A DNA stretch of 64,000 nt from Streptococcus sp. oral taxon 061. Its GTDB lineage: Bacteria; Bacillota; Bacilli; Lactobacillales; Streptococcaceae. A model generated the notes under the pieces. The model worked only from the letters and a program-made list of their open reading frames with translations. It ran no database searches and had not been told where the DNA came from. Below are positions 1-64,000 of the stretch, one piece after another. Location of the stretch: positions 82,001 through 146,000 of the forward strand of contig NZ_CP058258.1 in assembly GCF_013394695.1 (NCBI RefSeq), in the 5' to 3' direction. Both the position numbers and the translations under genes were made by a program. Positions within the stretch are counted from its first letter, which is position 1. Each line of letters begins with the position of its first letter.

Positions 1-1716
1 GTTTTATCAGCAATTTATCTCTATACAAAGAAATTCACCTATCTTCCAAAAACACAGCCAGAAGCATTGACTCAATTTCTAACAAAGAATGTTATTGGAT
101 TTTGGATTTTACTATTAGCTATCACTGCAGCTTGCTCTTATCTCTATTGGAGTCGTTCTCGTAAAGATCCTAAAGTGAAAAAAATGGTGCTATTGATAGC
201 TGGGGCTGTCGTCCTTCTTTTAGGCATTCTTCTCCAAACAGGTTATCTCTTATCTCAGGTTGTATTAACCTTGTTGGTTTACTTGGCGGTTATCTTCTTA
301 CTGCGCTCAAGAATGACAAGATTAGCCATTCTTGCCTTATCTACCCTAACAATCTTTGAGTTGGGTTACAACGCTTATCTATCTCAAGCAACCTTTGGGT
401 ATGCGGATGTAGATAAGTTTGTAGATGCAACGGTATCTGTAAAACAAGTGACAGATGATGTTCAGAAACAAGCAGACCAACCATTCTATCGAATCGCCTC
501 CACCTTTGCCTATTCAAAAACAGTGCCATCGCTTGTTTCCTACCCAGGTTTAAGTACCTTTAGTTCTAGCTTAGAGCGTACGACCATGGATCAATTCGCC
601 TACATGGGTGATCAAGGGATTAATGCGGCGACAGAGTATGAAAATGGGACCCTCTTAACAGATGCCCTATACGGTGTTCGCTACTATATGGATGTCAAGG
701 ATCTGGATCCTACAGAGAAAGAAGCTCATCCTGAGAGAATGTATTTCACTCGTTTTGCTAGCCGTTTTGATATGCACCGTTATTTCACGCGTAAGGTCTA
801 TGAAGATGAGCGCTATATTGTGTATGAAAATCCCAATTCGTTCCCATTAGCCTATGGAACAAATGATTTAGTAAGAAATATCAGCTTCGGTAAAAACAAC
901 GCTATTCAAAACCAAAATATCATTCTCAACTCTATGGAAGGTGCGAAAAAAGACGAAGAAAATTACCTCGATTATTTCAAGCCCCTAGCCTATGGAGATG
1001 TCGAAACAGAAAATCTTACTGAGGAAAATGTCGACAAAGAAAAAGGAACCGCAGTTTACAAGCGTGTAGATTCTTCTAAGGATGCAATTGTTCGCTACCG
1101 AATTACTCCTCGAACAGATTTAACTTATTACTTCTTCGTACCTGCAGGTCTAAATACAGAGAAAGATTACTCTGTCCTTCTGAACGGCAAGTGGTTCACT
1201 CATTCCAAGAGAAATACGCAACGTCAACTATGGCAAATCGCTGACAATGCAGAGAATCAAGAGTCTGTACTGGAGTTCCGCTTTAAAACAGACAAGGTTG
1301 ACCTTTCAAACGCAGGAGTTTACCGCGCAGAAATCAGTCAAATTCAAAGTGCTTTAGAAAAAAGGAAGGCACAAGGTCTACAAGTTGAGAAATTCTCGAA
1401 TACTCATATCGTCGGTTCAGTGAATATTACTGACGACAGTAAATATATGATGACTTCTATCCCTTATAGCGAGGGTTGGAAGGTGAAAGTAGATGGTAAG
1501 GATGTACCTGTGACAAAAGCATGGAACAGCTTTATTTCCTTCCCGATTACTTCTGGACAACACAAAGTAGAATTTGTCTTCTCACAAAAAGGAAGGGTTA
1601 CAGGTGCTGTATTGACTCTCATCAGTCTAACAACGCTTTATATTGTCAGAAGAGATTACAAAAAGGATGATAAAAACCAGCTGAAAGAAAGTCAATACGC
1701 TCCATCAGCTGACTAA
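1..1716 (+). CDS. YfhO-family membrane protein, 5' end outside window
   Basis: The frame is open from the first base of the window, so this is the C-terminal 571 residues of a longer protein. It has several hydrophobic helices in the first ~110 residues, a long soluble region (about 120-540) and one last helix before a basic tail. This layout fits the YfhO family of large multi-pass proteins, which act in glycosylation of cell-surface polymers in Gram-positives. The family call rests on overall architecture and remembered similarity, and no catalytic residue is visible in this half. A strong terminator follows directly, so the gene ends its own transcript. Confidence 0.75.
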   Translation, partial: VLSAIYLYTKKFTYLPKTQPEALTQFLTKNVIGFWILLLAITAACSYLYWSRSRKDPKVKKMVLLIAGAVVLLLGILLQTGYLLSQVVLTLLVYLAVIFLLRSRMTRLAILALSTLTIFELGYNAYLSQATFGYADVDKFVDATVSVKQVTDDVQKQADQPFYRIASTFAYSKTVPSLVSYPGLSTFSSSLERTTMDQFAYMGDQGINAATEYENGTLLTDALYGVRYYMDVKDLDPTEKEAHPERMYFTRFASRFDMHRYFTRKVYEDERYIVYENPNSFPLAYGTNDLVRNISFGKNNAIQNQNIILNSMEGAKKDEENYLDYFKPLAYGDVETENLTEENVDKEKGTAVYKRVDSSKDAIVRYRITPRTDLTYYFFVPAGLNTEKDYSVLLNGKWFTHSKRNTQRQLWQIADNAENQESVLEFRFKTDKVDLSNAGVYRAEISQIQSALEKRKAQGLQVEKFSNTHIVGSVNITDDSKYMMTSIPYSEGWKVKVDGKDVPVTKAWNSFISFPITSGQHKVEFVFSQKGRVTGAVLTLISLTTLYIVRRDYKKDDKNQLKESQYAPSAD

Positions 1717-1743
1717 GCAATCTTTTATCAACTATAAAAAAAT

Positions 1744-1774
1744 ACGGTCAGGAATGGTATCCTGACCGTTTTCT
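1744..1774 (+). terminator. Rho-independent terminator after yfhO-like gene
   Basis: Perfect 10-bp stem ACGGTCAGGA / TCCTGACCGT with a 6-base loop, followed by a T-rich run. Confidence 0.9.
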
Positions 1775-1803
1775 TTTGCAAAATGACAAAAATATTAAAC
1801 TTT

Positions 1804-1845
1804 TTGACAAATATACTTGTCAAAAATAAAAAGATGTGTTACAAT
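1804..1845 (+). promoter_or_regulatory. Promoter with overlapping operator for the HTH-PspC operon
   Basis: The -35 box TTGTCA (1817-1822) and -10 box TACAAT (1840-1845) are 17 bases apart. An inverted repeat TTGACAA-ATATAC-TTGTCAA (1804-1823) covers the -35 box. A small HTH repressor is encoded just downstream, so autoregulation is a reasonable inference. Confidence 0.75.
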
Positions 1846-1879
1846 GAAATCAAGATAAAGAACAAAGGAGAAAAAAGAC

Positions 1880-2083
1880 ATGCTAAAAAATCGTCTAAAA
1901 GAGCTTCGGGCTCGCGATGGCCTGAATCAAACCGAGCTGGCCAAACTAGCTGGCGTGTCCAGGCAAACCATCAGTTTGCTAGAACGGGATGAGTACACGC
2001 CATCCATCGTCATTGCCCTGAAGATTGCTCAGATATTCCATGAGCCAGTCGAGTCAGTCTTTCGCTTAGAGGAGGATGAGTGA
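1880..2083 (+). CDS. Small HTH (Cro/CI, YozG-like) transcriptional regulator
   Basis: This 67-residue protein is essentially only a helix-turn-helix domain: LNQTELAKLAGVSRQTISLL holds the two helices, followed by the ERDEYTPS turn typical of YozG/XRE-type minimal regulators. The start has a good ribosome site (AAAGGAG). The stop overlaps the next start (TGATG), giving translational coupling to a small membrane protein. Such minimal regulators often control an adjacent membrane-protein operon, and the inverted repeat over its own -35 box fits autoregulation. The ligand or signal is unknown. Confidence 0.85.
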   Translation: MLKNRLKELRARDGLNQTELAKLAGVSRQTISLLERDEYTPSIVIALKIAQIFHEPVESVFRLEEDE

Positions 2084-2286
2084 TGAACAAGTATAAAGTG
2101 ATTTATTATCTATCTATAGTTGTGTTTATCGTAAATCTTTTGGCTATGATTGGAAGCCTATTTGGTTGGTTTACCATCGTAGAAGGCAAGTACCTCTTCT
2201 GGAATAATATAGTGCTACTATTAGTCTTTAGATGGGTAGAGAAAAAAATAAAGTTTAAAGAACTCGTAAAAGGAGAAAAGTTATGA
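2083..2286 (+). CDS. Small two-helix membrane protein
   Basis: This 67-residue protein starts at the ATG overlapping the previous stop. A GTG three bases upstream is possible, but the GGAGG site fits the ATG. It has two hydrophobic segments (about residues 6-30 and 40-55) joined by a short loop, and a basic C-terminus. Small proteins of this type often sit next to YozG-like regulators, and I cannot assign a function. Its last codons overlap the start of the PspC gene, so it belongs to the same operon. Confidence 0.7.
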   Translation: MNKYKVIYYLSIVVFIVNLLAMIGSLFGWFTIVEGKYLFWNNIVLLLVFRWVEKKIKFKELVKGEKL

Positions 2287-2633
2287 AAGAGTTTTTAGCA
2301 GGTTTTCAAGTCGATACTGAGAACAAAGAACTTGCCGGTGTTTGTGCAGGTTTAGGAAACTATTTTAACATTCAAGCCAACATTGTTCGTTTGGTGACAG
2401 TCTTCTTGTTTCTCTCTTCGACGGAGATTGGGATTATAACCGTGACTCTCTATGCTTATCTAGCAGGTTGGCTTGGGAATGAGCCCTTGGGAGATGGAGC
2501 GAAGAAAGCAAGAAACCAAGCTATTCTCTTACTTGTTGTTTGTTTGCTTTTGGTGTCGCTTGGAGCAGAAGGTTTGACAGCTATTTTTGAATCGGGGAAA
2601 TCCTTTGGTCAATGGTTGTCTGGCTTGTTTTAG
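2283..2633 (+). CDS. PspC domain-containing membrane protein
   Basis: A 116-residue protein. Residues ~10-70 match the PspC domain pattern: an ELAGVCAGLGNYF segment followed by a long hydrophobic stretch ending YAYLAGWLGNE. A second hydrophobic helix lies at ~80-100. PspC-domain proteins take part in envelope-stress sensing (phage-shock response family). The start has an AAAGGAG site and overlaps the previous gene by four bases. Here the domain travels with an XRE-type regulator rather than a PspA partner. Confidence 0.85.
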   Translation: MKEFLAGFQVDTENKELAGVCAGLGNYFNIQANIVRLVTVFLFLSSTEIGIITVTLYAYLAGWLGNEPLGDGAKKARNQAILLLVVCLLLVSLGAEGLTAIFESGKSFGQWLSGLF

Positions 2634-2647
2634 AAAGAGGTTAAAAT

Positions 2648-3349
2648 ATGGAAAAGAATCACATAATTTTTGCACTGAAACTTTTTATTATAGGAGCTTT
2701 ATTAGGAATACTTGCCGGAGCTCTTGGAGTTAAACCTTTAGGTATTAGTCAAGAGCAAGTAATCCCTGTCTTGTTCTCAATCTTTTTTGGTCTAGGGCTG
2801 ATTACGGCAATCCTAACATTTTATTTCACTAGAAAAAGTCATCAGGCTTATCAGAATTATCAACGAGAAGAAGAGGATGAAGGAAATGAGCAAGACTACC
2901 TTGCTACGTATCGCTTCTTAGATTATGCTACAGTAGCTTGGAATGTTTCCCAAATTAGTATGCTATTCTGTATGCTTTTAGACTTAGGAAGATTCGGCAT
3001 ATCAGCAACATCCTTACTTTTGATAGTTGTAAGTATTTGGTCGGGTGTTTACTGCCTAAAAATCACTAGCAAGATTCGTAACTATAAACTTTCTGTTATG
3101 GCCACACCCAAGGAAGTTTTGGAATACCTGGACACTTATGATGAGGGAGAAAAACAGGCTGAGATGGAAGAAGCTTACTTGATCTTGTTCAAGGTCAATC
3201 AAATCCTCATTCCTGGCATCTATGTTGTCTTAGTAGTACTATCTGTAGTATTAGGACAAGTACAGTTGGTTGCTCTACTCGTAGCAGTTGTCATCCATTT
3301 GTACACGAATGTTGCACAGTTGCGCAAAACAAAACGTTATTTCAAATAG
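2648..3349 (+). CDS. DUF3169 family membrane protein
   Basis: A 233-residue integral membrane protein with about six hydrophobic segments: two near the N-terminus, two around 95-135 and two at 180-222. A charged, acidic segment (REEEDEGNEQDY) lies after helix 2. The pattern fits DUF3169, a streptococcal/firmicute membrane family of unknown function commonly found beside YozG-like HTH regulators. A GAAAGAGG ribosome site precedes the ATG, and the gene is 14 bases after the PspC gene in the same operon. Confidence 0.75.
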   Translation: MEKNHIIFALKLFIIGALLGILAGALGVKPLGISQEQVIPVLFSIFFGLGLITAILTFYFTRKSHQAYQNYQREEEDEGNEQDYLATYRFLDYATVAWNVSQISMLFCMLLDLGRFGISATSLLLIVVSIWSGVYCLKITSKIRNYKLSVMATPKEVLEYLDTYDEGEKQAEMEEAYLILFKVNQILIPGIYVVLVVLSVVLGQVQLVALLVAVVIHLYTNVAQLRKTKRYFK

Positions 3350-3358
3350 GAGAATATT

Positions 3359-4000
3359 ATGAAAACACTTAAAAATATCGGCTGGTATAGTCTTACTTTC
3401 TTATCATTTATTATGATTTATAGTTTTATTCAGGGTGTAGGTGTGGCGGCGATGAAGTTGGGAGCACCTGACTACGTTTTTGTCCCGGTATATGTCTTAT
3501 TGGCAGGAATTTTCACCTTTGTTACCTACAAGTGGTATAAGACAGGAACCGTTACGATTGAAAAAACAGCCCTCAACAAATACATCTGGTTGCCTGCCTT
3601 GGTATGGGCCCTTGTCATTGTTGCCCAATTCTTTTTGCCAAATGATCCATCAGTCAATCAACAGACGGCAGAACAATTGACTCATAATCAACCTCTCTTC
3701 GCTTTCTTCATGATAGTTGTCTTTGCGCCCCTGACAGAAGAGTTAACCTTTAGAGGTATGCTAGCTCGTTATGTCTTCCCTCAACAGGATAACATCAAGC
3801 AGACAGCTCTCTTTCTACTAGTAACAAGCATCATCTTTGCCCTCGTTCATTTCCCTGGAACTCCACAACAATTCCTAGTGTATGGTTCCCTCGGTTTGAG
3901 CTTGGGGTTGGCTTATATCAGCAAGGGTGGACTGGCTTACAGCATTGCTTTACATGCTTTAAATAATTTAATCGGATTTTTAATGATAATCATGCTATAA
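3359..4000 (+). CDS. CPBP family intramembrane protease (Abi/CAAX type)
   Basis: A 213-residue multi-pass protein carrying the three CPBP motifs in order: EELTFRG (~residues 126-132) with paired catalytic glutamates and arginine, FALVHFP with the metal-binding histidine, and HALNNL near the C-terminus. Family members are membrane-embedded glutamic-type proteases; in streptococci and lactobacilli some protect against the host's own bacteriocins. The substrate here is unknown. It is nine bases after the DUF3169 gene and has an AGGAG site. Confidence 0.85.
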   Translation: MKTLKNIGWYSLTFLSFIMIYSFIQGVGVAAMKLGAPDYVFVPVYVLLAGIFTFVTYKWYKTGTVTIEKTALNKYIWLPALVWALVIVAQFFLPNDPSVNQQTAEQLTHNQPLFAFFMIVVFAPLTEELTFRGMLARYVFPQQDNIKQTALFLLVTSIIFALVHFPGTPQQFLVYGSLGLSLGLAYISKGGLAYSIALHALNNLIGFLMIIML

Positions 4001-4018
4001 TAGACTCAGGAGGAAGTC

Positions 4019-4234
4019 ATGAAACGAGTGATATTATTAGCAGTGATTCAGGCAGTTGTTCTTTTCTTTATCATTGGAGTGCTTGCCTATGCTTTAAAAG
4101 GGGATTTCTTTTATAACTATTTAGCAGTAATCTTCGCACCAATCGCAGGTATTATGCGATTTGCGACGGCTTATGCAACGGAGATTGTTCTCCCTAAAAA
4201 GGCGGCAGAGATTGCGGAAAAGCGTAAAAAATAA
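4019..4234 (+). CDS. Small membrane protein, last gene of the HTH-PspC operon
   Basis: This 71-residue protein has a first transmembrane helix (~4-25), a second hydrophobic segment (~32-57) and a basic, lysine-rich tail (PKKAAEIAEKRKK). The start has a strong AGGAGG site, 18 bases after the CPBP stop, and a terminator follows. No function is recognised. Confidence 0.65.
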   Translation: MKRVILLAVIQAVVLFFIIGVLAYALKGDFFYNYLAVIFAPIAGIMRFATAYATEIVLPKKAAEIAEKRKK

Positions 4235-4243
4235 AGAAAACCT

Positions 4244-4275
4244 AAATCCAGCGAATAACTTTGCTGGATTTTTTC
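4244..4275 (+). terminator. Terminator of the HTH-PspC operon
   Basis: A 9-bp perfect stem AAATCCAGC / GCTGGATTT followed by TTTTC. Confidence 0.85.
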
Positions 4276-4335
4276 ATTTATAGCAGGATTCTTCTCAACT
4301 TTTCTGATGATTTTCATGAAGAGCCTGCGCTTTTA

Positions 4336-4344
4336 TGGTAAAAT
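4336..4344 (+). promoter_or_regulatory. Extended -10 promoter of aspS
   Basis: TG-G-TAAAAT lies 28 bases before the aspS start. The -35 region is poor, as is usual for extended -10 promoters. Confidence 0.6.
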
Positions 4345-4372
4345 AGTAACAGAATAAAAGAGGAGAGAAAAC

Positions 4373-6136
4373 ATGAAACGTAGTATGTATGCTGGTCGTG
4401 TTCGTGAGGAGCACATCGGACAAGAAATTACCTTGAAAGGATGGGTTGCCCGTCGTCGTGACCTTGGTGGTTTGATATTTATCGACCTTCGCGACCGTGA
4501 AGGAATCATGCAGTTGGTTATCAACCCAGAAAAAGTATCTGCAGAGGTGATGGCAACAGCTGAAAGCCTTCGTAGTGAATTTGTCATCGAGGTGACTGGT
4601 CAAGTTGCTGCACGTGAGCAAGCCAATGATAAGTTGGCGACTGGAGCAGTTGAGCTGAATGTAACAGCTCTTACTGTGCTTAACACAGCCAAAACAACAC
4701 CATTCGAAATCAAGGATGGCATTGAAGCAAACGATGATACGCGTCTACGTTACCGTTACCTTGACCTTCGTCGTCCAGAAATGTTGGAAAACCTTAAACT
4801 TCGTGCCAAGGTAACTCATTCTATCCGTAACTACTTGGATGAGTTGGAATTTATCGACGTAGAAACACCATTCCTTTCTAAATCAACGCCAGAAGGGGCG
4901 CGTGACTATTTGGTACCATCTCGTGTTAATAAGGGCCATTTCTATGCCCTTCCTCAAAGTCCGCAGATTACAAAACAGTTGTTGATGAATGCTGGGTTTG
5001 ATCGTTACTACCAAATTGTTAAATGTTTCCGTGACGAAGACTTGCGTGGTGACCGCCAACCAGAATTTACTCAGGTCGACTTGGAAACGTCATTCTTGAC
5101 TGAGCAAGAAATTCAAGATATCACAGAAGGCTTGATTGCGCGCGTGATGAAGGAAACAAAAGGCATAGAAGTAACACTGCCATTCCCTCGAATGAAGTAT
5201 GATGATGCTATGGCTCTTTATGGTTCTGACAAGCCTGATACTCGTTTTGAGATGTTGCTTCAAGACTTGACAGATCTTGTCAAAGGTGTTGATTTCAAAG
5301 TCTTCTCAGAAGCTCCTGCGGTTAAAGCCATTGTCGTCAAAGGAGCAGCAGACAACTACTCACGTAAAGACATTGACAAGATGACTGAAGTAGCCAAACA
5401 GTACGGTGCCAAAGGTCTTGCTTGGGTCAAGGTTGTTGACGGTGACTTAAACGGTCCAGTTGCGAAATTCTTGACTGGTATTCAAGGCGATTTAACAAGT
5501 GCGCTTGGTCTTGAAGATAAGGACTTAGTTCTCTTTGTAGCTGATACACTTGAAGTGGCCAATGCAACACTCGGTGCCCTTCGTGGACGTATTGCCAAAG
5601 AGCTTGGCTTGATTGATACTGACAAGTTCAACTTCCTCTGGGTTGTTGACTGGCCAATGTTTGAATGGTCTGAAGAAGAAGGTCGTTACATGAGTGCGCA
5701 CCATCCATTTACTCTTCCTCAAGCAGATACTGCTCATGAACTAGAAGGTGATTTGGCTAAGGTTCGTGCCATTGCCTACGACATCGTCTTGAACGGTTAT
5801 GAACTTGGTGGTGGTAGCCTTCGTATTAACCAAAAAGAACTCCAAGAACGCATGTTCAAGGCCCTTGGATTCTCAGCTGAAGAAGCCAATGACCAGTTTG
5901 GATTCCTTTTGGAAGCCATGGATTATGGATTCCCACCACACGGTGGCTTGGCTATCGGACTTGACCGCTTTGTAATGCTCTTAGCAGGCGAAGAAAATAT
6001 CCGTGAAGTCATTGCCTTTCCTAAGAACAACAAAGCAACTGACCCAATGACCCAAGCACCATCAACAGTGGCTCTTAAACAATTAGAGGAACTCAATCTA
6101 CAAGTAGAACAAGATGAAACAAACGAAACTAACTAA
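4373..6136 (+). CDS. aspS: Aspartyl-tRNA synthetase
   Basis: This 587-residue cytoplasmic class II synthetase attaches aspartate to tRNA-Asp. It has the bacterial layout: an N-terminal OB-fold anticodon-binding domain (~1-110), a catalytic core with motif 2 ([18 protein letters not shown], ~220-237), the GAD insertion domain (~300-410), and motif 3 ([12 protein letters not shown]) near the end. Its length is normal for bacterial AspRS. An extended -10 promoter and an AGGAGAG site precede the ATG. The 3' end overlaps yitT by 23 bases. Confidence 0.98.
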
Positions 6137-7055
6137 AAAGTGGTACCATTATCTGCGCCGTTTTGCTTATCGGGTGAAGATTTTACGTGTTTTGCAAAGT
6201 ATCTCCCGAGAAAAATACGATGAAAAAATTTCAGCTTCTCTGGTATATGGTTTTCTATCAGCAGTAGCCGTCAATTTCTTCTTCCAACCAGGACACGTTT
6301 ATTCAAGTGGAGCAACAGGTTTAGCTCAGATTATCTCAAGCCTTAGTAACTACTGGTTTAATTTCCATATTCCAATTTCTGTAGCTTTCTATTGTATCAA
6401 TATACCACTCATGATTTTAGCTTGGCGCCAGATTGGGCATAAGTTCACGATATTTACCTTTATCACGGTATCCATGAGCTCGCTCTTTATCCAATTTGTG
6501 CCAGTGGTGGTCTTGACAGAGGATCCCATCATCAATGCTCTCTTTGGTGGGGTAGTCATGGGACTTGGTATCGGTTTTGCTTTACGCCATAACATTTCCA
6601 GTGGTGGAACGGATATTGTCAGTCTTACCATTCGTAAGAAGACAGGACGAAACGTCGGAAGCATCTCCTTCCTAGTGAACGGGACAATCATGCTGATTGC
6701 AGGCTTGACCTTTGGTTGGAAATATGCCCTTTATTCCATGATTACGATCTTTGTCTCAAGCCGTGTAACAGATGCAGTTTTCACCAAACAGAAACGCATG
6801 CAGGCCATGATCGTCACTAGCAATCCAGATGCAGTGATTGAGAAAATCCACAACAAATTGCACCGTGGGGCAACGATGATCCATGATGCTGAAGGAACTT
6901 ATAACCATGAGCGTAAGGCAGTTTTAATTACGGTTATCACTCGTGCAGAGTTCAATGATTTTAAACAGATTATGAAACAAGTTGATCCGACAGCCTTTGT
7001 ATCGGTCTCAGAGAATGTTCATATTCTTGGACGATTTGTCGAAGTTGAAAACTAG
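6114..7055 (+). CDS. YitT family membrane protein (DUF2179)
   Basis: A 313-residue protein with five or six hydrophobic helices (~40-225) containing the YitT-type glycine-rich segment [18 protein letters not shown], followed by a soluble C-terminal DUF2179 domain (~230-310, [14 protein letters not shown] onward). The family is widespread in firmicutes and of uncertain function. The chosen ATG lies inside the last codons of aspS (overlap 23 bases), suggesting translational coupling. A bidirectional terminator separates it from malR. Confidence 0.9.
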
Positions 7056-7076
7056 TTGTTCAGGTAAATAGAATAC

Positions 7077-7112
7077 AAAAAAACCAACTCAAAATAGAGA
7101 GTTGGTTTTTTA
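7077..7112. terminator. Bidirectional terminator between yitT and malR
   Basis: Stem CCAACTC / GAGTTGG is flanked by A5 on the left and T6 on the right, so it serves both convergent genes. It overlaps the malR stop codon. Confidence 0.85.
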
Positions 7113-8096
7113 TTTTTCAACGATTTCGTGTGCAATCACCTGACGATAGCAGATTTGACGATTCTCTTTGACATCATTAATGATTTGCAGAATGGTTTCA
7201 AATGAAGTTCGGCCAAGAGCAAGGCTATTGATATCAACATAGGCAGCTAGATTCAATCTTGGATTCACCGAATCAAAGCTTAGAACAGGAACATCAAGCT
7301 GGTGTTCGTTGAGGTAGTTACAGACACCTTCAGCTAAGAGGCTATCTGTTGTAATAATAGCATCGGTCTGAGGGTCGTGTTTAAAGAGTTGTTTACTAAA
7401 GTTATAGCCCTTTTCTTCTAGAAACTCGTCTGCAAAGAAGGTACGTTGACTATCAAGAGGTAGATCGTGTTCTTGAAGTGCTTGCTCGTAACCTGTCAGA
7501 CGATCCTGGGTAACGAAGAGCTTCTTGGTACCACCAATGAAAGCAATGCGACTGCATCCTTTTTTGATGAAATATTCGGTCGCATCAAATCCGGCTTGGA
7601 TGTTATCATTATCAACAAGCGGAATAAAAGGAGAAAGTGATTTTCCAAGAATGAGGAAGGGGAATTGCTCATCGACAACTAGTTGCACCAAGGGATCATT
7701 TTCTTGAGCATACAAGAAGATAAGCCCATCCACACGCTTTCCGTAGACCATTTGTGAAATGGCGTTTAAACGCTCTTTCTCATCCTTACCAGTCGCAATC
7801 TGAATGGCATAGTGATTTTCCGAGGCAACCTGTGCAATCCCTCTAAGAACAGAAGGGAAGAAAGGGTTTTGGTAGAAAACGTCTGAGTCATCTGGAAGAA
7901 CCAAACCAATGACTTGCGTATAACTGCTAACGAGACTTCGAGCATTTAGATTAGGATGATAATTGAGTTCTTTCATTGCTTTTCGAACTCGTTTTTTGGT
8001 TTCGTCACTAATGGTTGATTTGTTTTGAATAACACGGGTTACGGTTGAAGGTGAAACTCCTGCAGCCTTGGCCACGTCTTTAATCGTAACAGGCAT
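7110..8096 (-). CDS. malR: Maltose operon repressor MalR (LacI family)
   Basis: A 328-residue LacI/GalR repressor. The N-terminal HTH is TIKDVAKAAGVSPSTVTRVI (residues 3-22), followed by a hinge helix and a periplasmic-binding-protein-like effector domain. Its place beside malA, malD, malC and malX identifies it as MalR, which represses the mal promoters and is released by maltose or maltodextrin. LacI-type palindromes in the malX-malQ control region are its likely targets. It follows malA by nine bases with an AGGAG site, forming malAR. Confidence 0.95.
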   Translation of the reverse strand: MPVTIKDVAKAAGVSPSTVTRVIQNKSTISDETKKRVRKAMKELNYHPNLNARSLVSSYTQVIGLVLPDDSDVFYQNPFFPSVLRGIAQVASENHYAIQIATGKDEKERLNAISQMVYGKRVDGLIFLYAQENDPLVQLVVDEQFPFLILGKSLSPFIPLVDNDNIQAGFDATEYFIKKGCSRIAFIGGTKKLFVTQDRLTGYEQALQEHDLPLDSQRTFFADEFLEEKGYNFSKQLFKHDPQTDAIITTDSLLAEGVCNYLNEHQLDVPVLSFDSVNPRLNLAAYVDINSLALGRTSFETILQIINDVKENRQICYRQVIAHEIVEK

Positions 8097-8105
8097 AATA
8101 ATCTC

Positions 8106-8906
8106 CTACTTTTGGTAGTCTGGATCACGATAATGAGTCTTATAAAAGATAGTGACCAGGTATAGAACAAATAAAATGTTTTGAACAGTAATCAAAGTTG
8201 CCATATTCTGTCCCAAAAGACCTAGAATCAAGGTAATTAAAGTTGGCAATCCTAAACAGTTCAAAATAAAATGATAGCACTCTTTATAGGTCTTAAATGA
8301 GAAGAGACGAGATTTTTTCGTAAAGTAGAGCAGAAGGCTAGCGCCTAAAGCTACAATGAAAAAATTAAGTCCAAAGAGGAAACTAGCACCTAAGACCAGG
8401 AAGAGGCTGATATAGACGCGGTTCTGTTGATACCAGTCTTTTGAAATAGCCTGAGTCAAGCTTTCCTTGCTTTGGAAACTATCAGTTGTGATAGCATGAT
8501 AGCGAATGCTGGTTAGTTCTTTTCCTTGCTTACTGATGACGAGTTGCTCAGGTTCAAAATGAAGGAGCAATTCCTTAGGGAAGTTTGAACTAGAAGTATC
8601 TCCAATTTGAACAGAAGCTTGATGAGGAGTTAAACCCGTATAGCTTAGTTTACCATCTACAATCTTGGCGTTCTTAGCTAGATCCTGAACGACTCCGTCC
8701 GTCAATGGAGCATAGACATCATCGATGAACGTCTCTAAAGGATAGGTTTCCTGAGAACTGTTCTGGATAGCAATAGGCACCATGGATAAGCTAATCAAGA
8801 AAATACTGGTAAAAATCAGTTGAAACCAGTTTAGACCAAAACGATGAGAGAGGGGCTTACGAAATCCCCAAATACTATTAAAATAAGAAAACGGATATGG
8901 TAACAT
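8106..8906 (-). CDS. malA: MalA, maltodextrin-locus membrane protein (DUF1189)
   Basis: I start the gene at the ATG at 8906 (266 residues, beginning [15 protein letters not shown]). The frame stays open to an ATG at 9017, but a clear promoter (-10 at 8940-8945) lies inside that extension and the upstream ATG has no ribosome site, while 8906 has AAAGAG. The protein has one helix near residue 40, a soluble ~100-residue domain and about four C-terminal helices, fitting DUF1189. In pneumococcus the malAR gene of this type is named malA. Its biochemical role is not established. Confidence 0.8.
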
Positions 8907-8939
8907 AAATCTCTTTCTATAGGCATTTTCTATACGAGT

Positions 8940-8968
8940 ATTATATAGAGAAATGTTTTTTATTTCAA
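8940..8968 (-). promoter_or_regulatory. Promoter of malA-malR
   Basis: On the minus strand, TTGAAA (8963-8968) and TATAAT (8940-8945) are 17 bases apart, giving a predicted transcription start near 8933. This separates malAR from malXCD transcription. Confidence 0.8.
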
Positions 8969-9090
8969 GCGGGGATAGTAGAATCCTTGATAAAAGTGAA
9001 TGTTTGTTATGATTCATCCACTAACTAACAAGGAAATCTCAGCAAGCTCATGTTTCTCACCAGACAATCGATGTACAAGTTCAAAAATGA

Positions 9091-9128
9091 AAAAGGGTGG
9101 CGAGGGTATATTACCCCTTGTCGCCACC
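9091..9128 (-). terminator. Terminator of malXCD overlapping the malD stop
   Basis: On the minus strand the stem GGTGGCGA / TCGCCACC (9121-9128 with 9096-9103) is extended by AC-rich pairs and followed by CTTTTTC. The malD stop codon sits inside the hairpin, so the terminator is partly made of coding sequence. Confidence 0.75.
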
Positions 9129-9953
9129 GCTTGTAAGTCCTGAAACGAAGTTCTTTTGCAAGAAGAAGAAAAGTGTACAGATTGGAAGAGCGATGAGGAT
9201 GGCACCTGCTGAGAAGTAGGCAATCTTCAAGTTCTTCGCATTATTGACGAAGGTTTGTAGACCAACGGCAACTGTAAAGTATTCTTTTTCACGAAGCAAG
9301 AAACTAGAGAGGATATAGTCTCCAAAAGGTCCCATGAAAGCCCAGAGTGCTTGTACAGCCACCATTGGGCGAACAAGAGGGAGAACGATTTGCCAGAAGC
9401 GGCGGAAGTGTCCTGCACCATCTAGTTTTGCAGACTCATCAAGAGACATTGGCACGGTGTCAAAGTAACCTTTCATCAACCAAGCATTCATAGGGATACC
9501 ACCACCGACGTAGAGGAAGATGAGGAACCAGCTATGGTTAAGGGCATTCAACATGAGGGCCATAACGAAGAAGGCAGTCAAAGCGGCCATTGTTGGCACC
9601 ATTTGGATAATCAAGAAGAAGACCAAACTTTGCTTACGAGCCAAGAAGTTGTAACGGCTGTAGGCATAACCAGCAAGTACGATAATACTTGTCTGAACGA
9701 CCATAGTGACCAAAGCGATGATCAAGGTATTAAGGTACCATGTGCCGTACAAGGTTTCTGTAAAGAGCCCTTTGAAGTTATCAAGACTAAAGTTGACATT
9801 GCCGTCGAGTTTAAAGGCCACAACGTTACCAGCCTTGAAGGCTGACATAATCGTGATTAAAAGTGGATAGATAATGACGATTGAAAGTCCAATCAAGTAG
9901 AGGTAAGTGAGGGTTTGAGTCAGTCTACGTTTGAGTTTGATTGAGTTATTCAT
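9111..9953 (-). CDS. malD: Maltodextrin ABC transporter permease MalD (MalG family)
   Basis: A 280-residue inner permease with six predicted helices and the conserved EAA loop ([20 protein letters not shown]). With MalC it forms the membrane channel that takes maltodextrin from MalX. I start at MNNSIKLK (9953): the GGAGG ribosome site lies in the last codons of malC and the ATG follows the malC stop by one base. An ATG 15 codons upstream lies within malC and has no ribosome site. No ATPase gene is present in this locus; streptococcal mal systems share the MsmK-type ATPase. Confidence 0.93.
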
Positions 9954-9954
9954 C

Positions 9955-11244
9955 TTAGACGTCCTCCATATCAAATGCGTGTAGTTTCTTGAATGCAATC
10001 ATAGAAATAGAGATGACAATGATTGAAATAATCAAGGTAACGGCAGCTGCCATAGAGTATTGAGGAGCTGTACCAGTTGTCAAACGGTAGATCCATGAGA
10101 TCAAGATATCTGTTGAACCAGCTCCACCACCGACACTACCAGGACCACCACCATTGAAGAGGTACATGATAGAGAAGTTGTTAAAGTTGAAGGTGTATTG
10201 GCTGATCAAAGTAGGTGCCGCAACAGCCAAAATCATTGGGAAAGTAATGTTGCGGAATTTTTGCCAAGCGTTTGCACCATCGATATAAGCTGCTTCGTAC
10301 AAGTCGTTTGGAATAGACTGTAGGATACCGAGAGTCAAGACATAGATATAAGGGAATCCAAGCCAACCTTGCATCATAATCAAGGCAACCTTAGTCCAAG
10401 TTGGGTTTGTCTTCCAAGGGATAAGTGCTCCATCTAGGAAAGGAAGAACCTTAGCAAAGAGAGGGATAACTTGAGTATTGATAGCTCCGACACTATCGTT
10501 GAACATGTTTGAGAATGTCAAGATAGTGATGAAGGCTGGAACAGCCCAAGGGAGAAGGAAGATAACACCAAAGATACGTTTTCCTTTGATGAATGGTTGG
10601 TTAGCAATAATAGCTGTAAAGATACCGAGTACGATTTGCAAAGTAGATGCAGATAAAGCCCAAATAATAGTCCAAGAAAGAACAGAACCGAAGGCTGAAC
10701 GGAAGGTACTCAAGCTCCAGATGTTTGTGAAATTAGTCAATCCAACCCAATCCAACAATTTATTTGGTGGTAAATGTTGGAAATCATAGTTGGTAAAGGC
10801 AATCATCAAGGTTACAATAACTGGGAAGATGATAGCAAATGTCATGGCAACATAAGATGGGATGATGAGTAAGTATGGGAACCCATTTTCATAGATTCCT
10901 TTAATCATATCCTTCAATGTCAATGGGACAGGAATGCCATTATTAATACGTTTTGCAATAGTGTGAGCGTCTTTAATATTGAGAATATAAAAGGCTAGGT
11001 AAACAATTACAAAAATAGAGTGGAATGCACCACGAATCAACATGAAAAGAGAGTTGTCACGGCCAGGTTTTTCACCGAGCGTGATCAAGTTGCTCAATTC
11101 TGGTGCTGCAAGTACTATAAAATAGAGGACAAAAGCCACTGTTACAGCAAGGAAGATAAAACCTTTAGCTTTTTGTTTGTTGTAGATTTGTCCCAACCCA
11201 GGAATCAATGAAAGCAAGGCTGCTTTTTTTGGTTGTTGTTCCAT
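9955..11244 (-). CDS. malC: Maltodextrin ABC transporter permease MalC (MalF family)
   Basis: A 430-residue permease with an N-terminal pair of extra helices (typical of MalF-type subunits), a hydrophilic segment, and a BPD_transp_1 core with the EAA loop [18 protein letters not shown]. It pairs with MalD. The start at 11244 (MEQQPKK) is preceded by AAAGGAG; an ATG five codons upstream overlaps that ribosome site and is unlikely. A hairpin between malX and malC probably lowers expression relative to malX. Confidence 0.94.
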
Positions 11245-11321
11245 GAGTGCTCCTTTCATAAGATACGAGCTCTGGGCTCGATGCTAATCAGCAAGTTTGT
11301 TGAAAACATTGTCAGTGTATC

Positions 11322-11358
11322 TAAAAATCAAGGGAGATGTTTAAATTATCTCCCTTGA
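11322..11358 (-). terminator. Intra-operon hairpin (attenuator) between malX and malC
   Basis: An 11-bp perfect stem TCAAGGGAGAT / ATCTCCCTTGA is followed on the minus strand by TTTTTA. It probably acts as a partial terminator or 3' stabiliser, giving more MalX than permease. Confidence 0.75.
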
Positions 11359-11367
11359 ATCAATCAA

Positions 11368-12636
11368 TTAGTTACCAAATTTTTGTTGGATTGTTTCTTT
11401 GATCAATGTTACAGCATCATTAGCAGCTGTTTTAGCATCTTTCTTACCGCTTACAGCGTCAAAGAGCATTGTTTTAGCTGGGTCCCAAACTGTTGACATT
11501 TGAGAGATGTTTGGCATTGGTTGAGCGTTTTGGAACTGTTTGATAACAGCTGTAGTCAACTCATCGTTTTTACCTTCAGCGTAAGCGCGAGCTTCAGTAT
11601 TAGCTGGGATTTCGTTAGTTGCATCGTAGAATGCTTTTTGTTGGTCAGTTGAAACAAGGAAGTCTACAAATTTTTGAGCCCCTTCAAGGTTCTTAGTGCT
11701 TGATGGGATGATCCAAGCTTTACCACCACCAAAGGCTGCGTAGTTTTTGCCGTTTGGAAGAGTTGGGATAGTTGCAACACCGTAGTTTACTTTAGCATCT
11801 TTGAATGCTTGAGCTTTCCAAGGACCATCGATGATAGCAGCTGTTTTACCTTCTTGGAATTGAGTTTGGATCAAGTTTCCAGCACCTTCAGTATCTTGCA
11901 TACCTTTAGGCCATTTGTCGTACCAAGTCTTAGCGTATTCGATACCTGCGATAGCACCATCGTTAGCAAGACCGATATCTTTAGGATTTTTACCGTTGTC
12001 ACCAAATACGTAAGCACCGTTACCTGCAAGAAGTCCGTATGCGTAGTAGAAGTTAGTCCAGTCAGCTAGGAAAGCAGTTGTTTTTCCGTCTTCACCAGCG
12101 AAAGCGTATTTGCTATCTTTAGCAAGGTTTTCTAAGTCAGCAAATGTTTTTGGAGCTTCTTTAATCAAATCTTTGTTGTAGTACATAACAAGTGATTCGA
12201 TAACGGCTGGAGCACCGTAAACTTTTCCACCAACAGTTACAAGAGATTTAGTAGTATCGTCTGTTTTAGCACCGTCGCTCAAAGTTACTTCTGAAAGTTG
12301 TCCGTCAGTACCAAGGCTACCTACACGGTCGTATGGAGCCATCATAACATCAGGGGCTTTACCAGATTGGTTATCTAGTGAAAGGTTATCAAGCCCACCC
12401 ATTTGGTCTCCTGTTTTGATGTTAACTTTTACACCAGCTTCTTTTTCGTAAGCTTTTGCAGCTGATTCAGCAAAGGCTTTGTATTGATCTTCAACGTAGA
12501 AAGTGATTTCTTGGCTTCCTGATGCAGAAGAATCAGCTGCTTTATCAGCAGTTTTGCTTCCGCAAGCTACCAAAAGCAAGCTAGCAAGAGTAGCAGTACC
12601 AAGTACAGCTGCGCTCTTCATGAATTTAGTTGACAT
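11368..12636 (-). CDS. malX: Maltodextrin-binding lipoprotein MalX
   Basis: A 422-residue solute-binding protein. The signal peptide (residues 1-24) ends in the lipobox LLVAC, so it is lipid-anchored outside the membrane. The mature part is a family 1 extracellular sugar-binding protein of MalE type, with an aromatic-rich ligand cleft (for example NFYYAYGLL, DKWPKG, GPWKAQAF). It delivers maltodextrins to MalC/MalD. The gene has an AGGAGGA site and is first in malXCD. The coding strand uses few codon types, as expected for a highly expressed gene. Confidence 0.96.
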   Translation of the reverse strand: MSTKFMKSAAVLGTATLASLLLVACGSKTADKAADSSASGSQEITFYVEDQYKAFAESAAKAYEKEAGVKVNIKTGDQMGGLDNLSLDNQSGKAPDVMMAPYDRVGSLGTDGQLSEVTLSDGAKTDDTTKSLVTVGGKVYGAPAVIESLVMYYNKDLIKEAPKTFADLENLAKDSKYAFAGEDGKTTAFLADWTNFYYAYGLLAGNGAYVFGDNGKNPKDIGLANDGAIAGIEYAKTWYDKWPKGMQDTEGAGNLIQTQFQEGKTAAIIDGPWKAQAFKDAKVNYGVATIPTLPNGKNYAAFGGGKAWIIPSSTKNLEGAQKFVDFLVSTDQQKAFYDATNEIPANTEARAYAEGKNDELTTAVIKQFQNAQPMPNISQMSTVWDPAKTMLFDAVSGKKDAKTAANDAVTLIKETIQQKFGN

Positions 12637-12675
12637 AGTGTATTCCTCCTAAAGAATAACAAATTTTAATTTCGA

Positions 12676-12742
12676 GGAAACGCAAACGTTTTCCCTTATG
12701 ACCCTAGTATAGCACAAACAGAAAACGGTTGCAAGCGTTTTT
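12676..12742 (-). promoter_or_regulatory. malX promoter with two LacI-type operators
   Basis: On the minus strand, -35 TTGCAA (12729-12734) and extended -10 TGC-TATACT (12706-12711) are 17 bases apart. Operator 1, GGAAACGCAAACGTTTTCC (12676-12694), lies just after the predicted transcription start. Operator 2, AAAACGGTTGCAAGCGTTTT (12722-12741), covers the -35 box. Both resemble MalR or CcpA (cre) sites. Confidence 0.8.
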
Positions 12743-12838
12743 TATAAAAATTTTTAAAAAGCTTAAAGTTAAGAAAAACTGGAAACTGTCCCTATAATAG
12801 GAAGAAAAGATAAATAATTAAGGAAAAAATGTTCGGAA

Positions 12839-12952
12839 ATGGATGAATGGAAACGATTGCGCAATTTTTTTGAAAAAAATATCAAGTTAAGAGAAGAGGA
12901 TATAGTAAATTTCATTTTTAATTATATAAATAAATCAAAAAAAGTTTTCTAA
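12839..12952 (+). CDS. Possible 37-residue peptide in the malX-malQ intergenic region
   Basis: An open frame from ATG (12839) to TAA (12952) encodes a charged, amphipathic-looking peptide that begins MDEWKRLRNFFEKN, then has an acidic segment REED and a hydrophobic/aromatic end NFIFNYI before a lysine tail. A TATAAT box stands 41 bases upstream (12793-12798) but its -35 is poor, and the nearest ribosome-like AAGGA is about 14 bases before the ATG, which is too far to be convincing. It may be a real small protein, a decayed gene or chance. It overlaps a cre-like operator. Confidence 0.25.
   Translation: MDEWKRLRNFFEKNIKLREEDIVNFIFNYINKSKKVF
12847..12861. promoter_or_regulatory. cre-like site upstream of malQ
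   Basis: ATGGAAACGATTGCG matches the WTGNAANCGNWNNCW catabolite-response pattern in all but the last base. It lies about 110 bases upstream of the malQ -35 box, a position that suits looping or repression with the proximal operators. Confidence 0.45.
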
Positions 12953-13010
12953 AAACGCTTGCATTTCTTTTTGAAATGGGTTATACTTTAGTTAGCGCAA
13001 ACGTTTGCGC
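12953..13010 (+). promoter_or_regulatory. malQP promoter and palindromic operator
   Basis: The -35 TTGCAT (12959-12964) and -10 TATACT (12982-12987) are 17 bases apart. A perfect 16-bp palindrome GCGCAAACGTTTGCGC (12995-13010) lies at the transcription start, as expected for a LacI-family (MalR) operator. AAACGCTTGCA over the -35 resembles operator 2 of malX. Confidence 0.85.
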
Positions 13011-13053
13011 AAAAATTGAAGTAATTAACAATATAAACACTTGAGGTGCTAAT

Positions 13054-14571
13054 ATGAAAAAACGTCAAAGCGGTGTGTTGATGCACATCTCATCACTTCC
13101 AGGAGCATACGGAATCGGATCATTTGGTCAAAGCGCCTATGATTTCGTTGACTTCTTGGTTCGCACTAAGCAACGCTACTGGCAAATCCTTCCTTTGGGA
13201 ACAACTAGCTATGGAGATTCTCCATACCAATCATTCTCAGCTTTTGCTGGAAACACTCATTTTATCGATCTTGATATTTTGGTAGAGCAAGGATTGTTGG
13301 AAACAAGAGATCTTGAAGGTGTTGATTTTGGCAGCAATCCAACAGAAGTTGACTACGCTAAAATCTACTACGCACGTCGTCCACTTCTAGAGAAAGCTGT
13401 CAAACGTTTCCTTGAAGTCGGAGATGTCAAAGACTTCGAAAAATTTGCGCAAGAAAATCAATCATGGCTTGAACTATTTGCAGAGTATATGGCAATCAAA
13501 GAGTATTTTGACAACCTTGCTTGGACAGAATGGCCAGATGCAGATGCTCGTGCTCGCAAAGCTTCAACTCTTGAAAGTTACCGTGAGAAATTAGCTGACA
13601 AGCTTGTTTACCATCGCGTAACCCAATACCTTTTCTTCCAACAATGGTTGAAATTGAAAGCATACGCCAACGATAACCACATTGAAATCGTTGGAGACAT
13701 GCCTATCTATGTGGCTGAGGACTCAAGCGATATGTGGGCTAATCCGCATCTCTTTAAAACAGATGAAAACGGAAAAGCGACTCACATTGCAGGATGCCCA
13801 CCAGATGAGTTTTCTGCAGACGGTCAACTTTGGGGGAACCCAATCTATGACTGGGAAGCAATGGACAAAGATGGCTACAAATGGTGGATTGAACGCTTGC
13901 GTGAAAGCTTTAAAATCTACGATATCGTTCGTATCGACCACTTCCGTGGATTTGAGTCTTACTGGGAAATCCCTGCTGGTTCTAAAACAGCGGCACCTGG
14001 TAAATGGGTGAAAGGACCTGACTACAAACTCTTTGCAGCGGTTAAAGAAGAACTTGGTGACTTGAACATCATCGCAGAAGACCTTGGATTCATGACTGAT
14101 GAAGTTATCGAGCTTCGTGAGCGTACTGGATTCCCAGGAATGAAAGTCCTTCAATTTGCCTTCAACCCAGAACATGAAAGTATCGACAGCCCACACTTGG
14201 CACCAGCAAACTCAGTTATGTATACAGGAACACACGATAACAACACTGTTCTTGGTTGGTACCGTGATGAGATTGACGATCCAACACGTGAGTACATGGC
14301 ACGCTATACAAACCGCAAGGAATACGAAACAGTAGTACATGCTATGCTTCGTACAGCCTTTTCATCAGTAAGCTTTATGACTATCGCTACTATGCAAGAT
14401 TTGCTAGAGTTGGATGGTTCAGCTCGTATGAACTTCCCATCTACTCTTGGTGGAAACTGGTCATGGCGTATGACAGAGGATCAATTGACTCCTGCTGTCG
14501 AAGAAACTTTGCTTGACTTGACTACAATTTATCGCCGAATTAATGAAAATTTGGTAGAATTAAAGAAATAA
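13054..14571 (+). CDS. malQ: 4-alpha-glucanotransferase (amylomaltase)
   Basis: A 505-residue GH77 enzyme, cytoplasmic. It transfers maltosyl units between maltodextrins, releasing glucose and lengthening chains for MalP. Catalytic residues are visible in the family motifs: the nucleophile Asp in [14 protein letters not shown], the acid/base Glu in [12 protein letters not shown], and the stabilising Asp in [12 protein letters not shown]. The length is normal for bacterial MalQ (malM of pneumococcus). A GAGGTG ribosome site precedes the ATG. It is transcribed with malP from the operator-controlled promoter. Confidence 0.97.
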
Positions 14572-14594
14572 GACATTATCAGGAGACACAAAAA

Positions 14595-16853
14595 ATGTTA
14601 CCATTAAAAGAATTTGTACAAAATCGTTACAATAAATCTATCGCAGAATGTAGTAACGAAGAGCTTTACCTTGCTCTTCTTAACTACAGCAAACTTGCTA
14701 GTAGCCAAAAACCAGTCAACACTGGTAAGAAAAAAGTTTACTATATCTCAGCTGAGTTCTTGATTGGTAAACTCTTGTCAAACAACTTGATTAACCTTGG
14801 TCTTTATGACGAAGTTAAAAAAGAACTTGCTGATGCAGGTAAAGAGTTGATCGAAATCGAAGAAGTAGAATTGGAACCATCACTTGGTAATGGTGGTTTG
14901 GGACGTTTGGCAGCCTGCTTTATCGACTCAATCGCTACACTTGGTTTGAACGGTGACGGTGTTGGTTTGAACTACCACTTCGGTCTTTTCCAACAAGTTC
15001 TTAAAAACAACCAACAAGAAACAATTCCTAACGCTTGGTTGACTGACCAAAACTGGTTGGTTCGCTCAAGCCGTAGCTACCAAGTGCCATTTGCACACTT
15101 TACATTGACATCTACTCTTTACGATATCGATGTACCTGGTTACAAAACAGCTACTAAAAACCGTTTGCGTTTGTTTGACTTGGATTCAGTTGATTCTTCA
15201 ATCATCAAAGATGGTATCAACTTTGACAAGACAGACATCGCTCGCAACTTGACTCTTTTCCTTTACCCAGACGATAGCGATAAACAAGGTGAATTGCTCC
15301 GTATCTTCCAACAATACTTCATGGTTTCAAACGGTGCACAATTGATCATTGATGAAGCAATCGAAAAAGGAAGCAACTTGCACGACCTTGCTGACTACGC
15401 AGTTGTACAAATCAACGATACTCACCCATCAATGGTAATCCCTGAATTGATTCGTCTTTTGACTGAACGTGGTATCGAACTTGATGAAGCAATCTCTATC
15501 GTTCGTAGCATGACTGCTTACACAAACCACACAATCCTTGCTGAAGCCCTTGAAAAATGGCCTCTTGAATTCTTGGAAGAAGTGGTTCCTCACTTGGTAC
15601 CAATCATCAAAGAATTGGACCGCCGTGTTAAAGCAGAATACAAAGACCCAGCTGTTCAAATCATCGATGAGAATGATCGTGTACACATGGCGCACATGGA
15701 TATTCACTACGGATACAGCGTAAACGGGGTTGCAGCTCTTCACACTGAAATCTTGAAGAACTCAGAGTTGAAAGCTTTCTACGACATCTACCCAGAAAAA
15801 TTCAACAACAAAACAAACGGTATCACATTCCGTCGTTGGCTCATGCATGCTAACCCAAGCTTGTCTCACTACTTGGATGAGATTCTTGGACGCGAATGGC
15901 ACCATGAAGCTTCTAAATTGGAAGACCTTCTTTCATACGAAGACAAGGCTGCTGTCAAAGAAAAATTGGAAAGCATCAAAGCTCACAACAAACGTAAATT
16001 GGCTCGTCACTTGAGAGAGCACCAAGGTGTGGAAATCAATACAAACTCTATCTTTGATATCCAAATCAAACGTCTTCACGAATACAAACGTCAACAAATG
16101 AACGCTTTGTATGTGATCCACAAATACTTGGACATCAAGGCTGGTAACATCCCTGCTCGTCCAATCACAGTATTCTTTGGTGGTAAAGCAGCTCCTGCCT
16201 ACACTATCGCTCAAGACATCATCCACTTGATCCTTTGCTTGTCAGAAGTGATTGCAAACGACCCAGCAGTAGCTCCACACTTGCAAGTGGTTATGGTTGA
16301 AAACTACAACGTTACTGCAGCAAGCTTCTTGATCCCAGCATGTGACATCTCAGAACAAATATCATTGGCTTCTAAAGAAGCTTCAGGTACTGGTAACATG
16401 AAATTCATGTTGAACGGGGCTTTGACTCTTGGTACTATGGACGGGGCTAACGTGGAAATCGCTGAGTTGGTTGGCGACGAAAACATCTACATCTTCGGTG
16501 AAGATTCAGAAACTGTTATCGACCTTTACGCGAAATCAGGTTACAAATCAAGTGAATTCTACGCACGTGAAGCTATCAAACCATTGGTTGACTTCATCGT
16601 GAGTGACGCTGTTCTTGCAGTTGGTAAGAAAGAACGCTTGGAACGTCTTTACAACGAATTGATTAACAAAGACTGGTTCATGACTCTTCTTGACTTGGAA
16701 GACTACATCAAGGTTAAAGAGCAAATGCTTGCTGACTACGAAGACCGTGACGCATGGTTGGATAAAGTCATCGTCAACATTGCTAAAGCAGGATTCTTCT
16801 CATCTGACCGTACAATCGCTCAGTATAATGAAGATATCTGGCACTTGAACTAA
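14595..16853 (+). CDS. malP: Maltodextrin (glycogen-type) phosphorylase
   Basis: A 752-residue GT35 phosphorylase that releases glucose-1-phosphate from maltodextrins. Visible signatures include [19 protein letters not shown] near the N-terminus and the pyridoxal-phosphate region [20 protein letters not shown], whose lysine carries the cofactor. It is 23 bases after malQ with an AGGAG site, and a strong terminator follows. Both glgP and malP are used as names; the operon context favours malP. Confidence 0.96.
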
Positions 16854-16880
16854 GATTCTTTGTAACAGATTATAAAACAA

Positions 16881-16911
16881 AAACGCATCTTAAATAGATG
16901 CGTTTTTTTGT
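16881..16911 (+). terminator. Terminator of malQP
   Basis: A 10-bp stem AAACGCATCT / AGATGCGTTT with a 5-base loop and T7. Confidence 0.92.
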
Positions 16912-16923
16912 ATTTAGACTAGT

Positions 16924-17772
16924 TTATAGTGCTTTCCCAACCAGAATCTCTGCTTCGATAGTAATCTCTGTCAGTTGATTCCAGTCAATCTTGCTTTGGT
17001 CAACGTGGAAGAGCAGGGGAGTCATGCTGAGTAAGGCTTGGCGTTGTTCTGCTGTAATGGGCTTGGTCAGGGAAGCGATTTGACTAGACTGGATGCTAAA
17101 ATGTTCCTGGAAATGTTCTTTGATATCTTGGTTAGAATAATCTTTCTTTGTCAGTTGTTCCTGTACCATTTGGCGGATTTCCTTGAGATGGTTTTCAGTA
17201 GGAATAACCTTGATTAAGATGCCGTCCTTGGATAAGACACGATGAAATTCTCCATAGTTGGCAGGTGAAAAGATATCAAGCGAGATATCCATGCTGGAAT
17301 CTTTTATAGGAAGGCGAGCTAGGTCACCGACAAACCAGTTGACTACCCAGTTGGGTTCACTCTTGGCAGCGATTTGGACTGAGTCTTTCGAGATATCAAA
17401 AGAATAGAAGGTCTTGTCAGGATGGGCTTCTTGGAGTTTACGAGAGTAGAAGCCTTCGCCACAGCCAATGTCCAAGATGGTTTTTGCGGATGGGTTAGTG
17501 GTTAGTATGCCCGAGATACCTTCTAAGATAGCCTGATAAAAGCCAGCTTCTAGGATTTGCTGGCGATTTTGAAAGTTTTCCTTGTCGTAGTTGGCGGATT
17601 GCTTGATTTGAGGAGCCAGATTGACATAGCCAAATTTTGCCAAGTCAAAAGAATGACGATTATCACACTTGAGACTGTTTTCTACCAAGGTTAGATTTTC
17701 TTGGCAGATAGGGCAGGCAAAGTCACTAGCAGAAGCAAAGCGCTGGAGTTTGGGTTTGAGGTTTGTATTCAT
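16924..17772 (-). CDS. rlmA: 23S rRNA (guanine-N1) methyltransferase RlmA(II)
   Basis: A 282-residue SAM-dependent methyltransferase. The N-terminal zinc finger uses C20, C23, C36 and H40 (CPICQ ... CDNRH); the SAM-binding motif is ILDIGCGEGFYS. In Gram-positives the RlmA(II)/TlrB type methylates G748 of 23S rRNA, and its loss is linked in pneumococcus to altered ketolide/macrolide response. The start has no ribosome site. An extended -10 box ends exactly six bases before the ATG, suggesting a leaderless message. Confidence 0.93.
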   Translation of the reverse strand: MNTNLKPKLQRFASASDFACPICQENLTLVENSLKCDNRHSFDLAKFGYVNLAPQIKQSANYDKENFQNRQQILEAGFYQAILEGISGILTTNPSAKTILDIGCGEGFYSRKLQEAHPDKTFYSFDISKDSVQIAAKSEPNWVVNWFVGDLARLPIKDSSMDISLDIFSPANYGEFHRVLSKDGILIKVIPTENHLKEIRQMVQEQLTKKDYSNQDIKEHFQEHFSIQSSQIASLTKPITAEQRQALLSMTPLLFHVDQSKIDWNQLTEITIEAEILVGKAL

Positions 17773-17778
17773 AGTTTT

Positions 17779-17787
17779 AGTCTAGCA
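17779..17787 (-). promoter_or_regulatory. Extended -10 promoter giving a probable leaderless rlmA mRNA
   Basis: On the minus strand TGC-TAGACT is followed by six bases and then the ATG. The predicted transcription start is the A of the start codon. Confidence 0.55.
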
Positions 17788-17819
17788 AAAAAAGAACTGG
17801 ATGGCAAATGCATCCAGTT
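17787..17819 (-). terminator. Terminator of tyrS
   Basis: A 9-bp stem AACTGGATG / CATCCAGTT (17795-17803, 17811-17819) with a 7-base loop, followed on the minus strand by CTTTTTTT. The rlmA -10 box begins directly after the T-run. Confidence 0.88.
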
Positions 17820-17825
17820 TGTTTT

Positions 17826-19082
17826 TTAGTATGTTAGAACAAAGTATTTCTTCTTACCACGGCGGATAACGGTGAGTTCGTCCTCTAACTTATCTGCGTC
17901 ACTCAAGACATAGTCAAGGTCTTGGATGCGGTCGCCGTTGATATAGATAGCTCCATTTTGAACATCTTCACGGGCTTGACGTTTTGAGTTAACCACACCG
18001 GAAGATACGAGAAGTTCTACGATATTGTGGTTTTCGTCTGCTTGTACTTGGTAGTTTGGAACACCACGTAGTCCTTGTTTGAGTTCTTTGACAGAAAGGT
18101 TTTTGATATTTCCAGCAAAGAGTTGTTCAGTGATGTTAAGAGCTTCTTTATAAGCTTCTTCTCCGTGGACAAGTGTTACGACTTCACGAGCTAGGACTTT
18201 TTGAGCCAAACGTTCGTGTGGCGCCGCTTCAAATTGTTTGCGGATGTCTTCGATCTCGTCAAGTGACAAGAAAGTAAAGATTTTCAAGAAGCGAACAGCG
18301 TCAGCGTCCATGACATTCATCCAGAATTGGTACATTTCGTATGGAGAAGTCTTTTCAGGGTTGAGCCAAACAGCATTCCCTTCAGATTTACCAAATTTCT
18401 TACCAGTTGCGTCTGTGATGAGTGGGACAGTGATGACATGACCAGTCTTGTCAGCCTTCCGACGAAGCAATTCGGTACCAGCTGTCATATTTCCCCACTG
18501 GTCAGAACCACCGATTTGAAGGGTTACATTGTGCTCTTGATTAAGAACGAAGAAGTCATAACCTTGCATGATTTGGTAGGCAAACTCAGTGTAAGAAATC
18601 CCTGTTTCAATACGTTTCTTCACAGACTCCTTGCTCATCATGTAGTTGACAGTGAAGTATTTTCCGATATCTCGGAGGAAGTCAATGAAGCTGATGCTGC
18701 CAAACCAGTCGTAGTTGTTGACCATGACAGCTTTATTTTCACCATTTTCAAAGTCAAGAAAGCGAGAAAGTTGTCCTTGGATAGACTTGACCCAGCCATC
18801 CACTGTGTCTTTTGTTTGGAGACTACGCTCAGCATCTTTGAAGGACGGATCTCCAATGAGACCTGTAGCACCGCCAACGAGCGCATAAGGTTTGTGACCT
18901 GCTAACTGCAAACGACGACTTGTCAAGATTGCGACAAGGTGACCTAGGTGAAGGCTGTCAGCAGTTGGATCGTAGCCAGTATAATAAGAAACTTGACCTT
19001 CTTCTAGGGCTTTGCGCAAAGCTTCTTCATCAGTCGTTTGAAAAATCAAACCACGCTCTTTTAGCTCATCAAAAATGTGCAT
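17826..19082 (-). CDS. tyrS: Tyrosyl-tRNA synthetase
   Basis: A 418-residue class I synthetase. The HIGH-type motif is HLGH (45-48), the KMSKS-type motif is KFGKS (~230), and a C-terminal S4 RNA-binding domain spans ~350-418. An AAAGGAGAAAAG ribosome site precedes the ATG. The leader is only ~40 bases from an extended -10 (TGGTAAAAT), so there is no T-box. It has its own terminator. Confidence 0.98.
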
Positions 19083-19200
19083 GTGTCTTTTCTCCTTTTT
19101 AAAATATTGTTTCTACCTATTTTACCACAAACTTGGCAAATAACCTAGTAAAATCGGGAAGAAAGTTGCTGCTTGGACTTTTTTGGAAACGAGTGAAATA

Positions 19201-19209
19201 TGGTATAAT
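19201..19209 (+). promoter_or_regulatory. Extended -10 promoter of mutL
   Basis: TGGTATAAT lies 56 bases before the mutL ATG. Confidence 0.65.
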
Positions 19210-19265
19210 AGCACTAGCATATTTTCAGAGAAATAGATAAAAATAGTTAAGAAAGGGGCTGAAAG

Positions 19266-21215
19266 ATGTCTCATATTATTGAATTGCCAGAAGTCTTGGC
19301 CAACCAGATTGCAGCAGGAGAAGTGATCGAACGTCCTGCCAGCGTGGTTAAAGAATTGGTTGAAAATGCTATCGACGCTGGCTCAAGCCAGATTATCGTT
19401 GAGATTGAGGAAGCTGGTCTTAAGAAAATCCAAATTACCGATAATGGTCACGGGATTGCCCACGATGAAGTCGAGTTGGCTCTGCGTCGTCATGCGACCA
19501 GTAAGATTAAGAATCAAGCGGATCTCTTTCGGATTCGGACTCTTGGTTTTCGTGGTGAAGCTTTGCCTTCTATCGCATCTGTTAGTGTGCTGACTCTTTT
19601 GACAGCGGTGGATGGCGCAAGTCATGGGACCAAGTTAGTTGCTCGTGGGGGAGAAGTTGAAGAAATCATCCCTGCGACCAGTCCTGTTGGGACCAAGGTT
19701 TGTGTGGAGGATCTCTTTTTCAACACACCAGCTCGTCTCAAGTATATGAAGAGCCAGCAGGCAGAGTTATCTCATATCATCGATATCGTTAACCGTCTAG
19801 GCTTGGCCCACCCTGAGATTTCCTTTAACCTGATTAGCGATGGCAAGGAGATGACACGGACAGCTGGGACGGGTCAACTGCGCCAAGCCATTGCTGGAAT
19901 CTATGGTCTGGCTAGTGCCAAAAAGATGGTTGAAATTGAGAATTCTGACCTAGACTTTGAAATTTCAGGTTTTGTCTCATTGCCTGAATTGACACGTGCT
20001 AATCGTAACTATATTAGTCTTTTTATCAATGGCCGTTATATCAAAAACTTCTTGCTCAATCGTGCTATTTTAGATGGTTATGGTAGCAAGCTCATGGTGG
20101 GGCGTTTTCCGCTAGCCGTTATTCACATTCAAATCGATCCTTATCTGGCAGATGTCAATGTGCATCCAACAAAGCAAGAGGTGCGGATTTCCAAGGAAAG
20201 AGAGCTGATGGCGCTGGTTTCCGAAGCTATCGCAAAGAGTCTCAAGGAACAGACCTTGATTCCAGATGCTTTGGAAAATCTTGCAAAATCTACCGTTCGC
20301 AATCGTGAAAAAGTTGAGCAAACGACTTTGCCACTGAGAGAAAATACGCTCTACTATGAAAAAACGGAACTCACTAGACCGACACAAGCTGAGGTGGCAG
20401 ACCATCAGGTAAGCCTGACTGAAGAGAAGCAGGATTTGAACCTCTTTGCTAAGGAAGCCTTGGATCAGCTGACTAAACCAGCCAAACTGCATTTTGCAGA
20501 GAGAAAACCTGCTAGCTATGACCAACTGGACCATCCAGAGTTAGATCTAGCTAGTTTGGATAAGGCTTATGATAAGTTGGAGCGCGAAGAGTCTTCGAGC
20601 TTCCCAGAGTTGGAATTTTTCGGGCAAATGCACGGGACCTACCTCTTTGCCCAAGGTCGAGATGGACTCTACATCATAGACCAGCATGCAGCTCAGGAGC
20701 GGGTTAAGTACGAGGAGTACCGCGAGAGTATCGGCAATGTTGACCAGAGCCAACAGCAACTCCTTGTGCCCTATATCTTTGAATTTCCGGCGGATGATGT
20801 CCTTCGTCTCAAGGAAAGAATGCCTCTCTTAGAGGAAGTCGGCGTCTTTCTAGCAGAGTACGGGGAAAATCAATTCATCCTACGCGAACATCCTATTTGG
20901 ATGGCAGAGGAGGAAATCGAGTCTGGAATCTATGAGATGTGTGATATGCTCCTTTTGACCAAGGAAGTTTCGATCAAGAAATACCGAGCAGAGTTGGCCA
21001 TTATGATGTCCTGCAAACGCTCAATCAAAGCCAATCATCGTATCGATGACCACTCAGCCAGACAGCTTCTCTATCAGCTCTCTCAATGTGACAACCCATA
21101 CAACTGTCCGCACGGACGTCCTGTTTTGGTCCATTTTACCAAGTCAGACATGGAAAAGATGTTCCGTCGCATTCAGGAAAATCATACCAGCCTACGAGAA
21201 CTAGGCAAATACTAA
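19266..21215 (+). CDS. mutL: DNA mismatch repair protein MutL (HexB)
   Basis: A 649-residue mismatch repair protein that couples MutS (HexA) to strand removal. The GHKL ATPase motifs are all present: [26 protein letters not shown]. The C-terminal dimerisation domain carries the endonuclease motif [12 protein letters not shown], which fits DQHA(X)2E(X)4E, plus [10 protein letters not shown] and CPHGRP, so it should be a nicking-type MutL as expected in bacteria without MutH. In streptococci it is called HexB. The ATG has a GAAAGGGG site. A BOX repeat lies immediately after the stop. Confidence 0.97.
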
Positions 21216-21316
21216 TACTCTTCGAAAATCTCTTTAAACTGCGTCAGCCTTACCTTGCCTAACTCAAGTTATGCCTAGGGTTAGCTTCCTAGTTTAGATT
21301 TGATTTTCATTGAGTA
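21216..21316. repeat. BOX element (boxA-boxC type, no boxB)
   Basis: A 101-bp element begins TACTCTTCGAAAATCTC and ends GATTTTCATTGAGTA, with the internal GCGTCAGCCTTACCTTGCC segment of boxA and the AGCTTCCTAGTTT segment of boxC. The ends are inverted repeats. BOX is the repeat family of pneumococcus and relatives used for BOX-PCR typing. This copy is diverged in the middle and sits between mutL and ruvA. Confidence 0.85.
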
Positions 21317-21334
21317 TAAATTGAAGGGAAAATT

Positions 21335-21928
21335 ATGTACGAATATCTAAAAGGTATCATTACCAAAATTACTGCTAAATACATCGTCCTAGAAGCAAAC
21401 GGCATTGGCTACATCCTGCACGTGGCCAACCCCTATGCCTACTCAGGACAAGTCAATCAAGAAGCGCAAATCTATGTGCATCAAGTCGTTCGCGAAGATG
21501 CTCATCTCCTTTACGGTTTCCGTTCGGAAGACGAGAAAAAACTCTTTCTCAGTTTGATTTCTGTATCAGGCATTGGTCCTGTATCAGCTCTGGCTATTAT
21601 CGCAGCGGATGACAATGCAGGACTTGTTCAAGCGATTGAGACTAAGAATATCACTTACTTGACTAAATTCCCTAAAATCGGAAAGAAAACAGCCCAACAG
21701 ATGGTATTGGATCTAGAAGGTAAGGTGGTTGTGGCAGGTGATGATCTCCCTGCTAAGACTGCAGCTCCATCTAGCAGTGACAACCAAGAATTGGAAGAAG
21801 CTATGGAAGCCATGTTGGCACTGGGCTACAAGGCGACTGAGCTCAAGAAAATCAAGAAATTCTTTGAAGGAACTTCTGATACAGCTGAAAACTACATCAA
21901 ATCTGCCCTTAAGATGTTGGTGAAATAG
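21335..21928 (+). CDS. ruvA: Holliday junction branch migration protein RuvA
   Basis: A 197-residue protein that binds four-way junctions and loads the RuvB motor. It has an N-terminal OB domain ([20 protein letters not shown]), two helix-hairpin-helix motifs ([24 protein letters not shown]), a flexible linker (~140-155) and the C-terminal RuvB-binding domain. The ATG follows the BOX element by 18 bases with an AAGGGA site. It is 9 bases upstream of tag. Confidence 0.97.
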
Positions 21929-21937
21929 GAGATTTCT

Positions 21938-22498
21938 ATGCCAAAACGCTGTGGCTGGGTTAAAATGAACAACCCTCTGTATGTAGCCTACCACGATGAG
22001 GAATGGGGGCGACCTCTCCATGACGACCAGGCCCTTTTTGAGTTGCTCTGTATGGAGACCTATCAGGCTGGTCTTTCTTGGGAAACGGTGCTCAATAAAC
22101 GCCAAGCCTTCCGAAAAGCTTTTCATGGTTACCAAATTCAAGCGGTCGCAGAGATGTCGGATGAAGAATTGGAAGCTTTGATGGATAATCCAGCCATCAT
22201 CCGCAATCGTGCCAAGATATTTGCGACGCGGGCCAACGCTCAGGCCTTTCTACAAGTTCAGGTAGAATTTGGTACCTTTGATACTTATCTTTGGTCTTTT
22301 GTAAATGGACAAACCATCGTCAATGATGTCCCGGACTACAGACAGGCGCCTGCCAAAACAGCTCTATCTGAGAAATTATCCAAAGATCTCAAAAAACGAG
22401 GCTTTAAGTTTACGGGTCCTGTTGCAGCTTTGTCATTTCTACAGGCTGCCGGTTTGGTTGATGACCATGAGAATGATTGTGAATGGAAGGGAAAGTGA
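21938..22498 (+). CDS. tag: DNA-3-methyladenine glycosylase I
   Basis: A 186-residue base-excision glycosylase that removes 3-methyladenine. The N-terminal signature CGWVKMNNPLYVAYHDEEWG holds the zinc cysteine and histidine and the conserved acidic residues of Tag; the C-terminal zinc ligands lie in DDHENDCEW. It is co-transcribed with ruvA (AGGAG site) and leads directly into a CPBP gene. Confidence 0.95.
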   Translation: MPKRCGWVKMNNPLYVAYHDEEWGRPLHDDQALFELLCMETYQAGLSWETVLNKRQAFRKAFHGYQIQAVAEMSDEELEALMDNPAIIRNRAKIFATRANAQAFLQVQVEFGTFDTYLWSFVNGQTIVNDVPDYRQAPAKTALSEKLSKDLKKRGFKFTGPVAALSFLQAAGLVDDHENDCEWKGK

Positions 22499-22499
22499 A

Positions 22500-23174
22500 A
22501 TGAAGTCTAATAAAAATAAGGGAGTTCTGATTTTTGGGCTCCTCTATACAATTCTTTTTGTGTTTGATGGTATACGAGTATTTGATTCTCCATTGCCTTC
22601 TTCTGCAGGGACTTATTTAGTCTATACCATCATGTTTGTGTATGGTTGCTTCTTATTTAAGTCACTATTGCTCCCAAAGTGGGAAGAGGTTAGAACTTCT
22701 AAAAGGAAATTTATCTTTGGGGTTTTAAAAGGCTGGGCCTTGCTTTTCATTTTAACCATTCTCTTTGGGCTCCTATCGGAAATGTTGAGACAGATGTTGG
22801 GATTAAGCGGACAGGGACTAAACGAGGCTAATATACAAACTGCCTTTAAAGAACAACCACTACTGATAGCGGTTTTTGCCTGTGTCATAGGCCCTTTAGT
22901 GGAAGAGCTCTTTTTCCGTCAAATTTTATTGAGATATTTAAGGAAAAGTCTGCCAACTTGGCTGAGTGTCTTTTTGGTCGGCCTTGCCTTTGCGCTTACT
23001 CATATGCACAGTTTGTCTTTATCAGAGTGGGTCGGTGCAGTCGGATACCTAGGTGGGGGTCTTGCTTTTTCTATTATTTATGTGAAAGAAAAGGAGAATA
23101 TCTACTATCCCCTACTTGTTCACATGTTAGGCAATAGCCTAGCCTTGATCATTTTAGCTATCGGTAGTATGTGA
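22500..23174 (+). CDS. CPBP family intramembrane protease
   Basis: A 224-residue multi-pass protein starting MKSNKNKGV, one base after the tag stop with a GGAAGG site. Motif 1 is EELFFRQ, motif 2 is FALTHMH and motif 3 is HMLGNSL, so all CPBP active-site residues are present. The frame is open for 65 codons upstream, but that stretch overlaps tag and is not used. The substrate is unknown. It may be the last gene of ruvA-tag-CPBP. Confidence 0.88.
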   Translation: MKSNKNKGVLIFGLLYTILFVFDGIRVFDSPLPSSAGTYLVYTIMFVYGCFLFKSLLLPKWEEVRTSKRKFIFGVLKGWALLFILTILFGLLSEMLRQMLGLSGQGLNEANIQTAFKEQPLLIAVFACVIGPLVEELFFRQILLRYLRKSLPTWLSVFLVGLAFALTHMHSLSLSEWVGAVGYLGGGLAFSIIYVKEKENIYYPLLVHMLGNSLALIILAIGSM

Positions 23175-23200
23175 TGAAAATGCTAGTAACGATACTGAAA

Positions 23201-23229
23201 AAAGCTGAGAAATTCATCTCAGCTTTCTT
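23201..23229. terminator. Bidirectional terminator between CPBP and S66 peptidase genes
   Basis: A 10-bp stem AAAGCTGAGA / TCTCAGCTTT, A-rich on the left and T-rich on the right. It overlaps the stop codon of the minus-strand gene. Confidence 0.85.
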
Positions 23230-24256
23230 TGTTATAGTCAAAGCGAATGACTTGATCCGTTGCGTCTACATACGCGTGGACTCCAAAGGGAACAATTGCT
23301 CTTGGTGTGGCATGACCAACGTTTAGATTATAGACAATCGGGGTATTGCTGTCAATGATATCCAATAGTGCCTCTTTATAGTCGTCATAGAAAGTTTCAT
23401 CCATAGGTTTTCCGACCAAGAGTCCACTGATGACTTCAAATATCCCAGTTTCTTTTAAAGCCTGCAACATTTTTTTGAAATCATCAGGTTCAGGCTTTTC
23501 TTCACTTGTTTCTAGCAAGAGGATTTTTCCTTTCCAGTCGGATAAGTCAGGGAAGAGTCTGTACTTTTGGCAGAGTTCTGTACTGTCTACATATCGAGAG
23601 TTGTCAAAGATATCGTAGAGGGATTCGAGGCAACCACCGAGGATTTTTCCCTCGAACTGGGCAGTTCCTTGTAGCAAGTCAAAACCTGTATTTGCATGGC
23701 TGACACGAGGTATTCCCAAAGCTTTGGGACTGAAGTCAGTTCTTTCCTCATACCAAACGTCACTAGGTCGAATTTCCGAGATTCTTCCCGTCTCAATCAA
23801 TTCTTTGAAGTAGTGGAGGCTGTATGGCAACATTTCTTTGTCTAACTCACAAATGTCTGCTAAAAAGGATTGACCATAAAAAGTCTTGATTCCTAGTTTA
23901 TGCAACATGAGGTGGTTCATAGTTGTATCCGAGAAGCCAAGAAAAATTTTTTGTTTGATAACCTTTTGTAGTTGGTCATTTTCAAAAAGATAAGGCAATA
24001 AACGATAGGTATCGTCTCCACCGATGGCGCATAAGATCATGTCGATGCTTTCATCAGAAAATGCCTGCATCAAATCCTCCGCACGAGCTTCAGGATGTTC
24101 TTTGATAAAGTCTAAGCCTTTTAGCGAATGGGGTAAAAAGATAGGATTGAGTCCGAGGCCCTTGAGACGTTGGACACCCAAGTCCATTTCGTGTTTGACA
24201 AAGTCTTCTCCGATAATCCCACTAGATAAACTTATAATACCAATAGTAGAAGTCAT
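23219..24256 (-). CDS. S66 family peptidase (MccF-like / LD-carboxypeptidase)
   Basis: A 345-residue serine peptidase of clan S66. The nucleophile is S109 in the LGFSDTT elbow, preceded by the family CAIGGDDTYRLLPYL segment; the catalytic His is likely in NVGHATPRA. The family includes LdcA muropeptide carboxypeptidases and MccF, which cleaves microcin C-type aminoacyl nucleotides. The sequence looks closer to MccF, so self-protection or detoxification is possible, but the substrate cannot be read from sequence. An AGGAGG site precedes the ATG. Confidence 0.88.
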   Translation of the reverse strand: MTSTIGIISLSSGIIGEDFVKHEMDLGVQRLKGLGLNPIFLPHSLKGLDFIKEHPEARAEDLMQAFSDESIDMILCAIGGDDTYRLLPYLFENDQLQKVIKQKIFLGFSDTTMNHLMLHKLGIKTFYGQSFLADICELDKEMLPYSLHYFKELIETGRISEIRPSDVWYEERTDFSPKALGIPRVSHANTGFDLLQGTAQFEGKILGGCLESLYDIFDNSRYVDSTELCQKYRLFPDLSDWKGKILLLETSEEKPEPDDFKKMLQALKETGIFEVISGLLVGKPMDETFYDDYKEALLDIIDSNTPIVYNLNVGHATPRAIVPFGVHAYVDATDQVIRFDYNKES

Positions 24257-24360
24257 ATATTATCCTCCTAGAAAAAATTGATGCTATTGTATCACAAAAG
24301 ATGAGGGAAAACAACAAGAATTAGAGTCAGAAGAAGGCTTTTAGATCAAGAAAGTAGTAA

Positions 24361-24389
24361 AAAAGCAACCGCTCGATGTGGTTGCTTTT
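24361..24389 (-). terminator. Terminator of the SemiSWEET gene
   Basis: Stem AAAAGCAACC / GGTTGCTTTT with a T-run on the minus strand. Confidence 0.85.
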
Positions 24390-24405
24390 TATAGTAGTTG
24401 CATTC

Positions 24406-24669
24406 TTATAGAGCAGTAAGGAAGGTCAGTCCGCCAAGGATAACCCCAGCCGAGTTTGGAATGATTAGAATCCAGTCTTTCTTAGGCTCTTTTGTCCATC
24501 CATAAATGACCCAGATTAAGCAAGAGACTGCTGCTGATAAAGGTTGGAATGGTTGAGCTTTATTTCCTTGTAAATTGGCAAAAATTTGGGGGATGTAGGC
24601 TATAAATACAATAATCCCGATAAAGGCACCAATTGAACCGACAATTTGATTAATTCTCTGTTTAGTCAT
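24406..24669 (-). CDS. SemiSWEET sugar transporter (PQ-loop)
   Basis: An 87-residue, three-helix protein with the PQ motif in helix 1 (VFIAYIPQIFANL). This is the minimal SemiSWEET layout, which dimerises to form a sugar pore. Conserved W and N residues in helices 2 and 3 (SCLIWVIYGW, IIPNSAGVILG) fit the substrate-binding pocket. It stands alone between terminators with an AAGGAG site. The substrate is probably a small sugar but is not determined. Confidence 0.88.
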   Translation of the reverse strand: MTKQRINQIVGSIGAFIGIIVFIAYIPQIFANLQGNKAQPFQPLSAAVSCLIWVIYGWTKEPKKDWILIIPNSAGVILGGLTFLTAL

Positions 24670-24823
24670 ATATATTTCTCCTTATTACTTTATTAGTATA
24701 ACAGAAAAACAACTTGGATTCAAGGACAAAACCTCGGGATTCTAAGGAAAGACTTTACATTAGAACGTTTTTAGAAAATGTAGCTACTTTTCTTTGGAGA
24801 ATAAAAAAAGCTTTGGAGCCATA

Positions 24824-24860
24824 ATAAAAGTAGTCTGTCTGTAAAACACACTACTTTTAT
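24824..24860 (-). terminator. Terminator of the corA / DUF1129 pair
   Basis: An 11-bp stem ATAAAAGTAGT / ACTACTTTTAT with a 15-base loop, just after the DUF1129 stop on the minus strand. Confidence 0.75.
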
Positions 24861-24868
24861 TGTTTATC

Positions 24869-25543
24869 TTAATATCTAGCAGGTCCAGCACTTGCGCTCT
24901 TGATGTTGAAACGTTTTTTGAGGTAGAAACGTAGGGCAAGGAGAGCTCCTCCGATAACCAATAAAACAAGAGGAGGTAAGCTGATATTGATGGCTTGTGG
25001 AAGGAAGTTACTCAAGAAGAGGATGAAGACCCAGGCAAACATGGTTGCTAGCATGACCAAAAGTGATTTCCAGAATGGTGGGCGTTGGCTACGGTCAGTA
25101 TCTGGTCCGTAGTAGCGGTAGATGAAGTGATAGAGCAGGTAAAAGGCAACTCCACCAAAGGCCCCTACACTGATAAGTGTTACCAATCCGTAGGCTACGG
25201 GTTGGTTTGAGAAGAAGCTCATCAAGGCGCTAACCACTGCAAATAATCCTGTGATGAAAAGGGCTGAATCCAACATCATCAATTTTGGATCGTCATTTTC
25301 CTTTGGATGTTCTTTTTCGTATTGCTCTTTTTCACTAAAGCTGTGAGCCCAGTGAGTTGGTGCTCCGTAGATAGAACGAGCAGTCACTCCCTTTGGTTGC
25401 TCCTCAAGGATATGAGGAATCACTTCTTCAAGGATAGCCTTGATTTCAGCATCTGTCTTTCCGTCCTTGAGAAATTGTTGGGTTGCAATGTGGATAAATT
25501 CTTGGTTTTTCTTGGTTAATTCTTTTAAATCAATCTGTGACAT
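24869..25543 (-). CDS. DUF1129 family membrane protein
   Basis: A 224-residue protein. The N-terminal ~85 residues are soluble and helical, containing the segment GVTARSIYGAPTHWA that is typical of DUF1129. Four hydrophobic helices follow (~92-215) with a basic C-terminus. The family is confined to lactic acid bacteria and relatives, and its function is unknown. It lies 12 bases after corA with an AGGAG site, so it is probably co-transcribed with it. Confidence 0.85.
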   Translation of the reverse strand: MSQIDLKELTKKNQEFIHIATQQFLKDGKTDAEIKAILEEVIPHILEEQPKGVTARSIYGAPTHWAHSFSEKEQYEKEHPKENDDPKLMMLDSALFITGLFAVVSALMSFFSNQPVAYGLVTLISVGAFGGVAFYLLYHFIYRYYGPDTDRSQRPPFWKSLLVMLATMFAWVFILFLSNFLPQAINISLPPLVLLVIGGALLALRFYLKKRFNIKSASAGPARY

Positions 25544-25555
25544 AATAACTCCTGT

Positions 25556-26500
25556 TTAGAACCATTTTTTATGGATGAGGTAAAGAGTGAGAGAAACACT
25601 CATAGCGAAGGCGATAAAAACGATGAGCCAGAAAGCGTGCGGTTCTCCGTTTAAAGGAATTTCATTATCCTTAAAGTTCATTCCGTAAGCTGAGAAAATC
25701 ATAGTCGGGATAGACATAACGATGGTCACGAGGGCCAAGGTTTTCATGATATTGTTCTGGTTGTTTGAAATGATAGAGGCAAAGGTCTCTGTCATAGAGT
25801 GAAGGACGTTTCCATAGATATCCGCCATCTCGATGGCCTGTTGCGTTTCAATCAAGGTATCTTCGAGTAAGTCTTCATCTTCAAGGTATTTCTTGATATT
25901 GCTAGTTGCGCTGGTCAATTTTTTAATCACGCGCTCGTTTGTCTTGAGAGAGGCCTTGAAGTAGACGATAGTCTTTTCCAACTCCATGAGTTCAATCAAC
26001 TCTTCATTTCGAGTAGACTTGTGAAGTTGAGTTTCGATTTGCTCACTCTTACGTTCGATTGAACGGAGGGCAGTTAGGTAAATCTCCGCATTGCGATATA
26101 GTATCTGGAAGATAAAGCGAGAACGCATAAAGGTATAGAAATTCCGAAGTCTCCGATTGATAAAGACATCTAGAAGTGGGAGAGGCTCCAAACAAGTGGT
26201 AATGATAGCCTCCTCTGTGATGATAATCCCCAAGGGAATGGTCACATAGTAGGTTCGGTTATTTCTTTCCTCGGTAATGGGAACATCTACGATAATCAGA
26301 GTGTATTCATCTTCAATCGTGATACGAGACATTTCTTCGGCATCGAGTGGTGCACGGAGGTCAGCGATATCAATATCAAAAGCAGAAGCAATTTCCATCG
26401 ATTCGCTCTGGGTAGGATTGACGAGATTGATCCAAGTGCCCGGCTGGAGCGTATCGATCTCTTTAAATTCAGTTGTTGTTGAGAGAAAGACTTGTTTCAT
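25556..26500 (-). CDS. corA: CorA family magnesium/divalent cation channel
   Basis: A 314-residue protein: a large cytoplasmic N-terminal domain with long helices, then two C-terminal transmembrane helices. The selectivity motif at the end of helix 1 is AYGMNF (GMN), followed by the short acidic loop with NGEP and the final helix ending in KKWF. It forms a pentameric magnesium uptake channel. The ATG has a tandem AGGA-type site. It is first gene of a pair with DUF1129. Confidence 0.93.
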   Translation of the reverse strand: MKQVFLSTTTEFKEIDTLQPGTWINLVNPTQSESMEIASAFDIDIADLRAPLDAEEMSRITIEDEYTLIIVDVPITEERNNRTYYVTIPLGIIITEEAIITTCLEPLPLLDVFINRRLRNFYTFMRSRFIFQILYRNAEIYLTALRSIERKSEQIETQLHKSTRNEELIELMELEKTIVYFKASLKTNERVIKKLTSATSNIKKYLEDEDLLEDTLIETQQAIEMADIYGNVLHSMTETFASIISNNQNNIMKTLALVTIVMSIPTMIFSAYGMNFKDNEIPLNGEPHAFWLIVFIAFAMSVSLTLYLIHKKWF

Positions 26501-26602
26501 ATCTCCTATCCTTTCCTAATCTATTCTGTGTTTAAGTGATTTTTAGCACCGTACTATTATACTACAAAATCGGCTTTTTTGGTAATAGAATTTCACTTTT
26601 TT

Positions 26603-26611
26603 TGGTATAAT
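26603..26611 (+). promoter_or_regulatory. Extended -10 promoter of uvrA
   Basis: TGGTATAAT lies 31 bases before the uvrA start. It overlaps an upstream in-frame ATG (26610), ruling that ATG out for transcripts from this promoter. Confidence 0.7.
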
Positions 26612-26642
26612 GGAAAGCAACAATGGACTAGAAAGAAGTAAC

Positions 26643-29474
26643 ATGCAAGATAAGATTGTCATCCATGGGGCACGCGCCCATAATTTAAAAAATATTGACG
26701 TGGAAATTCCACGTGACAAGCTAGTTGTGGTGACGGGGCTGTCGGGTTCGGGCAAGTCCAGTCTTGCCTTTGATACCCTTTATGCAGAGGGGCAACGCCG
26801 CTATGTAGAGAGTTTGTCAGCCTATGCTCGTCAGTTTTTGGGCAATATGGAAAAACCAGATGTGGATTCTATCGATGGTCTCAGCCCTGCCATTTCTATT
26901 GACCAGAAAACGACTAGTAAAAACCCTCGCTCAACGGTTGGGACAACAACGGAAATCAACGACTATCTACGTCTCCTCTATGCTCGTGTAGGAACACCCT
27001 ACTGTATCAATGGACATGGGGGTATCAAGGCTTCGTCTGTAGAGCAGATTGTCGACAAGGTCTTGGAATTGCCAGAGCGCCAGCGTCTGCAGATTTTGGC
27101 TCCTGTTATTCGTAAGAAAAAAGGGCAACATAAGACTCTGATTGAAAAGATTCAAAAGGATGGTTACGTCCGTGTCCGTGTCGATGGCCTTGTCTATGAT
27201 GTGACCGAAGTTCCTGAACTTGAAAAGAATAAACAACATACCATCGATGTGGTGGTAGACCGTATTATCATTAAAGAAGGTATCCGTAGTCGTCTCTTTG
27301 ATTCGATCGAAGCAGCCCTCCGTATCGCTGAAGGTTATGTAGTTATTGATACTATGGATGATTCGGAGTTACTCTTTTCAGAACACTACGCTTGTCCAGT
27401 TTGTGGCTTTACAGTTCCGGAACTAGAACCTCGTCTCTTCTCCTTCAATGCTCCGTTTGGTTCTTGTAGTGAGTGTGATGGTTTGGGGATCAAGCTAGAG
27501 GTTGATACGGACTTAGTCGTACCAGATGCTAGCAAGACCCTTCGTGAGGGAGCCTTAGCACCTTGGAACCCTATCTCTTCTAACTATTATCCAAATATGC
27601 TAGAACAAGCTATGACAGCCTTCGGAGTGGACATGGATACTCCTTTTGAAGCCTTGTCAGAGGAGGATAAGAATCTCATTTTCTATGGTTCAGATGGTAA
27701 AGAGTTCCATTTCCACTATGAAAATGAATTCGGCGGAGTTCGTGATATCGACATTCCTTTTGAAGGTGTTATAGGGAATATTAAGCGACGTTACCATGAA
27801 ACCAATAGCGACTACACCCGCACACAGATGCGTCTTTATATGAATGAGCTAACTTGTGGCACTTGTCACGGTTATCGCCTCAATGATCAGGCCTTATCCG
27901 TTCGTGTAGGAGGAGAGGAAGGACCTAATATCGGAGAAATTTCAGACCTCTCCATCGCAGACCATTTGGAGGCTATTGATCAGTTGAGCCTATCAAAAAA
28001 TGAAGCCATCATTGCTCGTCCGATTCTTAAGGAAATAAAGGACCGCTTGACCTTCCTCAATAATGTCGGTCTCAACTATCTGACCCTTTCTCGTTCGGCA
28101 GGAACCTTATCAGGTGGGGAGAGTCAACGTATTCGCTTGGCAACCCAGATTGGTTCCAATCTCTCAGGAGTCCTCTATATCTTAGATGAGCCGTCTATCG
28201 GTCTTCACCAAAGGGACAATGACCGTCTGATTGCCAGTCTGAAAAAGATGCGTGATTTGGGGAACACCTTGATCGTGGTAGAACACGATGAAGACACCAT
28301 GCGAGAGGCTGATTATCTGATTGACGTTGGTCCTGGTGCAGGGGTCTTTGGTGGAGAGATTGTAGCAGCAGGAACGCCTAAGCAGGTGGCTCGCAACAGT
28401 AAATCCATTACAGGACAGTATCTATCAGGAAAACGTGCGATTCCAGTGCCGTCAGAACGCCGCGTTGGGAACGGTCGCTTTATCGAAGTGACAGGTGCGC
28501 GTGAAAACAACCTACAAAATATCACCGCTCGCTTCCCGCTAGGGAAATTCATTGCGGTGACAGGTGTCTCTGGCTCAGGGAAGTCGACACTTATTAACAG
28601 CATTCTCAAAAAAGCCATTGCTCAAAATCTCAATCGCAATTCAGACAAGCCTGGAAAGTTTAAGGCGATTACAGGAATTGAGCATATCGATCGTCTGATT
28701 GATATTGACCAGAGTCCTATTGGAAGAACACCAAGGTCCAATCCTGCAACCTATACAGGTGTCTTTGATGACATTCGAGACCTCTTCGCTCAGACAAATG
28801 AAGCCAAGATTCGTGGCTATAAGAAGGGTCGTTTTAGTTTTAATGTCAAGGGCGGTCGCTGTGAGGCCTGCTCAGGTGACGGGATTATCAAGATTGAGAT
28901 GCACTTCTTGCCAGACGTATACGTAGCTTGTGAAGTCTGCCACGGAACCCGTTATAATAGTGAGACCCTAGAAGTTCACTACAAGGAAAAGAATATCTCG
29001 CAAGTCTTGGATATGACTGTCAACGATGCGGTGGAATTTTTCAAACACATTCCAAAAATTCAACGTAAACTCCAGACCATCAAGGATGTAGGTCTAGGTT
29101 ATGTGACCTTGGGACAACCTGCCACAACTCTTTCTGGTGGAGAAGCGCAGCGTATGAAGCTGGCTAGTGAGCTCCATAAACGCTCGACCGGTAAATCCTT
29201 CTACATTCTAGATGAACCGACAACTGGTTTGCATACTGAGGATATCGCTCGTCTACTCACCGTTTTGTCCCGCTTTGTCGATGATGGAAATACAGTTCTT
29301 GTCATTGAGCACAATCTAGATGTGATCAAAACAGCAGACCATATTATCGACCTAGGACCAGAAGGTGGTGTTGGCGGTGGTACTATTATCGCAACAGGAA
29401 CACCAGAGGAAGTAGCTGCCAATGAAGCTAGCTATACAGGACAGTATTTGAAAGGAAAGTTACATCATGAATAA
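26643..29474 (+). CDS. uvrA: Excinuclease ABC subunit A (UvrA)
   Basis: A 943-residue damage-recognition ATPase of nucleotide excision repair. I start at [14 protein letters not shown], the conserved UvrA N-terminus; the earlier ATG at 26610 is inside the -10 box. There are two ABC modules: Walker [10 protein letters not shown] and GVSGSGKST, and signatures [12 protein letters not shown] and [12 protein letters not shown]. Zinc modules are CPVCGF...CSECDG and CEACSGDG...CEVCHGTR. The stop overlaps the M24 peptidase start by eight bases, indicating an operon. Confidence 0.97.
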
Positions 29475-30528
29475 ACGTGTGCAAGCATTTTTAGATAAAA
29501 TGCAAGAAAAAGAACTAGATGGGATCATTATCAATAACCTTAAAAATGTCTACTATTTGACAGGATTTTGGGGTTCAAATGGAACGGTCTTCATCAGTCG
29601 TGATCGTCAGGTCTTGGTGACAGATGCCCGCTATATTATCGCTGCCAAGCAAGAAGTTACTGGTTTTGAGATTTTTGCAGAGCGTGATGAGTTAGCTACT
29701 ATCGTAAAGATTACAAAAGATATGGGCCTTTCTCGTATCGGATTTGAAGATGAGATTTCAGTTTCTTATTACCATCGCATGCAAACCGCTTTTGAAGGTT
29801 TAGAACTAGTTCCACAGACACAGTTTGTTGAAGCCCTTCGTATGATTAAGGATGAGACAGAAATTGCGACTATTCGTAAGGCTTGTTCCATCTCAGACCA
29901 AGCTTTCCACGATGCCCTTGACTTTATCAAGCCAGGTAAGACAGAAATTGAAATTGCCAACTTCCTCGACTTCCGTATGCGTGAATTAGGCGCTGCTGGT
30001 TTGTCTTTTGATACGATTCTAGCTAGTGGGATCAACTCTTCTAAACCCCATGCCCACCCAATGCACAAGCCAGTAGAACTAGGCGAAGCAATCACTATGG
30101 ACTTTGGGTGTCTTTATGACCACTATGTCAGTGATATGACACGTACCATCTACCTAGGTCATGTCAGCGACGAACAAGCAGAAATTTACAATACTGTTTT
30201 GAAGGCTAACCAAGCTCTGATTGACCAAGCTAAGGCTGGCTTAGGTTTCCGTGATTTTGATAAAATCCCTCGTGATATTATTGTTGAAGCAGGCTATGGA
30301 GAATACTTTACTCACGGTATCGGGCACGGTATTGGACTTGATATCCACGAAGAACCTTACTTTAGCCAAACTTCCAAAGAAGTTATCAAAACTGGTATGG
30401 TCTTGACTGATGAACCTGGTATTTATATTGAAGGTAAATACGGGGTTCGTATCGAAGATGATATCTTGATTACAGATACAGGTTGTGAGTTATTAACCCT
30501 TGCTCCAAAAGAATTAATCGTAATCTAA
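29467..30528 (+). CDS. pepP: M24 family Xaa-Pro aminopeptidase
   Basis: A 353-residue creatinase/prolidase-type metallopeptidase. The N-terminal non-catalytic domain spans ~1-125, then the pita-bread domain carries five metal ligands: two Asp in [16 protein letters not shown], His in [10 protein letters not shown], and Glu in DEPGIYIEG and RIEDDI. It removes N-terminal residues before proline, or splits X-Pro dipeptides; the two activities cannot be separated by sequence alone, so pepP versus pepQ is uncertain. An AAAGGAAAG site lies inside the end of uvrA. Confidence 0.9.
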
Positions 30529-30546
30529 GAAAAATGAGATAAATCG

Positions 30547-30575
30547 TTGACTTTTACTAGTTAAAGGTTTATACT
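30547..30575 (+). promoter_or_regulatory. Promoter of the M-box / mgtA transcript
   Basis: TTGACT (30547-30552) and TATACT (30570-30575) with a 17-base spacer. The predicted start near 30582 gives a leader of about 450 bases before mgtA. Confidence 0.85.
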
Positions 30576-30586
30576 GAAAGGCGAAA

Positions 30587-30724
30587 ACGGTAGGTGAGGC
30601 TACCATAGGGATACGGATGACTACCGCAAAGCAGTGGAGACACTACTCGTTGGTCAACAGTCCTGGTCGCGAAGGTCAAGACTAAGCTCATTACATCGCC
30701 CTATGGAGTTAAAGCTTGAACGAA
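30587..30724 (+). ncRNA. M-box (ykoK leader) magnesium riboswitch
   Basis: Conserved M-box blocks are present in order: GGTAGGTGAGGCTACC...GGATAC at the 5' end, TTGGTCAACAG in the middle, and CCCTATGGAGTTAAAGCTTG at the 3' end. These parallel the Bacillus ykoK leader segments GTTAGGTGAGGCTCCT, GGGTCAACAG and GCTAAAGCTCTACG. It lies right after a strong promoter and upstream of a MgtA-type ATPase. Family knowledge: Mg2+ binding compacts the RNA and turns the downstream gene off. Confidence 0.9.
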
Positions 30725-30743
30725 AACAGATAATCAGTTTTTT

Positions 30744-30780
30744 AGTCCTGCCATTTTATGGCAGGACTATCTGCTGTTTT
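30744..30780 (+). terminator. Putative riboswitch expression platform
   Basis: An 11-bp perfect stem AGTCCTGCCAT / ATGGCAGGACT with a 3-base loop, followed after nine bases by TTTT. Flanking AAAACAG (30723-30729) and CTGTTTT (30774-30780) can extend the structure. It is the likely Mg2+-controlled terminator. Confidence 0.7.
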
Positions 30781-30803
30781 AAAACAATGAAAGGAGAAAA
30801 ACG

Positions 30804-30875
30804 ATGCAAATTGACGATCATCCAGAACCGCACATACACAGCCAATCGCTGATTTGTGTCGTTCTGTCCCTATAA
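30804..30875 (+). CDS. 23-residue leader peptide upstream of mgtA
   Basis: This open frame begins ATG at 30804 with a strong AAAGGAG site seven bases upstream and ends TAA at 30875. The peptide starts MQIDDHPEPHIHSQS and ends in a hydrophobic stretch (LICVVLSL). It lies after the M-box terminator and before mgtA, so it is only transcribed when the riboswitch allows. The acidic/proline start (IDDHPEP) recalls the MgtL leader peptide of enterobacteria (EPDPTP), where such residues destabilise translating ribosomes at low magnesium. Codons 10-15 form the left arm of a 15-bp stem. Function is inferred. Confidence 0.6.
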   Translation: MQIDDHPEPHIHSQSLICVVLSL

Positions 30876-30896
30876 AGTGATTGGTCTCTGTGTATG
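30833..30896 (+). promoter_or_regulatory. Long stem overlapping the leader peptide's 3' half
   Basis: CATACACAG-CCAATC (30833-30847) pairs with GATTGG-(TCT bulge)-CTGTGTATG (30879-30896), 15 bp in all. Ribosomes finishing the leader frame would melt it, while ribosomes lost at codons 4-9 would leave it intact. Confidence 0.65.
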
Positions 30897-30897
30897 A

Positions 30898-31000
30898 TAC
30901 TCTTCGAAAATCAAATTCAAACCACGTCAACGTCGCCTTGCCGTACTCAAGTACAGCCTGTGGCTAGTTTCCTAGTTTGCTCTTTGATTTCCATTGAGTA
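30898..31000. repeat. BOX element (boxA-boxC type) in the mgtA leader
   Basis: A 103-bp element from TACTCTTCGAAAATCAAA to TTTCCATTGAGTA, with an almost exact boxA core (CGTCAACGTCGCCTTGCCGTA) and boxC core (GGCTAGTTTCCTAGTTTGC). It lies between the leader peptide and the mgtA ribosome site, so it is part of the mgtA 5' UTR. Confidence 0.9.
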
Positions 31001-31033
31001 TGAAATCACTATTCATACAGATAGGAGAAACCA

Positions 31034-33694
31034 ATGAAAACTACAAAAGAAAGATTAGCAGCAGCTATTCAAACTCCATTTACAGAAAGCCTAGCTTTTT
31101 ACCATACAAGTCTAAAAGGCTTAGACCAAGAACAAGTTGAAGAAAACCGTGACCTATATGGTGAAAACACCATCACTAAGGGTCAAGAGGATTCCATCTT
31201 TAAAAAGATTTATGAGTCCATTATCAATCCTTTCACAATTATTTTGCTGGTAATTGCCTTTATCTCTCTCGTTACAAACGTCTGGCTTGCAAAACCTGGT
31301 CAAGAAGATCCAACGACTTCTATCATTATCGTTGTCTTGGTTTTGATTTCAGGAGGTATCCGTTTTGTCCAAGAATTGCGGAGCGACAAGGCAACAACCA
31401 ATCTTTCAAAAATGATTGTCAACACAGCAACTGTTATTCGTGATGGTCTTGAACAAGAGTTACCCATCGATGAGTTGGTTGTAGGAGATCTCGTGAAATT
31501 GAGTGCGGGAGATATGATTCCAGCAGATGTTATCTTGTTCGAATCCCGCGACTTTTTCGTTCAACAGTCAGGTTTGACTGGAGAAAGTGATGCAGTCGAA
31601 AAACTTGCTTTAAATAAAGCGACTAGCCAAAATGTAGATAGCCTTTTAGAAGAAGAATCTTTGGCATTCATGGGGACAAACGTTATCTCAGGAAGTGCTA
31701 CAGCTATGGTTCTAGCAGTTGGGGATGACACCATGATGGGAGCTATTGAACAGACTCTCAACACCTACGATGAACCAACTTCTTTTGAACGTGAAATGAA
31801 CAGCATTTCATGGCTCTTGATCCGTTTGATGCTTGTCATGGTTCCAATCGTGTTTCTCGCAAATGGTTTGACCGATGGAGACTGGCTAGAGGCTGGAGTA
31901 TTTGCCTTGAGTGTTGGTGTCGGACTTACACCAGAAATGCTTCCGATGATTATTACAGCCAGCTTGGCCAAAGGTTCCATTATCATGGCCAAGGAAAAGG
32001 TAGTCATCAAAAAACTCAATGCTATCCAGGACTTAGGAGCAATCGATATCCTATGTACGGATAAAACTGGAACTCTTACGCAAGATGAGATTGTCTTAGA
32101 ATACCCATTGGATATCCATGGCGATTTGGATATGGCAGTCTTAAGAAGAGCTTATCTAAATTCACATTTTCAAACAGGTTTGAAAAACTTGATGGACCGT
32201 GCCATCATCAGTAGAACTGAAAAAGAAGCCAAGGAACATGTTATCCTACAAAATCTAGACACTAGCTTCCAAAAAATCGACGAACTACCATTTGATTTTG
32301 AACGTAGACGCATGAGTGTTATCGTCAAAGATGATAGCAATGTTGTTAGTATGGTGACCAAAGGCGCTTTAGAAGAAATGTTGAACATTTCGACACATGT
32401 GGAATATCGTGGAGAAATAATCCCTATTACCGAAGATATTCGCCAAGAAGTACTGGCAGAAGTTGGTCAATTAAACCGTCAAGGCTTGCGTGTCTTAGGT
32501 GTTGGCTACAAATCAGGTCTACGTGAAGATTATGCCTATGCTGTGACTGATGAAAGTGATATGATCCTTACGGGTTATCTTGCCTTCTTGGATCCACCAA
32601 AACCATCTGCAGCACCAGCTATTCAAGCTTTGCTTGAACATGGTGTCAGAACAAAAATTTTAACTGGAGATAATGAAAAAGTAACCCAAGCCATCTGTGA
32701 AAAGGTTGGTTTGGATGTTGAGCAGATGCTTTTAGGAGCTGATATCGACCAAATGACAGACCAAAAATTGGCAGAAGCGGTTGAAAGTGTAACAGTCTTT
32801 GCCAAATTGTCTCCTGACCAAAAAGCTCGAATTATTCTACAATTGAAGAAAAATGGTCATGCCGTTGGTTATATGGGTGACGGTATTAATGATGCCCCGT
32901 CTATGAAGGTGGCAGATGTTGGAATTTCCGTTGATACAGCAGTAGATATCGCAAAGGAAACAGCTGATGTTATTTTGCTAGACAAGGATCTCATGGTTCT
33001 TGAAACAGGTATCGTTGAAGGCCGGAAGGTCTACGCCAACATGACCAAATATATTAAGATGACAGTTAGTTCAAACTTTGGGAATATCTTCTCACTATTG
33101 GTTGCAAGTATTTTCTTGCCATTTTTACCAATGGCTCCTGTTCATCTCATTGTCCTAAACCTAGTCTACGATTTATCTTGTGTGGCATTGCCGTTTGATA
33201 ACGTGGATCAAGACTTCCTAAAACAACCCCATACATGGGAAGCAAAATCCATTACGCGATTTATGGTTTGGATGGGTCCAATCTCATCTATCTTTGACAT
33301 TTTGACCTTTATTTTCCTCTACTTTATTATTGTTCCTTTGGTGACAGGCTATCATTATGTTCATGGGTCAGAATCTGCCCTTCAGTTTATTATCTTGTTC
33401 CAAACAGGATGGTTCATCGAATCTATGTGGTCTCAAACCATGGTTATCCATATGCTTCGTACGGCAAAAGTTCCTTTTGTACAAAGCAGACCAGCTTGGC
33501 TTGTAATCTTGACAACCTTGGTTGCCGCAATTTTCGTAACTAGTCTGCCTTATGGACCGCTAGTAAATATTCTTCGTTTAGCTCCATTAGGACTTCCTTA
33601 TTTCTTGTTCCTAACCTGTATTATTTTCTTGTACATGTTTAGTGTCACAGTTATTAAGAAATTTTACATTAGGAAGTACAAAGAATGGTTATAG
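31034..33694 (+). CDS. mgtA: Magnesium-transporting P-type ATPase (MgtA type, P3B)
   Basis: This 886-residue P-type ATPase has the phosphorylation motif DKTGTLTQ, the TGES actuator motif (GLTGESDAVEK), the hinge GDGINDAPSMKVADVGISVD, and the MgtA-typical segment SSNFGNIFSLLVASIFLPFLPM in the membrane domain. The family imports Mg2+ at low magnesium. The M-box leader upstream agrees with this. An AGGAG site precedes the ATG, 33 bases after a BOX element. Related streptococcal ATPases have been reported to move calcium or manganese instead, but those are a different subtype by regulation. Confidence 0.92.
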   Translation: MKTTKERLAAAIQTPFTESLAFYHTSLKGLDQEQVEENRDLYGENTITKGQEDSIFKKIYESIINPFTIILLVIAFISLVTNVWLAKPGQEDPTTSIIIVVLVLISGGIRFVQELRSDKATTNLSKMIVNTATVIRDGLEQELPIDELVVGDLVKLSAGDMIPADVILFESRDFFVQQSGLTGESDAVEKLALNKATSQNVDSLLEEESLAFMGTNVISGSATAMVLAVGDDTMMGAIEQTLNTYDEPTSFEREMNSISWLLIRLMLVMVPIVFLANGLTDGDWLEAGVFALSVGVGLTPEMLPMIITASLAKGSIIMAKEKVVIKKLNAIQDLGAIDILCTDKTGTLTQDEIVLEYPLDIHGDLDMAVLRRAYLNSHFQTGLKNLMDRAIISRTEKEAKEHVILQNLDTSFQKIDELPFDFERRRMSVIVKDDSNVVSMVTKGALEEMLNISTHVEYRGEIIPITEDIRQEVLAEVGQLNRQGLRVLGVGYKSGLREDYAYAVTDESDMILTGYLAFLDPPKPSAAPAIQALLEHGVRTKILTGDNEKVTQAICEKVGLDVEQMLLGADIDQMTDQKLAEAVESVTVFAKLSPDQKARIILQLKKNGHAVGYMGDGINDAPSMKVADVGISVDTAVDIAKETADVILLDKDLMVLETGIVEGRKVYANMTKYIKMTVSSNFGNIFSLLVASIFLPFLPMAPVHLIVLNLVYDLSCVALPFDNVDQDFLKQPHTWEAKSITRFMVWMGPISSIFDILTFIFLYFIIVPLVTGYHYVHGSESALQFIILFQTGWFIESMWSQTMVIHMLRTAKVPFVQSRPAWLVILTTLVAAIFVTSLPYGPLVNILRLAPLGLPYFLFLTCIIFLYMFSVTVIKKFYIRKYKEWL

Positions 33695-33779
33695 TTCGGT
33701 TTTTGTCAAGAAAAAAGTTAGAAAACTGGCGAAAAAGTTAAATTTTTTTTAAAATAGGTCGCAAGTCGGATGTTTTTTA

Positions 33780-33788
33780 TGGTATAAT
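33780..33788 (+). promoter_or_regulatory. Extended -10 promoter of spx
   Basis: TGGTATAAT lies 41 bases upstream of the spx start. Confidence 0.65.
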
Positions 33789-33829
33789 AGAATAAACTGA
33801 TAGTAACATGTAGCGAAAGGGGTAGGTAC

Positions 33830-34228
33830 ATGATCAAAATATATACAGTCTCAAGTTGTACTAGCTGTAAAAAAGCTAAAACCTGGCTCAATGCCCACCA
33901 GTTAAGTTATAAAGAACAAAACCTTGGAAAAGAAGGAATTTCGCGAGAAGAATTATTAGATATTCTAACAAAAACAGATAATGGAATTGCGAGCATTGTA
34001 TCATCAAAGAATCGCTACGCTAAAGCTCTTGGAGTTGATATTGAAGATTTGAGTGTCAATGAAGTGCTTAATTTAATCATGGAAACACCACGCATCCTAA
34101 AAAGTCCAATTCTTGTTGACGAGAAACGTTTACAAGTTGGCTATAAAGAAGATGACATTCGTGCCTTCTTGCCACGCTCTGTCCGCAATGTAGAAAATGC
34201 AGAAGCACGTTTACGTGCAGCACTATAA
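33830..34228 (+). CDS. spx: Spx/MgsR family RNA-polymerase-binding regulator
   Basis: A 132-residue ArsC-fold protein with the redox switch C-T-S-C at residues 10-13 (SSCTSCKKAKTWL) and the Spx-type segment RTDNG-like KTDNGIASIVS plus the conserved C-terminal region (KSPILVDEKRLQVGYKEDDIRAFLPRS split across the domain). Spx proteins bind the RNA polymerase alpha C-terminal domain and reprogram transcription under oxidative stress. Streptococci carry two paralogs (spxA1, spxA2), and I cannot tell which this is. It has its own promoter and terminator. Confidence 0.92.
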   Translation: MIKIYTVSSCTSCKKAKTWLNAHQLSYKEQNLGKEGISREELLDILTKTDNGIASIVSSKNRYAKALGVDIEDLSVNEVLNLIMETPRILKSPILVDEKRLQVGYKEDDIRAFLPRSVRNVENAEARLRAAL

Positions 34229-34234
34229 AACATA

Positions 34235-34264
34235 AAGGCTGGGAGTGACTCCTAGCCTTATTTG
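34235..34264 (+). terminator. Terminator of spx
   Basis: Stem AAGGCTGGGAG / CTCCTAGCCTT (one G-T pair) with a 3-base loop, then ATTT. Confidence 0.75.
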
Positions 34265-34288
34265 ATAGATAAATAAGGAAAAATAAAT

Positions 34289-34861
34289 ATGAAGAAGATA
34301 GTTATCGGTACAGTTGCGCTCCTATTTTTGCTAGCTGGCTGTGGACAGAAAAAAGAGTCTGCGGAACCTTCTAAAGATACAACGACAGAAGCTCTTCAAT
34401 CAACTTTGCCAGTTCTAGAAAATGCCAATAACAATACAGTTGTAACCAAGACACTTGTCCTACCTGCTGACGAAAATGGGGTTCAACAAACCCAGACCAT
34501 TACCTATAAGGGCAAACAGTTCTTGACCTTAACGATTCAGCAAAAACGACAAGTTTCAGAAGACCTCAAGAACTTTATTGCTGAGCATGGATTAGAGGAA
34601 GCAAAAAAGGCCTTGAAAGAAGGAGAAGACAAGGATGAATCGGTCCAAGAAGTACGTAAAATTCCTGGATTTAACCTTGAAACCAATCTTTTAAGTGAAA
34701 CCGAGATTGAAACAAAAACAAGTTATGATTTTCAAGTTCTAGACGTTAAAAAGGCAAGCGAAAGCGAATATTTAAAAAATGTGGGATTAGAAAATCTACT
34801 AAAAAACGAACCAGAAGAATATATTGAAAATCGAGTTGCAAGTGGCGCGACTGTCCAGTAA
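34289..34861 (+). CDS. Lipoprotein, DUF1307/YehR-like (SP_0191-type)
   Basis: A 190-residue secreted lipoprotein. The signal peptide (1-18) ends in the lipobox LLAGC. The mature protein has a charged linker, then a domain resembling DUF1307 with the pattern TITYKGKQFLTLTI and a C-terminal NVGLENLL. By position, just before ireB and ruvX, it corresponds to the SP_0191 lipoprotein of pneumococcus as I remember that map. Function is unknown. The upstream sequence TAAGGAAAAATAAAT is a modest ribosome site. Confidence 0.75.
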   Translation: MKKIVIGTVALLFLLAGCGQKKESAEPSKDTTTEALQSTLPVLENANNNTVVTKTLVLPADENGVQQTQTITYKGKQFLTLTIQQKRQVSEDLKNFIAEHGLEEAKKALKEGEDKDESVQEVRKIPGFNLETNLLSETEIETKTSYDFQVLDVKKASESEYLKNVGLENLLKNEPEEYIENRVASGATVQ

Positions 34862-34899
34862 GGAAGTCATAGAAAATCAGCAAAATCAGGCTGTGTCAT

Positions 34900-34928
34900 T
34901 TGTAGAATGGCTGTGAATGTGCTATAAT
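34900..34928 (+). promoter_or_regulatory. Promoter of ireB-ruvX
   Basis: TTGTAG (34900-34905) and extended -10 TGC-TATAAT (34923-34928), spacer 17. Confidence 0.75.
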
Positions 34929-34958
34929 AGTACTATTCTAAGGAAAGAGGGTGTTAGA

Positions 34959-35225
34959 ATGGGATTTACTGAAGAAACCGTACGTTTTAAATTGGATGAT
35001 TCCAATAAAAAAGAAATTAGTGAAACATTGACAGAAGTCTATGCTTCATTGAATGAGAAGGGGTATAACCCTATTAACCAAATTGTGGGCTATGTTCTCA
35101 GTGGAGACCCAGCTTACGTTCCTCGTTACAATAACGCAAGAAATCAAATCCGTAAATACGAACGCGATGAGATTGTTGAAGAATTGGTCCGCTACTACCT
35201 TAAGGGACAAGGAGTCGATCTATAA
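34959..35225 (+). CDS. ireB: IreB family regulatory phosphoprotein
   Basis: An 88-residue cytosolic protein starting [14 protein letters not shown], the conserved IreB (UPF0297) N-terminus. In Enterococcus, IreB is phosphorylated by the PASTA kinase IreK on N-terminal threonines and influences cephalosporin tolerance; the TEETV segment keeps the threonine. The ATG at 34959 has an AAAGAGGG site. An upstream start at 34917 would lie before the -10 box and is rejected. It is coupled to ruvX. Confidence 0.95.
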
Positions 35226-35228
35226 CCA

Positions 35229-35648
35229 ATGAGAATTATGGGGTTGGACGTTGGTTCCAAAACAGTAGGAGTAGCGATTAGCGATCCGTTAGGGTTTACA
35301 GCACAAGGGCTCGAAATCATCCAAATCAATGAAGATCAAGGAGAGTTCGGCTTTGAACGACTCAAGGAATTGGTTGACACCTATAAGGTAGAGCGCTTTG
35401 TTGTTGGTTTACCTAAAAATATGAACAATACCAGTGGACCTCGGGTGGAAGCGAGTCAAGCCTATGGAGCAAAATTGGAAGAACTCTTTGGCTTGCCAGT
35501 GGAGTACCAGGATGAGCGCCTAACCACGGTTGCTGCTGAGCGCATGTTGATTGAGCAAGCAGATGTTAGTCGCAATAAGCGTAAAAAAGTTATTGATAAA
35601 TTGGCAGCTCAGTTGATTTTGCAAAATTATTTAGATAGAAAATTTTAA
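35229..35648 (+). CDS. ruvX: RuvX/YqgF Holliday junction resolvase-like nuclease
   Basis: A 139-residue RNase H-fold protein with [16 protein letters not shown] at the start, the central VVGLPKNMN, and the C-terminal DERLTT and [13 protein letters not shown]. The acidic catalytic residues are kept. YqgF/RuvX is linked to pre-16S rRNA 5' end maturation. It starts three bases after ireB, in the conserved ireB-ruvX-DUF1292 cluster. Confidence 0.95.
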
Positions 35649-35663
35649 GACAGAGGAGAAACT

Positions 35664-35969
35664 ATGTCACACGATCACAACCACGATCACGAAGAACGTG
35701 AACTTATTACACTTGTAGATGAGCAAGGAAACGAAACTTTATTTGAAATCCTTTTGACTATTGACGGAAAAGAAGAATTTGGTAAAAACTATGTCCTTCT
35801 TGTACCAGTTAACGCAGAAGAAGATGAAAACGGTGAAGTTGAAATCCAAGCATACTCATTCATCGAAAATGAAGATGGAACTGAAGGTGAATTGCAACCA
35901 ATCCCTGAAGATTCAGAAGATGAATGGAACATGATTGAAGAAGTCTTCAACAGCTTTATGGAGGAGTAA
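35664..35969 (+). CDS. DUF1292 family acidic protein (YrzB-like)
   Basis: A 101-residue, very acidic protein beginning with a histidine-rich stretch ([11 protein letters not shown]), then the DUF1292 pattern [20 protein letters not shown]...LLVPV and a strongly acidic C-terminal half. It is conserved next to ireB and ruvX throughout firmicutes, and its function is unknown. The His-Asp start could bind metal, but that is only suggestive. AGAGGAG site; a terminator hairpin begins right after the stop. Confidence 0.92.
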
Positions 35970-35990
35970 AAACGTCCAGTGGACGTTTTT
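35970..35990 (+). terminator. Terminator of ireB-ruvX-DUF1292
   Basis: Palindrome AACGTCC-AGT-GGACGTT followed by TTT. It is also the first part of repeat unit A. Confidence 0.75.
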
Positions 35991-36180
35991 AGCCTGACGC
36001 TAAAAATAAAAACCGTCAGTAAGTTCGGGGATGTTTTTAGCCCTGCGCTAGAAAATAGAAACGCAGGTAGTTTGGGAGACTGTATCAGCCCAGTTCCTTG
36101 AAATAAGAGAGAACTGGTAAGTCCAGTGGACGTTTTTAGCCTTAAGCTAAAAATAAAATTTAGCTAGTATCTAGCAAAAT
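35973..36180. repeat. Cluster of three structured repeat units before folC
   Basis: Units at about 35973-36023, 36033-36075 and 36121-36175 share GTTTTTAGCC-N-CTARAAATARAA. The bases around the conserved loop pair within each unit and differ between units: CTGACG/CGTCAG in the first, CCTGCG/CGCAGG in the second, AGCTAAA/TTTAGCT in the third. Units one and three start with GTCCAGTGGACG. A further hairpin CCAGTTC/GAACTGG lies at 36100-36117. I do not recognise the family. Confidence 0.7.
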
Positions 36181-36184
36181 GAGT

Positions 36185-36213
36185 AAAAAGCGAAGAGAAT
36201 CTTCGCTTTTTTG
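36185..36213 (+). terminator. Terminator immediately upstream of folC
   Basis: An 11-bp stem AAAAGCGAAGA / TCTTCGCTTTT with a 3-base loop, then TT. It lies 16 bases before the folC ATG, so folC is insulated or read through. Confidence 0.85.
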
Positions 36214-36227
36214 TTAAGGAGATAAGC

Positions 36228-37478
36228 ATGATTGAAGTAGAAAAATGGCTTCATAGTCGGATTGGCTTGAATTTTAGATCAGGATTGGGACGGATGCAAA
36301 GAGCAGTAGATTTGCTGGGGAATCCTGAGCAAACCTATCCAATTATCCATGTGACAGGGACAAATGGCAAGGGGTCGACTATTGCTTTTATGAGAGAGCT
36401 TTTTGTTGCCCATGGGAAAGCGGTTGGCACCTTTACTTCGCCCCACATTGTCAGCATTCATGACCGTATCTGTATTAATGGTGAGCCTATATCGGATACA
36501 GATTTCATTCGTTTAGCCGATAAAGTTAAAGCAATGGAGCAAAGACTTTTAGAAACCCACGATCAGCTATCTTTTTTTGAGTTGCTGACCTTGATTGCTT
36601 TGCTTTATTTTAAAGAGCAAGAAGTAGATTTGGTCCTACTGGAAGTTGGGATAGGTGGACTTCTTGATACCACTAATGTGGTGACAGGAGAAATTGCAAT
36701 CATCACATCAATCGGCCTCGATCACCAGGAGACCTTGGGCGATAGTTTAACAGCAATTGCAGAGCAGAAAGCAGGAATTTTTAAGCCTGGGAAATCAGCT
36801 GTGATTGCAAATTTAGCACCGGAAGCCCAACTCGTTTGTCAAAAAACTGCTACTAATTTGGATGTAAGTCTCTACCAAGCTAATAAAAATTTTTCTTTCC
36901 AAAATGGGAACTTCTCTTCTTCTCTAGCTGATTTTAACCACCTAATATTGGGATTAGAGGGAGCATATCAGGAGGAAAATGCAGCTCTTGCCTTGCAGGC
37001 TTTTCTACTATTTATGGTACAAAGAAACGAGAAAGTAGATCAAGAAGCAGTACATGCTGCCTTGCAAGCTACTAAATGGGCAGGAAGGCTAGAAGCTATC
37101 ACTGAGCACATTTATCTAGATGGGGCTCACAATTTACCAGCTCTAGAGCGTTTGGTTGAGTTTATCCAAGAAAAAATCCAGCAAGGGTATCAGCCTCACA
37201 TCCTATTTGGTGCCCTAAAGCGGAAAGATTATAGTGGGATGCTTACTTATTTAACAGAGCATTTACCTGATGTAGCTCTCTATGTTACGAGTTTTGACTA
37301 TCAGGGTTCCTTGGAAGAGCAAGACTTTGGAGATTATACAAGCATTGCTTCATATCGAGATTTTATAGATAATTTTGAGAGTTCTGCAGGGGAGCAAGAC
37401 TTGCTATTTGTGACAGGTTCTCTCTATTTTATATCTGAGGTTCGAGCTTATCTCATGGCCCTAGATTCATTTGATTGA
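36228..37478 (+). CDS. folC: Folylpolyglutamate synthase / dihydrofolate synthase
   Basis: A 416-residue Mur-ligase-like ATPase that adds glutamate to folates (and possibly to dihydropteroate). The P-loop is VTGTNGKGST (~43-52), the Mur ligase segment ITSIGLDHQETLGDSLTAIA follows, and YLDGAHN marks the C-terminal domain. The ATG has an AAGGAGA site directly after a terminator, so its promoter is probably upstream within the repeat cluster; I see no clear -35/-10 pair. Confidence 0.93.
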   Translation: MIEVEKWLHSRIGLNFRSGLGRMQRAVDLLGNPEQTYPIIHVTGTNGKGSTIAFMRELFVAHGKAVGTFTSPHIVSIHDRICINGEPISDTDFIRLADKVKAMEQRLLETHDQLSFFELLTLIALLYFKEQEVDLVLLEVGIGGLLDTTNVVTGEIAIITSIGLDHQETLGDSLTAIAEQKAGIFKPGKSAVIANLAPEAQLVCQKTATNLDVSLYQANKNFSFQNGNFSSSLADFNHLILGLEGAYQEENAALALQAFLLFMVQRNEKVDQEAVHAALQATKWAGRLEAITEHIYLDGAHNLPALERLVEFIQEKIQQGYQPHILFGALKRKDYSGMLTYLTEHLPDVALYVTSFDYQGSLEEQDFGDYTSIASYRDFIDNFESSAGEQDLLFVTGSLYFISEVRAYLMALDSFD

Positions 37479-37564
37479 CCCTCCTGTCTTTATTTGTTAT
37501 AGTAACGGTGTGGTAGCTCGGCAGGGTTATTCTGATTTTAAGCCACTAAAAGAAAGGAGACATT

Positions 37565-37990
37565 ATGTCACTAAAAAAATTCACACTTTCTCTTGCTTCT
37601 TTGGCAAGTCTTAGTCTCTTAGTTGCATGTTCACCAAAAGATCAAGCAACTCTTTCAACTCAAGCAAGTACTAGTACGGAAGTAACGACTGCTCAGTCAG
37701 CAGAAACGACTGTTTCTAGTTCGACTGTTAGATCAGTAACCAACATTGATGGCACCTATAAAGGACAAGATGATGGAGATAGCATTACTCTCGTTGTTAC
37801 TGGTAATACTGGAACATGGACGGAAGTAGAACCTGATGGTGATCAGGAAATTAAGAAGGTAACTTTTGAACCAGACAGTCAGAAAGTCATCATCGGAGAT
37901 GACGTCAAGATTTATGTAGCTGAGGAGAATCAAATAATCATCGATGACATGGACCGTGTGGTTTCTGATCGTATTGTTTTAAAAAAATAG
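37565..37990 (+). CDS. Small lipoprotein of unknown function
   Basis: A 141-residue protein with a signal peptide ending in lipobox LLVAC (cysteine 22), then a Ser/Thr-rich linker (~28-60) and a compact C-terminal domain (~63-141) with several beta-strand-like segments (GTYKGQDDGDSITLVV, TGTWTEVEPDGDQEI). The linker is typical of surface lipoproteins crossing the wall. No family is recognised. GAAAGGAG site; a terminator follows. Confidence 0.78.
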   Translation: MSLKKFTLSLASLASLSLLVACSPKDQATLSTQASTSTEVTTAQSAETTVSSSTVRSVTNIDGTYKGQDDGDSITLVVTGNTGTWTEVEPDGDQEIKKVTFEPDSQKVIIGDDVKIYVAEENQIIIDDMDRVVSDRIVLKK

Positions 37991-38001
37991 ATATTTTTAA
38001 G

Positions 38002-38038
38002 GATTTGGATCTGGATAAAACAGATACAAATCTTTTTT
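38002..38038 (+). terminator. Terminator of the small lipoprotein gene
   Basis: Stem GATTTGGATCTG / CAGATACAAATC with one mismatch, then TTTTTT. Confidence 0.8.
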
Positions 38039-38054
38039 AATTATTTTTTGTATG

Positions 38055-38103
38055 AAAAAAGTTCCATACTTTAAGGATCATTATTTTACCCAAAGTATAG
38101 AAC
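38055..38103 (-). terminator. Terminator of the HAD hydrolase gene
   Basis: Stem GTTCCATACTTT / AAAGTATAGAAC, with TTTTTT following on the minus strand. Confidence 0.75.
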
Positions 38104-38124
38104 TGATGAATTATAAGTTATACG

Positions 38125-38937
38125 TTAGAGGAATCGCTCTTGTAAAAAGTGAGCAACTCCATCTTCTTCATTAGTCAATGGTAATTGCTCGTCTGCGAAA
38201 GAAAGTAGAGCGGGATTAGCATTTTTCATGGCATATCCTCTACCTGCAAAGGAGAGCATTTCTTGGTCATTGTGTTCGTCACCAAAGGCAATCAGGTTCT
38301 GTCTGTCTATATTCATGACATTTAGAAGGTATTCAAGAGCAAATGCCTTGTGAACACCTTTTGGTGTACACTCGAGGATGTTCAAAGGGCCACCCCAAGT
38401 ATTGATATTAAGCTGATGCTTGTAAAAGCTGGTCATCTCCTCAGCCAGTGCATATTTATCGTCTGCCCTGGTTTGTAATAAAATACAGTTTGGCCCCTTA
38501 GTCACTAAGTCAGACTTGAATTGATTTTCAGGGCGAAAGTTTTCAACACCAAACAATTTAGGGTCGGCAATTTCTTTGTCCGGGGTTGTAATGTAAAACT
38601 TTTTACGGTATTCACCTGCGATAAAGTCTGCCTCGATATCCTCTTTTCGTTTTACGATATCCAAGAGGTATTTTTTGTCCACTGTAAGGCATTTTTCATG
38701 TTTCCAAGCCTTACCAGGTAGGTGAGTGAGAGAACCGTTGAAGTTAATCATAGGAGTCTCAAGTTCAAGTTGGTCATAAAAATCTTTGGCCATACGATAT
38801 GGGCGACCGGTTGCGATAACCACATGATGGCCTTTCTTAGAAATTTTTTTAATGGTTTCTTTTGTAAAGTCAGAGAGTTTGCTTTCTCCATTAAGTAAGG
38901 TGCCGTCTAAGTCCACGGCAATCATTTTTTTAGTCAT
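38125..38937 (-). CDS. Cof-type HAD-IIB sugar-phosphatase-like hydrolase
   Basis: A 270-residue HAD-superfamily hydrolase. Motif I is AVDLDGTLLNG (nucleophile Asp and general acid Asp), motif II VVIATGRPY, motif III lysine in the C-terminal core, motif IV FGDEHNDQEML. The IIB cap fits the Cof/YidA group, which dephosphorylates sugar phosphates or cofactors such as FMN or PLP. The substrate is unknown. GGGAGG site; single-gene unit. Confidence 0.92.
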   Translation of the reverse strand: MTKKMIAVDLDGTLLNGESKLSDFTKETIKKISKKGHHVVIATGRPYRMAKDFYDQLELETPMINFNGSLTHLPGKAWKHEKCLTVDKKYLLDIVKRKEDIEADFIAGEYRKKFYITTPDKEIADPKLFGVENFRPENQFKSDLVTKGPNCILLQTRADDKYALAEEMTSFYKHQLNINTWGGPLNILECTPKGVHKAFALEYLLNVMNIDRQNLIAFGDEHNDQEMLSFAGRGYAMKNANPALLSFADEQLPLTNEEDGVAHFLQERFL

Positions 38938-39067
38938 AAAATCCTCCCGAATCTAGTTTCAGATAAGATGTTTCCTATTATATCAAAAAGCTGAAAGAAA
39001 AGCTGACTATAAGCAAAAATAATAAGAATAATATCCTCTAAGAATTTTTAAAAATAGGAAAAACAGC

Positions 39068-39096
39068 TTGAAAATGTGAATGATTGATGATATAAT
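39068..39096 (+). promoter_or_regulatory. Promoter of the purine permease gene
   Basis: TTGAAA (39068-39073) and TATAAT (39091-39096), spacer 17. The leader is only ~30 bases, too short for a purine riboswitch. Confidence 0.85.
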
Positions 39097-39133
39097 AGAC
39101 ATATTGTTCGTAAAATGACAAAGGAGATTAAAA

Positions 39134-40555
39134 ATGGACAAACTATTTAAACTAAAAGAGCACGGGACAGACGTCCGTACAGAGGTTCTTGCTGGTTTAA
39201 CAACTTTCTTTGCAATGAGTTATATTCTCTTTGTAAACCCTCAAATGCTTTCACAAACAGGAATGCCTGTTCAAGGTGTATTCTTGGCAACAATCATCGG
39301 TTCTGTTGTGGGAACTTTGATGATGGCTTTCTATGCTAACTTGCCATATGCACAAGCCCCAGGTATGGGACTAAACGCCTTCTTTACATTTACCGTCGTA
39401 TTTGGGATGGGTTATAAATGGCAGGAAGCCCTTGGGATGGTCTTCATCTGTGGAGTTATTTCACTAATTATTACATTGACCAATGTTCGTAAAATGATCA
39501 TTGAGTCTATTCCTACAACACTTCGCTCAGCAATTTCAGCTGGTATTGGTGTTTTCCTCGCTTACGTTGGTATTAAGAATGCTGGTCTTTTGAAATTCTC
39601 AATTGACCCAGGTACATATACTGTAGCAGGTGAAGGAGCAGATAAGGCTCAAGCGGCGATTACTGCGAATTCAGCAGCTGTTCCAGGATTGGTAGATTTC
39701 AATACTACAGCAGTTTTGGTAGCTCTTGCAGGCCTTGCTATTACTATCTTCTTTGTTGTTAAAGGTATCAAAGGTGGGATTATCCTTTCTATTTTAACAA
39801 CGACTGTTCTTGCCATTGCGGTTGGTCTTGTTAATGTGTCAGGGATTGACTTCGCTAGCAACAATCTTTCATCAGCAGTTAACGACTTAGGTACTTTGTT
39901 TGGTGCTGCTCTTGGTTCAGAAGGTTTAGGATCTTTGATTTCAAATACTTCTCGTTTGCCAGAAACTTTGATGGCTATTCTTGCCTTCTCATTGACAGAT
40001 ATTTTTGATACTATCGGTACTCTTATTGGTACTGGTGAAAAAGTTGGTATCGTTGCGACAAGTGGTGAAAACCATGAGTCAGTTAAATTGGATAAAGCTC
40101 TTTACTCTGACTTGGTGGCAACATCAGTAGGTGCCATTGCAGGTACTTCAAACGTTACAACTTATGTTGAGTCAGCAGCAGGTATCGGTGCTGGAGGACG
40201 TACTGGATTGACAGCCTTAGTTGTTGCTATCTGTTTTGCCCTATCAAGCTTCTTTAGCCCACTTCTTGCCATTGTTCCTTCAGCTGCGACAGCACCAATT
40301 TTGATTATCGTCGGAATTATGATGCTCTCTAACTTGAAAAATATTCCTTGGGATGATATGTCAGAAGCAGTTCCTGCCTTCTTCACCTCTATCTTTATGG
40401 GATTCAGTTACTCAATCACTCAAGGGATTGCAGTTGGTTTCTTGACTTATACTTTGACAAAGGTTGTCAAAGGCCAAGTTAAAGATGTGCATGTCATGAT
40501 TTGGATTTTGGATGCCTTGTTTATCTTGAACTATATCAGCATGGCTCTTAACTAA
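39134..40555 (+). CDS. NCS2 family purine permease (AzgA/PbuG type)
   Basis: A 473-residue permease with about 12-14 helices. The N-terminus (DKLFKLKEHGTDVRTEVLAGLTTF, in two parts) and the segment YANLPYAQAPGMGLNAFFTF are diagnostic of the AzgA-like branch, which imports guanine, hypoxanthine or adenine. SLTDIFDTIGTLIGTG is the conserved NCS2 signature. Substrate choice among purines cannot be decided. AAGGAG site; own promoter and terminator. Confidence 0.92.
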   Translation: MDKLFKLKEHGTDVRTEVLAGLTTFFAMSYILFVNPQMLSQTGMPVQGVFLATIIGSVVGTLMMAFYANLPYAQAPGMGLNAFFTFTVVFGMGYKWQEALGMVFICGVISLIITLTNVRKMIIESIPTTLRSAISAGIGVFLAYVGIKNAGLLKFSIDPGTYTVAGEGADKAQAAITANSAAVPGLVDFNTTAVLVALAGLAITIFFVVKGIKGGIILSILTTTVLAIAVGLVNVSGIDFASNNLSSAVNDLGTLFGAALGSEGLGSLISNTSRLPETLMAILAFSLTDIFDTIGTLIGTGEKVGIVATSGENHESVKLDKALYSDLVATSVGAIAGTSNVTTYVESAAGIGAGGRTGLTALVVAICFALSSFFSPLLAIVPSAATAPILIIVGIMMLSNLKNIPWDDMSEAVPAFFTSIFMGFSYSITQGIAVGFLTYTLTKVVKGQVKDVHVMIWILDALFILNYISMALN

Positions 40556-40574
40556 TGATAAACACTAAAAAAAG

Positions 40575-40598
40575 AAGGAGGAATCTCCTCCTTTTTTA
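40575..40598 (+). terminator. Terminator of the purine permease gene
   Basis: Stem AAGGAGGA / TCCTCCTT with a 3-base loop and T-run. Confidence 0.88.
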
Positions 40599-40628
40599 TT
40601 ACTAGAAATGTCGCAAAAGAAAACTTTT

Positions 40629-40637
40629 TGGTATAAT
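40629..40637 (+). promoter_or_regulatory. Extended -10 promoter giving a probable leaderless tsaE mRNA
   Basis: TGG-TATAAT (40629-40637) is followed by six bases and the ATG (40644). The expected start of transcription coincides with the start codon. Confidence 0.7.
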
Positions 40638-40643
40638 ATTTAC

Positions 40644-41087
40644 ATGTACACAAAAAATGAAGATGAACTCATTGCTCTTGGACAAGAGCTAGGCTCTTTA
40701 CTAGAGGAAAATGATGTATTGATTTTGACCGGTGAATTAGGTGCTGGTAAAACAACGCTAACCAAAGGCCTGGCTAGAGGCCTAGGCATTCATCAAATGA
40801 TTAAAAGTCCTACTTATACTATTGTTCGAGAATATGAAGGACGTCTACCCTTGTATCACTTGGATGTTTATCGTATCGAAGGAGATGCAGATTCTATCGA
40901 CTTGGATGAATTTCTTTTTGGTTCAGGTGTAACGGTTATTGAGTGGGGACATCTATTGGGGGAAAATCTTCCATCAGATTATCTGGAGTTAGAAATCCTT
41001 AAAAGAGATGAGGGACGAGAAATCATCTTTCATGCTCATGGCCAAAGAGCGACAGAACTTTTGAAAGGATTGACGGATGGAGTATGA
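40644..41087 (+). CDS. tsaE: tRNA threonylcarbamoyladenosine biosynthesis ATPase TsaE
   Basis: A 147-residue P-loop ATPase required with TsaB and TsaD for t6A37 tRNA modification. The Walker A is TGELGAGKTTLTKGL, with the conserved KSPTYTIVREYEG and LYHLDVYRI segments. I start at MYTKNEDEL; an in-frame ATG at 40608 lies upstream of the promoter. There is no ribosome site. The stop overlaps the next gene by 11 bases, in a tsaE-GNAT-LCP operon. Confidence 0.93.
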   Translation: MYTKNEDELIALGQELGSLLEENDVLILTGELGAGKTTLTKGLARGLGIHQMIKSPTYTIVREYEGRLPLYHLDVYRIEGDADSIDLDEFLFGSGVTVIEWGHLLGENLPSDYLELEILKRDEGREIIFHAHGQRATELLKGLTDGV

Positions 41088-41598
41088 TCTTTTAATCCGT
41101 GAAGCGGAAGCCCAGGATGCTTCAGCGGTCATTGCTCTCTTAGATCAAATTGGTCAAGAGTCCAGTTTTACCAGTCTGGATGAAAATGGGATTACAATGA
41201 GTGAGTCTGAAATGCAACATTTTTTGGATAAGCAGGCCCAGTCGGATAATCAAATTACCCTACTCGCTTTTTTGAATGATGAGTTAGTAGGAATCATCAA
41301 TACAACAGCTGATCAACGTCCGCGAGTCCGTCATATTGGAGATGTCTTTTTAGGAATAAAAAAATCTTACTGGGGAAATGGTCTCGGTAGTATCTTGATG
41401 GAAGAAACTATTGAATGGGCCAAATCAAGCGGTAGTATTCGACGTTTACAATTGACAGTTCAAAAAAGAAATCTTGCTGCGGTGCATCTGTATGAAAAAA
41501 TGGGTTTTAACATAGAAGGATTACAGGAACGTGGTGCTTGTATAGAAGGAGGAGAGTTTCTAGATGTTTACCTAATGGGTCAACTGATAGATGAATAA
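41077..41598 (+). CDS. GNAT family N-acetyltransferase
   Basis: A 173-residue acetyltransferase of the RimL-like group. The acetyl-CoA loop is seen in KSYWGNGLGSILMEETIEWA, with strand beta-5 (RRLQLTVQKRNLAAVHLYEKMGF, in parts) typical of this class. The substrate is unknown. It overlaps tsaE and the LCP gene, in the same order as in pneumococcus. Confidence 0.9.
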   Translation: MEYDLLIREAEAQDASAVIALLDQIGQESSFTSLDENGITMSESEMQHFLDKQAQSDNQITLLAFLNDELVGIINTTADQRPRVRHIGDVFLGIKKSYWGNGLGSILMEETIEWAKSSGSIRRLQLTVQKRNLAAVHLYEKMGFNIEGLQERGACIEGGEFLDVYLMGQLIDE

Positions 41599-42652
41599 AA
41601 GTATGGCAAAAAAGATAATCGGAATGTTTTTAGGCTTTGTTCTTGTGACAGTACTTGGTGTGGGAGCTTATGCCTATACGATCTACCAACAGAGTACACA
41701 GACTTTGGCCAAAACCTATAAAAAAATCGGAGAAGAAACCAAGGTCATTGAAGCGACCGAACCTCTGACGATTTTGCTTATGGGAGTGGATACGGGGAAT
41801 GTTGAGCGTACAGACCCATGGGAAGGTAATAGTGATTCAATGATCTTGGTGACAGTGAATCCTAAAACCAAGAAGACAGTCATGATGAGTTTGGAGCGTG
41901 ATATTCTCACACAAATCAAGCAGCCGGATGGTAGTGTAACGGAGGCTAAACTCAATGCTGCCTATGCCAATGGTGGAGCAGAGTTGTCTATTTCAACGAT
42001 TCAAAAAATGATGAATATCCATATTGACCGTTATGTGATGGTCAATATGCATGGACTTCAAAGAATGGTTGATGCAGTAGGTGGAATTACAGTGAACAAC
42101 ACTCTAGGTTTCCCAATCTCTATTCAAGACCAGGAGGCTTTTAATACGATTTCTATCGGTGTTGGTGAACAGAAGCTAAATGGTGAAGAAGCCCTTGTTT
42201 ATTCACGTATGCGTTATCAGGATCCGGAAGGAGACTATGGTCGTCAAAAACGTCAGCGCGAAGTCATCCAAAAGATTGTTGAAAAAATTCTTAGTTTGAA
42301 TAGTGTCAGCCACTACCAAGAAATTTTGAAGGCTCTTAGCGATAACATGCAGACAAATATCGAGATTACGACAACAACGATTCCTCAGTTGATGGGCTAC
42401 CAAGATTCCTTTAAGAATATTGAGTCTCAGCAATTGCGTGGAGAGGATGCAATGATTGATGGGACATCTTACCAAATCGTGACATCTGAGCATATGTTAG
42501 AAATGCAAAATCTCTTACGTCGTTCATTGGGCAAACCAGAAGTTACCGAATTGGAGACAAATGTAGTCTTGTATGAAAATATTTATGGTCATTTGCCACA
42601 AACGGCTGGTTCCGTTGTAAATCAAGAGCAACAAATACAACCAGAACAATAA
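41591..42652 (+). CDS. LytR-CpsA-Psr (LCP) family phosphotransferase
   Basis: A 353-residue protein with a short cytoplasmic N-terminus, one transmembrane helix (~8-30) and an extracellular LCP domain (~58-215) containing SDSMILVTVNPKTKKTVMMS and the arginine-rich YGRQKRQREVIQKI. LCP enzymes transfer polyprenyl-linked teichoic acid or capsule polymers to peptidoglycan. By position next to cinA-recA this is the Psr/LytR member of streptococci. It overlaps the GNAT stop; translation is probably coupled because no ribosome site is seen. Confidence 0.92.
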   Translation: MNKSMAKKIIGMFLGFVLVTVLGVGAYAYTIYQQSTQTLAKTYKKIGEETKVIEATEPLTILLMGVDTGNVERTDPWEGNSDSMILVTVNPKTKKTVMMSLERDILTQIKQPDGSVTEAKLNAAYANGGAELSISTIQKMMNIHIDRYVMVNMHGLQRMVDAVGGITVNNTLGFPISIQDQEAFNTISIGVGEQKLNGEEALVYSRMRYQDPEGDYGRQKRQREVIQKIVEKILSLNSVSHYQEILKALSDNMQTNIEITTTTIPQLMGYQDSFKNIESQQLRGEDAMIDGTSYQIVTSEHMLEMQNLLRRSLGKPEVTELETNVVLYENIYGHLPQTAGSVVNQEQQIQPEQ

Positions 42653-42665
42653 GAAATGAATACTA

Positions 42666-42695
42666 AAATCGTAGGAATTTTCCTGCGATTTTTTC
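42666..42695 (+). terminator. Terminator after the LCP gene
   Basis: Stem AAATCGTAGGA / TCCTGCGATTT (one T-G pair) followed by TTTT. Confidence 0.8.
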
Positions 42696-42702
42696 AAAGA
42701 AA

Positions 42703-42710
42703 TCCGAATA
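42703..42710 (+). promoter_or_regulatory. cin-box (SigX/ComX promoter) upstream of cinA-recA
   Basis: TCCGAATA, one base from the TACGAATA consensus of late-competence promoters, with a T-run upstream. It lies 19 bases before the cinA ATG. Confidence 0.75.
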
Positions 42711-42728
42711 GATAGGTAGGAGGAAAAA

Positions 42729-43985
42729 ATGAAAGCGGAAATCATAGCTGTTGGAACAGAGATTCTAACAGGTCAAATTGTCAATACCAATGCTCAGTTT
42801 TTATCTGAAAAGTTGGCTGAAATCGGTGTTGATGTCTACTTCCAAACGGCTGTAGGTGATAATGAGGCTCGTCTCTTATCCTTGTTGGAGATTGCTAAGA
42901 ATCGTAGCAATCTGGTTATCCTAACAGGAGGATTGGGACCGACAGAGGATGATTTGACCAAACAAACCTTGGCCCATTTTCTAGGGCGTGATTTAACTTT
43001 TGATGCTCAAGCACAGGCTAAGCTAGATGAGTTTTTTGCTCATCGACCGGACTATGCCCGAACTCCAAATAATGAACGCCAAGCTCAAATCGTTGAGGGT
43101 TCGATCCCGCTACCTAATGAAACAGGACTAGCAGTCGGAGGCATGATTGAGGTAGCTGGCGTGACCTATGTCGTCCTACCAGGGCCGCCAAGTGAACTGA
43201 AACCCATGGTTTTAAATGAACTGTTGCCAAGATTGACAACTGGAGCTAAGTTGTACTCACGTGTGCTTCGTTTCTTTGGCATTGGGGAGAGCCAGCTAGT
43301 AACGATTCTATCGGATTTGATTGAAGAGCAGACAGATCCAACCTTGGCCCCTTATGCAAAAACGGGAGAAGTGACTCTGCGTTTGTCTACCAAGGCTACT
43401 AGTCAAGAAGAAGCAAGAAAATCTTTGGATCGTCTTGAGGTTCAAATTCTTGCCCGCCAGACTTTTGAAGGTGTTGCTTTAAAGGATATTTGCTATGGTT
43501 ATGGTGAGGAAACGAGTCTAGCTAGTGTAGTTGTTGAGGAGTTGAAAAAGCAGCATAAAACCATAACGGCTGTGGAAAGTTTGACAGCAGGGCTTTTTCA
43601 AGCAACTCTTGCAGACTTTTCGGGAGTGTCAGCTATCTTCAAAGGTGGTTTTGTCACATATAGTCTAGAAGAAAAAGCTAAGATATTAGACATCCCTCGA
43701 GAAGAGTTGGAAGAACATGGAGTCGTGTCAGCGTATACAGCGGAAAAAATGGCAGAGCAATCACGGCTTAAAACCCAGTCGGACTTTGGAGTTAGCTTGA
43801 CAGGTGTGGCTGGTCCGGATAGTCTAGAAGGGCATCCTGCAGGTACAGTTTTTATCGGTTTGTCTCAAGCATCAGGCACTGAAGTTGTTCAGGTCAATAT
43901 AGCTGGAAGAAGTCGAGCAGATGTTCGTAAAATTGCAGTCATGCATGCTTTTAACTTAGTTCGCAAAGCTTTATTAAGTGACTGA
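42729..43985 (+). CDS. cinA: Competence/damage-inducible protein CinA
   Basis: A 418-residue two-domain protein. The N-terminal MoaB/MogA-like domain has [20 protein letters not shown] and [17 protein letters not shown]; the C-terminal CinA/PncC domain has [20 protein letters not shown] and [20 protein letters not shown], fitting NMN deamidase or ADP-ribose pyrophosphatase activity. In pneumococcus CinA helps bring RecA to the membrane during transformation. A GGAGG site and a cin-box precede it. Confidence 0.95.
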
Positions 43986-43989
43986 CTTT

Positions 43990-43998
43990 TGATATAAT
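43990..43998 (+). promoter_or_regulatory. Extended -10 basal promoter of recA
   Basis: TGA-TATAAT lies 41 bases before the recA ATG and gives recA its own expression besides read-through from the cin-box. Confidence 0.75.
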
Positions 43999-44039
43999 AG
44001 AAGAAGGTTCTTAGAATCATTAAAATATAGGAGAACAAA

Positions 44040-45188
44040 ATGGCGAAAAAACCAACAAAAAAATTAGATGAAATTGGGAAAAAATTTGGAGCTGATCGTG
44101 AAAAAGCTTTGAATGATGCGCTTAAATTGATTGAAAAAGACTTCGGTAAGGGTTCAATCATGCGCTTGGGTGAACGCGCAGAGCAAAAAGTGCAAGTGAT
44201 GAGTTCAGGTTCATTGGCACTTGATATTGCACTTGGTTCAGGTGGTTATCCAAAGGGACGTATCATTGAAATCTACGGTCCAGAATCATCAGGTAAGACA
44301 ACAGTAGCCCTTCACGCTGTAGCACAAGCACAAAAAGAAGGCGGAATTGCAGCCTTTATCGATGCGGAACACGCGCTTGATCCAGCCTATGCAGCAGCTC
44401 TTGGTGTTAACATTGATGAATTGCTCTTGTCACAACCAGACTCAGGTGAGCAAGGTCTTGAAATTGCAGGAAAATTGATTGATTCAGGTGCGGTTGACCT
44501 TGTGGTTATCGACTCTGTTGCAGCTCTTGTACCTCGTGCAGAAATCGATGGAGATATCGGAGATAGCCACGTTGGTCTTCAAGCTCGTATGATGAGTCAG
44601 GCTATGCGTAAGCTCGGAGCTTCTATCAATAAAACAAAGACAATTGCTATTTTCATCAACCAATTGCGTGAAAAAGTAGGGGTTATGTTTGGTAATCCAG
44701 AAACAACTCCTGGTGGACGTGCCCTTAAATTCTATGCTTCTGTCCGTTTGGATGTTCGTGGAAGCACACAAATCAAGGGAACTGGTGACCAAAAAGACAC
44801 TAACGTCGGTAAAGAAACTAAGATTAAAGTTGTGAAAAACAAGGTTGCTCCACCGTTCAAAGAAGCTCTTGTTGAAATCATGTACGGAGAAGGTATTTCT
44901 AGAACTGGTGAACTCTTGAAGATTGCTAGTGATTTGGATATCATTCAAAAAGCAGGTGCTTGGTACTCATACAAGGGTGAAAAAATTGGACAAGGATCTG
45001 AGAATGCGAAGAAATACTTGGCAGATCATCCAGAAATCTTTGATGAGATTGACCACCAAGTTCGTGTACAATATGGTTTGATTGAAGAGGAAGAAGGCTC
45101 TAAAGCAAGTTCAGCAGCAGAAACAAGTTCTAACCAAGAAGTGACTCTTGATTTAGGCGATGCTCTTGAAATCGAAATTGAAGAATAA
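44040..45188 (+). CDS. recA: Recombinase RecA
   Basis: A 382-residue recombinase. Walker A is [14 protein letters not shown], with the DNA-binding loop 1 region and [20 protein letters not shown], the RecA signature. The acidic C-terminal tail ([14 protein letters not shown]) is normal. It acts in homologous recombination, SOS-like responses and transformation. AGGAG site. A strong bidirectional terminator closes the cinA-recA unit, so the downstream MATE gene is not in this operon. Confidence 0.99.
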
Positions 45189-45194
45189 AAAGAA

Positions 45195-45222
45195 AAAGTA
45201 GCAGAGAACTGCTACTTTTTTG
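45195..45222. terminator. Bidirectional terminator between recA and the GNAT gene
   Basis: An 11-bp stem AAAAGTAGCAG / CTGCTACTTTT with a 4-base loop and A/T runs on both sides. Confidence 0.9.
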
Positions 45223-45233
45223 TTTCGTGTTGA

Positions 45234-45788
45234 CTAATGTTCGCTAAAACGTCGATGTTTGATACGAAAGTCGAAGTAATTCTCTTCTTGCAATTTTTGA
45301 AAGATGTTCCGATAGGCCTCTTCATCAAAGTGGTCGCCACGATAGAGAATTTCAAAACTCATTCCCTCGTATTCCAAGAAGGCGTTGGCAGTTTTAAAGC
45401 CATTTTGTAAGTAAAAGTCCATGCGGGATTTTCTTTGTTCGAGATTGTCACAGTCTTCGTCTAATCGCTCCACTTCAAGAATCATGGTACGCTGGTAAAA
45501 ATCAATGAGTTTTTCAATGATTTCTCTCCCGTAGCCATGACTGCGGAGATGGGGCATAATGGCAAAAAAGCTGATGTAGAATGCTTTTTGGTTAGCGATA
45601 GCAAAAGCAAAGCCGACAAATTCTTCTTCGTTATAAAAGGCGAAAAAGTGGGCGTCATCTCTATCCTGGTAACTTAAAAATTCCTCCAAAGAGACGCGTT
45701 CTTCTTCAGGGAAGGCTTCCTTGTTTAATTGTTCCACTTTCTCAAGGTCTGGGAATACATCTGTAATTAACTGACTTGTTAAGCTCAT
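45234..45788 (-). CDS. GNAT family N-acetyltransferase
   Basis: A 184-residue acetyltransferase-like protein. The central region FVGFAFAIANQKAFYISFFAIMP and the loop RSHGYGREIIEKLIDFY give the GNAT beta-4/acetyl-CoA pattern. No substrate can be assigned. It is transcribed opposite to recA and the MATE gene, sitting between them, and has a strong AAAAGGAGGG site. Confidence 0.85.
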   Translation of the reverse strand: MSLTSQLITDVFPDLEKVEQLNKEAFPEEERVSLEEFLSYQDRDDAHFFAFYNEEEFVGFAFAIANQKAFYISFFAIMPHLRSHGYGREIIEKLIDFYQRTMILEVERLDEDCDNLEQRKSRMDFYLQNGFKTANAFLEYEGMSFEILYRGDHFDEEAYRNIFQKLQEENYFDFRIKHRRFSEH

Positions 45789-45881
45789 ACATACCCTCCT
45801 TTTCTGTCACGATTATACCAGATTGTTTACATATAGGCAACGCTTTCTTAAGGAAACTCCCTTGTTCCTCAACTTGAAAGC

Positions 45882-45890
45882 TGATATAAT
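45882..45890 (+). promoter_or_regulatory. Extended -10 promoter giving a probable leaderless MATE mRNA
   Basis: TGA-TATAAT is followed by six bases and the ATG at 45897. No ribosome site exists upstream of the ATG. Confidence 0.7.
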
Positions 45891-45896
45891 AGCCAT

Positions 45897-47267
45897 ATGA
45901 ATAAAAAATCAACGGTGGACCTAATTCATGGTCCTATCCTTCCTTCACTGATTAGTTTTGCTTTACCGATTCTATTGTCCAACATCTTTCAGCAACTCTA
46001 CAATACAGCTGATATTTTGATTGTTGGGCGTTTTTTAGGACAGAATTCCTTGGCGGCAGTCGGAGCTACGACAGCCATTTTTGATTTGATTATTGGATTT
46101 GCCCTTGGAGTTGGAAATGGGATGGGAGTTGTTATTGCCCGTCTTTACGGTGCTCGTAATTTTGCTAAGATTAAAGAAGCTGTTGCAGCAACTTGGATTT
46201 TGGGTGCCATCCTGAGTGGTCTTGTCATGCTGATGGGTTTCTTCGGCCTTTATCCGCTCTTACAATATCTCGAAACACCTGCAGAAATTCTCCCCCAATC
46301 TTATGAATATATTTCCATGATTGTTAGCTGTGTGGGAGTTAGCTTTGCTTACAATCTCTTTGCAGGATTACTACGATCGATTGGTGACAGCCTTGCAGCA
46401 CTAGCTTTTCTTATCTTTTCAGCCATTATAAATGTCATTCTGGATTTATATTTTATTACACAATTGCAGTTGGGGGTTCAGTCTGCAGGTCTCGCAACCA
46501 TCATCTCGCAAGGTTTGTCCGCTATTCTCTGTTATTTCTATATTCGCAAGAGTGTTCCAGAGCTTCTTCCAGGTCTCAAACATTTCAAATGGAATAAGGC
46601 TCTCTATGTTGACCTTTTGGAGCAAGGGTTAGCTATGGGCTTGATGGGTTCAATCGTCTCTATCGGAAGCGTCATTTTGCAATCCTCTGTCAATAGTTTT
46701 GGAGCAGTTATTATCAGCGCCCAAACGGCAGCACGTAGAATCATGGCCTTTGCCTTATTGCCGATGACGGCTATTTCAGCTTCCATGACAACTTTTATCT
46801 CTCAAAACTTTGGGGCAAAACGTCCCGAACGTATCGTCCAAGGACTTCGTATAGGGAGTTATTTGAGTATGTCTTGGGCAACCTTTGCCTGTGTTTTCCT
46901 ATTTTTTGCAAGTCCTAGCCTAGTTTCTTTCCTGGCAAGTTCGACAGACGGCTACCTGATTGAAAACGGGACTTTATACCTGCGTATTAGTTCGGTGTTC
47001 TATCCATTTTTAAGCCTGTTATTGATCTATAGAAATAGCTTGCAGGGGTTAGGGCAAAAACTCTTGCCCCTCGTATCTAGCTTTATCGAGTTGTTTGGGA
47101 AAATTATTTTCGTGGCTTGGATCATCCCTTGGACAGGTTATACTGGAGTTATCCTATGTGAACCGCTACTCTGGGTTGTTATGACCGTTCAACTTTACTT
47201 CTCCCTCTCTCAACACCCTTGGATAAAAGAAGGTAAGAAAATCGTGGCAGTCGGTGGAAAATCTTAG
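45897..47267 (+). CDS. MATE family multidrug/cation efflux transporter
   Basis: A 456-residue, 12-helix exporter. The N-terminal LPILLSNIFQQLYNTADILI and the second-half repeat LEQGLAMGLMGSIVSIGSVI show the pseudo-twofold MATE fold. It is YoeA-like in pattern. In pneumococcus the MATE gene dinF directly follows recA; this may be its counterpart, but here a reversed GNAT gene separates the two, so I leave the symbol blank. The start has no ribosome site and a -10 box at leaderless distance. Confidence 0.9.
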   Translation: MNKKSTVDLIHGPILPSLISFALPILLSNIFQQLYNTADILIVGRFLGQNSLAAVGATTAIFDLIIGFALGVGNGMGVVIARLYGARNFAKIKEAVAATWILGAILSGLVMLMGFFGLYPLLQYLETPAEILPQSYEYISMIVSCVGVSFAYNLFAGLLRSIGDSLAALAFLIFSAIINVILDLYFITQLQLGVQSAGLATIISQGLSAILCYFYIRKSVPELLPGLKHFKWNKALYVDLLEQGLAMGLMGSIVSIGSVILQSSVNSFGAVIISAQTAARRIMAFALLPMTAISASMTTFISQNFGAKRPERIVQGLRIGSYLSMSWATFACVFLFFASPSLVSFLASSTDGYLIENGTLYLRISSVFYPFLSLLLIYRNSLQGLGQKLLPLVSSFIELFGKIIFVAWIIPWTGYTGVILCEPLLWVVMTVQLYFSLSQHPWIKEGKKIVAVGGKS

Positions 47268-47319
47268 CCTGGTTTACAAAAGAAAATCCATTTCCTCTAG
47301 TGAAAATCAGCTAGACTTG

Positions 47320-47328
47320 TGTTATAAT
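47320..47328 (+). promoter_or_regulatory. Extended -10 promoter of yebC
   Basis: TGT-TATAAT lies 35 bases before the ATG. Confidence 0.65.
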
Positions 47329-47363
47329 AAGAAAGATTAAAATGTGAAAAAAGGAGATTCCTA

Positions 47364-48080
47364 ATGGGACGTAAATGGGCCAATATCGTAGCCAAGAAAA
47401 CGGCTAAAGATGGAGCTAACTCTAAAGTATATGCAAAATTTGGTGTAGAAATCTATGTAGCAGCTAAAAAAGGTGAACCAGATCCAGAATTAAACACTGC
47501 TTTGAAATTCGTTATCGATCGTGCTAAACAAGCGCAAGTGCCAAAACACGTCATTGATAAGGCTATCGATAAAGCGAAAGGAAATACAGACGAAACCTTT
47601 ACAGAAGGGCGTTACGAAGGATTTGGGCCAAATGGTTCAATGTTGATCGTTGATACCTTGACTTCAAACGTTAACCGTACAGCTGCTAATGTCCGTGCTG
47701 CTTTTGGTAAAAACGGTGGAAACATGGGAGCTTCAGGTTCTGTATCTTACCTCTTTGACAACAAAGGTGTTATCGTCTTTGCTGGTGATGATGCTGATGC
47801 TATCTTTGAGCTTTTGCTTGAAGCAGATGTTGATGTAGACGATGTAGAAGCAGAAGAAGGAACAATCACTGTATACACAGCTCCAACTGACCTACACAAG
47901 GCTATCGTTGCTTTGCGTGAATCTGGTATTGAAGAATTCCAAGTAACTGAATTGGAAATGATTCCTCAATCAGAAGTTGAGTTGTCAGGTGAAGATTTGG
48001 AAACATTTGAAAAACTATACAGCGTTCTTGAAGACGACGAAGACGTACAAAAAATCTACACAAACGTAGATGGATTCTAA
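47364..48080 (+). CDS. YebC/PmpR family regulatory protein
   Basis: A 238-residue three-domain cytosolic protein. [20 protein letters not shown] is the family N-terminus, with [20 protein letters not shown] and [19 protein letters not shown] in the centre. Members act as DNA-binding regulators or, by recent work, help ribosomes through proline-rich stalls. AAGGAG site. In pneumococcus the pneumolysin gene lies next to this gene; it is absent here. Confidence 0.94.
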
Positions 48081-48082
48081 TA

Positions 48083-48120
48083 AAAAAGCGAGCAGACTAT
48101 TAAGTCTGTTCGCTTTTTAG
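48083..48120. terminator. Bidirectional terminator after yebC
   Basis: AAAAAGCGA-(G)-CAGACT / AGTCTG-(T)-TCGCTTTTT, a long stem with one mismatch serving both convergent genes. Confidence 0.88.
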
Positions 48121-48125
48121 TTATC

Positions 48126-48824
48126 TTAGACTCTTACTCCATCATCAGTTTGCTCTGTTCTGTCTAATCCTAGGGCAAATTTACGGATGAGAAGAAACTG
48201 ACCATTTTCCTGTTTTACGAAAGTCAGTACAACGGTTTTAGTATTAGAACCGAGTGAGACATAGGAGATTTTTTTAATCTCATAGTCGCCTGAAGCGGAT
48301 TCAATTTCAGAATCCGGCTGGCCATGCTTGCTGATAATATCTTTGTAGTTGGAACCACCTTTTCCTCTGTTTGCAGTATCACCTTCTATCAAAGCATCGA
48401 ATTGTTCCTTGGTCCAAGTGAAGGAATCGGTATCTTCCGTATTTTCCTCATCATTATCCTCATCTGTGCTATTATCTGGTAGCGTTCCGAAATCGTCATC
48501 CTCTGTTAAAGAGGTTAAACTTCTGTATGGGTGACGAAAATTTCTAGCCAGGTCGGTAAAAACACCAGAAGGGAGTACTTGCGTTGTCAAAACAAGGAAA
48601 ATGTATCCAATGCCTAGGGCGGTTCCAATAATCGCCAATATTTTACGGTTCTGGAGATTGAGGATGATACCAAAAACACCTAGACCTATTGCAATAATAG
48701 CAAAGAAAAAAGATAGTACGCTGATAATTGGCAACCAGGATCCGAGAAGTGCAAGGGTTCCCAAGATGATAGCAATGATTCCTAAGATTTTCTCTTCTTT
48801 TTGTTTCATTTGTGGCTTTCTCAT
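48126..48824 (-). CDS. Membrane protein with DUF4190-like N-terminus
   Basis: A 232-residue protein. Two or three closely packed helices (~13-85, rich in Ile/Gly/Leu) resemble DUF4190, followed by a very acidic linker (DDDFGTLPDNSTDEDNDEEN) and a soluble C-terminal domain (~135-232). An ATG five codons in (48809) has a better ribosome site (GAGAAAG) and may be the true start. Function is unknown; the layout suggests an exported sensor-like domain. Confidence 0.75.
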   Translation of the reverse strand: MRKPQMKQKEEKILGIIAIILGTLALLGSWLPIISVLSFFFAIIAIGLGVFGIILNLQNRKILAIIGTALGIGYIFLVLTTQVLPSGVFTDLARNFRHPYRSLTSLTEDDDFGTLPDNSTDEDNDEENTEDTDSFTWTKEQFDALIEGDTANRGKGGSNYKDIISKHGQPDSEIESASGDYEIKKISYVSLGSNTKTVVLTFVKQENGQFLLIRKFALGLDRTEQTDDGVRV

Positions 48825-48900
48825 TTCTAGTCAGGGTGGAATCTTATCCGTGTAAGATAGTGTTTATTATAGATAAAATGAGCCCTAATGTCAATTTTAA

Positions 48901-48999
48901 ATAAAATAGTTCTCATAGGAACTTTTTTCTTGACATCCTATTTGAAAGTGATAAAATAGTTCTCATGAAAACCAATTGGTTCTCTAGAGAACTATTTAT
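48901..48999 (+). promoter_or_regulatory. Promoter and repeated operator region of the MarR operon
   Basis: TTGACA (48930-48935) and TAAAAT (48952-48957), spacer 16. The 16-mer ATAAAATAGTTCTCAT occurs at 48901-48916 and exactly again at 48951-48966. An inverted copy GAGAACTATTTAT lies at 48987-48999, and GTTCTCTAGAGAAC (48979-48992) is a perfect palindrome. These are probable MarR sites. Confidence 0.8.
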
Positions 49000-49017
49000 A
49001 TGTAAAAAGGAGCAATC

Positions 49018-49479
49018 ATGGATAAGCCAATGTTAGCTTTTAAACGTTTTGGTCATCAGGTTCACCTTATGGTGCAACAGGAAGCCAAGCGTTGTGGTAT
49101 TGAATTTATGGGCGGACCGCAGGGCCAAGTTATACGATTTTTAGACTATCGTGAGGAGTCTGAACAGGCGGTGTTAATCAAGGATATTGAGCAGGAACTC
49201 AATATCACCAAGTCAGTCGCCAGCAATCTAGTGAAGCGTATGGTACAAAATGGTTTGGTGGAATTGGAAGTGAGTCCAAATGACAAGAGAGCCAAGTACG
49301 TTCGATTGACGGATAAATCACGCTCTCAGATGAAGCCAATCAAGTCTTTCTTTGATCGAATTGACCGTAGTCTACTTGATGGAATTTCTGAGGAAAAACT
49401 AGCTGTTTTTGAAGAAGTCATGGGTCTACTACAGGCTAATGTAGATAAAATGGGAGGTAAGAATGAAGAAACTCGCTAA
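49018..49479 (+). CDS. MarR family transcriptional regulator
   Basis: A 153-residue winged-helix regulator. The recognition helix region is LNITKSVASNLVKRMVQNGL and the wing is SPNDKRAKYVRLT with the conserved DKR. It probably represses the following ABC exporter genes and itself, given the repeated sites overlapping its promoter. AAGGAG site; the stop overlaps the first ABC gene by 17 bases. Confidence 0.92.
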   Translation: MDKPMLAFKRFGHQVHLMVQQEAKRCGIEFMGGPQGQVIRFLDYREESEQAVLIKDIEQELNITKSVASNLVKRMVQNGLVELEVSPNDKRAKYVRLTDKSRSQMKPIKSFFDRIDRSLLDGISEEKLAVFEEVMGLLQANVDKMGGKNEETR

Positions 49480-51232
49480 ACGTATCACAGGAAAAGAGTG
49501 GGGAATGATTCTCTTGACTGTCCTCTTTACCTGTTTCTCGGTCTATCTAGAGTTAGAAGTACCGACTTACATTTCAGAAATTACAGAACTACTTGGAACT
49601 CCAGGTACGCAGTTGGACGCACTTTGGTCACCAGCCATTAAGATGATAGGCTTGTCTCTACTTGCTTTTCTCTCATCCGTTACTGTTGGATTTTTTGCCG
49701 CTCGCGTTGCAGCGTCTTACACAACTCATTTACGAAGTGATATTTTTAATCGTGTTCTAGATTTCTCGCAGACAGAGATCAAACGTTTTTCAATCCCAAG
49801 TCTCTTGACTCGGACGACTAATGATATCACACAGGTTCAGATGCTTTTTACCATGGGACTCCAGGTGGTCACTCGTGGACCAATCATGGCTATCTGGGCC
49901 ATTGGAAAAATCCTTGGCAAATCTGAATACTGGCTCTGGGCAGTAGTGGTTGCTGTTATCGTCAATGTTCTGATGACAACAGTTCTCATGACGCTAGCCT
50001 TTCCAAAACAATCTGTTATCCAGAAATTGACAGATAAACTCAATAGTATCACTCGTGAAAGTTTGACAGGGATTCGAGTGGTTCGTGCTTACAATGCTGA
50101 AGATTATCAAGATGAAAAATTCGAAGCAGCCAATGAGGAAGTCACTCGTCTCAATCTCTTTGTCAATCGATTGATGGCTATTATGAATCCTATTATGATG
50201 GCGATTTCGAGCGGTTTGAGTCTAGCCATTTACTGGATTGGTGCCTATATCATCAATGATGCTAGCCTGACAGACCGTCTACCACTCTTTAGTGATATGG
50301 TGGTCTTCATGTCTTATGCTATGCAGGTCGTGATGGGCTTCTTGCTTATGGGTGCTCTCTTTATCGTCCTTCCTCGTACCTTGGTTTCTGCAGGACGTAT
50401 CAATCAAGTGCTAGACTTGCATTCTTCTATTGAAAATCCTAGTCAACCACAGACGGCAGATTCCTCTATTCAAGGTCAAGTAGAATTCCGTGATGTAACC
50501 TTCCGCTATTCTAAAAATTCAGAAGCAGTTGTGGAACATGTTAGCTTCAAGGCAGAAGCTGGTCAAACGGTCGCCTTTATCGGTTCAACTGGTTCTGGTA
50601 AATCTACGCTTGTGAACCTCTTGCCTCGTTTTTATGATGTATCTGATGGGGAAATCCTAGTAGACGGTGTCAATGTGCAGGATTATGATTTGGAAGATTT
50701 GCGGAATAAAGTCGGCTATATCCCACAAAAAGCAGTCCTTTTCTCTGGAGATGTCAAGGGCAATCTCGACTTTGGTAAGAGTCCAGAAACTCCGCTAAGC
50801 GAGACTGCTATGTGGCAAGCTCTGGAGTTGGCCCAGTCTAAAAGCTTCATCGAGGATAAGGAAGCAGGTCTAAATTCAGAAGTGGCTCAAGGTGGGACTA
50901 ACTTCTCAGGAGGTCAAAGACAACGTTTGGCCATTGCGCGTGCCTTGGCTCGTAAGCCAGAAATTCTCATTTTTGACGATTCATTCTCGGCCTTGGACTA
51001 CAAGACAGATCGTATCTTGCGCCAAGAATTAGCTGAAAAAACGCAATCTATGACTAAGTTAATCGTTGCCCAACGTATTTCAACAATTATGGATGCTGAC
51101 TTGATCTTAGTATTGGATCAAGGTAAAGTCGTGGGACAAGGCACCCACAAGGAACTTCTTGCGACCAACGAAGTTTACCAAGAAATTGCCTATTCACAAC
51201 TATCGAAGGAGGAATTGGAACATGGAAAATAA
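49463..51232 (+). CDS. ABC exporter subunit A (degenerate ATP site)
   Basis: A 589-residue half-transporter: six-helix domain (~15-310) and ATPase domain (~345-589). Walker A is GSTGSGKST and the signature FSGGQRQRLAIA is intact. The Walker B end reads LIFDDS (catalytic Glu replaced by Asp) and the H-loop reads VAQR (His replaced by Gln). With subunit B it should form a heterodimer with one working ATP site, as in LmrCD or BmrCD multidrug exporters. Substrate unknown. Confidence 0.92.
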   Translation: MKKLAKRITGKEWGMILLTVLFTCFSVYLELEVPTYISEITELLGTPGTQLDALWSPAIKMIGLSLLAFLSSVTVGFFAARVAASYTTHLRSDIFNRVLDFSQTEIKRFSIPSLLTRTTNDITQVQMLFTMGLQVVTRGPIMAIWAIGKILGKSEYWLWAVVVAVIVNVLMTTVLMTLAFPKQSVIQKLTDKLNSITRESLTGIRVVRAYNAEDYQDEKFEAANEEVTRLNLFVNRLMAIMNPIMMAISSGLSLAIYWIGAYIINDASLTDRLPLFSDMVVFMSYAMQVVMGFLLMGALFIVLPRTLVSAGRINQVLDLHSSIENPSQPQTADSSIQGQVEFRDVTFRYSKNSEAVVEHVSFKAEAGQTVAFIGSTGSGKSTLVNLLPRFYDVSDGEILVDGVNVQDYDLEDLRNKVGYIPQKAVLFSGDVKGNLDFGKSPETPLSETAMWQALELAQSKSFIEDKEAGLNSEVAQGGTNFSGGQRQRLAIARALARKPEILIFDDSFSALDYKTDRILRQELAEKTQSMTKLIVAQRISTIMDADLILVLDQGKVVGQGTHKELLATNEVYQEIAYSQLSKEELEHGK

Positions 51233-52982
51233 GAAGATGTCCTTTTGGAAACAATATAAACCTTTTCTAGCAGGTCTCCAACTTCCTCTACTAGTTGCGG
51301 TTGTGGCGGCTGTATGTTCAAGCATCATCACGGTTTATGGACCAACTAAGATTAAGGAAATCACCAACTTGATTTCAGATGGCTTGGCTACAGAAATCGA
51401 TTTGGTAGCTGTGTCAAGTATCGCCAGCTTTTTAGCTATTTTGTATGTGCTTGGTGCCATTCTCAACTATACACAAGCCTATATTTTTTCAACGAGTATC
51501 CAACATTTTTCAAAACGCTTGCGGACGGCTATCGCTGAAAAGATTAATCGTTTGCCTCTTGCTTATTTTGACCGTCATTCTCAAGGGGACACTCTTTCAC
51601 GTGTAACCAATGACGTTGATACAGCAGCACAGTCACTCAACCAAAGTCTAGGGACCGTTATCTCAGCTAGCTTCTTGCTAATCGCTGTTTTGATTACCAT
51701 GTTTGGCATGAACTGGATTTTGGCATTGGTAACAGTTGTTTCAACCCTTGTAGGTTTTGCTGCGGTTTCAGTGATTATGGCTAAGTCACAGGGTTACTTT
51801 AAAGCCCAGCAAAACAACCTAGCAGCCGTAAACGGTTATGTAGAAGAAATGTACTCTGGCCACAATGTTGTGACCAGCTATAATGCTGTGGAACCAACTA
51901 AAGAAACATTCGCAGGATTGAATCAAAATCTACATGATAGTATCTGGAAATCTCAGTTTATTTCTGGCATCATGATGCCTGCTATGTTCTTTGTCGGAAA
52001 CTTTAGTTATGTATTGGTTGTTATCGTCGGTGCTGCCTTGGCTCTTGAAGGCCATATCAGTATTGGGATTATCGTAGCCTTTATGGTTTATGTTCGTACC
52101 TTCTCTCAACCCTTATCACAGATTGCCCAAGGGATTACCAGCTTACAACAAGCCAGTGCAGCTATGACCCGTGTCTTTGAATTTCTAAGTGAAGCTGAGA
52201 TGGAAGACGAATCTCATAAGGAAACACAATTGACTGATACGAAAGGTGAAGTAGTCTTTGATCAAGTTTCCTTTGGATACACACCTGAGCGAACCATCGT
52301 TCATGAATTTTCTGCGACAGCTCATGCAGGGCAAAAGATTGCCATTGTTGGACCAACCGGAGCTGGGAAGACGACCATTGTTAATCTCTTGATGAAGTTC
52401 TATGAGATTGATAAGGGAAGCATTCGCATTGATGGTGTGAATACCAAGAAGATGAAACGTTCAGAAGTGCACGATGCCTTTTCAATGGTTTTACAGGATA
52501 CTTGGCTCTTTGAAGGAACCATTCGTGATAATCTCATCTACAACCAAACAGGGATTAGTGATGAACGAATGATTGAAGCAGCAAAAGCAGTCGGAATCCA
52601 CCACTTTATCATGACTCTACCAGATGGCTACGATACTGTTTTAGATGATACAGTGACCTTGTCAGTCGGACAGAAACAGCTCTTAACCATTGCTCGTGCC
52701 CTTCTCAAAGATGCTCCGCTCTTGATTCTTGATGAAGCGACATCTTCAGTCGACACACGTACAGAGGAGTTGATTCAGAAAGCCATGGACCGTTTGATGG
52801 AGGGACGTACGTCCTTTGTCATTGCCCATCGCTTGTCAACTATCCGTAATGCTGATTTGATTCTTGTCATGAAAGATGGAAATATCATCGAGCAAGGCAA
52901 TCATGAGGAGCTTATGGCTCAGGGTGGTTTCTATGCTGACCTCTACAATAGTCAATTTACAGAAGATGAAGTAGAAGAATAA
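51222..52982 (+). CDS. ABC exporter subunit B (canonical catalytic residues)
   Basis: A 586-residue half-transporter starting MENKKMSFWKQ (51222), where an AAGGAGG site lies inside subunit A. An in-frame ATG 21 codons upstream is not supported. Walker A is GPTGAGKTT, Walker B LLILDEATSSVD and the H-loop IAHRLS are canonical, but the signature is LSVGQKQ instead of LSGGQ. This complements subunit A, so the working site uses B's Walker motifs and A's signature. A terminator follows. Confidence 0.92.
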   Translation: MENKKMSFWKQYKPFLAGLQLPLLVAVVAAVCSSIITVYGPTKIKEITNLISDGLATEIDLVAVSSIASFLAILYVLGAILNYTQAYIFSTSIQHFSKRLRTAIAEKINRLPLAYFDRHSQGDTLSRVTNDVDTAAQSLNQSLGTVISASFLLIAVLITMFGMNWILALVTVVSTLVGFAAVSVIMAKSQGYFKAQQNNLAAVNGYVEEMYSGHNVVTSYNAVEPTKETFAGLNQNLHDSIWKSQFISGIMMPAMFFVGNFSYVLVVIVGAALALEGHISIGIIVAFMVYVRTFSQPLSQIAQGITSLQQASAAMTRVFEFLSEAEMEDESHKETQLTDTKGEVVFDQVSFGYTPERTIVHEFSATAHAGQKIAIVGPTGAGKTTIVNLLMKFYEIDKGSIRIDGVNTKKMKRSEVHDAFSMVLQDTWLFEGTIRDNLIYNQTGISDERMIEAAKAVGIHHFIMTLPDGYDTVLDDTVTLSVGQKQLLTIARALLKDAPLLILDEATSSVDTRTEELIQKAMDRLMEGRTSFVIAHRLSTIRNADLILVMKDGNIIEQGNHEELMAQGGFYADLYNSQFTEDEVEE

Positions 52983-52986
52983 ACTA

Positions 52987-53014
52987 AAAGAAGGCTTGAC
53001 GGCCTTCTTTTTCT
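52987..53014 (+). terminator. Terminator of the MarR-ABC operon
   Basis: Stem AAAGAAGGC / GCCTTCTTT followed by TTC. Confidence 0.85.
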
Positions 53015-53081
53015 ACACTATACTAGAGTAGGAGAAGCTAACAGGCTTCTTGTGTAAAATCTAAAAATAACGAGAAAATAT

Positions 53082-53585
53082 ATGAAAAACTATCAAGAGT
53101 GGTATGACAAGAGGAAATCAAGTCTTCTTCGACATCCACAAGGATTACAATTGATGCGAGTCTTTAATCGCATGATGACAGTTCTGATGCCCTTGGCATA
53201 CTTGACCTTACTGGGAACAAGTTTTATAAGTAAGGGATTGGGGAACGACCTTTATACTTATATCTTAGTGCCGGCTTCTGGCTTTGTCCTATTGACGCTT
53301 GTTCGTAAGTGGATCAATCAACCCCGTCCTTATGAAGCTTGGGAAATTATCCCGCTACTGGACAAGGACAGTTCTGGCAATTCAATGCCTAGTCGCCACG
53401 TCTTTTCAGCCACCATCATTTCCATGGCTTGTCTGCACACAAATCTGCCTGTGGGCTTGATTTTATTGGTATTATCAGCTCTTCTCGGTCTGGTGCGAGT
53501 TTTAGGGGGTGTTCATTATCCCAAGGATGTTTTAGTTGGCTACGCCTGTGGACTCCTCTGGGGAATTCTCTTCTTTATTTTGTAA
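53082..53585 (+). CDS. PAP2 family membrane phosphatase
   Basis: A 167-residue protein with about four to five helices and the three PAP2 motifs: KWINQPRP (K-x6-RP), PSRHVFSA (PSGH-type) and GGVHYPKDVL (R/G-x-H-YP-D), so the active site is complete. Members dephosphorylate undecaprenyl pyrophosphate or lipid phosphates outside the membrane. The ribosome site is weak (ACGAGAAAAT). Confidence 0.9.
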   Translation: MKNYQEWYDKRKSSLLRHPQGLQLMRVFNRMMTVLMPLAYLTLLGTSFISKGLGNDLYTYILVPASGFVLLTLVRKWINQPRPYEAWEIIPLLDKDSSGNSMPSRHVFSATIISMACLHTNLPVGLILLVLSALLGLVRVLGGVHYPKDVLVGYACGLLWGILFFIL

Positions 53586-53590
53586 AAAGC

Positions 53591-53651
53591 AAAGCAAGTG
53601 GGCTTGGGCTCGTAACCACTTACGGGTCAAAAGTGACCACTTGCTTTTTTG
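53591..53651 (+). terminator. Hairpin with LytTR-type direct repeats
   Basis: AAAGCAAGTGG (53591-53601) can pair with CCACTTGCTTT (53637-53647), followed by TTTT: a terminator with a 35-base inner region. Inside, ACCACTTAC (53615-53623) and ACCACTTGC (53636-53644) are 9-bp direct repeats 21 bases apart, the spacing used by LytTR regulators. Confidence 0.65.
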
Positions 53652-53654
53652 CCC

Positions 53655-53683
53655 TTGTAAAGTCTTCTGGCCTTTGGTATAGT
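53655..53683 (+). promoter_or_regulatory. Promoter of the LytTR / LiaF-like pair
   Basis: TTGTAA (53655-53660) and extended -10 TGG-TATAGT (53678-53683), spacer 17. The direct repeats end 11 bases upstream of the -35. Confidence 0.75.
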
Positions 53684-53703
53684 AGATGCAGAAAGGAGAT
53701 AGG

Positions 53704-54150
53704 ATGAAGTTACGAATCGAGATTGATAGTGAATTAACTGAGACAGAGATTGTCATCAAGGCTGCAGCCCTGACAGATGAAATAGCTGATTTGCAAAGAC
53801 TCTTGCAAGAAACCAAGGCTCCTAGGTTGATCTTTTATAAGGGGACGGGTGAGTACTACTTAGACTTGTCAGAAATTCTCTTTTTTGAGACAGAAGGTAG
53901 CAAGATTTACGCCCACACCCAGAAAGAAGCCTACGAGGTTCGGCTCAAGCTTTATGAGTTAGAGTCCATCCTGCCTCGCTATTTCAGTCGGGTATCCAAG
54001 TCGACCATTGCCAATCTTCGGCAGGTCTACTCGGTGGACAAGTCCTTCTCAGGGACAGGCACTATTTCCTTTTATCAGACCCACAAGGAGGTGCACGTGT
54101 CACGGCATTACCAATCCCTCCTAAAAGAAAATCTAAGAAACATGAGGTAA
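53704..54150 (+). CDS. LytTR domain transcriptional regulator (no receiver domain)
   Basis: A 148-residue protein starting MKLRIEIDSE (AAAGGAG site, 53704). The N-terminal ~50 residues form a short alpha/beta region; the rest is a LytTR DNA-binding domain with LSEILFFETEGSKIYAHTQ, RYFSRVSKSTIANLRQV and the closing VSRHYQSLLKENL. There is no response-regulator receiver, so control must come from elsewhere, most likely the membrane protein encoded next. This resembles the HdrRM/BrsRM-type LytTR regulatory systems of streptococci. Confidence 0.9.
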   Translation: MKLRIEIDSELTETEIVIKAAALTDEIADLQRLLQETKAPRLIFYKGTGEYYLDLSEILFFETEGSKIYAHTQKEAYEVRLKLYELESILPRYFSRVSKSTIANLRQVYSVDKSFSGTGTISFYQTHKEVHVSRHYQSLLKENLRNMR

Positions 54151-54154
54151 GAAG

Positions 54155-54829
54155 ATGAAAAAGAAAGCATTTGGTATTGTGTTGCTAGTATTGGCAGCTT
54201 TAGTATTGTTACAGGGGAATTTTGGAATCCCTTCATTTGGAGGGCAGATTTGGCCCTTGATTGGTATTGGATTTTTTGCCTATCAATCAGTTGAGGCAAT
54301 CCTTCGTCGCCACCTCACTTCAGCCTCTTTTACAGCCCTAGTGGCCCTATTGATTGCCAATCATTTTTATGACATTTTACCGATTCCCAATCAGTCACTG
54401 TTCTGGGCTGGAGTGCTAATCGTTCTCGGAGTTGGTTTGTTGACTAATTCTAACAAAACATGGAGCGGAAAGAAATGGTGGTATGACGGTGAAAAGACTA
54501 TCCTTACAGAAAAGGAAGTAGCCTTTGGTAGTGGAACCTTTTACAAGCAGGACCAAGATTTGGTAGAAGACCAGTTTGAAGTTAGCTGTGGGAATGCCAA
54601 GATTTATTATGACAATGCAGAGATGTTAGGCGATAGTGCAACCTTGAAGGTAGAAGTCAATTTAGGGAATGCAGTTATCTATGTGCCCCAACACTGGAGA
54701 GTGGATCTGAAGGTGGAGACTTCTTGTGGAGTAGCCAAGGCAGATGCTCCGGTAGCTCCTACAAGTAAAACCTTGATTATCCGTGGAGAGGTAGCTTTTG
54801 GAAAATTAGAAGTTGTCTATGTTCATTAA
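54155..54829 (+). CDS. LiaF-like membrane protein, partner of the LytTR regulator
   Basis: A 224-residue protein: four short helices (~4-100, LiaI/LiaF-like), a linker, and a C-terminal beta-rich domain (~115-224) with FEVSCGNAKIYY, EVNLGNAVIYVP and the terminal GEVAFGKLEVVYV, the repeated pattern of the LiaF/DUF2154 family. LiaF-type proteins hold cognate regulators inactive. It is four bases after the LytTR gene, so an inhibitor role for that regulator is a good inference. Confidence 0.85.
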   Translation: MKKKAFGIVLLVLAALVLLQGNFGIPSFGGQIWPLIGIGFFAYQSVEAILRRHLTSASFTALVALLIANHFYDILPIPNQSLFWAGVLIVLGVGLLTNSNKTWSGKKWWYDGEKTILTEKEVAFGSGTFYKQDQDLVEDQFEVSCGNAKIYYDNAEMLGDSATLKVEVNLGNAVIYVPQHWRVDLKVETSCGVAKADAPVAPTSKTLIIRGEVAFGKLEVVYVH

Positions 54830-54889
54830 AAAAGTCTTCCAATTCCCTTGCCAAAATGGAGAAAGTGTGATAACATAGTACGGTATGTG

Positions 54890-54921
54890 GTGCTAGCACA
54901 TCCGCTATATTAGATCTAATA
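54890..54921 (+). promoter_or_regulatory. Two palindromes in the rpmB leader
   Basis: GTGCTAGCAC (54890-54899) and TATTAGATCTAATA (54908-54921) are both perfect; the second directly abuts the AGGAGG ribosome site of rpmB. They may be operator or leader structure; function unknown. Confidence 0.4.
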
Positions 54922-54934
54922 GGAGGAAAACACA

Positions 54935-55123
54935 ATGGCTAAAGTATGTTACTTTACAGGTCGTAAGACTGTATCAGGAAACAACCGTTCACACGCGATG
55001 AACCAAACTAAACGTGCCGTAAAACCAAACCTTCAAAAAGTTACTGTTCTTATCGATGGTAAACCTAAAAAAGTTTGGGCTTCAGCTCGTGCTTTGAAAT
55101 CAGGAAAAGTAGAACGAGTTTAA
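54935..55123 (+). CDS. rpmB: 50S ribosomal protein L28
   Basis: A 62-residue basic ribosomal protein: [20 protein letters not shown] is the classic L28 start, with [13 protein letters not shown] at the end. It has only one cysteine, so it is the zinc-free form. A strong AGGAGGA site and a terminator show a single-gene unit. Confidence 0.98.
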
Positions 55124-55132
55124 TAAACATGA

Positions 55133-55155
55133 AAAGACCTACAGGGTCTTTTTCT
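55133..55155 (+). terminator. Terminator of rpmB
   Basis: Short stem AAGACC / GGTCTT followed by TTTC. Confidence 0.75.
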
Positions 55156-55218
55156 TTTGCTCGAAAGCTGAAATCATTTGAAAAATCAAGCAAATATCCG
55201 ATGATACATCATTCTGCT

Positions 55219-55247
55219 TTTACAGTTGGGCTGAAATATGATAAAAT
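55219..55247 (+). promoter_or_regulatory. Promoter of the gls24-fakA operon
   Basis: TTTACA (55219-55224) and extended -10 TGA-TAAAAT (55242-55247), spacer 17. Confidence 0.7.
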
Positions 55248-55275
55248 AGAGTATCAACTATTTGAGGTAAAAAAA

Positions 55276-55641
55276 ATGACTGTAAAAATTAATACAAAAG
55301 ATGGTCAAGTCGAACTGACAGATGATGTAATCGCTACTGTCGTAGGTGGTGCAGCAACTGAAATTTTTGGTGTAGTCGGTATGGCTAGTAAAAATGCCCT
55401 CAAAGATAATTTCCAAGCCCTTCTTGGTAAGGAAAATTATTCAAAAGGTGTAGTCGTTAAAGCAGCTGAAGACGGTAGCATTGCAGTTGATGTATATACT
55501 GTATTGAGCTACGGTACAAAAATCAGTGAAGTTTCAAAAAACATCCAAGAGCGCGTTCGCTTTAGTTTAGAGAACCAACTTGGAATCACTGCGCAAACTG
55601 TGAATGTCTACATTCAAAATATCAAAGTTGTAGGAGAATAA
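55276..55641 (+). CDS. Asp23/Gls24 family envelope stress protein
   Basis: A 121-residue Asp23/DUF322 protein starting MTVKINTKDGQVEL, with EIFGVVGMASKN and the C-terminal TAQTVNVYIQNIKVVG. The frame is open for 67 codons upstream, but that part runs through the rpmB terminator and the promoter. It has the YloU position directly before fakA, a conserved pair in firmicutes. GAGGT ribosome site. Exact role unknown. Confidence 0.93.
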   Translation: MTVKINTKDGQVELTDDVIATVVGGAATEIFGVVGMASKNALKDNFQALLGKENYSKGVVVKAAEDGSIAVDVYTVLSYGTKISEVSKNIQERVRFSLENQLGITAQTVNVYIQNIKVVGE

Positions 55642-55643
55642 TC

Positions 55644-57311
55644 GTGTCAAATATTACTACAAGCTTATTTCAAGAAATGGTACAGGCTGCTTCAACTCGT
55701 TTGAACAAGCAAGCCGAATATGTCAATTCATTGAACGTCTTCCCAGTTCCAGATGGAGATACAGGAACAAACATGGGGATGACTATCGAAAATGGTGCTA
55801 AGGAAGTCGCAGACAAACCAGCTTCAACAGTTGGTGAGGCTGCAAGTATCTTGGCTAAAGGTCTTTTGATGGGTGCGCGTGGAAACTCAGGAGTTATCAC
55901 TTCTCAACTTTTCCGTGGATTCTCACAAGCTATCAAGGAAAAAGATGAACTTACAGGTCAAGATTTGGCCCTTGCCTTCCAATCTGGTGTAGAAGTAGCC
56001 TACAAGGCTGTTATGAAGCCAGTTGAAGGAACTATCTTGACTGTATCACGTGGAGCTGCCATCGGGGCTAAGAAAAAAGCAGAGCAAACAGATGACGCAG
56101 TTGAAGTTATGCGTGCGGCCTTAGAAGGAGCTAAAGCAGCTCTTGCTAAAACTCCTGAAATGCTTCCAGTCTTGAAGGAAGTTGGAGTTGTGGACTCAGG
56201 TGGTCAAGGTTTGGTCTTCATCTATGAAGGTTTCCTTTCAGCTCTTACTGGTGAATACAGCGCTTCTGAGGACTTTGTTGCTACTCCCGCAAACATGAGT
56301 GAAATGATCAATGCTGAACACCACAAGTCTGTAGCTGGACATGTGGCAACAGAAGACATTACTTTTGGTTACTGTACTGAAATCATGGTTGCCCTCAAAC
56401 AAGGCCCAACTTATGCTAAAGACTTTGACTACGAAGAATTCCGTAACTACTTGAACAATCTTGGGGATTCTCTACTTGTTGTTAATGACGATGAAATCGT
56501 TAAAGTTCACGTCCATACAGAAGATCCAGGACTTGTCTTGCAAGAAGGTCTTAAATACGGTAGCTTGGTTAAGGTTAAAGTCGATAACATGCGTAACCAA
56601 CACGAAGCGCAAGTAGAAAAAGAAGCAGCTCAAGTTAGCAAGCCAGCTGAAGAAAAAGAATATGCCCTTATCGCAGTAGTAGCTGGACAAGGCTTGGCAG
56701 ACATCTTCCGTGCACAAGGTGTGGATTATGTCATCGAAGGTGGACAAACTATGAACCCTTCGACAGAAGACTTCGTCAAGGCTGTTGAGCAAGTTAATGC
56801 TCGCAATATCATCTTCTTGCCAAATAACAAAAATATCTTCATGGCAGCTCAATCAGCAACTGAAGTCTTAGAGCAACCAGCTGTTGTGGTAGAAGCTCGT
56901 ACAATTCCTCAAGGATTGACTAGTCTTCTTGCCTTTGATCCAAGCAAATCAATCGAAGAAAATAAAGAACGCATGACTGCAGCTCTTGGCGATGTCATCA
57001 GCGGTAGTGTAACAACAGCCGTTCGTGATACAACTATCGATGGTTTGGAAATCCATGAAAATGATAATCTTGGTATGGTAGATGGTAAGATCCTCGTATC
57101 AAACCCTGACATGCACCAAACCTTGACTGAAACTTTGAAACATATGTTGGACGAAGACAGTGAAATCGTAACTTTCTATGTCGGAGAAGACGGAAGTGAA
57201 GAATTGGCAAATGAAATTGCTCAAGAAATCGCAGAAGAATTCGAAGATGTTGAAGTAGAAATTCACCAAGGTCAACAACCAGTTTACCCATATCTTTTCA
57301 GTGTGGAATAA
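55644..57311 (+). CDS. fakA: Fatty acid kinase ATP-binding subunit FakA (DAK2/YloV)
   Basis: A 555-residue protein. The N-terminal DhaL domain (~10-200) has the nucleotide/Mg motif LNVFPVPDGDTGTNMGMT and GARGNSGVITSQLFRG; the central and C-terminal DegV-like/FakA domains follow. With a FakB fatty-acid-binding protein it phosphorylates exogenous fatty acids for phospholipid synthesis. It starts two bases after the gls24 gene and ends in a strong terminator. Confidence 0.94.
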   Translation: MSNITTSLFQEMVQAASTRLNKQAEYVNSLNVFPVPDGDTGTNMGMTIENGAKEVADKPASTVGEAASILAKGLLMGARGNSGVITSQLFRGFSQAIKEKDELTGQDLALAFQSGVEVAYKAVMKPVEGTILTVSRGAAIGAKKKAEQTDDAVEVMRAALEGAKAALAKTPEMLPVLKEVGVVDSGGQGLVFIYEGFLSALTGEYSASEDFVATPANMSEMINAEHHKSVAGHVATEDITFGYCTEIMVALKQGPTYAKDFDYEEFRNYLNNLGDSLLVVNDDEIVKVHVHTEDPGLVLQEGLKYGSLVKVKVDNMRNQHEAQVEKEAAQVSKPAEEKEYALIAVVAGQGLADIFRAQGVDYVIEGGQTMNPSTEDFVKAVEQVNARNIIFLPNNKNIFMAAQSATEVLEQPAVVVEARTIPQGLTSLLAFDPSKSIEENKERMTAALGDVISGSVTTAVRDTTIDGLEIHENDNLGMVDGKILVSNPDMHQTLTETLKHMLDEDSEIVTFYVGEDGSEELANEIAQEIAEEFEDVEVEIHQGQQPVYPYLFSVE

Positions 57312-57328
57312 AGATTAAATAATAGAAA

Positions 57329-57360
57329 AAAGAAAGTTGAGAAATCAACTTTCTTTTTTT
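57329..57360 (+). terminator. Terminator of gls24-fakA
   Basis: Stem AAAGAAAGTTGA / TCAACTTTCTTT with a 4-base loop and T7. Confidence 0.92.
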
Positions 57361-57361
57361 G

Positions 57362-57425
57362 TGACATTTGTCATATTTCCTCATGACAGAAGCTTCTAGT
57401 GACACAACCTTCAAAGAATTATAAT
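57362..57425 (+). promoter_or_regulatory. Palindrome-rich promoter of the ABC/two-component operon
   Basis: The -10 TATAAT (57420-57425) lacks a good -35. Upstream are TGACATTTGTCA (57362-57373), the inverted repeat TGTCAT-N8-ATGACA (57369-57388) and AGAAGCTTCT (57389-57398). A weak -35 plus nearby repeats suggests an activated promoter, possibly by the operon's own response regulator. Confidence 0.6.
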
Positions 57426-57451
57426 AGATGTATCAAATGGAGGAAGAAAAA

Positions 57452-57643
57452 ATGAAACATAAAGTAATTGTCGCAATGAGTTTAGTAGCAGCAGGAGTCA
57501 TGACTTATCTCATGTTTTCAGGATTGGACGAAGGCTTCTATCATTTTCCTTGGGAGTTATTTGCAGGATTTGGTATGATGTCTTGGTTGATTCGAGAAGG
57601 TTTGAAATTGATCTCAGATGTGAAAAAGGAGTTTGAAAAATGA
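57452..57643 (+). CDS. Small two-helix membrane protein, first gene of ABC/TCS operon
   Basis: A 63-residue protein starting MKHKVIVAMS with a GGAGGAAG site. An in-frame ATG at 57428 lies three bases after the -10 box and is unlikely. Hydrophobic segments cover ~4-22 and ~35-50, with a basic tail. It overlaps the next small gene by four bases (ATGA). Function unknown; the operon position suggests an accessory to the ABC transporter or the sensor. Confidence 0.7.
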   Translation: MKHKVIVAMSLVAAGVMTYLMFSGLDEGFYHFPWELFAGFGMMSWLIREGLKLISDVKKEFEK

Positions 57644-57834
57644 AAAAAGCGATTCTCTATCTCTTTATTGCACTATCACTAGTGGTATGGTTGGTCGAAA
57701 TGTTTACAGGGTGGTTTGACCAAGCCTTCCTTCACCAAGTCATTCGCGGTGCTTGGGGTCTAGGATTTATGATTTTTATCGCCTTTCCGATGGGGAAGGA
57801 GTGGCTGAAAGGAGAGTATCATGAACATGATTAA
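57640..57834 (+). CDS. Small two-helix membrane protein, second gene of ABC/TCS operon
   Basis: A 64-residue protein with hydrophobic segments ~4-22 and ~35-52 and a histidine/acidic end (GEYHEHD). Its size and layout match the protein encoded just upstream, so the two may be diverged duplicates. Its start overlaps the upstream stop by four bases, and its stop overlaps the ABC ATPase start by 14. Function unknown. Confidence 0.7.
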   Translation: MKKAILYLFIALSLVVWLVEMFTGWFDQAFLHQVIRGAWGLGFMIFIAFPMGKEWLKGEYHEHD

Positions 57835-58705
57835 GGTAGAAGGCTTAAATAAGAACATCAAGGGCAAGGCTATTTTGAAGGATATTTCCTTTGAGGTAGC
57901 TGAAGGTGAATGTGTCGCCTTGATTGGGCCCAATGGTGCTGGAAAGACCACACTCTTAGATTGTTTACTTGGAGATAAGCTAGTTACCAGCGGTCAAGTA
58001 TCCATTCAAGGCTTGCCAGTGACGAGCTCTAAGTTAGACTATATTAGAGGCTACCTCCCTCAAGAAAATGTCATCGTTCAGAAATTAAAGGTCAAAGAGT
58101 TGATTGCTTTCTTTCAAAGTATTTATCCAAATCCCTTGAACAACCAGGAGATCGATCAACTATTGCAGTTTGACAAGAAGCAAAAAGAACAATTGGCAGA
58201 AAAATTGTCAGGTGGGCAAAAGCGTCTCTTTTCATTTGTCTTGACCTTGATAGGCCGACCAAAGCTTGTCTTTTTAGATGAGCCAACTGCGGCCATGGAT
58301 ACCTCAACTCGTCAACGTTTTTGGGAAATTGTCCAAGACTTAAAAGCGCAGGGAGTCACCATTCTCTATTCGTCTCATTATATTGAGGAAGTAGAGCATA
58401 CAGCAGACCGGATTTTGGTCTTAAATAAGGGAGAATTGATTCGTGATACGACACCACTAGCTATGCGCAGTGAAGAGATTGAAAAGCACTTTATCCTACC
58501 TCTGGCTTATAAGGAAGTCGTTGAGCAGTCAAACTTGATTGAAAACTGGTCACAAAAACAAGATGCCCTGCAAGTAGTCACACGCGAAGCGGATGCTTTT
58601 TGGCAACTGTTAGTCCAGGCAGGCTGTAGGATACAAGAAATTGAAGTCAATAACCGTAGCTTGCTAGATACAATCTTTGAAGAAACACAAAAGGGAGATG
58701 ACTAA
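57821..58705 (+). CDS. ABC transporter ATP-binding protein
   Basis: A 294-residue ATPase. Walker A is GPNGAGKTT, the signature LSGGQKRLFSF, Walker B LVFLDEPTAAMD and the H-loop SSHYIEE. A ~75-residue C-terminal extension follows the ATPase domain, as in YvfR/drug-exporter type ATPases. It pairs with the ABC-2 permease encoded next. Two ATGs (57821, 57827) are possible behind an AAAGGAG site. Confidence 0.93.
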   Translation: MNMIKVEGLNKNIKGKAILKDISFEVAEGECVALIGPNGAGKTTLLDCLLGDKLVTSGQVSIQGLPVTSSKLDYIRGYLPQENVIVQKLKVKELIAFFQSIYPNPLNNQEIDQLLQFDKKQKEQLAEKLSGGQKRLFSFVLTLIGRPKLVFLDEPTAAMDTSTRQRFWEIVQDLKAQGVTILYSSHYIEEVEHTADRILVLNKGELIRDTTPLAMRSEEIEKHFILPLAYKEVVEQSNLIENWSQKQDALQVVTREADAFWQLLVQAGCRIQEIEVNNRSLLDTIFEETQKGDD

Positions 58706-58706
58706 G

Positions 58707-59444
58707 ATGAAACGATGGATCGCACTAAACAAGATAGAATTTCTATTGACCAAACGACAATTAGTCTATTATCTATTATCCGTAGGGATGCCGACGGCCT
58801 TCTATTTATTCTTTTCAGGCATGTACCAGGATACACCAGATGGGCCAGCTAATTTTATGCGCGACTACCTTATCTCTATGACGGCCTTTTCTATGATGTC
58901 GACAGCTATGTTTTCATTCCCAGCTGTTTTACATACCGATAAAATCAACAACTGGCAGAAAACATTACGCCATACTCCAGTAAATATGGTAGAATATTAT
59001 CTATCAAAGATAACAAGTATGATGGTTGATTATTTGGTTTCAATCCTGGTTGTTTTCTCAGTTGGGCACTTGGTCAGAGGTGTGGATATGCCTTTAGGAA
59101 GCTGGATTGGGGCTGCGCTCTTGCTGATTGCGGGAAGTATAGCCTTTGTAGCGCTTGGTTTGATCCTGACACTCTTACCGTCTAGTCAGCTGATGTCTGT
59201 CGTGGGCAATCTTCTCTATCTAGGCTTGGCTGTTTTAGGCGGACTCTGGATGCCCATCACTTTATTTCCAGACTGGATGCAAGCAATCGGGAAGTGTCTA
59301 CCAACCTATCAGTTGATGGAATTGCTCAAGACCTTCTTAAACGAGGGAGGCATCAATTTATCATCCACAGTTTATCTACTTGTTTTTTCAGCAGTTTTAT
59401 TTGGTTTGACTATTTACCTTCAAGGTCATAAGGAGAATGCTTAA
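58707..59444 (+). CDS. ABC-2 type permease
   Basis: A 245-residue permease with six hydrophobic segments, starting MKRWIALNKIEFLLTK at 58707, one base after the ATPase stop with a GGGAGA site. Starts further upstream overlap the ATPase gene and are not needed. The arrangement small proteins, ATPase, permease, kinase, regulator is like YvfS-YvfR-YvfT-YvfU of Bacillus. The substrate is unknown; export is likely. Confidence 0.9.
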   Translation: MKRWIALNKIEFLLTKRQLVYYLLSVGMPTAFYLFFSGMYQDTPDGPANFMRDYLISMTAFSMMSTAMFSFPAVLHTDKINNWQKTLRHTPVNMVEYYLSKITSMMVDYLVSILVVFSVGHLVRGVDMPLGSWIGAALLLIAGSIAFVALGLILTLLPSSQLMSVVGNLLYLGLAVLGGLWMPITLFPDWMQAIGKCLPTYQLMELLKTFLNEGGINLSSTVYLLVFSAVLFGLTIYLQGHKENA

Positions 59445-60541
59445 TGCTTGAAAGACTGAAAAGCATACACTATATGTTTTGGGCCAGTTTGATTTTTATG
59501 GTTTTCCCTATCCTCTCTGCAGTAGTTGGGGAAATTCCTAGCTGGCATTTACTAGTTGATATTCTATTTGTGGTGGCTTACTTAGGCGTTTTGACAACCA
59601 AGAGTCAGCGATTATCCTGGCTCTTTTGGATTATCATGCTAGCCTATGTAGCTGGGAATACCGTCTTTATTTATGGCAACTATGTCTGGTTCTTCTTTTT
59701 CCTTGCCAATCTCTTGATTTATCATTTTAGAGTGCGTAGCTTACGTTCTCTTCATGTCTGGACTTTTCTCCTTGCTCAAGTTCTTGTTGTTGGACAACTC
59801 ATGATGTTTCAGTCAGTCGAAACTGAGGCTGTAGCCTTTGAGCTTGGGATTCTTACTTTTGTCGATTTGATGACATTGGGTTTGGTTCGGATTCGCATTG
59901 TCGAGGATTTGAAAGAAGCCCAGGCCAAGCAAAATGCTCAGATAAATTTATTGCTTGCTGAAAATGAACGCAGTCGTATCGGTCAGGATTTGCATGATAG
60001 TCTGGGGCATACCTTTGCTATGCTGAGTGTCAAGACAGATTTAGCCTTGCAGTTATTTCAGATGCAGGCCTATCCACAGGTGGAGAAGGAATTAAAAGAA
60101 ATTCACCAGATCAGCAAGGATTCTATGAATGAAGTACGAACCATCGTGGAAAATCTGAAATCACGGACTCTAGCATCAGAGCTTGAAACTGTCAAAAAGA
60201 TGCTGGAGATTGCTGGAATTGAGGTTGAGGTTGACAATCAATTGGACAAGGCTAGCCTGACCCAGGATGTGGAGTCGACGGCTGCTATGATTTTGTTAGA
60301 ACTGGCGACCAATATCATCAAACATTCCAGTGCTGAAAAAGCCTATCTAAAACTGGAACGTACAGATCAGGAATTGCTATTGACGGTCAGAGATGATGGG
60401 AAAGGTTTTGCAACTGTAAAAGGAAATGAACTCCATACAGTCCGAGATCGTGTTGCAGCCTTCTCAGGTCAAGTAGAGCTGGTCAGCTTGAAACATCCAA
60501 CAGAGGTGCGCGTGCATCTGCCTTATAAGGAGAGAAAGTAG
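59444..60541 (+). CDS. Sensor histidine kinase (NarL-partner, HisKA_3 type)
   Basis: A 365-residue kinase with five or six N-terminal helices (~10-150) and almost no extracellular loop, so it is an intramembrane-sensing type. The HisKA_3 box RIGQDLHDSLGHTFAML places the phospho-accepting histidine at 184; the ATPase domain has LLELATNIIKHSSA and VRDDGKGF. It starts at the permease stop (one-base overlap) and is followed directly by its regulator. It resembles pneumococcal TCS11 in context. Confidence 0.92.
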   Translation: MLERLKSIHYMFWASLIFMVFPILSAVVGEIPSWHLLVDILFVVAYLGVLTTKSQRLSWLFWIIMLAYVAGNTVFIYGNYVWFFFFLANLLIYHFRVRSLRSLHVWTFLLAQVLVVGQLMMFQSVETEAVAFELGILTFVDLMTLGLVRIRIVEDLKEAQAKQNAQINLLLAENERSRIGQDLHDSLGHTFAMLSVKTDLALQLFQMQAYPQVEKELKEIHQISKDSMNEVRTIVENLKSRTLASELETVKKMLEIAGIEVEVDNQLDKASLTQDVESTAAMILLELATNIIKHSSAEKAYLKLERTDQELLLTVRDDGKGFATVKGNELHTVRDRVAAFSGQVELVSLKHPTEVRVHLPYKERK

Positions 60542-61141
60542 ATGAAAGTATTAGTCGCAGAAGATCAAAGTATGCTTAGAGACGCCATGTGCCAGCTCTT
60601 AAGTTTTCAGCCAGATGTAGAGACTGTCTTGCAGGCGAAAAATGGAGCCGAGGCTATTGAGATTTTGGGGAAAGAAGCAGTAGATATTGCCATCCTTGAC
60701 GTTGAAATGCCAGTCAAGACGGGACTCGAAGCTCTCGAGTGGATCAAACAAGAAGTACCTGAAACCAAGGTAGTTATCGTTACGACCTTTAAACGCCCAG
60801 GTTATTTTGAACGAGCGGTCAAAGCAGGAGTAGACGCCTATGTCTTGAAAGAGCGGAGCATCGCCGAGCTCATGCAAACCCTGCATACGGTGTTAGAGGG
60901 GCGCAAGGAGTATTCTCCAGAGCTGATGGAAGTCATGATGACTCATCCCAATCCCTTGACCGAGCAGGAAGTCGCTGTTTTGCATGGAGTTGCCCAAGGC
61001 CTCTCCAACCAAGAAATTGCTGACAAGCTCTACCTCTCAAACGGCACCGTCCGTAATTACATGACCAATATCCTCTCCAAACTAGGCGCCAGCAACCGAA
61101 CCGAAGCAGCCAAAACTGCCGAAGAAGAAGGCTGGTTGTGA
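60542..61141 (+). CDS. Response regulator, NarL/LuxR family
   Basis: A 199-residue regulator. The receiver domain has the acidic pair ED (7-8), the phospho-acceptor D53 in [12 protein letters not shown], and the conserved T and K (IVTTFKR, VLKE). The C-terminal LuxR-type HTH is [20 protein letters not shown]. It should act on the upstream ABC promoter, whose inverted repeats would suit a dimer. A strong terminator follows. Confidence 0.93.
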
Positions 61142-61153
61142 GGGGAGAGAAAG

Positions 61154-61189
61154 AAAAAATCTCTTAGAAATGAATCTAAGAGATTTTTT
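61154..61189 (+). terminator. Terminator of the ABC/two-component operon
   Basis: A 15-bp perfect stem AAAAAATCTCTTAGA / TCTAAGAGATTTTTT with a 6-base loop. Confidence 0.93.
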
Positions 61190-61192
61190 GTG

Positions 61193-61240
61193 TTATGTGA
61201 CTCGCACCTAACGGAGCGAGACGGAGTGAAAGTCACATAA
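61193..61240. repeat. Structured inverted repeat
   Basis: TTATGTGACT (61193-61202) and AGTCACATAA (61231-61240) are perfect inverted copies. Inside lies CTCGC...GCGAG (61201-61205 and 61216-61220). It is not needed as a terminator since strong ones flank it on both sides. Confidence 0.6.
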
Positions 61241-61242
61241 AG

Positions 61243-61260
61243 AAAAAGGCTGGGAAAGCC
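61243..61260 (-). terminator. Terminator of the TetR-ABC-FtsX operon
   Basis: On the minus strand GGCT / AGCC (61248-61260) is followed by TTTTTC. Short stem but good T-run. Confidence 0.55.
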
Positions 61261-61272
61261 AACCTTTTCTAT

Positions 61273-62418
61273 TTATTCAGCTAAGAGCACTTCTTTGATG
61301 GTTTGTTTTTGGAGTTTTCTGTTGGATAGATAAAAGAGGCTTTCATAAACCACAGCAAAACCGATCAAAGTCCAGAAGCAAGCATTCCCATCAAAGTGAT
61401 GCTCAATCTTTTCAGGAACCGTATCTTTGATTATACCAATCAAGATTTCCATGATACCGTATTGATAAGCCGTCCCTAAAACAAATCCTAGATAAGCCCA
61501 AAAACGATAAGGAGCGAGAATATGACCTTGGCATTCACGATCGGTGTAGCCAAAAGCCTTCATAAGAGCCAAGGTTTCGCGACTTTCAGAGACCACAATC
61601 CCCAATGACAAAAAGAGTATCGAGAAAGAAAGGATCAAGCCAATCATGATCATCATGGTTTGGATGATATCATCTGTGTAATCCCTGAGGCCAAAGGACA
61701 ATTGAACCATGGCCGCAAAACACATAGAGCCAAAGACTACAAAAAACAGTATAGATTTTCTCCCCCAAATCAGTGATGAGGACAGCTCTTTTAGGAAGGC
61801 CTTCTCTTTCTTAGGAGCCCTCTTTCTCCTTTGAGCCTTGATTGGTGTTGGAGATTTTTTCAATAAGCGAAGAGTCGGCGTTTGTAATTGTCTTCTAGCA
61901 TAGCCAATCGCGAGAAGCATAAAAAATACCGTTGGCAGGATCACCAAAGCAAGCAAGAGCTGCCAATGAAAATGAATGGTGATTTCTGGCAGGATCCCCT
62001 TCTCATTACGAAAGTCATAAAAATGCTCCATTATAAGAAAAGAAGCTAAATAGCCAAGAAGCGCTCCAGCTCCAAAACTCAGTCCAAAGGCCCAAAATCG
62101 TTTAGCCAACTGGCCATTACTGTAGCCCAAGGCCTTTAAAATTCCTAATTGTTCCTTGTGGTCATCGACAAATTGTTTGATATAAAAACACATGAGAAGG
62201 ACCGACGTCAAGGACAAGACGACCCCACTGACCATGGCCACCATCCAAGAAAGCGAAACCTGGGCATCATAGTAGGTCTGAATCATGGGATTGGTTTTCG
62301 AAATCTCTAATTGCTCGATGTCCAAGTAAAAATTTAAGAAGAGATTGGCCACAAAGACCGCACAAGCCCCAATGATGCTGACGACAACTAATTTTCGAAT
62401 ATCTTTTACTGAAAACAT
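61273..62418 (-). CDS. FtsX-like ABC permease
   Basis: A 381-residue permease with a first helix (~12-30), then three helices, a cytoplasmic basic segment (~185-215, KKSPTPIKAQRRKRAPKKEK) and a second group of three to four helices. This is a MacB/FtsX-type arrangement without a large extracellular domain. It follows the ATPase gene by three bases, so the two form a transporter. Substrate unknown; TetR control suggests export of a toxic compound. Confidence 0.87.
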   Translation of the reverse strand: MFSVKDIRKLVVVSIIGACAVFVANLFLNFYLDIEQLEISKTNPMIQTYYDAQVSLSWMVAMVSGVVLSLTSVLLMCFYIKQFVDDHKEQLGILKALGYSNGQLAKRFWAFGLSFGAGALLGYLASFLIMEHFYDFRNEKGILPEITIHFHWQLLLALVILPTVFFMLLAIGYARRQLQTPTLRLLKKSPTPIKAQRRKRAPKKEKAFLKELSSSLIWGRKSILFFVVFGSMCFAAMVQLSFGLRDYTDDIIQTMMIMIGLILSFSILFLSLGIVVSESRETLALMKAFGYTDRECQGHILAPYRFWAYLGFVLGTAYQYGIMEILIGIIKDTVPEKIEHHFDGNACFWTLIGFAVVYESLFYLSNRKLQKQTIKEVLLAE

Positions 62419-62421
62419 GGC

Positions 62422-63102
62422 TTACCATCCAATCTCATAAGCAGTCTGAGGCTGATCATTGGTCACAACTTCGGTAATCTTGCCACTATTGACTCGAATG
62501 ATGGTTCTGGCCATATCCGCAATATTTTGGTTGTGCGTCACCATGATGAGGGTAAAGCCGAGCTTTTCCTTCAGTTTCCAGATATAGTCGAGAATCTTGC
62601 GCCCTGTTTCTTCATCGAGGGCTCCCGTCGGCTCATCTAAGAAAAGAATCTCTGGCTTTTTGGCCAAGGCCCGGGCAATAGAGACTCTCTGCTGTTCCCC
62701 ACCCGACAATTCACTCGGATACTTGTCTAGCTTATCGCCAAGTCCCAAATCTTCTATGATCTGCAAAAAGTCATGATTGTTTGCCAGGTCTGCCCCCATC
62801 TTTACATTCTGTTTGACTGTCAGATTAGGCAATAAATAATACTGCTGGAAGATAAAGGCAATCTTCTCACGTCTAAAGGCTGTCAATTGAGCATCCGCGA
62901 GTTGTGATAAATCTTGCCCTTGAATGAGGATATGCCCCTCATCTACCTTTTCTAAGCCTGATAACACGTTTAAGAGAGTTGACTTTCCCGATCCAGAAGG
63001 GCCGAGGATAACCACATTATCCTGGTCTTGAATCTGCAAGTCAATCCCTTTTAAAACCTTGGTTTGGCCGTAACTTTTGTGAATATTTTCTAGTTGAATC
63101 AT
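62422..63102 (-). CDS. ABC transporter ATP-binding protein (MacB/LolD type)
   Basis: A 226-residue ATPase starting [17 protein letters not shown] at 63102, overlapping the TetR stop (ATGA) behind a TAGGAAA site. Walker A is GPSGSGKST, signature [12 protein letters not shown], Walker [14 protein letters not shown]-loop VTHNQN: the MacB/LolD subfamily, which partners FtsX-like permeases. A longer frame to 63138 runs inside the TetR gene and is not used. Confidence 0.93.
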
Positions 63103-63674
63103 TTTTTTCCTACCATTTCTTTGATGAGCGACTGACAAACCTCTGTCATTAATCCAATTACTTCTTCCATGCTGAATTGATAAATACCAGAAGCAACCAT
63201 AGAGGCCATCCCATGTGAGTAGATAAATAGATGCTGGTACAATCGACTAGCCTCCTCTACAGTCAAAGGATAGTCTGCGACAATCGAATCCAGAACCAAT
63301 TGGTAACTATGATCCTTCATGGGAAGAAAATCTTGAAAGCGACGAATGGGATCTTTACTAGGATTTTGGAAAAGCAATTGAAAGAGTTGAGGCTCTTTTG
63401 AGGCGAAAAGTATATAAGCAACCCCGACAGATCGAAAAGGCTTCTCATCTTCTAAGGCCTTGCGAATATACTCCACCACGACCATTTCCGCAGCACCAAT
63501 AACCTCTGCTTGTAACTCAGACATATTAGCAAATTGCCCAAAAATGACTCTCGGTGTGGCTCCTAGTTTCTCCGCTAATGCTCTAGCTGTCAAACTAGCC
63601 ATTCCCTCTTCTCTCACCAATTGTAAAGCTATCCCAATCATAGCCTCTTTACTAAATTTAACCTTGGGTGGCAT
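63099..63674 (-). CDS. TetR/AcrR family transcriptional regulator
   Basis: A 191-residue repressor starting MPPKVKFSKE (63674, AAAGGAG site). The HTH is SLTARALAEKLGATPRVIFG, slightly atypical of TetR, and the C-terminal domain is helical with TetR_C-like features. A longer frame runs through the operator and promoter and is rejected. It probably represses itself and the downstream ABC genes through the tandem palindromes just upstream. Confidence 0.9.
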   Translation of the reverse strand: MPPKVKFSKEAMIGIALQLVREEGMASLTARALAEKLGATPRVIFGQFANMSELQAEVIGAAEMVVVEYIRKALEDEKPFRSVGVAYILFASKEPQLFQLLFQNPSKDPIRRFQDFLPMKDHSYQLVLDSIVADYPLTVEEASRLYQHLFIYSHGMASMVASGIYQFSMEEVIGLMTEVCQSLIKEMVGKK

Positions 63675-63686
63675 AAGACTCCTTTC

Positions 63687-63751
63687 GCGCAACATCTGTT
63701 GCGCAACACTTGTTGCATAAAAGGATACCATAAAAAAGAAATACTTGTCAA
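63687..63751 (-). promoter_or_regulatory. TetR operon promoter with tandem palindromic operators
   Basis: On the minus strand -35 TTGACA (63746-63751) and -10 TATCCT (63722-63727), spacer 18. Downstream are two overlapping palindromes, GCAACA-CT-TGTTGC (63703-63716) and GCGCAACATCTGTTGCGC (63687-63704), positioned to block transcription start. Confidence 0.8.
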
Positions 63752-63792
63752 GAAAAAACTGTAAAACACAAAACAAAAAAACAGCGGACTTT

Positions 63793-63963
63793 TTATTTCT
63801 TTGCTATCCAGCCGATGGCATCGATTGGTGGGTTTTCGGTATCAATCCAGATGAATTCAATCTCGATTTCACCATTTTTAAACTTGGGCAATCGATTACT
63901 ATTGATTTCTAGTTCGTTTAGTCGTTGACCTGTCAATACTTCTCGTTCCTTCAATTGGAAAAG
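63793..63963 (-). pseudogene. C-terminal fragment of an unknown gene
   Basis: On the minus strand a frame is open from an in-frame stop (63964-63966) to TAA at 63793. The 56-residue translation includes KEREVLTGQRLNELEI and EIEIEFIWIDTENPPIDAIG and looks protein-like. There is no ATG and no ribosome site, so it is probably the remnant of a longer gene, or the tail of one broken by a frameshift near the window edge. No family is recognised. Confidence 0.4.
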
Positions 63964-64000
63964 TTAAAGGGAACTAATACAAATCTTCAAGACTTCTGTA

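Follow-up and report, generated by a model that had tools for sequence, protein, structure and literature searches.

Comparison of leader sequences indicates that a second layer of control, lying behind the M-box riboswitch of the streptococcal mgtA gene, is real and conserved, and this layer is most likely a Mg2+ sensor, still putative, that works by destabilising the ribosome and has a translational output. Two elements would thus stand in series over mgtA, the M-box first and a short leader peptide second. We consider it probable that the M-box is followed by a Mg2+-sensing leader that switches between two RNA pairings (2:3 and 3:4, see below) to gate the translation of mgtA; the translation of the leader, the drop-off of ribosomes, the dependence on Mg2+ and the direction of the switch are parts of this scheme that we infer.

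The window, by which the whole stretch of 64,000 nucleotides analysed from the 1.77 Mb genome of Streptococcus sp. oral taxon 061 is meant, contains the complete locus on its forward strand. Promoter-like hexamers, TTGACT and TATACT with a 17-nt spacer (30547-30575), match the consensus at 10 of 12 positions and are the same in the relative L047, in keeping with the promoter proposed in a preliminary description of this DNA. The M-box recognised there is secure, as the aptamer at 30582-30735 scores 84.2 bits with the covariance model RF00380 (gathering score 44), and it is the sole M-box found in the host genome. The terminator-like hairpin that had been noticed 3' of the M-box is also present, at 30743-30769, with 12 pairs and a weak T tail, and is no evidence by itself since 0.6 such sites are expected in shuffles. 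Next comes the 23-codon frame, again as described, with its Shine-Dalgarno (SD) sequence AAAGGAG at 30790-30796, its ATG at 30804 and its TAA at 30873-30875; the peptide MQIDDHPEPHIHSQSLICVVLSL (30804-30875) starts MQIDDHPEPH. The frame is followed by mgtA (31034-33694), encoding a Mg2+-translocating P-type ATPase (NCBIfam equivalog TIGR01524, 1077.9 bits against a cut-off of 610.75) that shares 98% identity with MgtA of several strains of the mitis group, their labels being S. oralis, S. infantis and S. pseudopneumoniae.

Among 58 loci scanned for intrinsic terminators, one was found between the M-box and the leader ORF in 50 and between the start of the leader ORF and the gene in only five, which lends little support to an attenuator with an intrinsic terminator past the leader start. 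With the terminator mostly upstream of the leader ORF, the peptide would come into play once the M-box had decided, in series with it. The four mitis-clade loci of this set (L161, L051, L037 and L032) fail the T-run rule and no intrinsic terminator was found after the M-box of the relative L047; in the mitis clade the post-M-box hairpin is present, with a poor T tail. In S. sanguinis, S. cristatus and their kin, eight of 80 named loci (L073, L076, L080, L082-L084, L094 and L100; ~430-1470) have a 203-codon gene (MKFWYSSTSPFARKVY...) between the M-box with its terminator and the leader ORF, and its product is, judged by eye, presumably glutathione-S-transferase-like. The leader remains adjoining mgtA despite this inserted gene and therefore travels with mgtA. 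Elsewhere two pairs of tandem M-boxes were seen, each ~0.1-0.2 kb apart, at G419:C16:177527-177699 with 177862-178040 and at G685:C3:349678-349839 with 349937-350100.

The preliminary description had suggested that a functional frame should show synonymous-biased substitution and conserved acidic and proline codons in relatives, and both are found. The pattern IDD[HY][PT]EP is present in 74 of 83 distinct leaders of streptococcal type (Streptococcus and one Abiotrophia), and the IDDHPEP codons themselves (30810-30830), which make up the putative ribosome-destabilising motif, occur as 16 distinct haplotypes with pS 0.66, pN 0.015 and a dN/dS of 0.009, or 317 synonymous against 30 nonsynonymous pairwise differences. 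Only the first nine residues of the leader are constrained; the eight codons after them drift at a near-neutral dN/dS of 0.95 (10 haplotypes). Pairing of the RNA does not account for the conservation of H6 to P9, because these four codons, which close the motif, are in neither of the hairpins (1:2 and 2:3) that involve the frame, so it looks like selection on the residues. By these substitution patterns, the frame is conserved in the manner of a leader peptide. More distant leaders retain mainly the acidic/proline block, such as MPNDDHPSQQ at the start of the S. intermedius leader, MPEDGHPEK in S. massiliensis, MLSDDYSEK in a Streptococcus metagenome-assembled genome, MSSDDHPIS in a further Streptococcus, MPNADSEP, and MPNADSEPILRPKP in Abiotrophia defectiva. 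The ends of several otherwise unrelated leaders (L126, L133, L122, L252, L125 and that of the window) are often hydrophobic with a cysteine (YYCLFVS, LLSICF, YCLFVF, LCVVC, LICVV), which could be a feature of RNA pairing or of the nascent chain.

A census was made of M-boxes, which are present in 148 of 284 Streptococcus genomes, 209 of 295 genomes of the order and, at class level and with streptococci counted, 73 of 200 genomes. Between M-box and gene an SD-led ORF of 8-60 codons was sought whose SD matched over 5 nt or more and whose residues 2-11 included three or more D/E/P, two of them acidic; identical regions were merged, 20 dinucleotide shuffles per region gave the background, and eight loci were left out for a late-starting gene match or a too-short region. 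Such an acidic/proline ORF is found in 107 of 118 mgtA regions of the Streptococcus set (shuffle mean 3.45), many of which are closely related and not independent; the remaining 11 failed the SD rule, with leaders still visible in at least L162 and L177. In other Lactobacillales it is found in 41 of 72 mgtA regions (shuffle mean 1.65); 18 of the 27 genera have it, or 17 once a spurious hit is discounted, and nine show none by this rule. The leader is therefore not peculiar to streptococci. For mgtE the counts are two of two regions in Streptococcus (shuffle mean 0.0, one genome being counted twice), five of 15 in Lactobacillales (0.25) and four of 12 in other Bacilli (0.35). In other Bacilli there are none in five mgtA regions (shuffle mean 0.1) and three in 27 regions with other or unclassified genes behind the M-box (1.25). 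As controls, M-boxes of other Lactobacillales that precede other genes gave two of 37 (1.05) and TPP riboswitches one of 30 (0.95); a yybP-ykoY control was unused because too few loci were available (9 of 60 genomes). A chance ORF can be ruled out by the peptide-level selection together with this census against shuffles.

Leaders range from 14 to 54 codons among the relatives seen and, beyond their acidic/proline character, their sequences differ between genera. In genus g7, 14 of 16 examined M-box loci with an mgtA-type leader have E(V/L)E(E/D)PDSY in an acidic stretch, the exceptions L270 and L272 having different acidic leaders. When eight loci off the peptide pattern were rescanned a leader was found in six and none in L402 and L405, and in L291-L293 only ~105 nt lie between M-box and gene. 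One leader that precedes mgtE reads MDNSPVPEPS. In Bacilli outside the Lactobacillales, SD-led ORFs behind M-boxes before mgtE include MDGDPRSY (L364), MDHPDSRH (L379) and MDSPHSS (L383), and further ones behind M-boxes are MDSPYDRS (L340), MDSSPEPNK (L375) and MDSSPESS (L381). Acidic/proline leaders (MTTEIIDPGASS in L281 and MLMTAEVYDPGSSS in L282) are also seen behind M-boxes before a gene that matched neither MgtA nor MgtE and that is perhaps another transporter gene. We lean, with some reserve, towards the view that Lactobacillales, and some mgtE genes of Bacilli outside that order, share a general two-sensor module for Mg2+, made up of an M-box and a ribosome-destabilising leader after it, in which the aptamer would act first and the ribosome second, the leaders would be unrelated between genera except for their early acidic and proline residues, and the output in the Rho-less streptococci would be translational.

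The preliminary description had drawn a 15-bp stem between the frame and the sequence after its stop codon; a stem is indeed predicted there, but it comprises 18 pairs, is interrupted by a 3-nt bulge and joins 30833-30850 to 30876-30884 and 30888-30896. An additional hairpin, missed earlier and found on a relative, joins 30801-30818 to 30845-30862. TGTATGA (30891-30897) and TCATACA (31013-31019), proposed as alternative partners, are at those positions and their pairing does reach the mgtA ribosome site, but in the window a 106-nt repeat that is absent from most relatives lies between them. In repeat-less relatives the two are opposed across a ~10-nt loop and four competing regions are predicted, with 1:2, 2:3 and 3:4 pairings. 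In window coordinates region 1 (30801-30818) holds the start codon and the first acidic codons, region 2 (30833-30862) is the middle of the ORF, of which 30845-30862 would pair with region 1 and 30833-30850 with region 3, region 3 (30876-30897) directly follows the stop and contains the anti-SD and TGTATGA, and region 4 (31013-31036) comprises TCATACA, the mgtA SD AGGAG (31023-31027) and the AUG. In the repeat-less leader L054 the predicted energies are -13.5 kcal/mol for region 1 (ACG AUG and the first acidic codons) with region 2 (codons 14-20), -21.8 kcal/mol for region 2 (codons 10-16) with region 3, and -15.6 kcal/mol for region 3 with region 4 (TCATACA, the mgtA SD and AUG). As the 1:2 and 2:3 pairings overlap by just 6 nt, a pseudoknot could hold both.

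These pairings were aligned over 46 leaders (44 distinct) from the 80 named loci. For 1:2, 98.8% of cells are paired and three of 17 pairs have changed on both sides; for 2:3, the stem for which covariation had been anticipated, the figures are 94.9% and four of 18, these being few changes among related sequences; and for 3:4 they are 88.3% and three pairs. Sliding one partner lowers the pairing to 19-59% (1:2), 22-40% (2:3) and 32-48% (3:4). The number of doubly changed pairs is less discriminating, as a slide of +2 gives an equal number for 1:2, whilst those of 3:4 are matched by 40 of 500 shuffles and its pair types by 274 of 500, and for 3:4 a slide of -1 raises the covariation score from 0.059 to 0.077 and a slide of +2 has four doubly changed pairs against three. 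The covariation in these pairings comes from a small number of changes in related sequences. When segment energies were compared with 200 shuffles in each of eight species, the 2:3 segment was matched by at most two shuffles in six species, the 3:4 segment by at most nine in seven and the ORF segment by at most seven in four.

Accessibility of the mgtA SD was then predicted for 83 distinct leaders, 76 repeat-less and seven with the repeat, L065 being left out for a run of N, and L072, L143 and L151 because the rule found no leader in them. Mean predicted openness over the 76 repeat-less leaders is 0.257 when the RNA is free, 0.379 when the codons to 9 are masked as if by a ribosome and 0.259 when those to 17 are masked. 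Between the latter two states 39 of the 76 shift by more than 0.05 in the predicted sense, none in the opposite sense, and 37 by 0.05 or less. The generality of this switch was examined with 50 leaders and 40 shuffles per leader, nine loci without an SD-led gene start having been dropped (L112, L124, L126, L134, L192, L202, L232, L258 and L260). Among 15 representatives from Streptococcus and Abiotrophia, openness with codons to 9 masked is at least that of both other states in 14 (only equal in L079 and L110), is lower by 0.02 in L142, and is unmatched by any of the 40 shuffles in seven. The 35 other leaders show a rise of at least 0.1 in seven, four of them (L136, L199, L201 and L278) unmatched by any shuffle, a fall of more than 0.05 in 12, and are otherwise flat. 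A universal SD switch is not borne out, since outside Streptococcus only some leaders show it.

The leader of the window is itself unusual. Compared with the 80 named mgtA loci, most of which are without it, 30898-31003 is a 106-nt insertion that separates regions 3 and 4, has TATGA direct repeats on both flanks, and which we take to belong to the BOX-type repeats known from the pneumococcal group. The host genome has 16 pieces that match it, five of which, counting the window copy, are nearly full-length and match at 90% or more, and seven of the 83 distinct leaders contain the insertion (labelled S. infantis in five cases and S. timonensis and S. pseudopneumoniae in one each). Mean SD openness of these seven is 0.412 with codons to 9 masked, 0.381 in the free RNA and 0.295 with codons to 17 masked, with six of the seven behaving as predicted. 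When the window's own leader was folded the predicted SD switch was not seen, openness being 0.21 free, 0.22 masked to codon 9 and 0.30 masked to codon 17, since the repeat takes up the SD both in the free RNA and in that masked to codon 9. In the latter state 2:3 does form (mean pair probability 0.98), and the SD is predicted to be bound by the repeat segment 30984-30995; masking to codon 17 instead has the SD predicted to pair with region 3. As the repeat captures the SD the second layer may be altered or broken here: the folding model suggests that segment 30984-30995 perhaps rewires the switch, and that the second layer is perhaps disturbed by the repeat in the clade of the window strain. 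A separate case is S. mitis ColumbLawn (L072, ~1248-1501), in which MQIDDHPEP is kept but the stems are gone, the frame continuing into a BOX-like repeat; judged by its sequence this is a natural loss of the switch.

No Rho was found over the cut-off in any of 40 streptococcal genomes, the host included, against eight of 14 control genomes. The preliminary description had read the locus as MgtL-like, and of this reading the acidic/proline leader upstream of mgtA and the stem that overlaps the frame stand, but the Rho-dependent output of a true mgtL mechanism is ruled out as streptococci are without Rho; control should therefore lie in the translation of mgtA or in the stability of its mRNA. 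In the scheme that we favour, the M-box would decide read-through at the hairpin that follows it, as is known for its family, and on the read-through mRNA the early acidic and proline codons would destabilise ribosomes at low Mg2+. In the ON state ribosomes would start and be lost at IDDHPEP, with region 1 covered and region 2 free, so that 2 would pair with 3, the anti-SD would be tied up and the mgtA SD would be open. Two OFF states are envisaged, one with the leader untranslated, in which 1:2 would form together with 3:4, and one with the leader read to its end, in which region 2 would be covered and 3:4 would form; in both the mgtA SD and AUG would be sequestered.

It is possible, if unlikely, that the acidic and proline codons stall ribosomes, in an arrest dependent on EF-P or ABC-F proteins, rather than shed them. 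The outcome on the mRNA would be the same 2:3 pairing and the signal would be the state of a translation factor or tRNA, not Mg2+. The motif has separated prolines as well as acidic residues, and with EttA present the E. coli MgtL gives a toeprint that has Pro3 in the P-site (PMC11282234, in part). What speaks for Mg2+ as the signal is the position of the leader, between a Mg2+ riboswitch and Mg2+ transporter genes of two unrelated families, and its rarity behind other M-box genes (2/37) and TPP riboswitches (1/30).

Less probable again is a coupling of the opposite sign, in which ribosomes standing at the leader stop codon would occlude the anti-SD and free the mgtA SD, so that full translation of the leader would mean ON. 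A ribosome placed at the stop codon does raise the predicted mean SD openness to 0.657, and leaders of the S. parasanguinis type end only 18 nt before the mgtA start; it follows from the former that full translation closes mgtA, as in our preferred scheme, only if the ribosomes move on. Such a coupling gives no reason for the conserved acidic and proline codons, however, and if the motif senses Mg2+ as MgtL does it would boost a Mg2+ importer at a time of plentiful Mg2+.

A role for the small protein as a product, acting for example on the MgtA protein, seems very improbable, as constraint is confined to the first nine residues, the next eight having a dN/dS of 0.95, and the sequences differ between genera beyond their acidic/proline character; regulatory small proteins are nonetheless known from this setting, the mgtCBRU operon of Salmonella encoding MgtR and MgtU (PMC8092293, in part). 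Least credible of all is regulation by the M-box alone with frame and hairpins as a passive spacer. In its favour are the strong aptamer, the terminator behind the M-box of 50 of 58 loci and the lack of the predicted switch in the window's own leader, but such a spacer would leave unexplained the peptide-level selection and the excess of leaders over shuffles and over two kinds of control locus.

A drop-off sensor with a translational output has its nearest precedent in mgtQ-mgtB of Salmonella, where experiments described in the excerpted text of PMC8092293 established the Asp2 and Glu5 codons, stem-loops 1:2 and 3:4 against 2:3, and the release of the ribosome binding site. Both systems have a short ORF with a strong SD and early Asp/Glu codons, ribosome-destabilising in mgtQ and putatively so here; mgtQ-mgtB has four regions with 1:2 and 3:4 set against 2:3 and the ribosome site of the transporter gene within 3:4, an arrangement predicted here for repeat-less relatives, though the window's own leader does not show the switch; and the control is translational there and proposed to be so here. 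They differ in that mgtQ has eight codons and lies between two genes of a PhoP-controlled operon, whereas the streptococcal ORF has 23 codons, is unrelated in sequence and is placed behind an M-box and not between genes of an mgtCB operon. As streptococci are without Rho the system is closer to mgtQ-mgtB than to mgtL, whose output is a Rho-dependent terminator (PMC11282234, in part, which cites Chadani 2017, Zhao 2011 and Gall 2016 for mgtL). With mgtL it shares a leader of the same kind of gene, an acidic/proline motif in the first codons (EPDP in mgtL, DDHPEP here) and the expectation that premature release raises mgtA; unlike mgtL it has no Rho and has a predicted SD-sequestering hairpin downstream of the ORF. 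By analogy, the streptococcal leader may be called a relative of mgtQ-mgtB in logic, with a signal of the MgtL type, behind a riboswitch.

The riboswitch side of the locus also has its parallels. The excerpts of PMC12810186 present the M-box of the B. subtilis type as a switch that turns transcription OFF, and the window aptamer is a member of the M-box family (RF00380) by covariance model, with the difference that an extra conserved leader ORF follows here. The same source describes an M-box in M. tuberculosis before pe20 that controls the upstream ORF rv1805A via a translational platform and Rho. There too short ORFs stand between the M-box and the main gene, and one is conserved, with a conserved N-terminal region and a proline, but the role of that ORF is reported as unclear and, in those excerpts, no ribosome destabilisation is proposed. 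Among the open-access papers listed by our searches, judged mostly by their records, none was seen to describe an M-box with an acidic/proline leader behind it in Firmicutes, which agrees with the earlier remark that no M-box followed by such a translated leader was known from streptococci; the excerpts of PMC7674665, PMC12824596 (on the Listeria M-box-mgtA locus), PMC9495176 and PMC8844918 do not mention such an arrangement.

In the papers cited above, the sensing of Mg2+ by ribosomes through acidic/proline nascent chains is an enterobacterial mechanism. If the present reading is true, ribosomal Mg2+ sensing would have emerged, or been retained, across Gram-positive bacteria already equipped with a Mg2+ riboswitch, and the question becomes why two sensors should be placed in series, one for free Mg2+ during transcription and one for the state of the ribosome during translation. 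The dozens of natural variants of the motif, with both mgtA and mgtE as outputs, could then help to define what makes ribosomes fall off. Finally, the pump genes of many related bacteria may be under two Mg2+ sensors in series.
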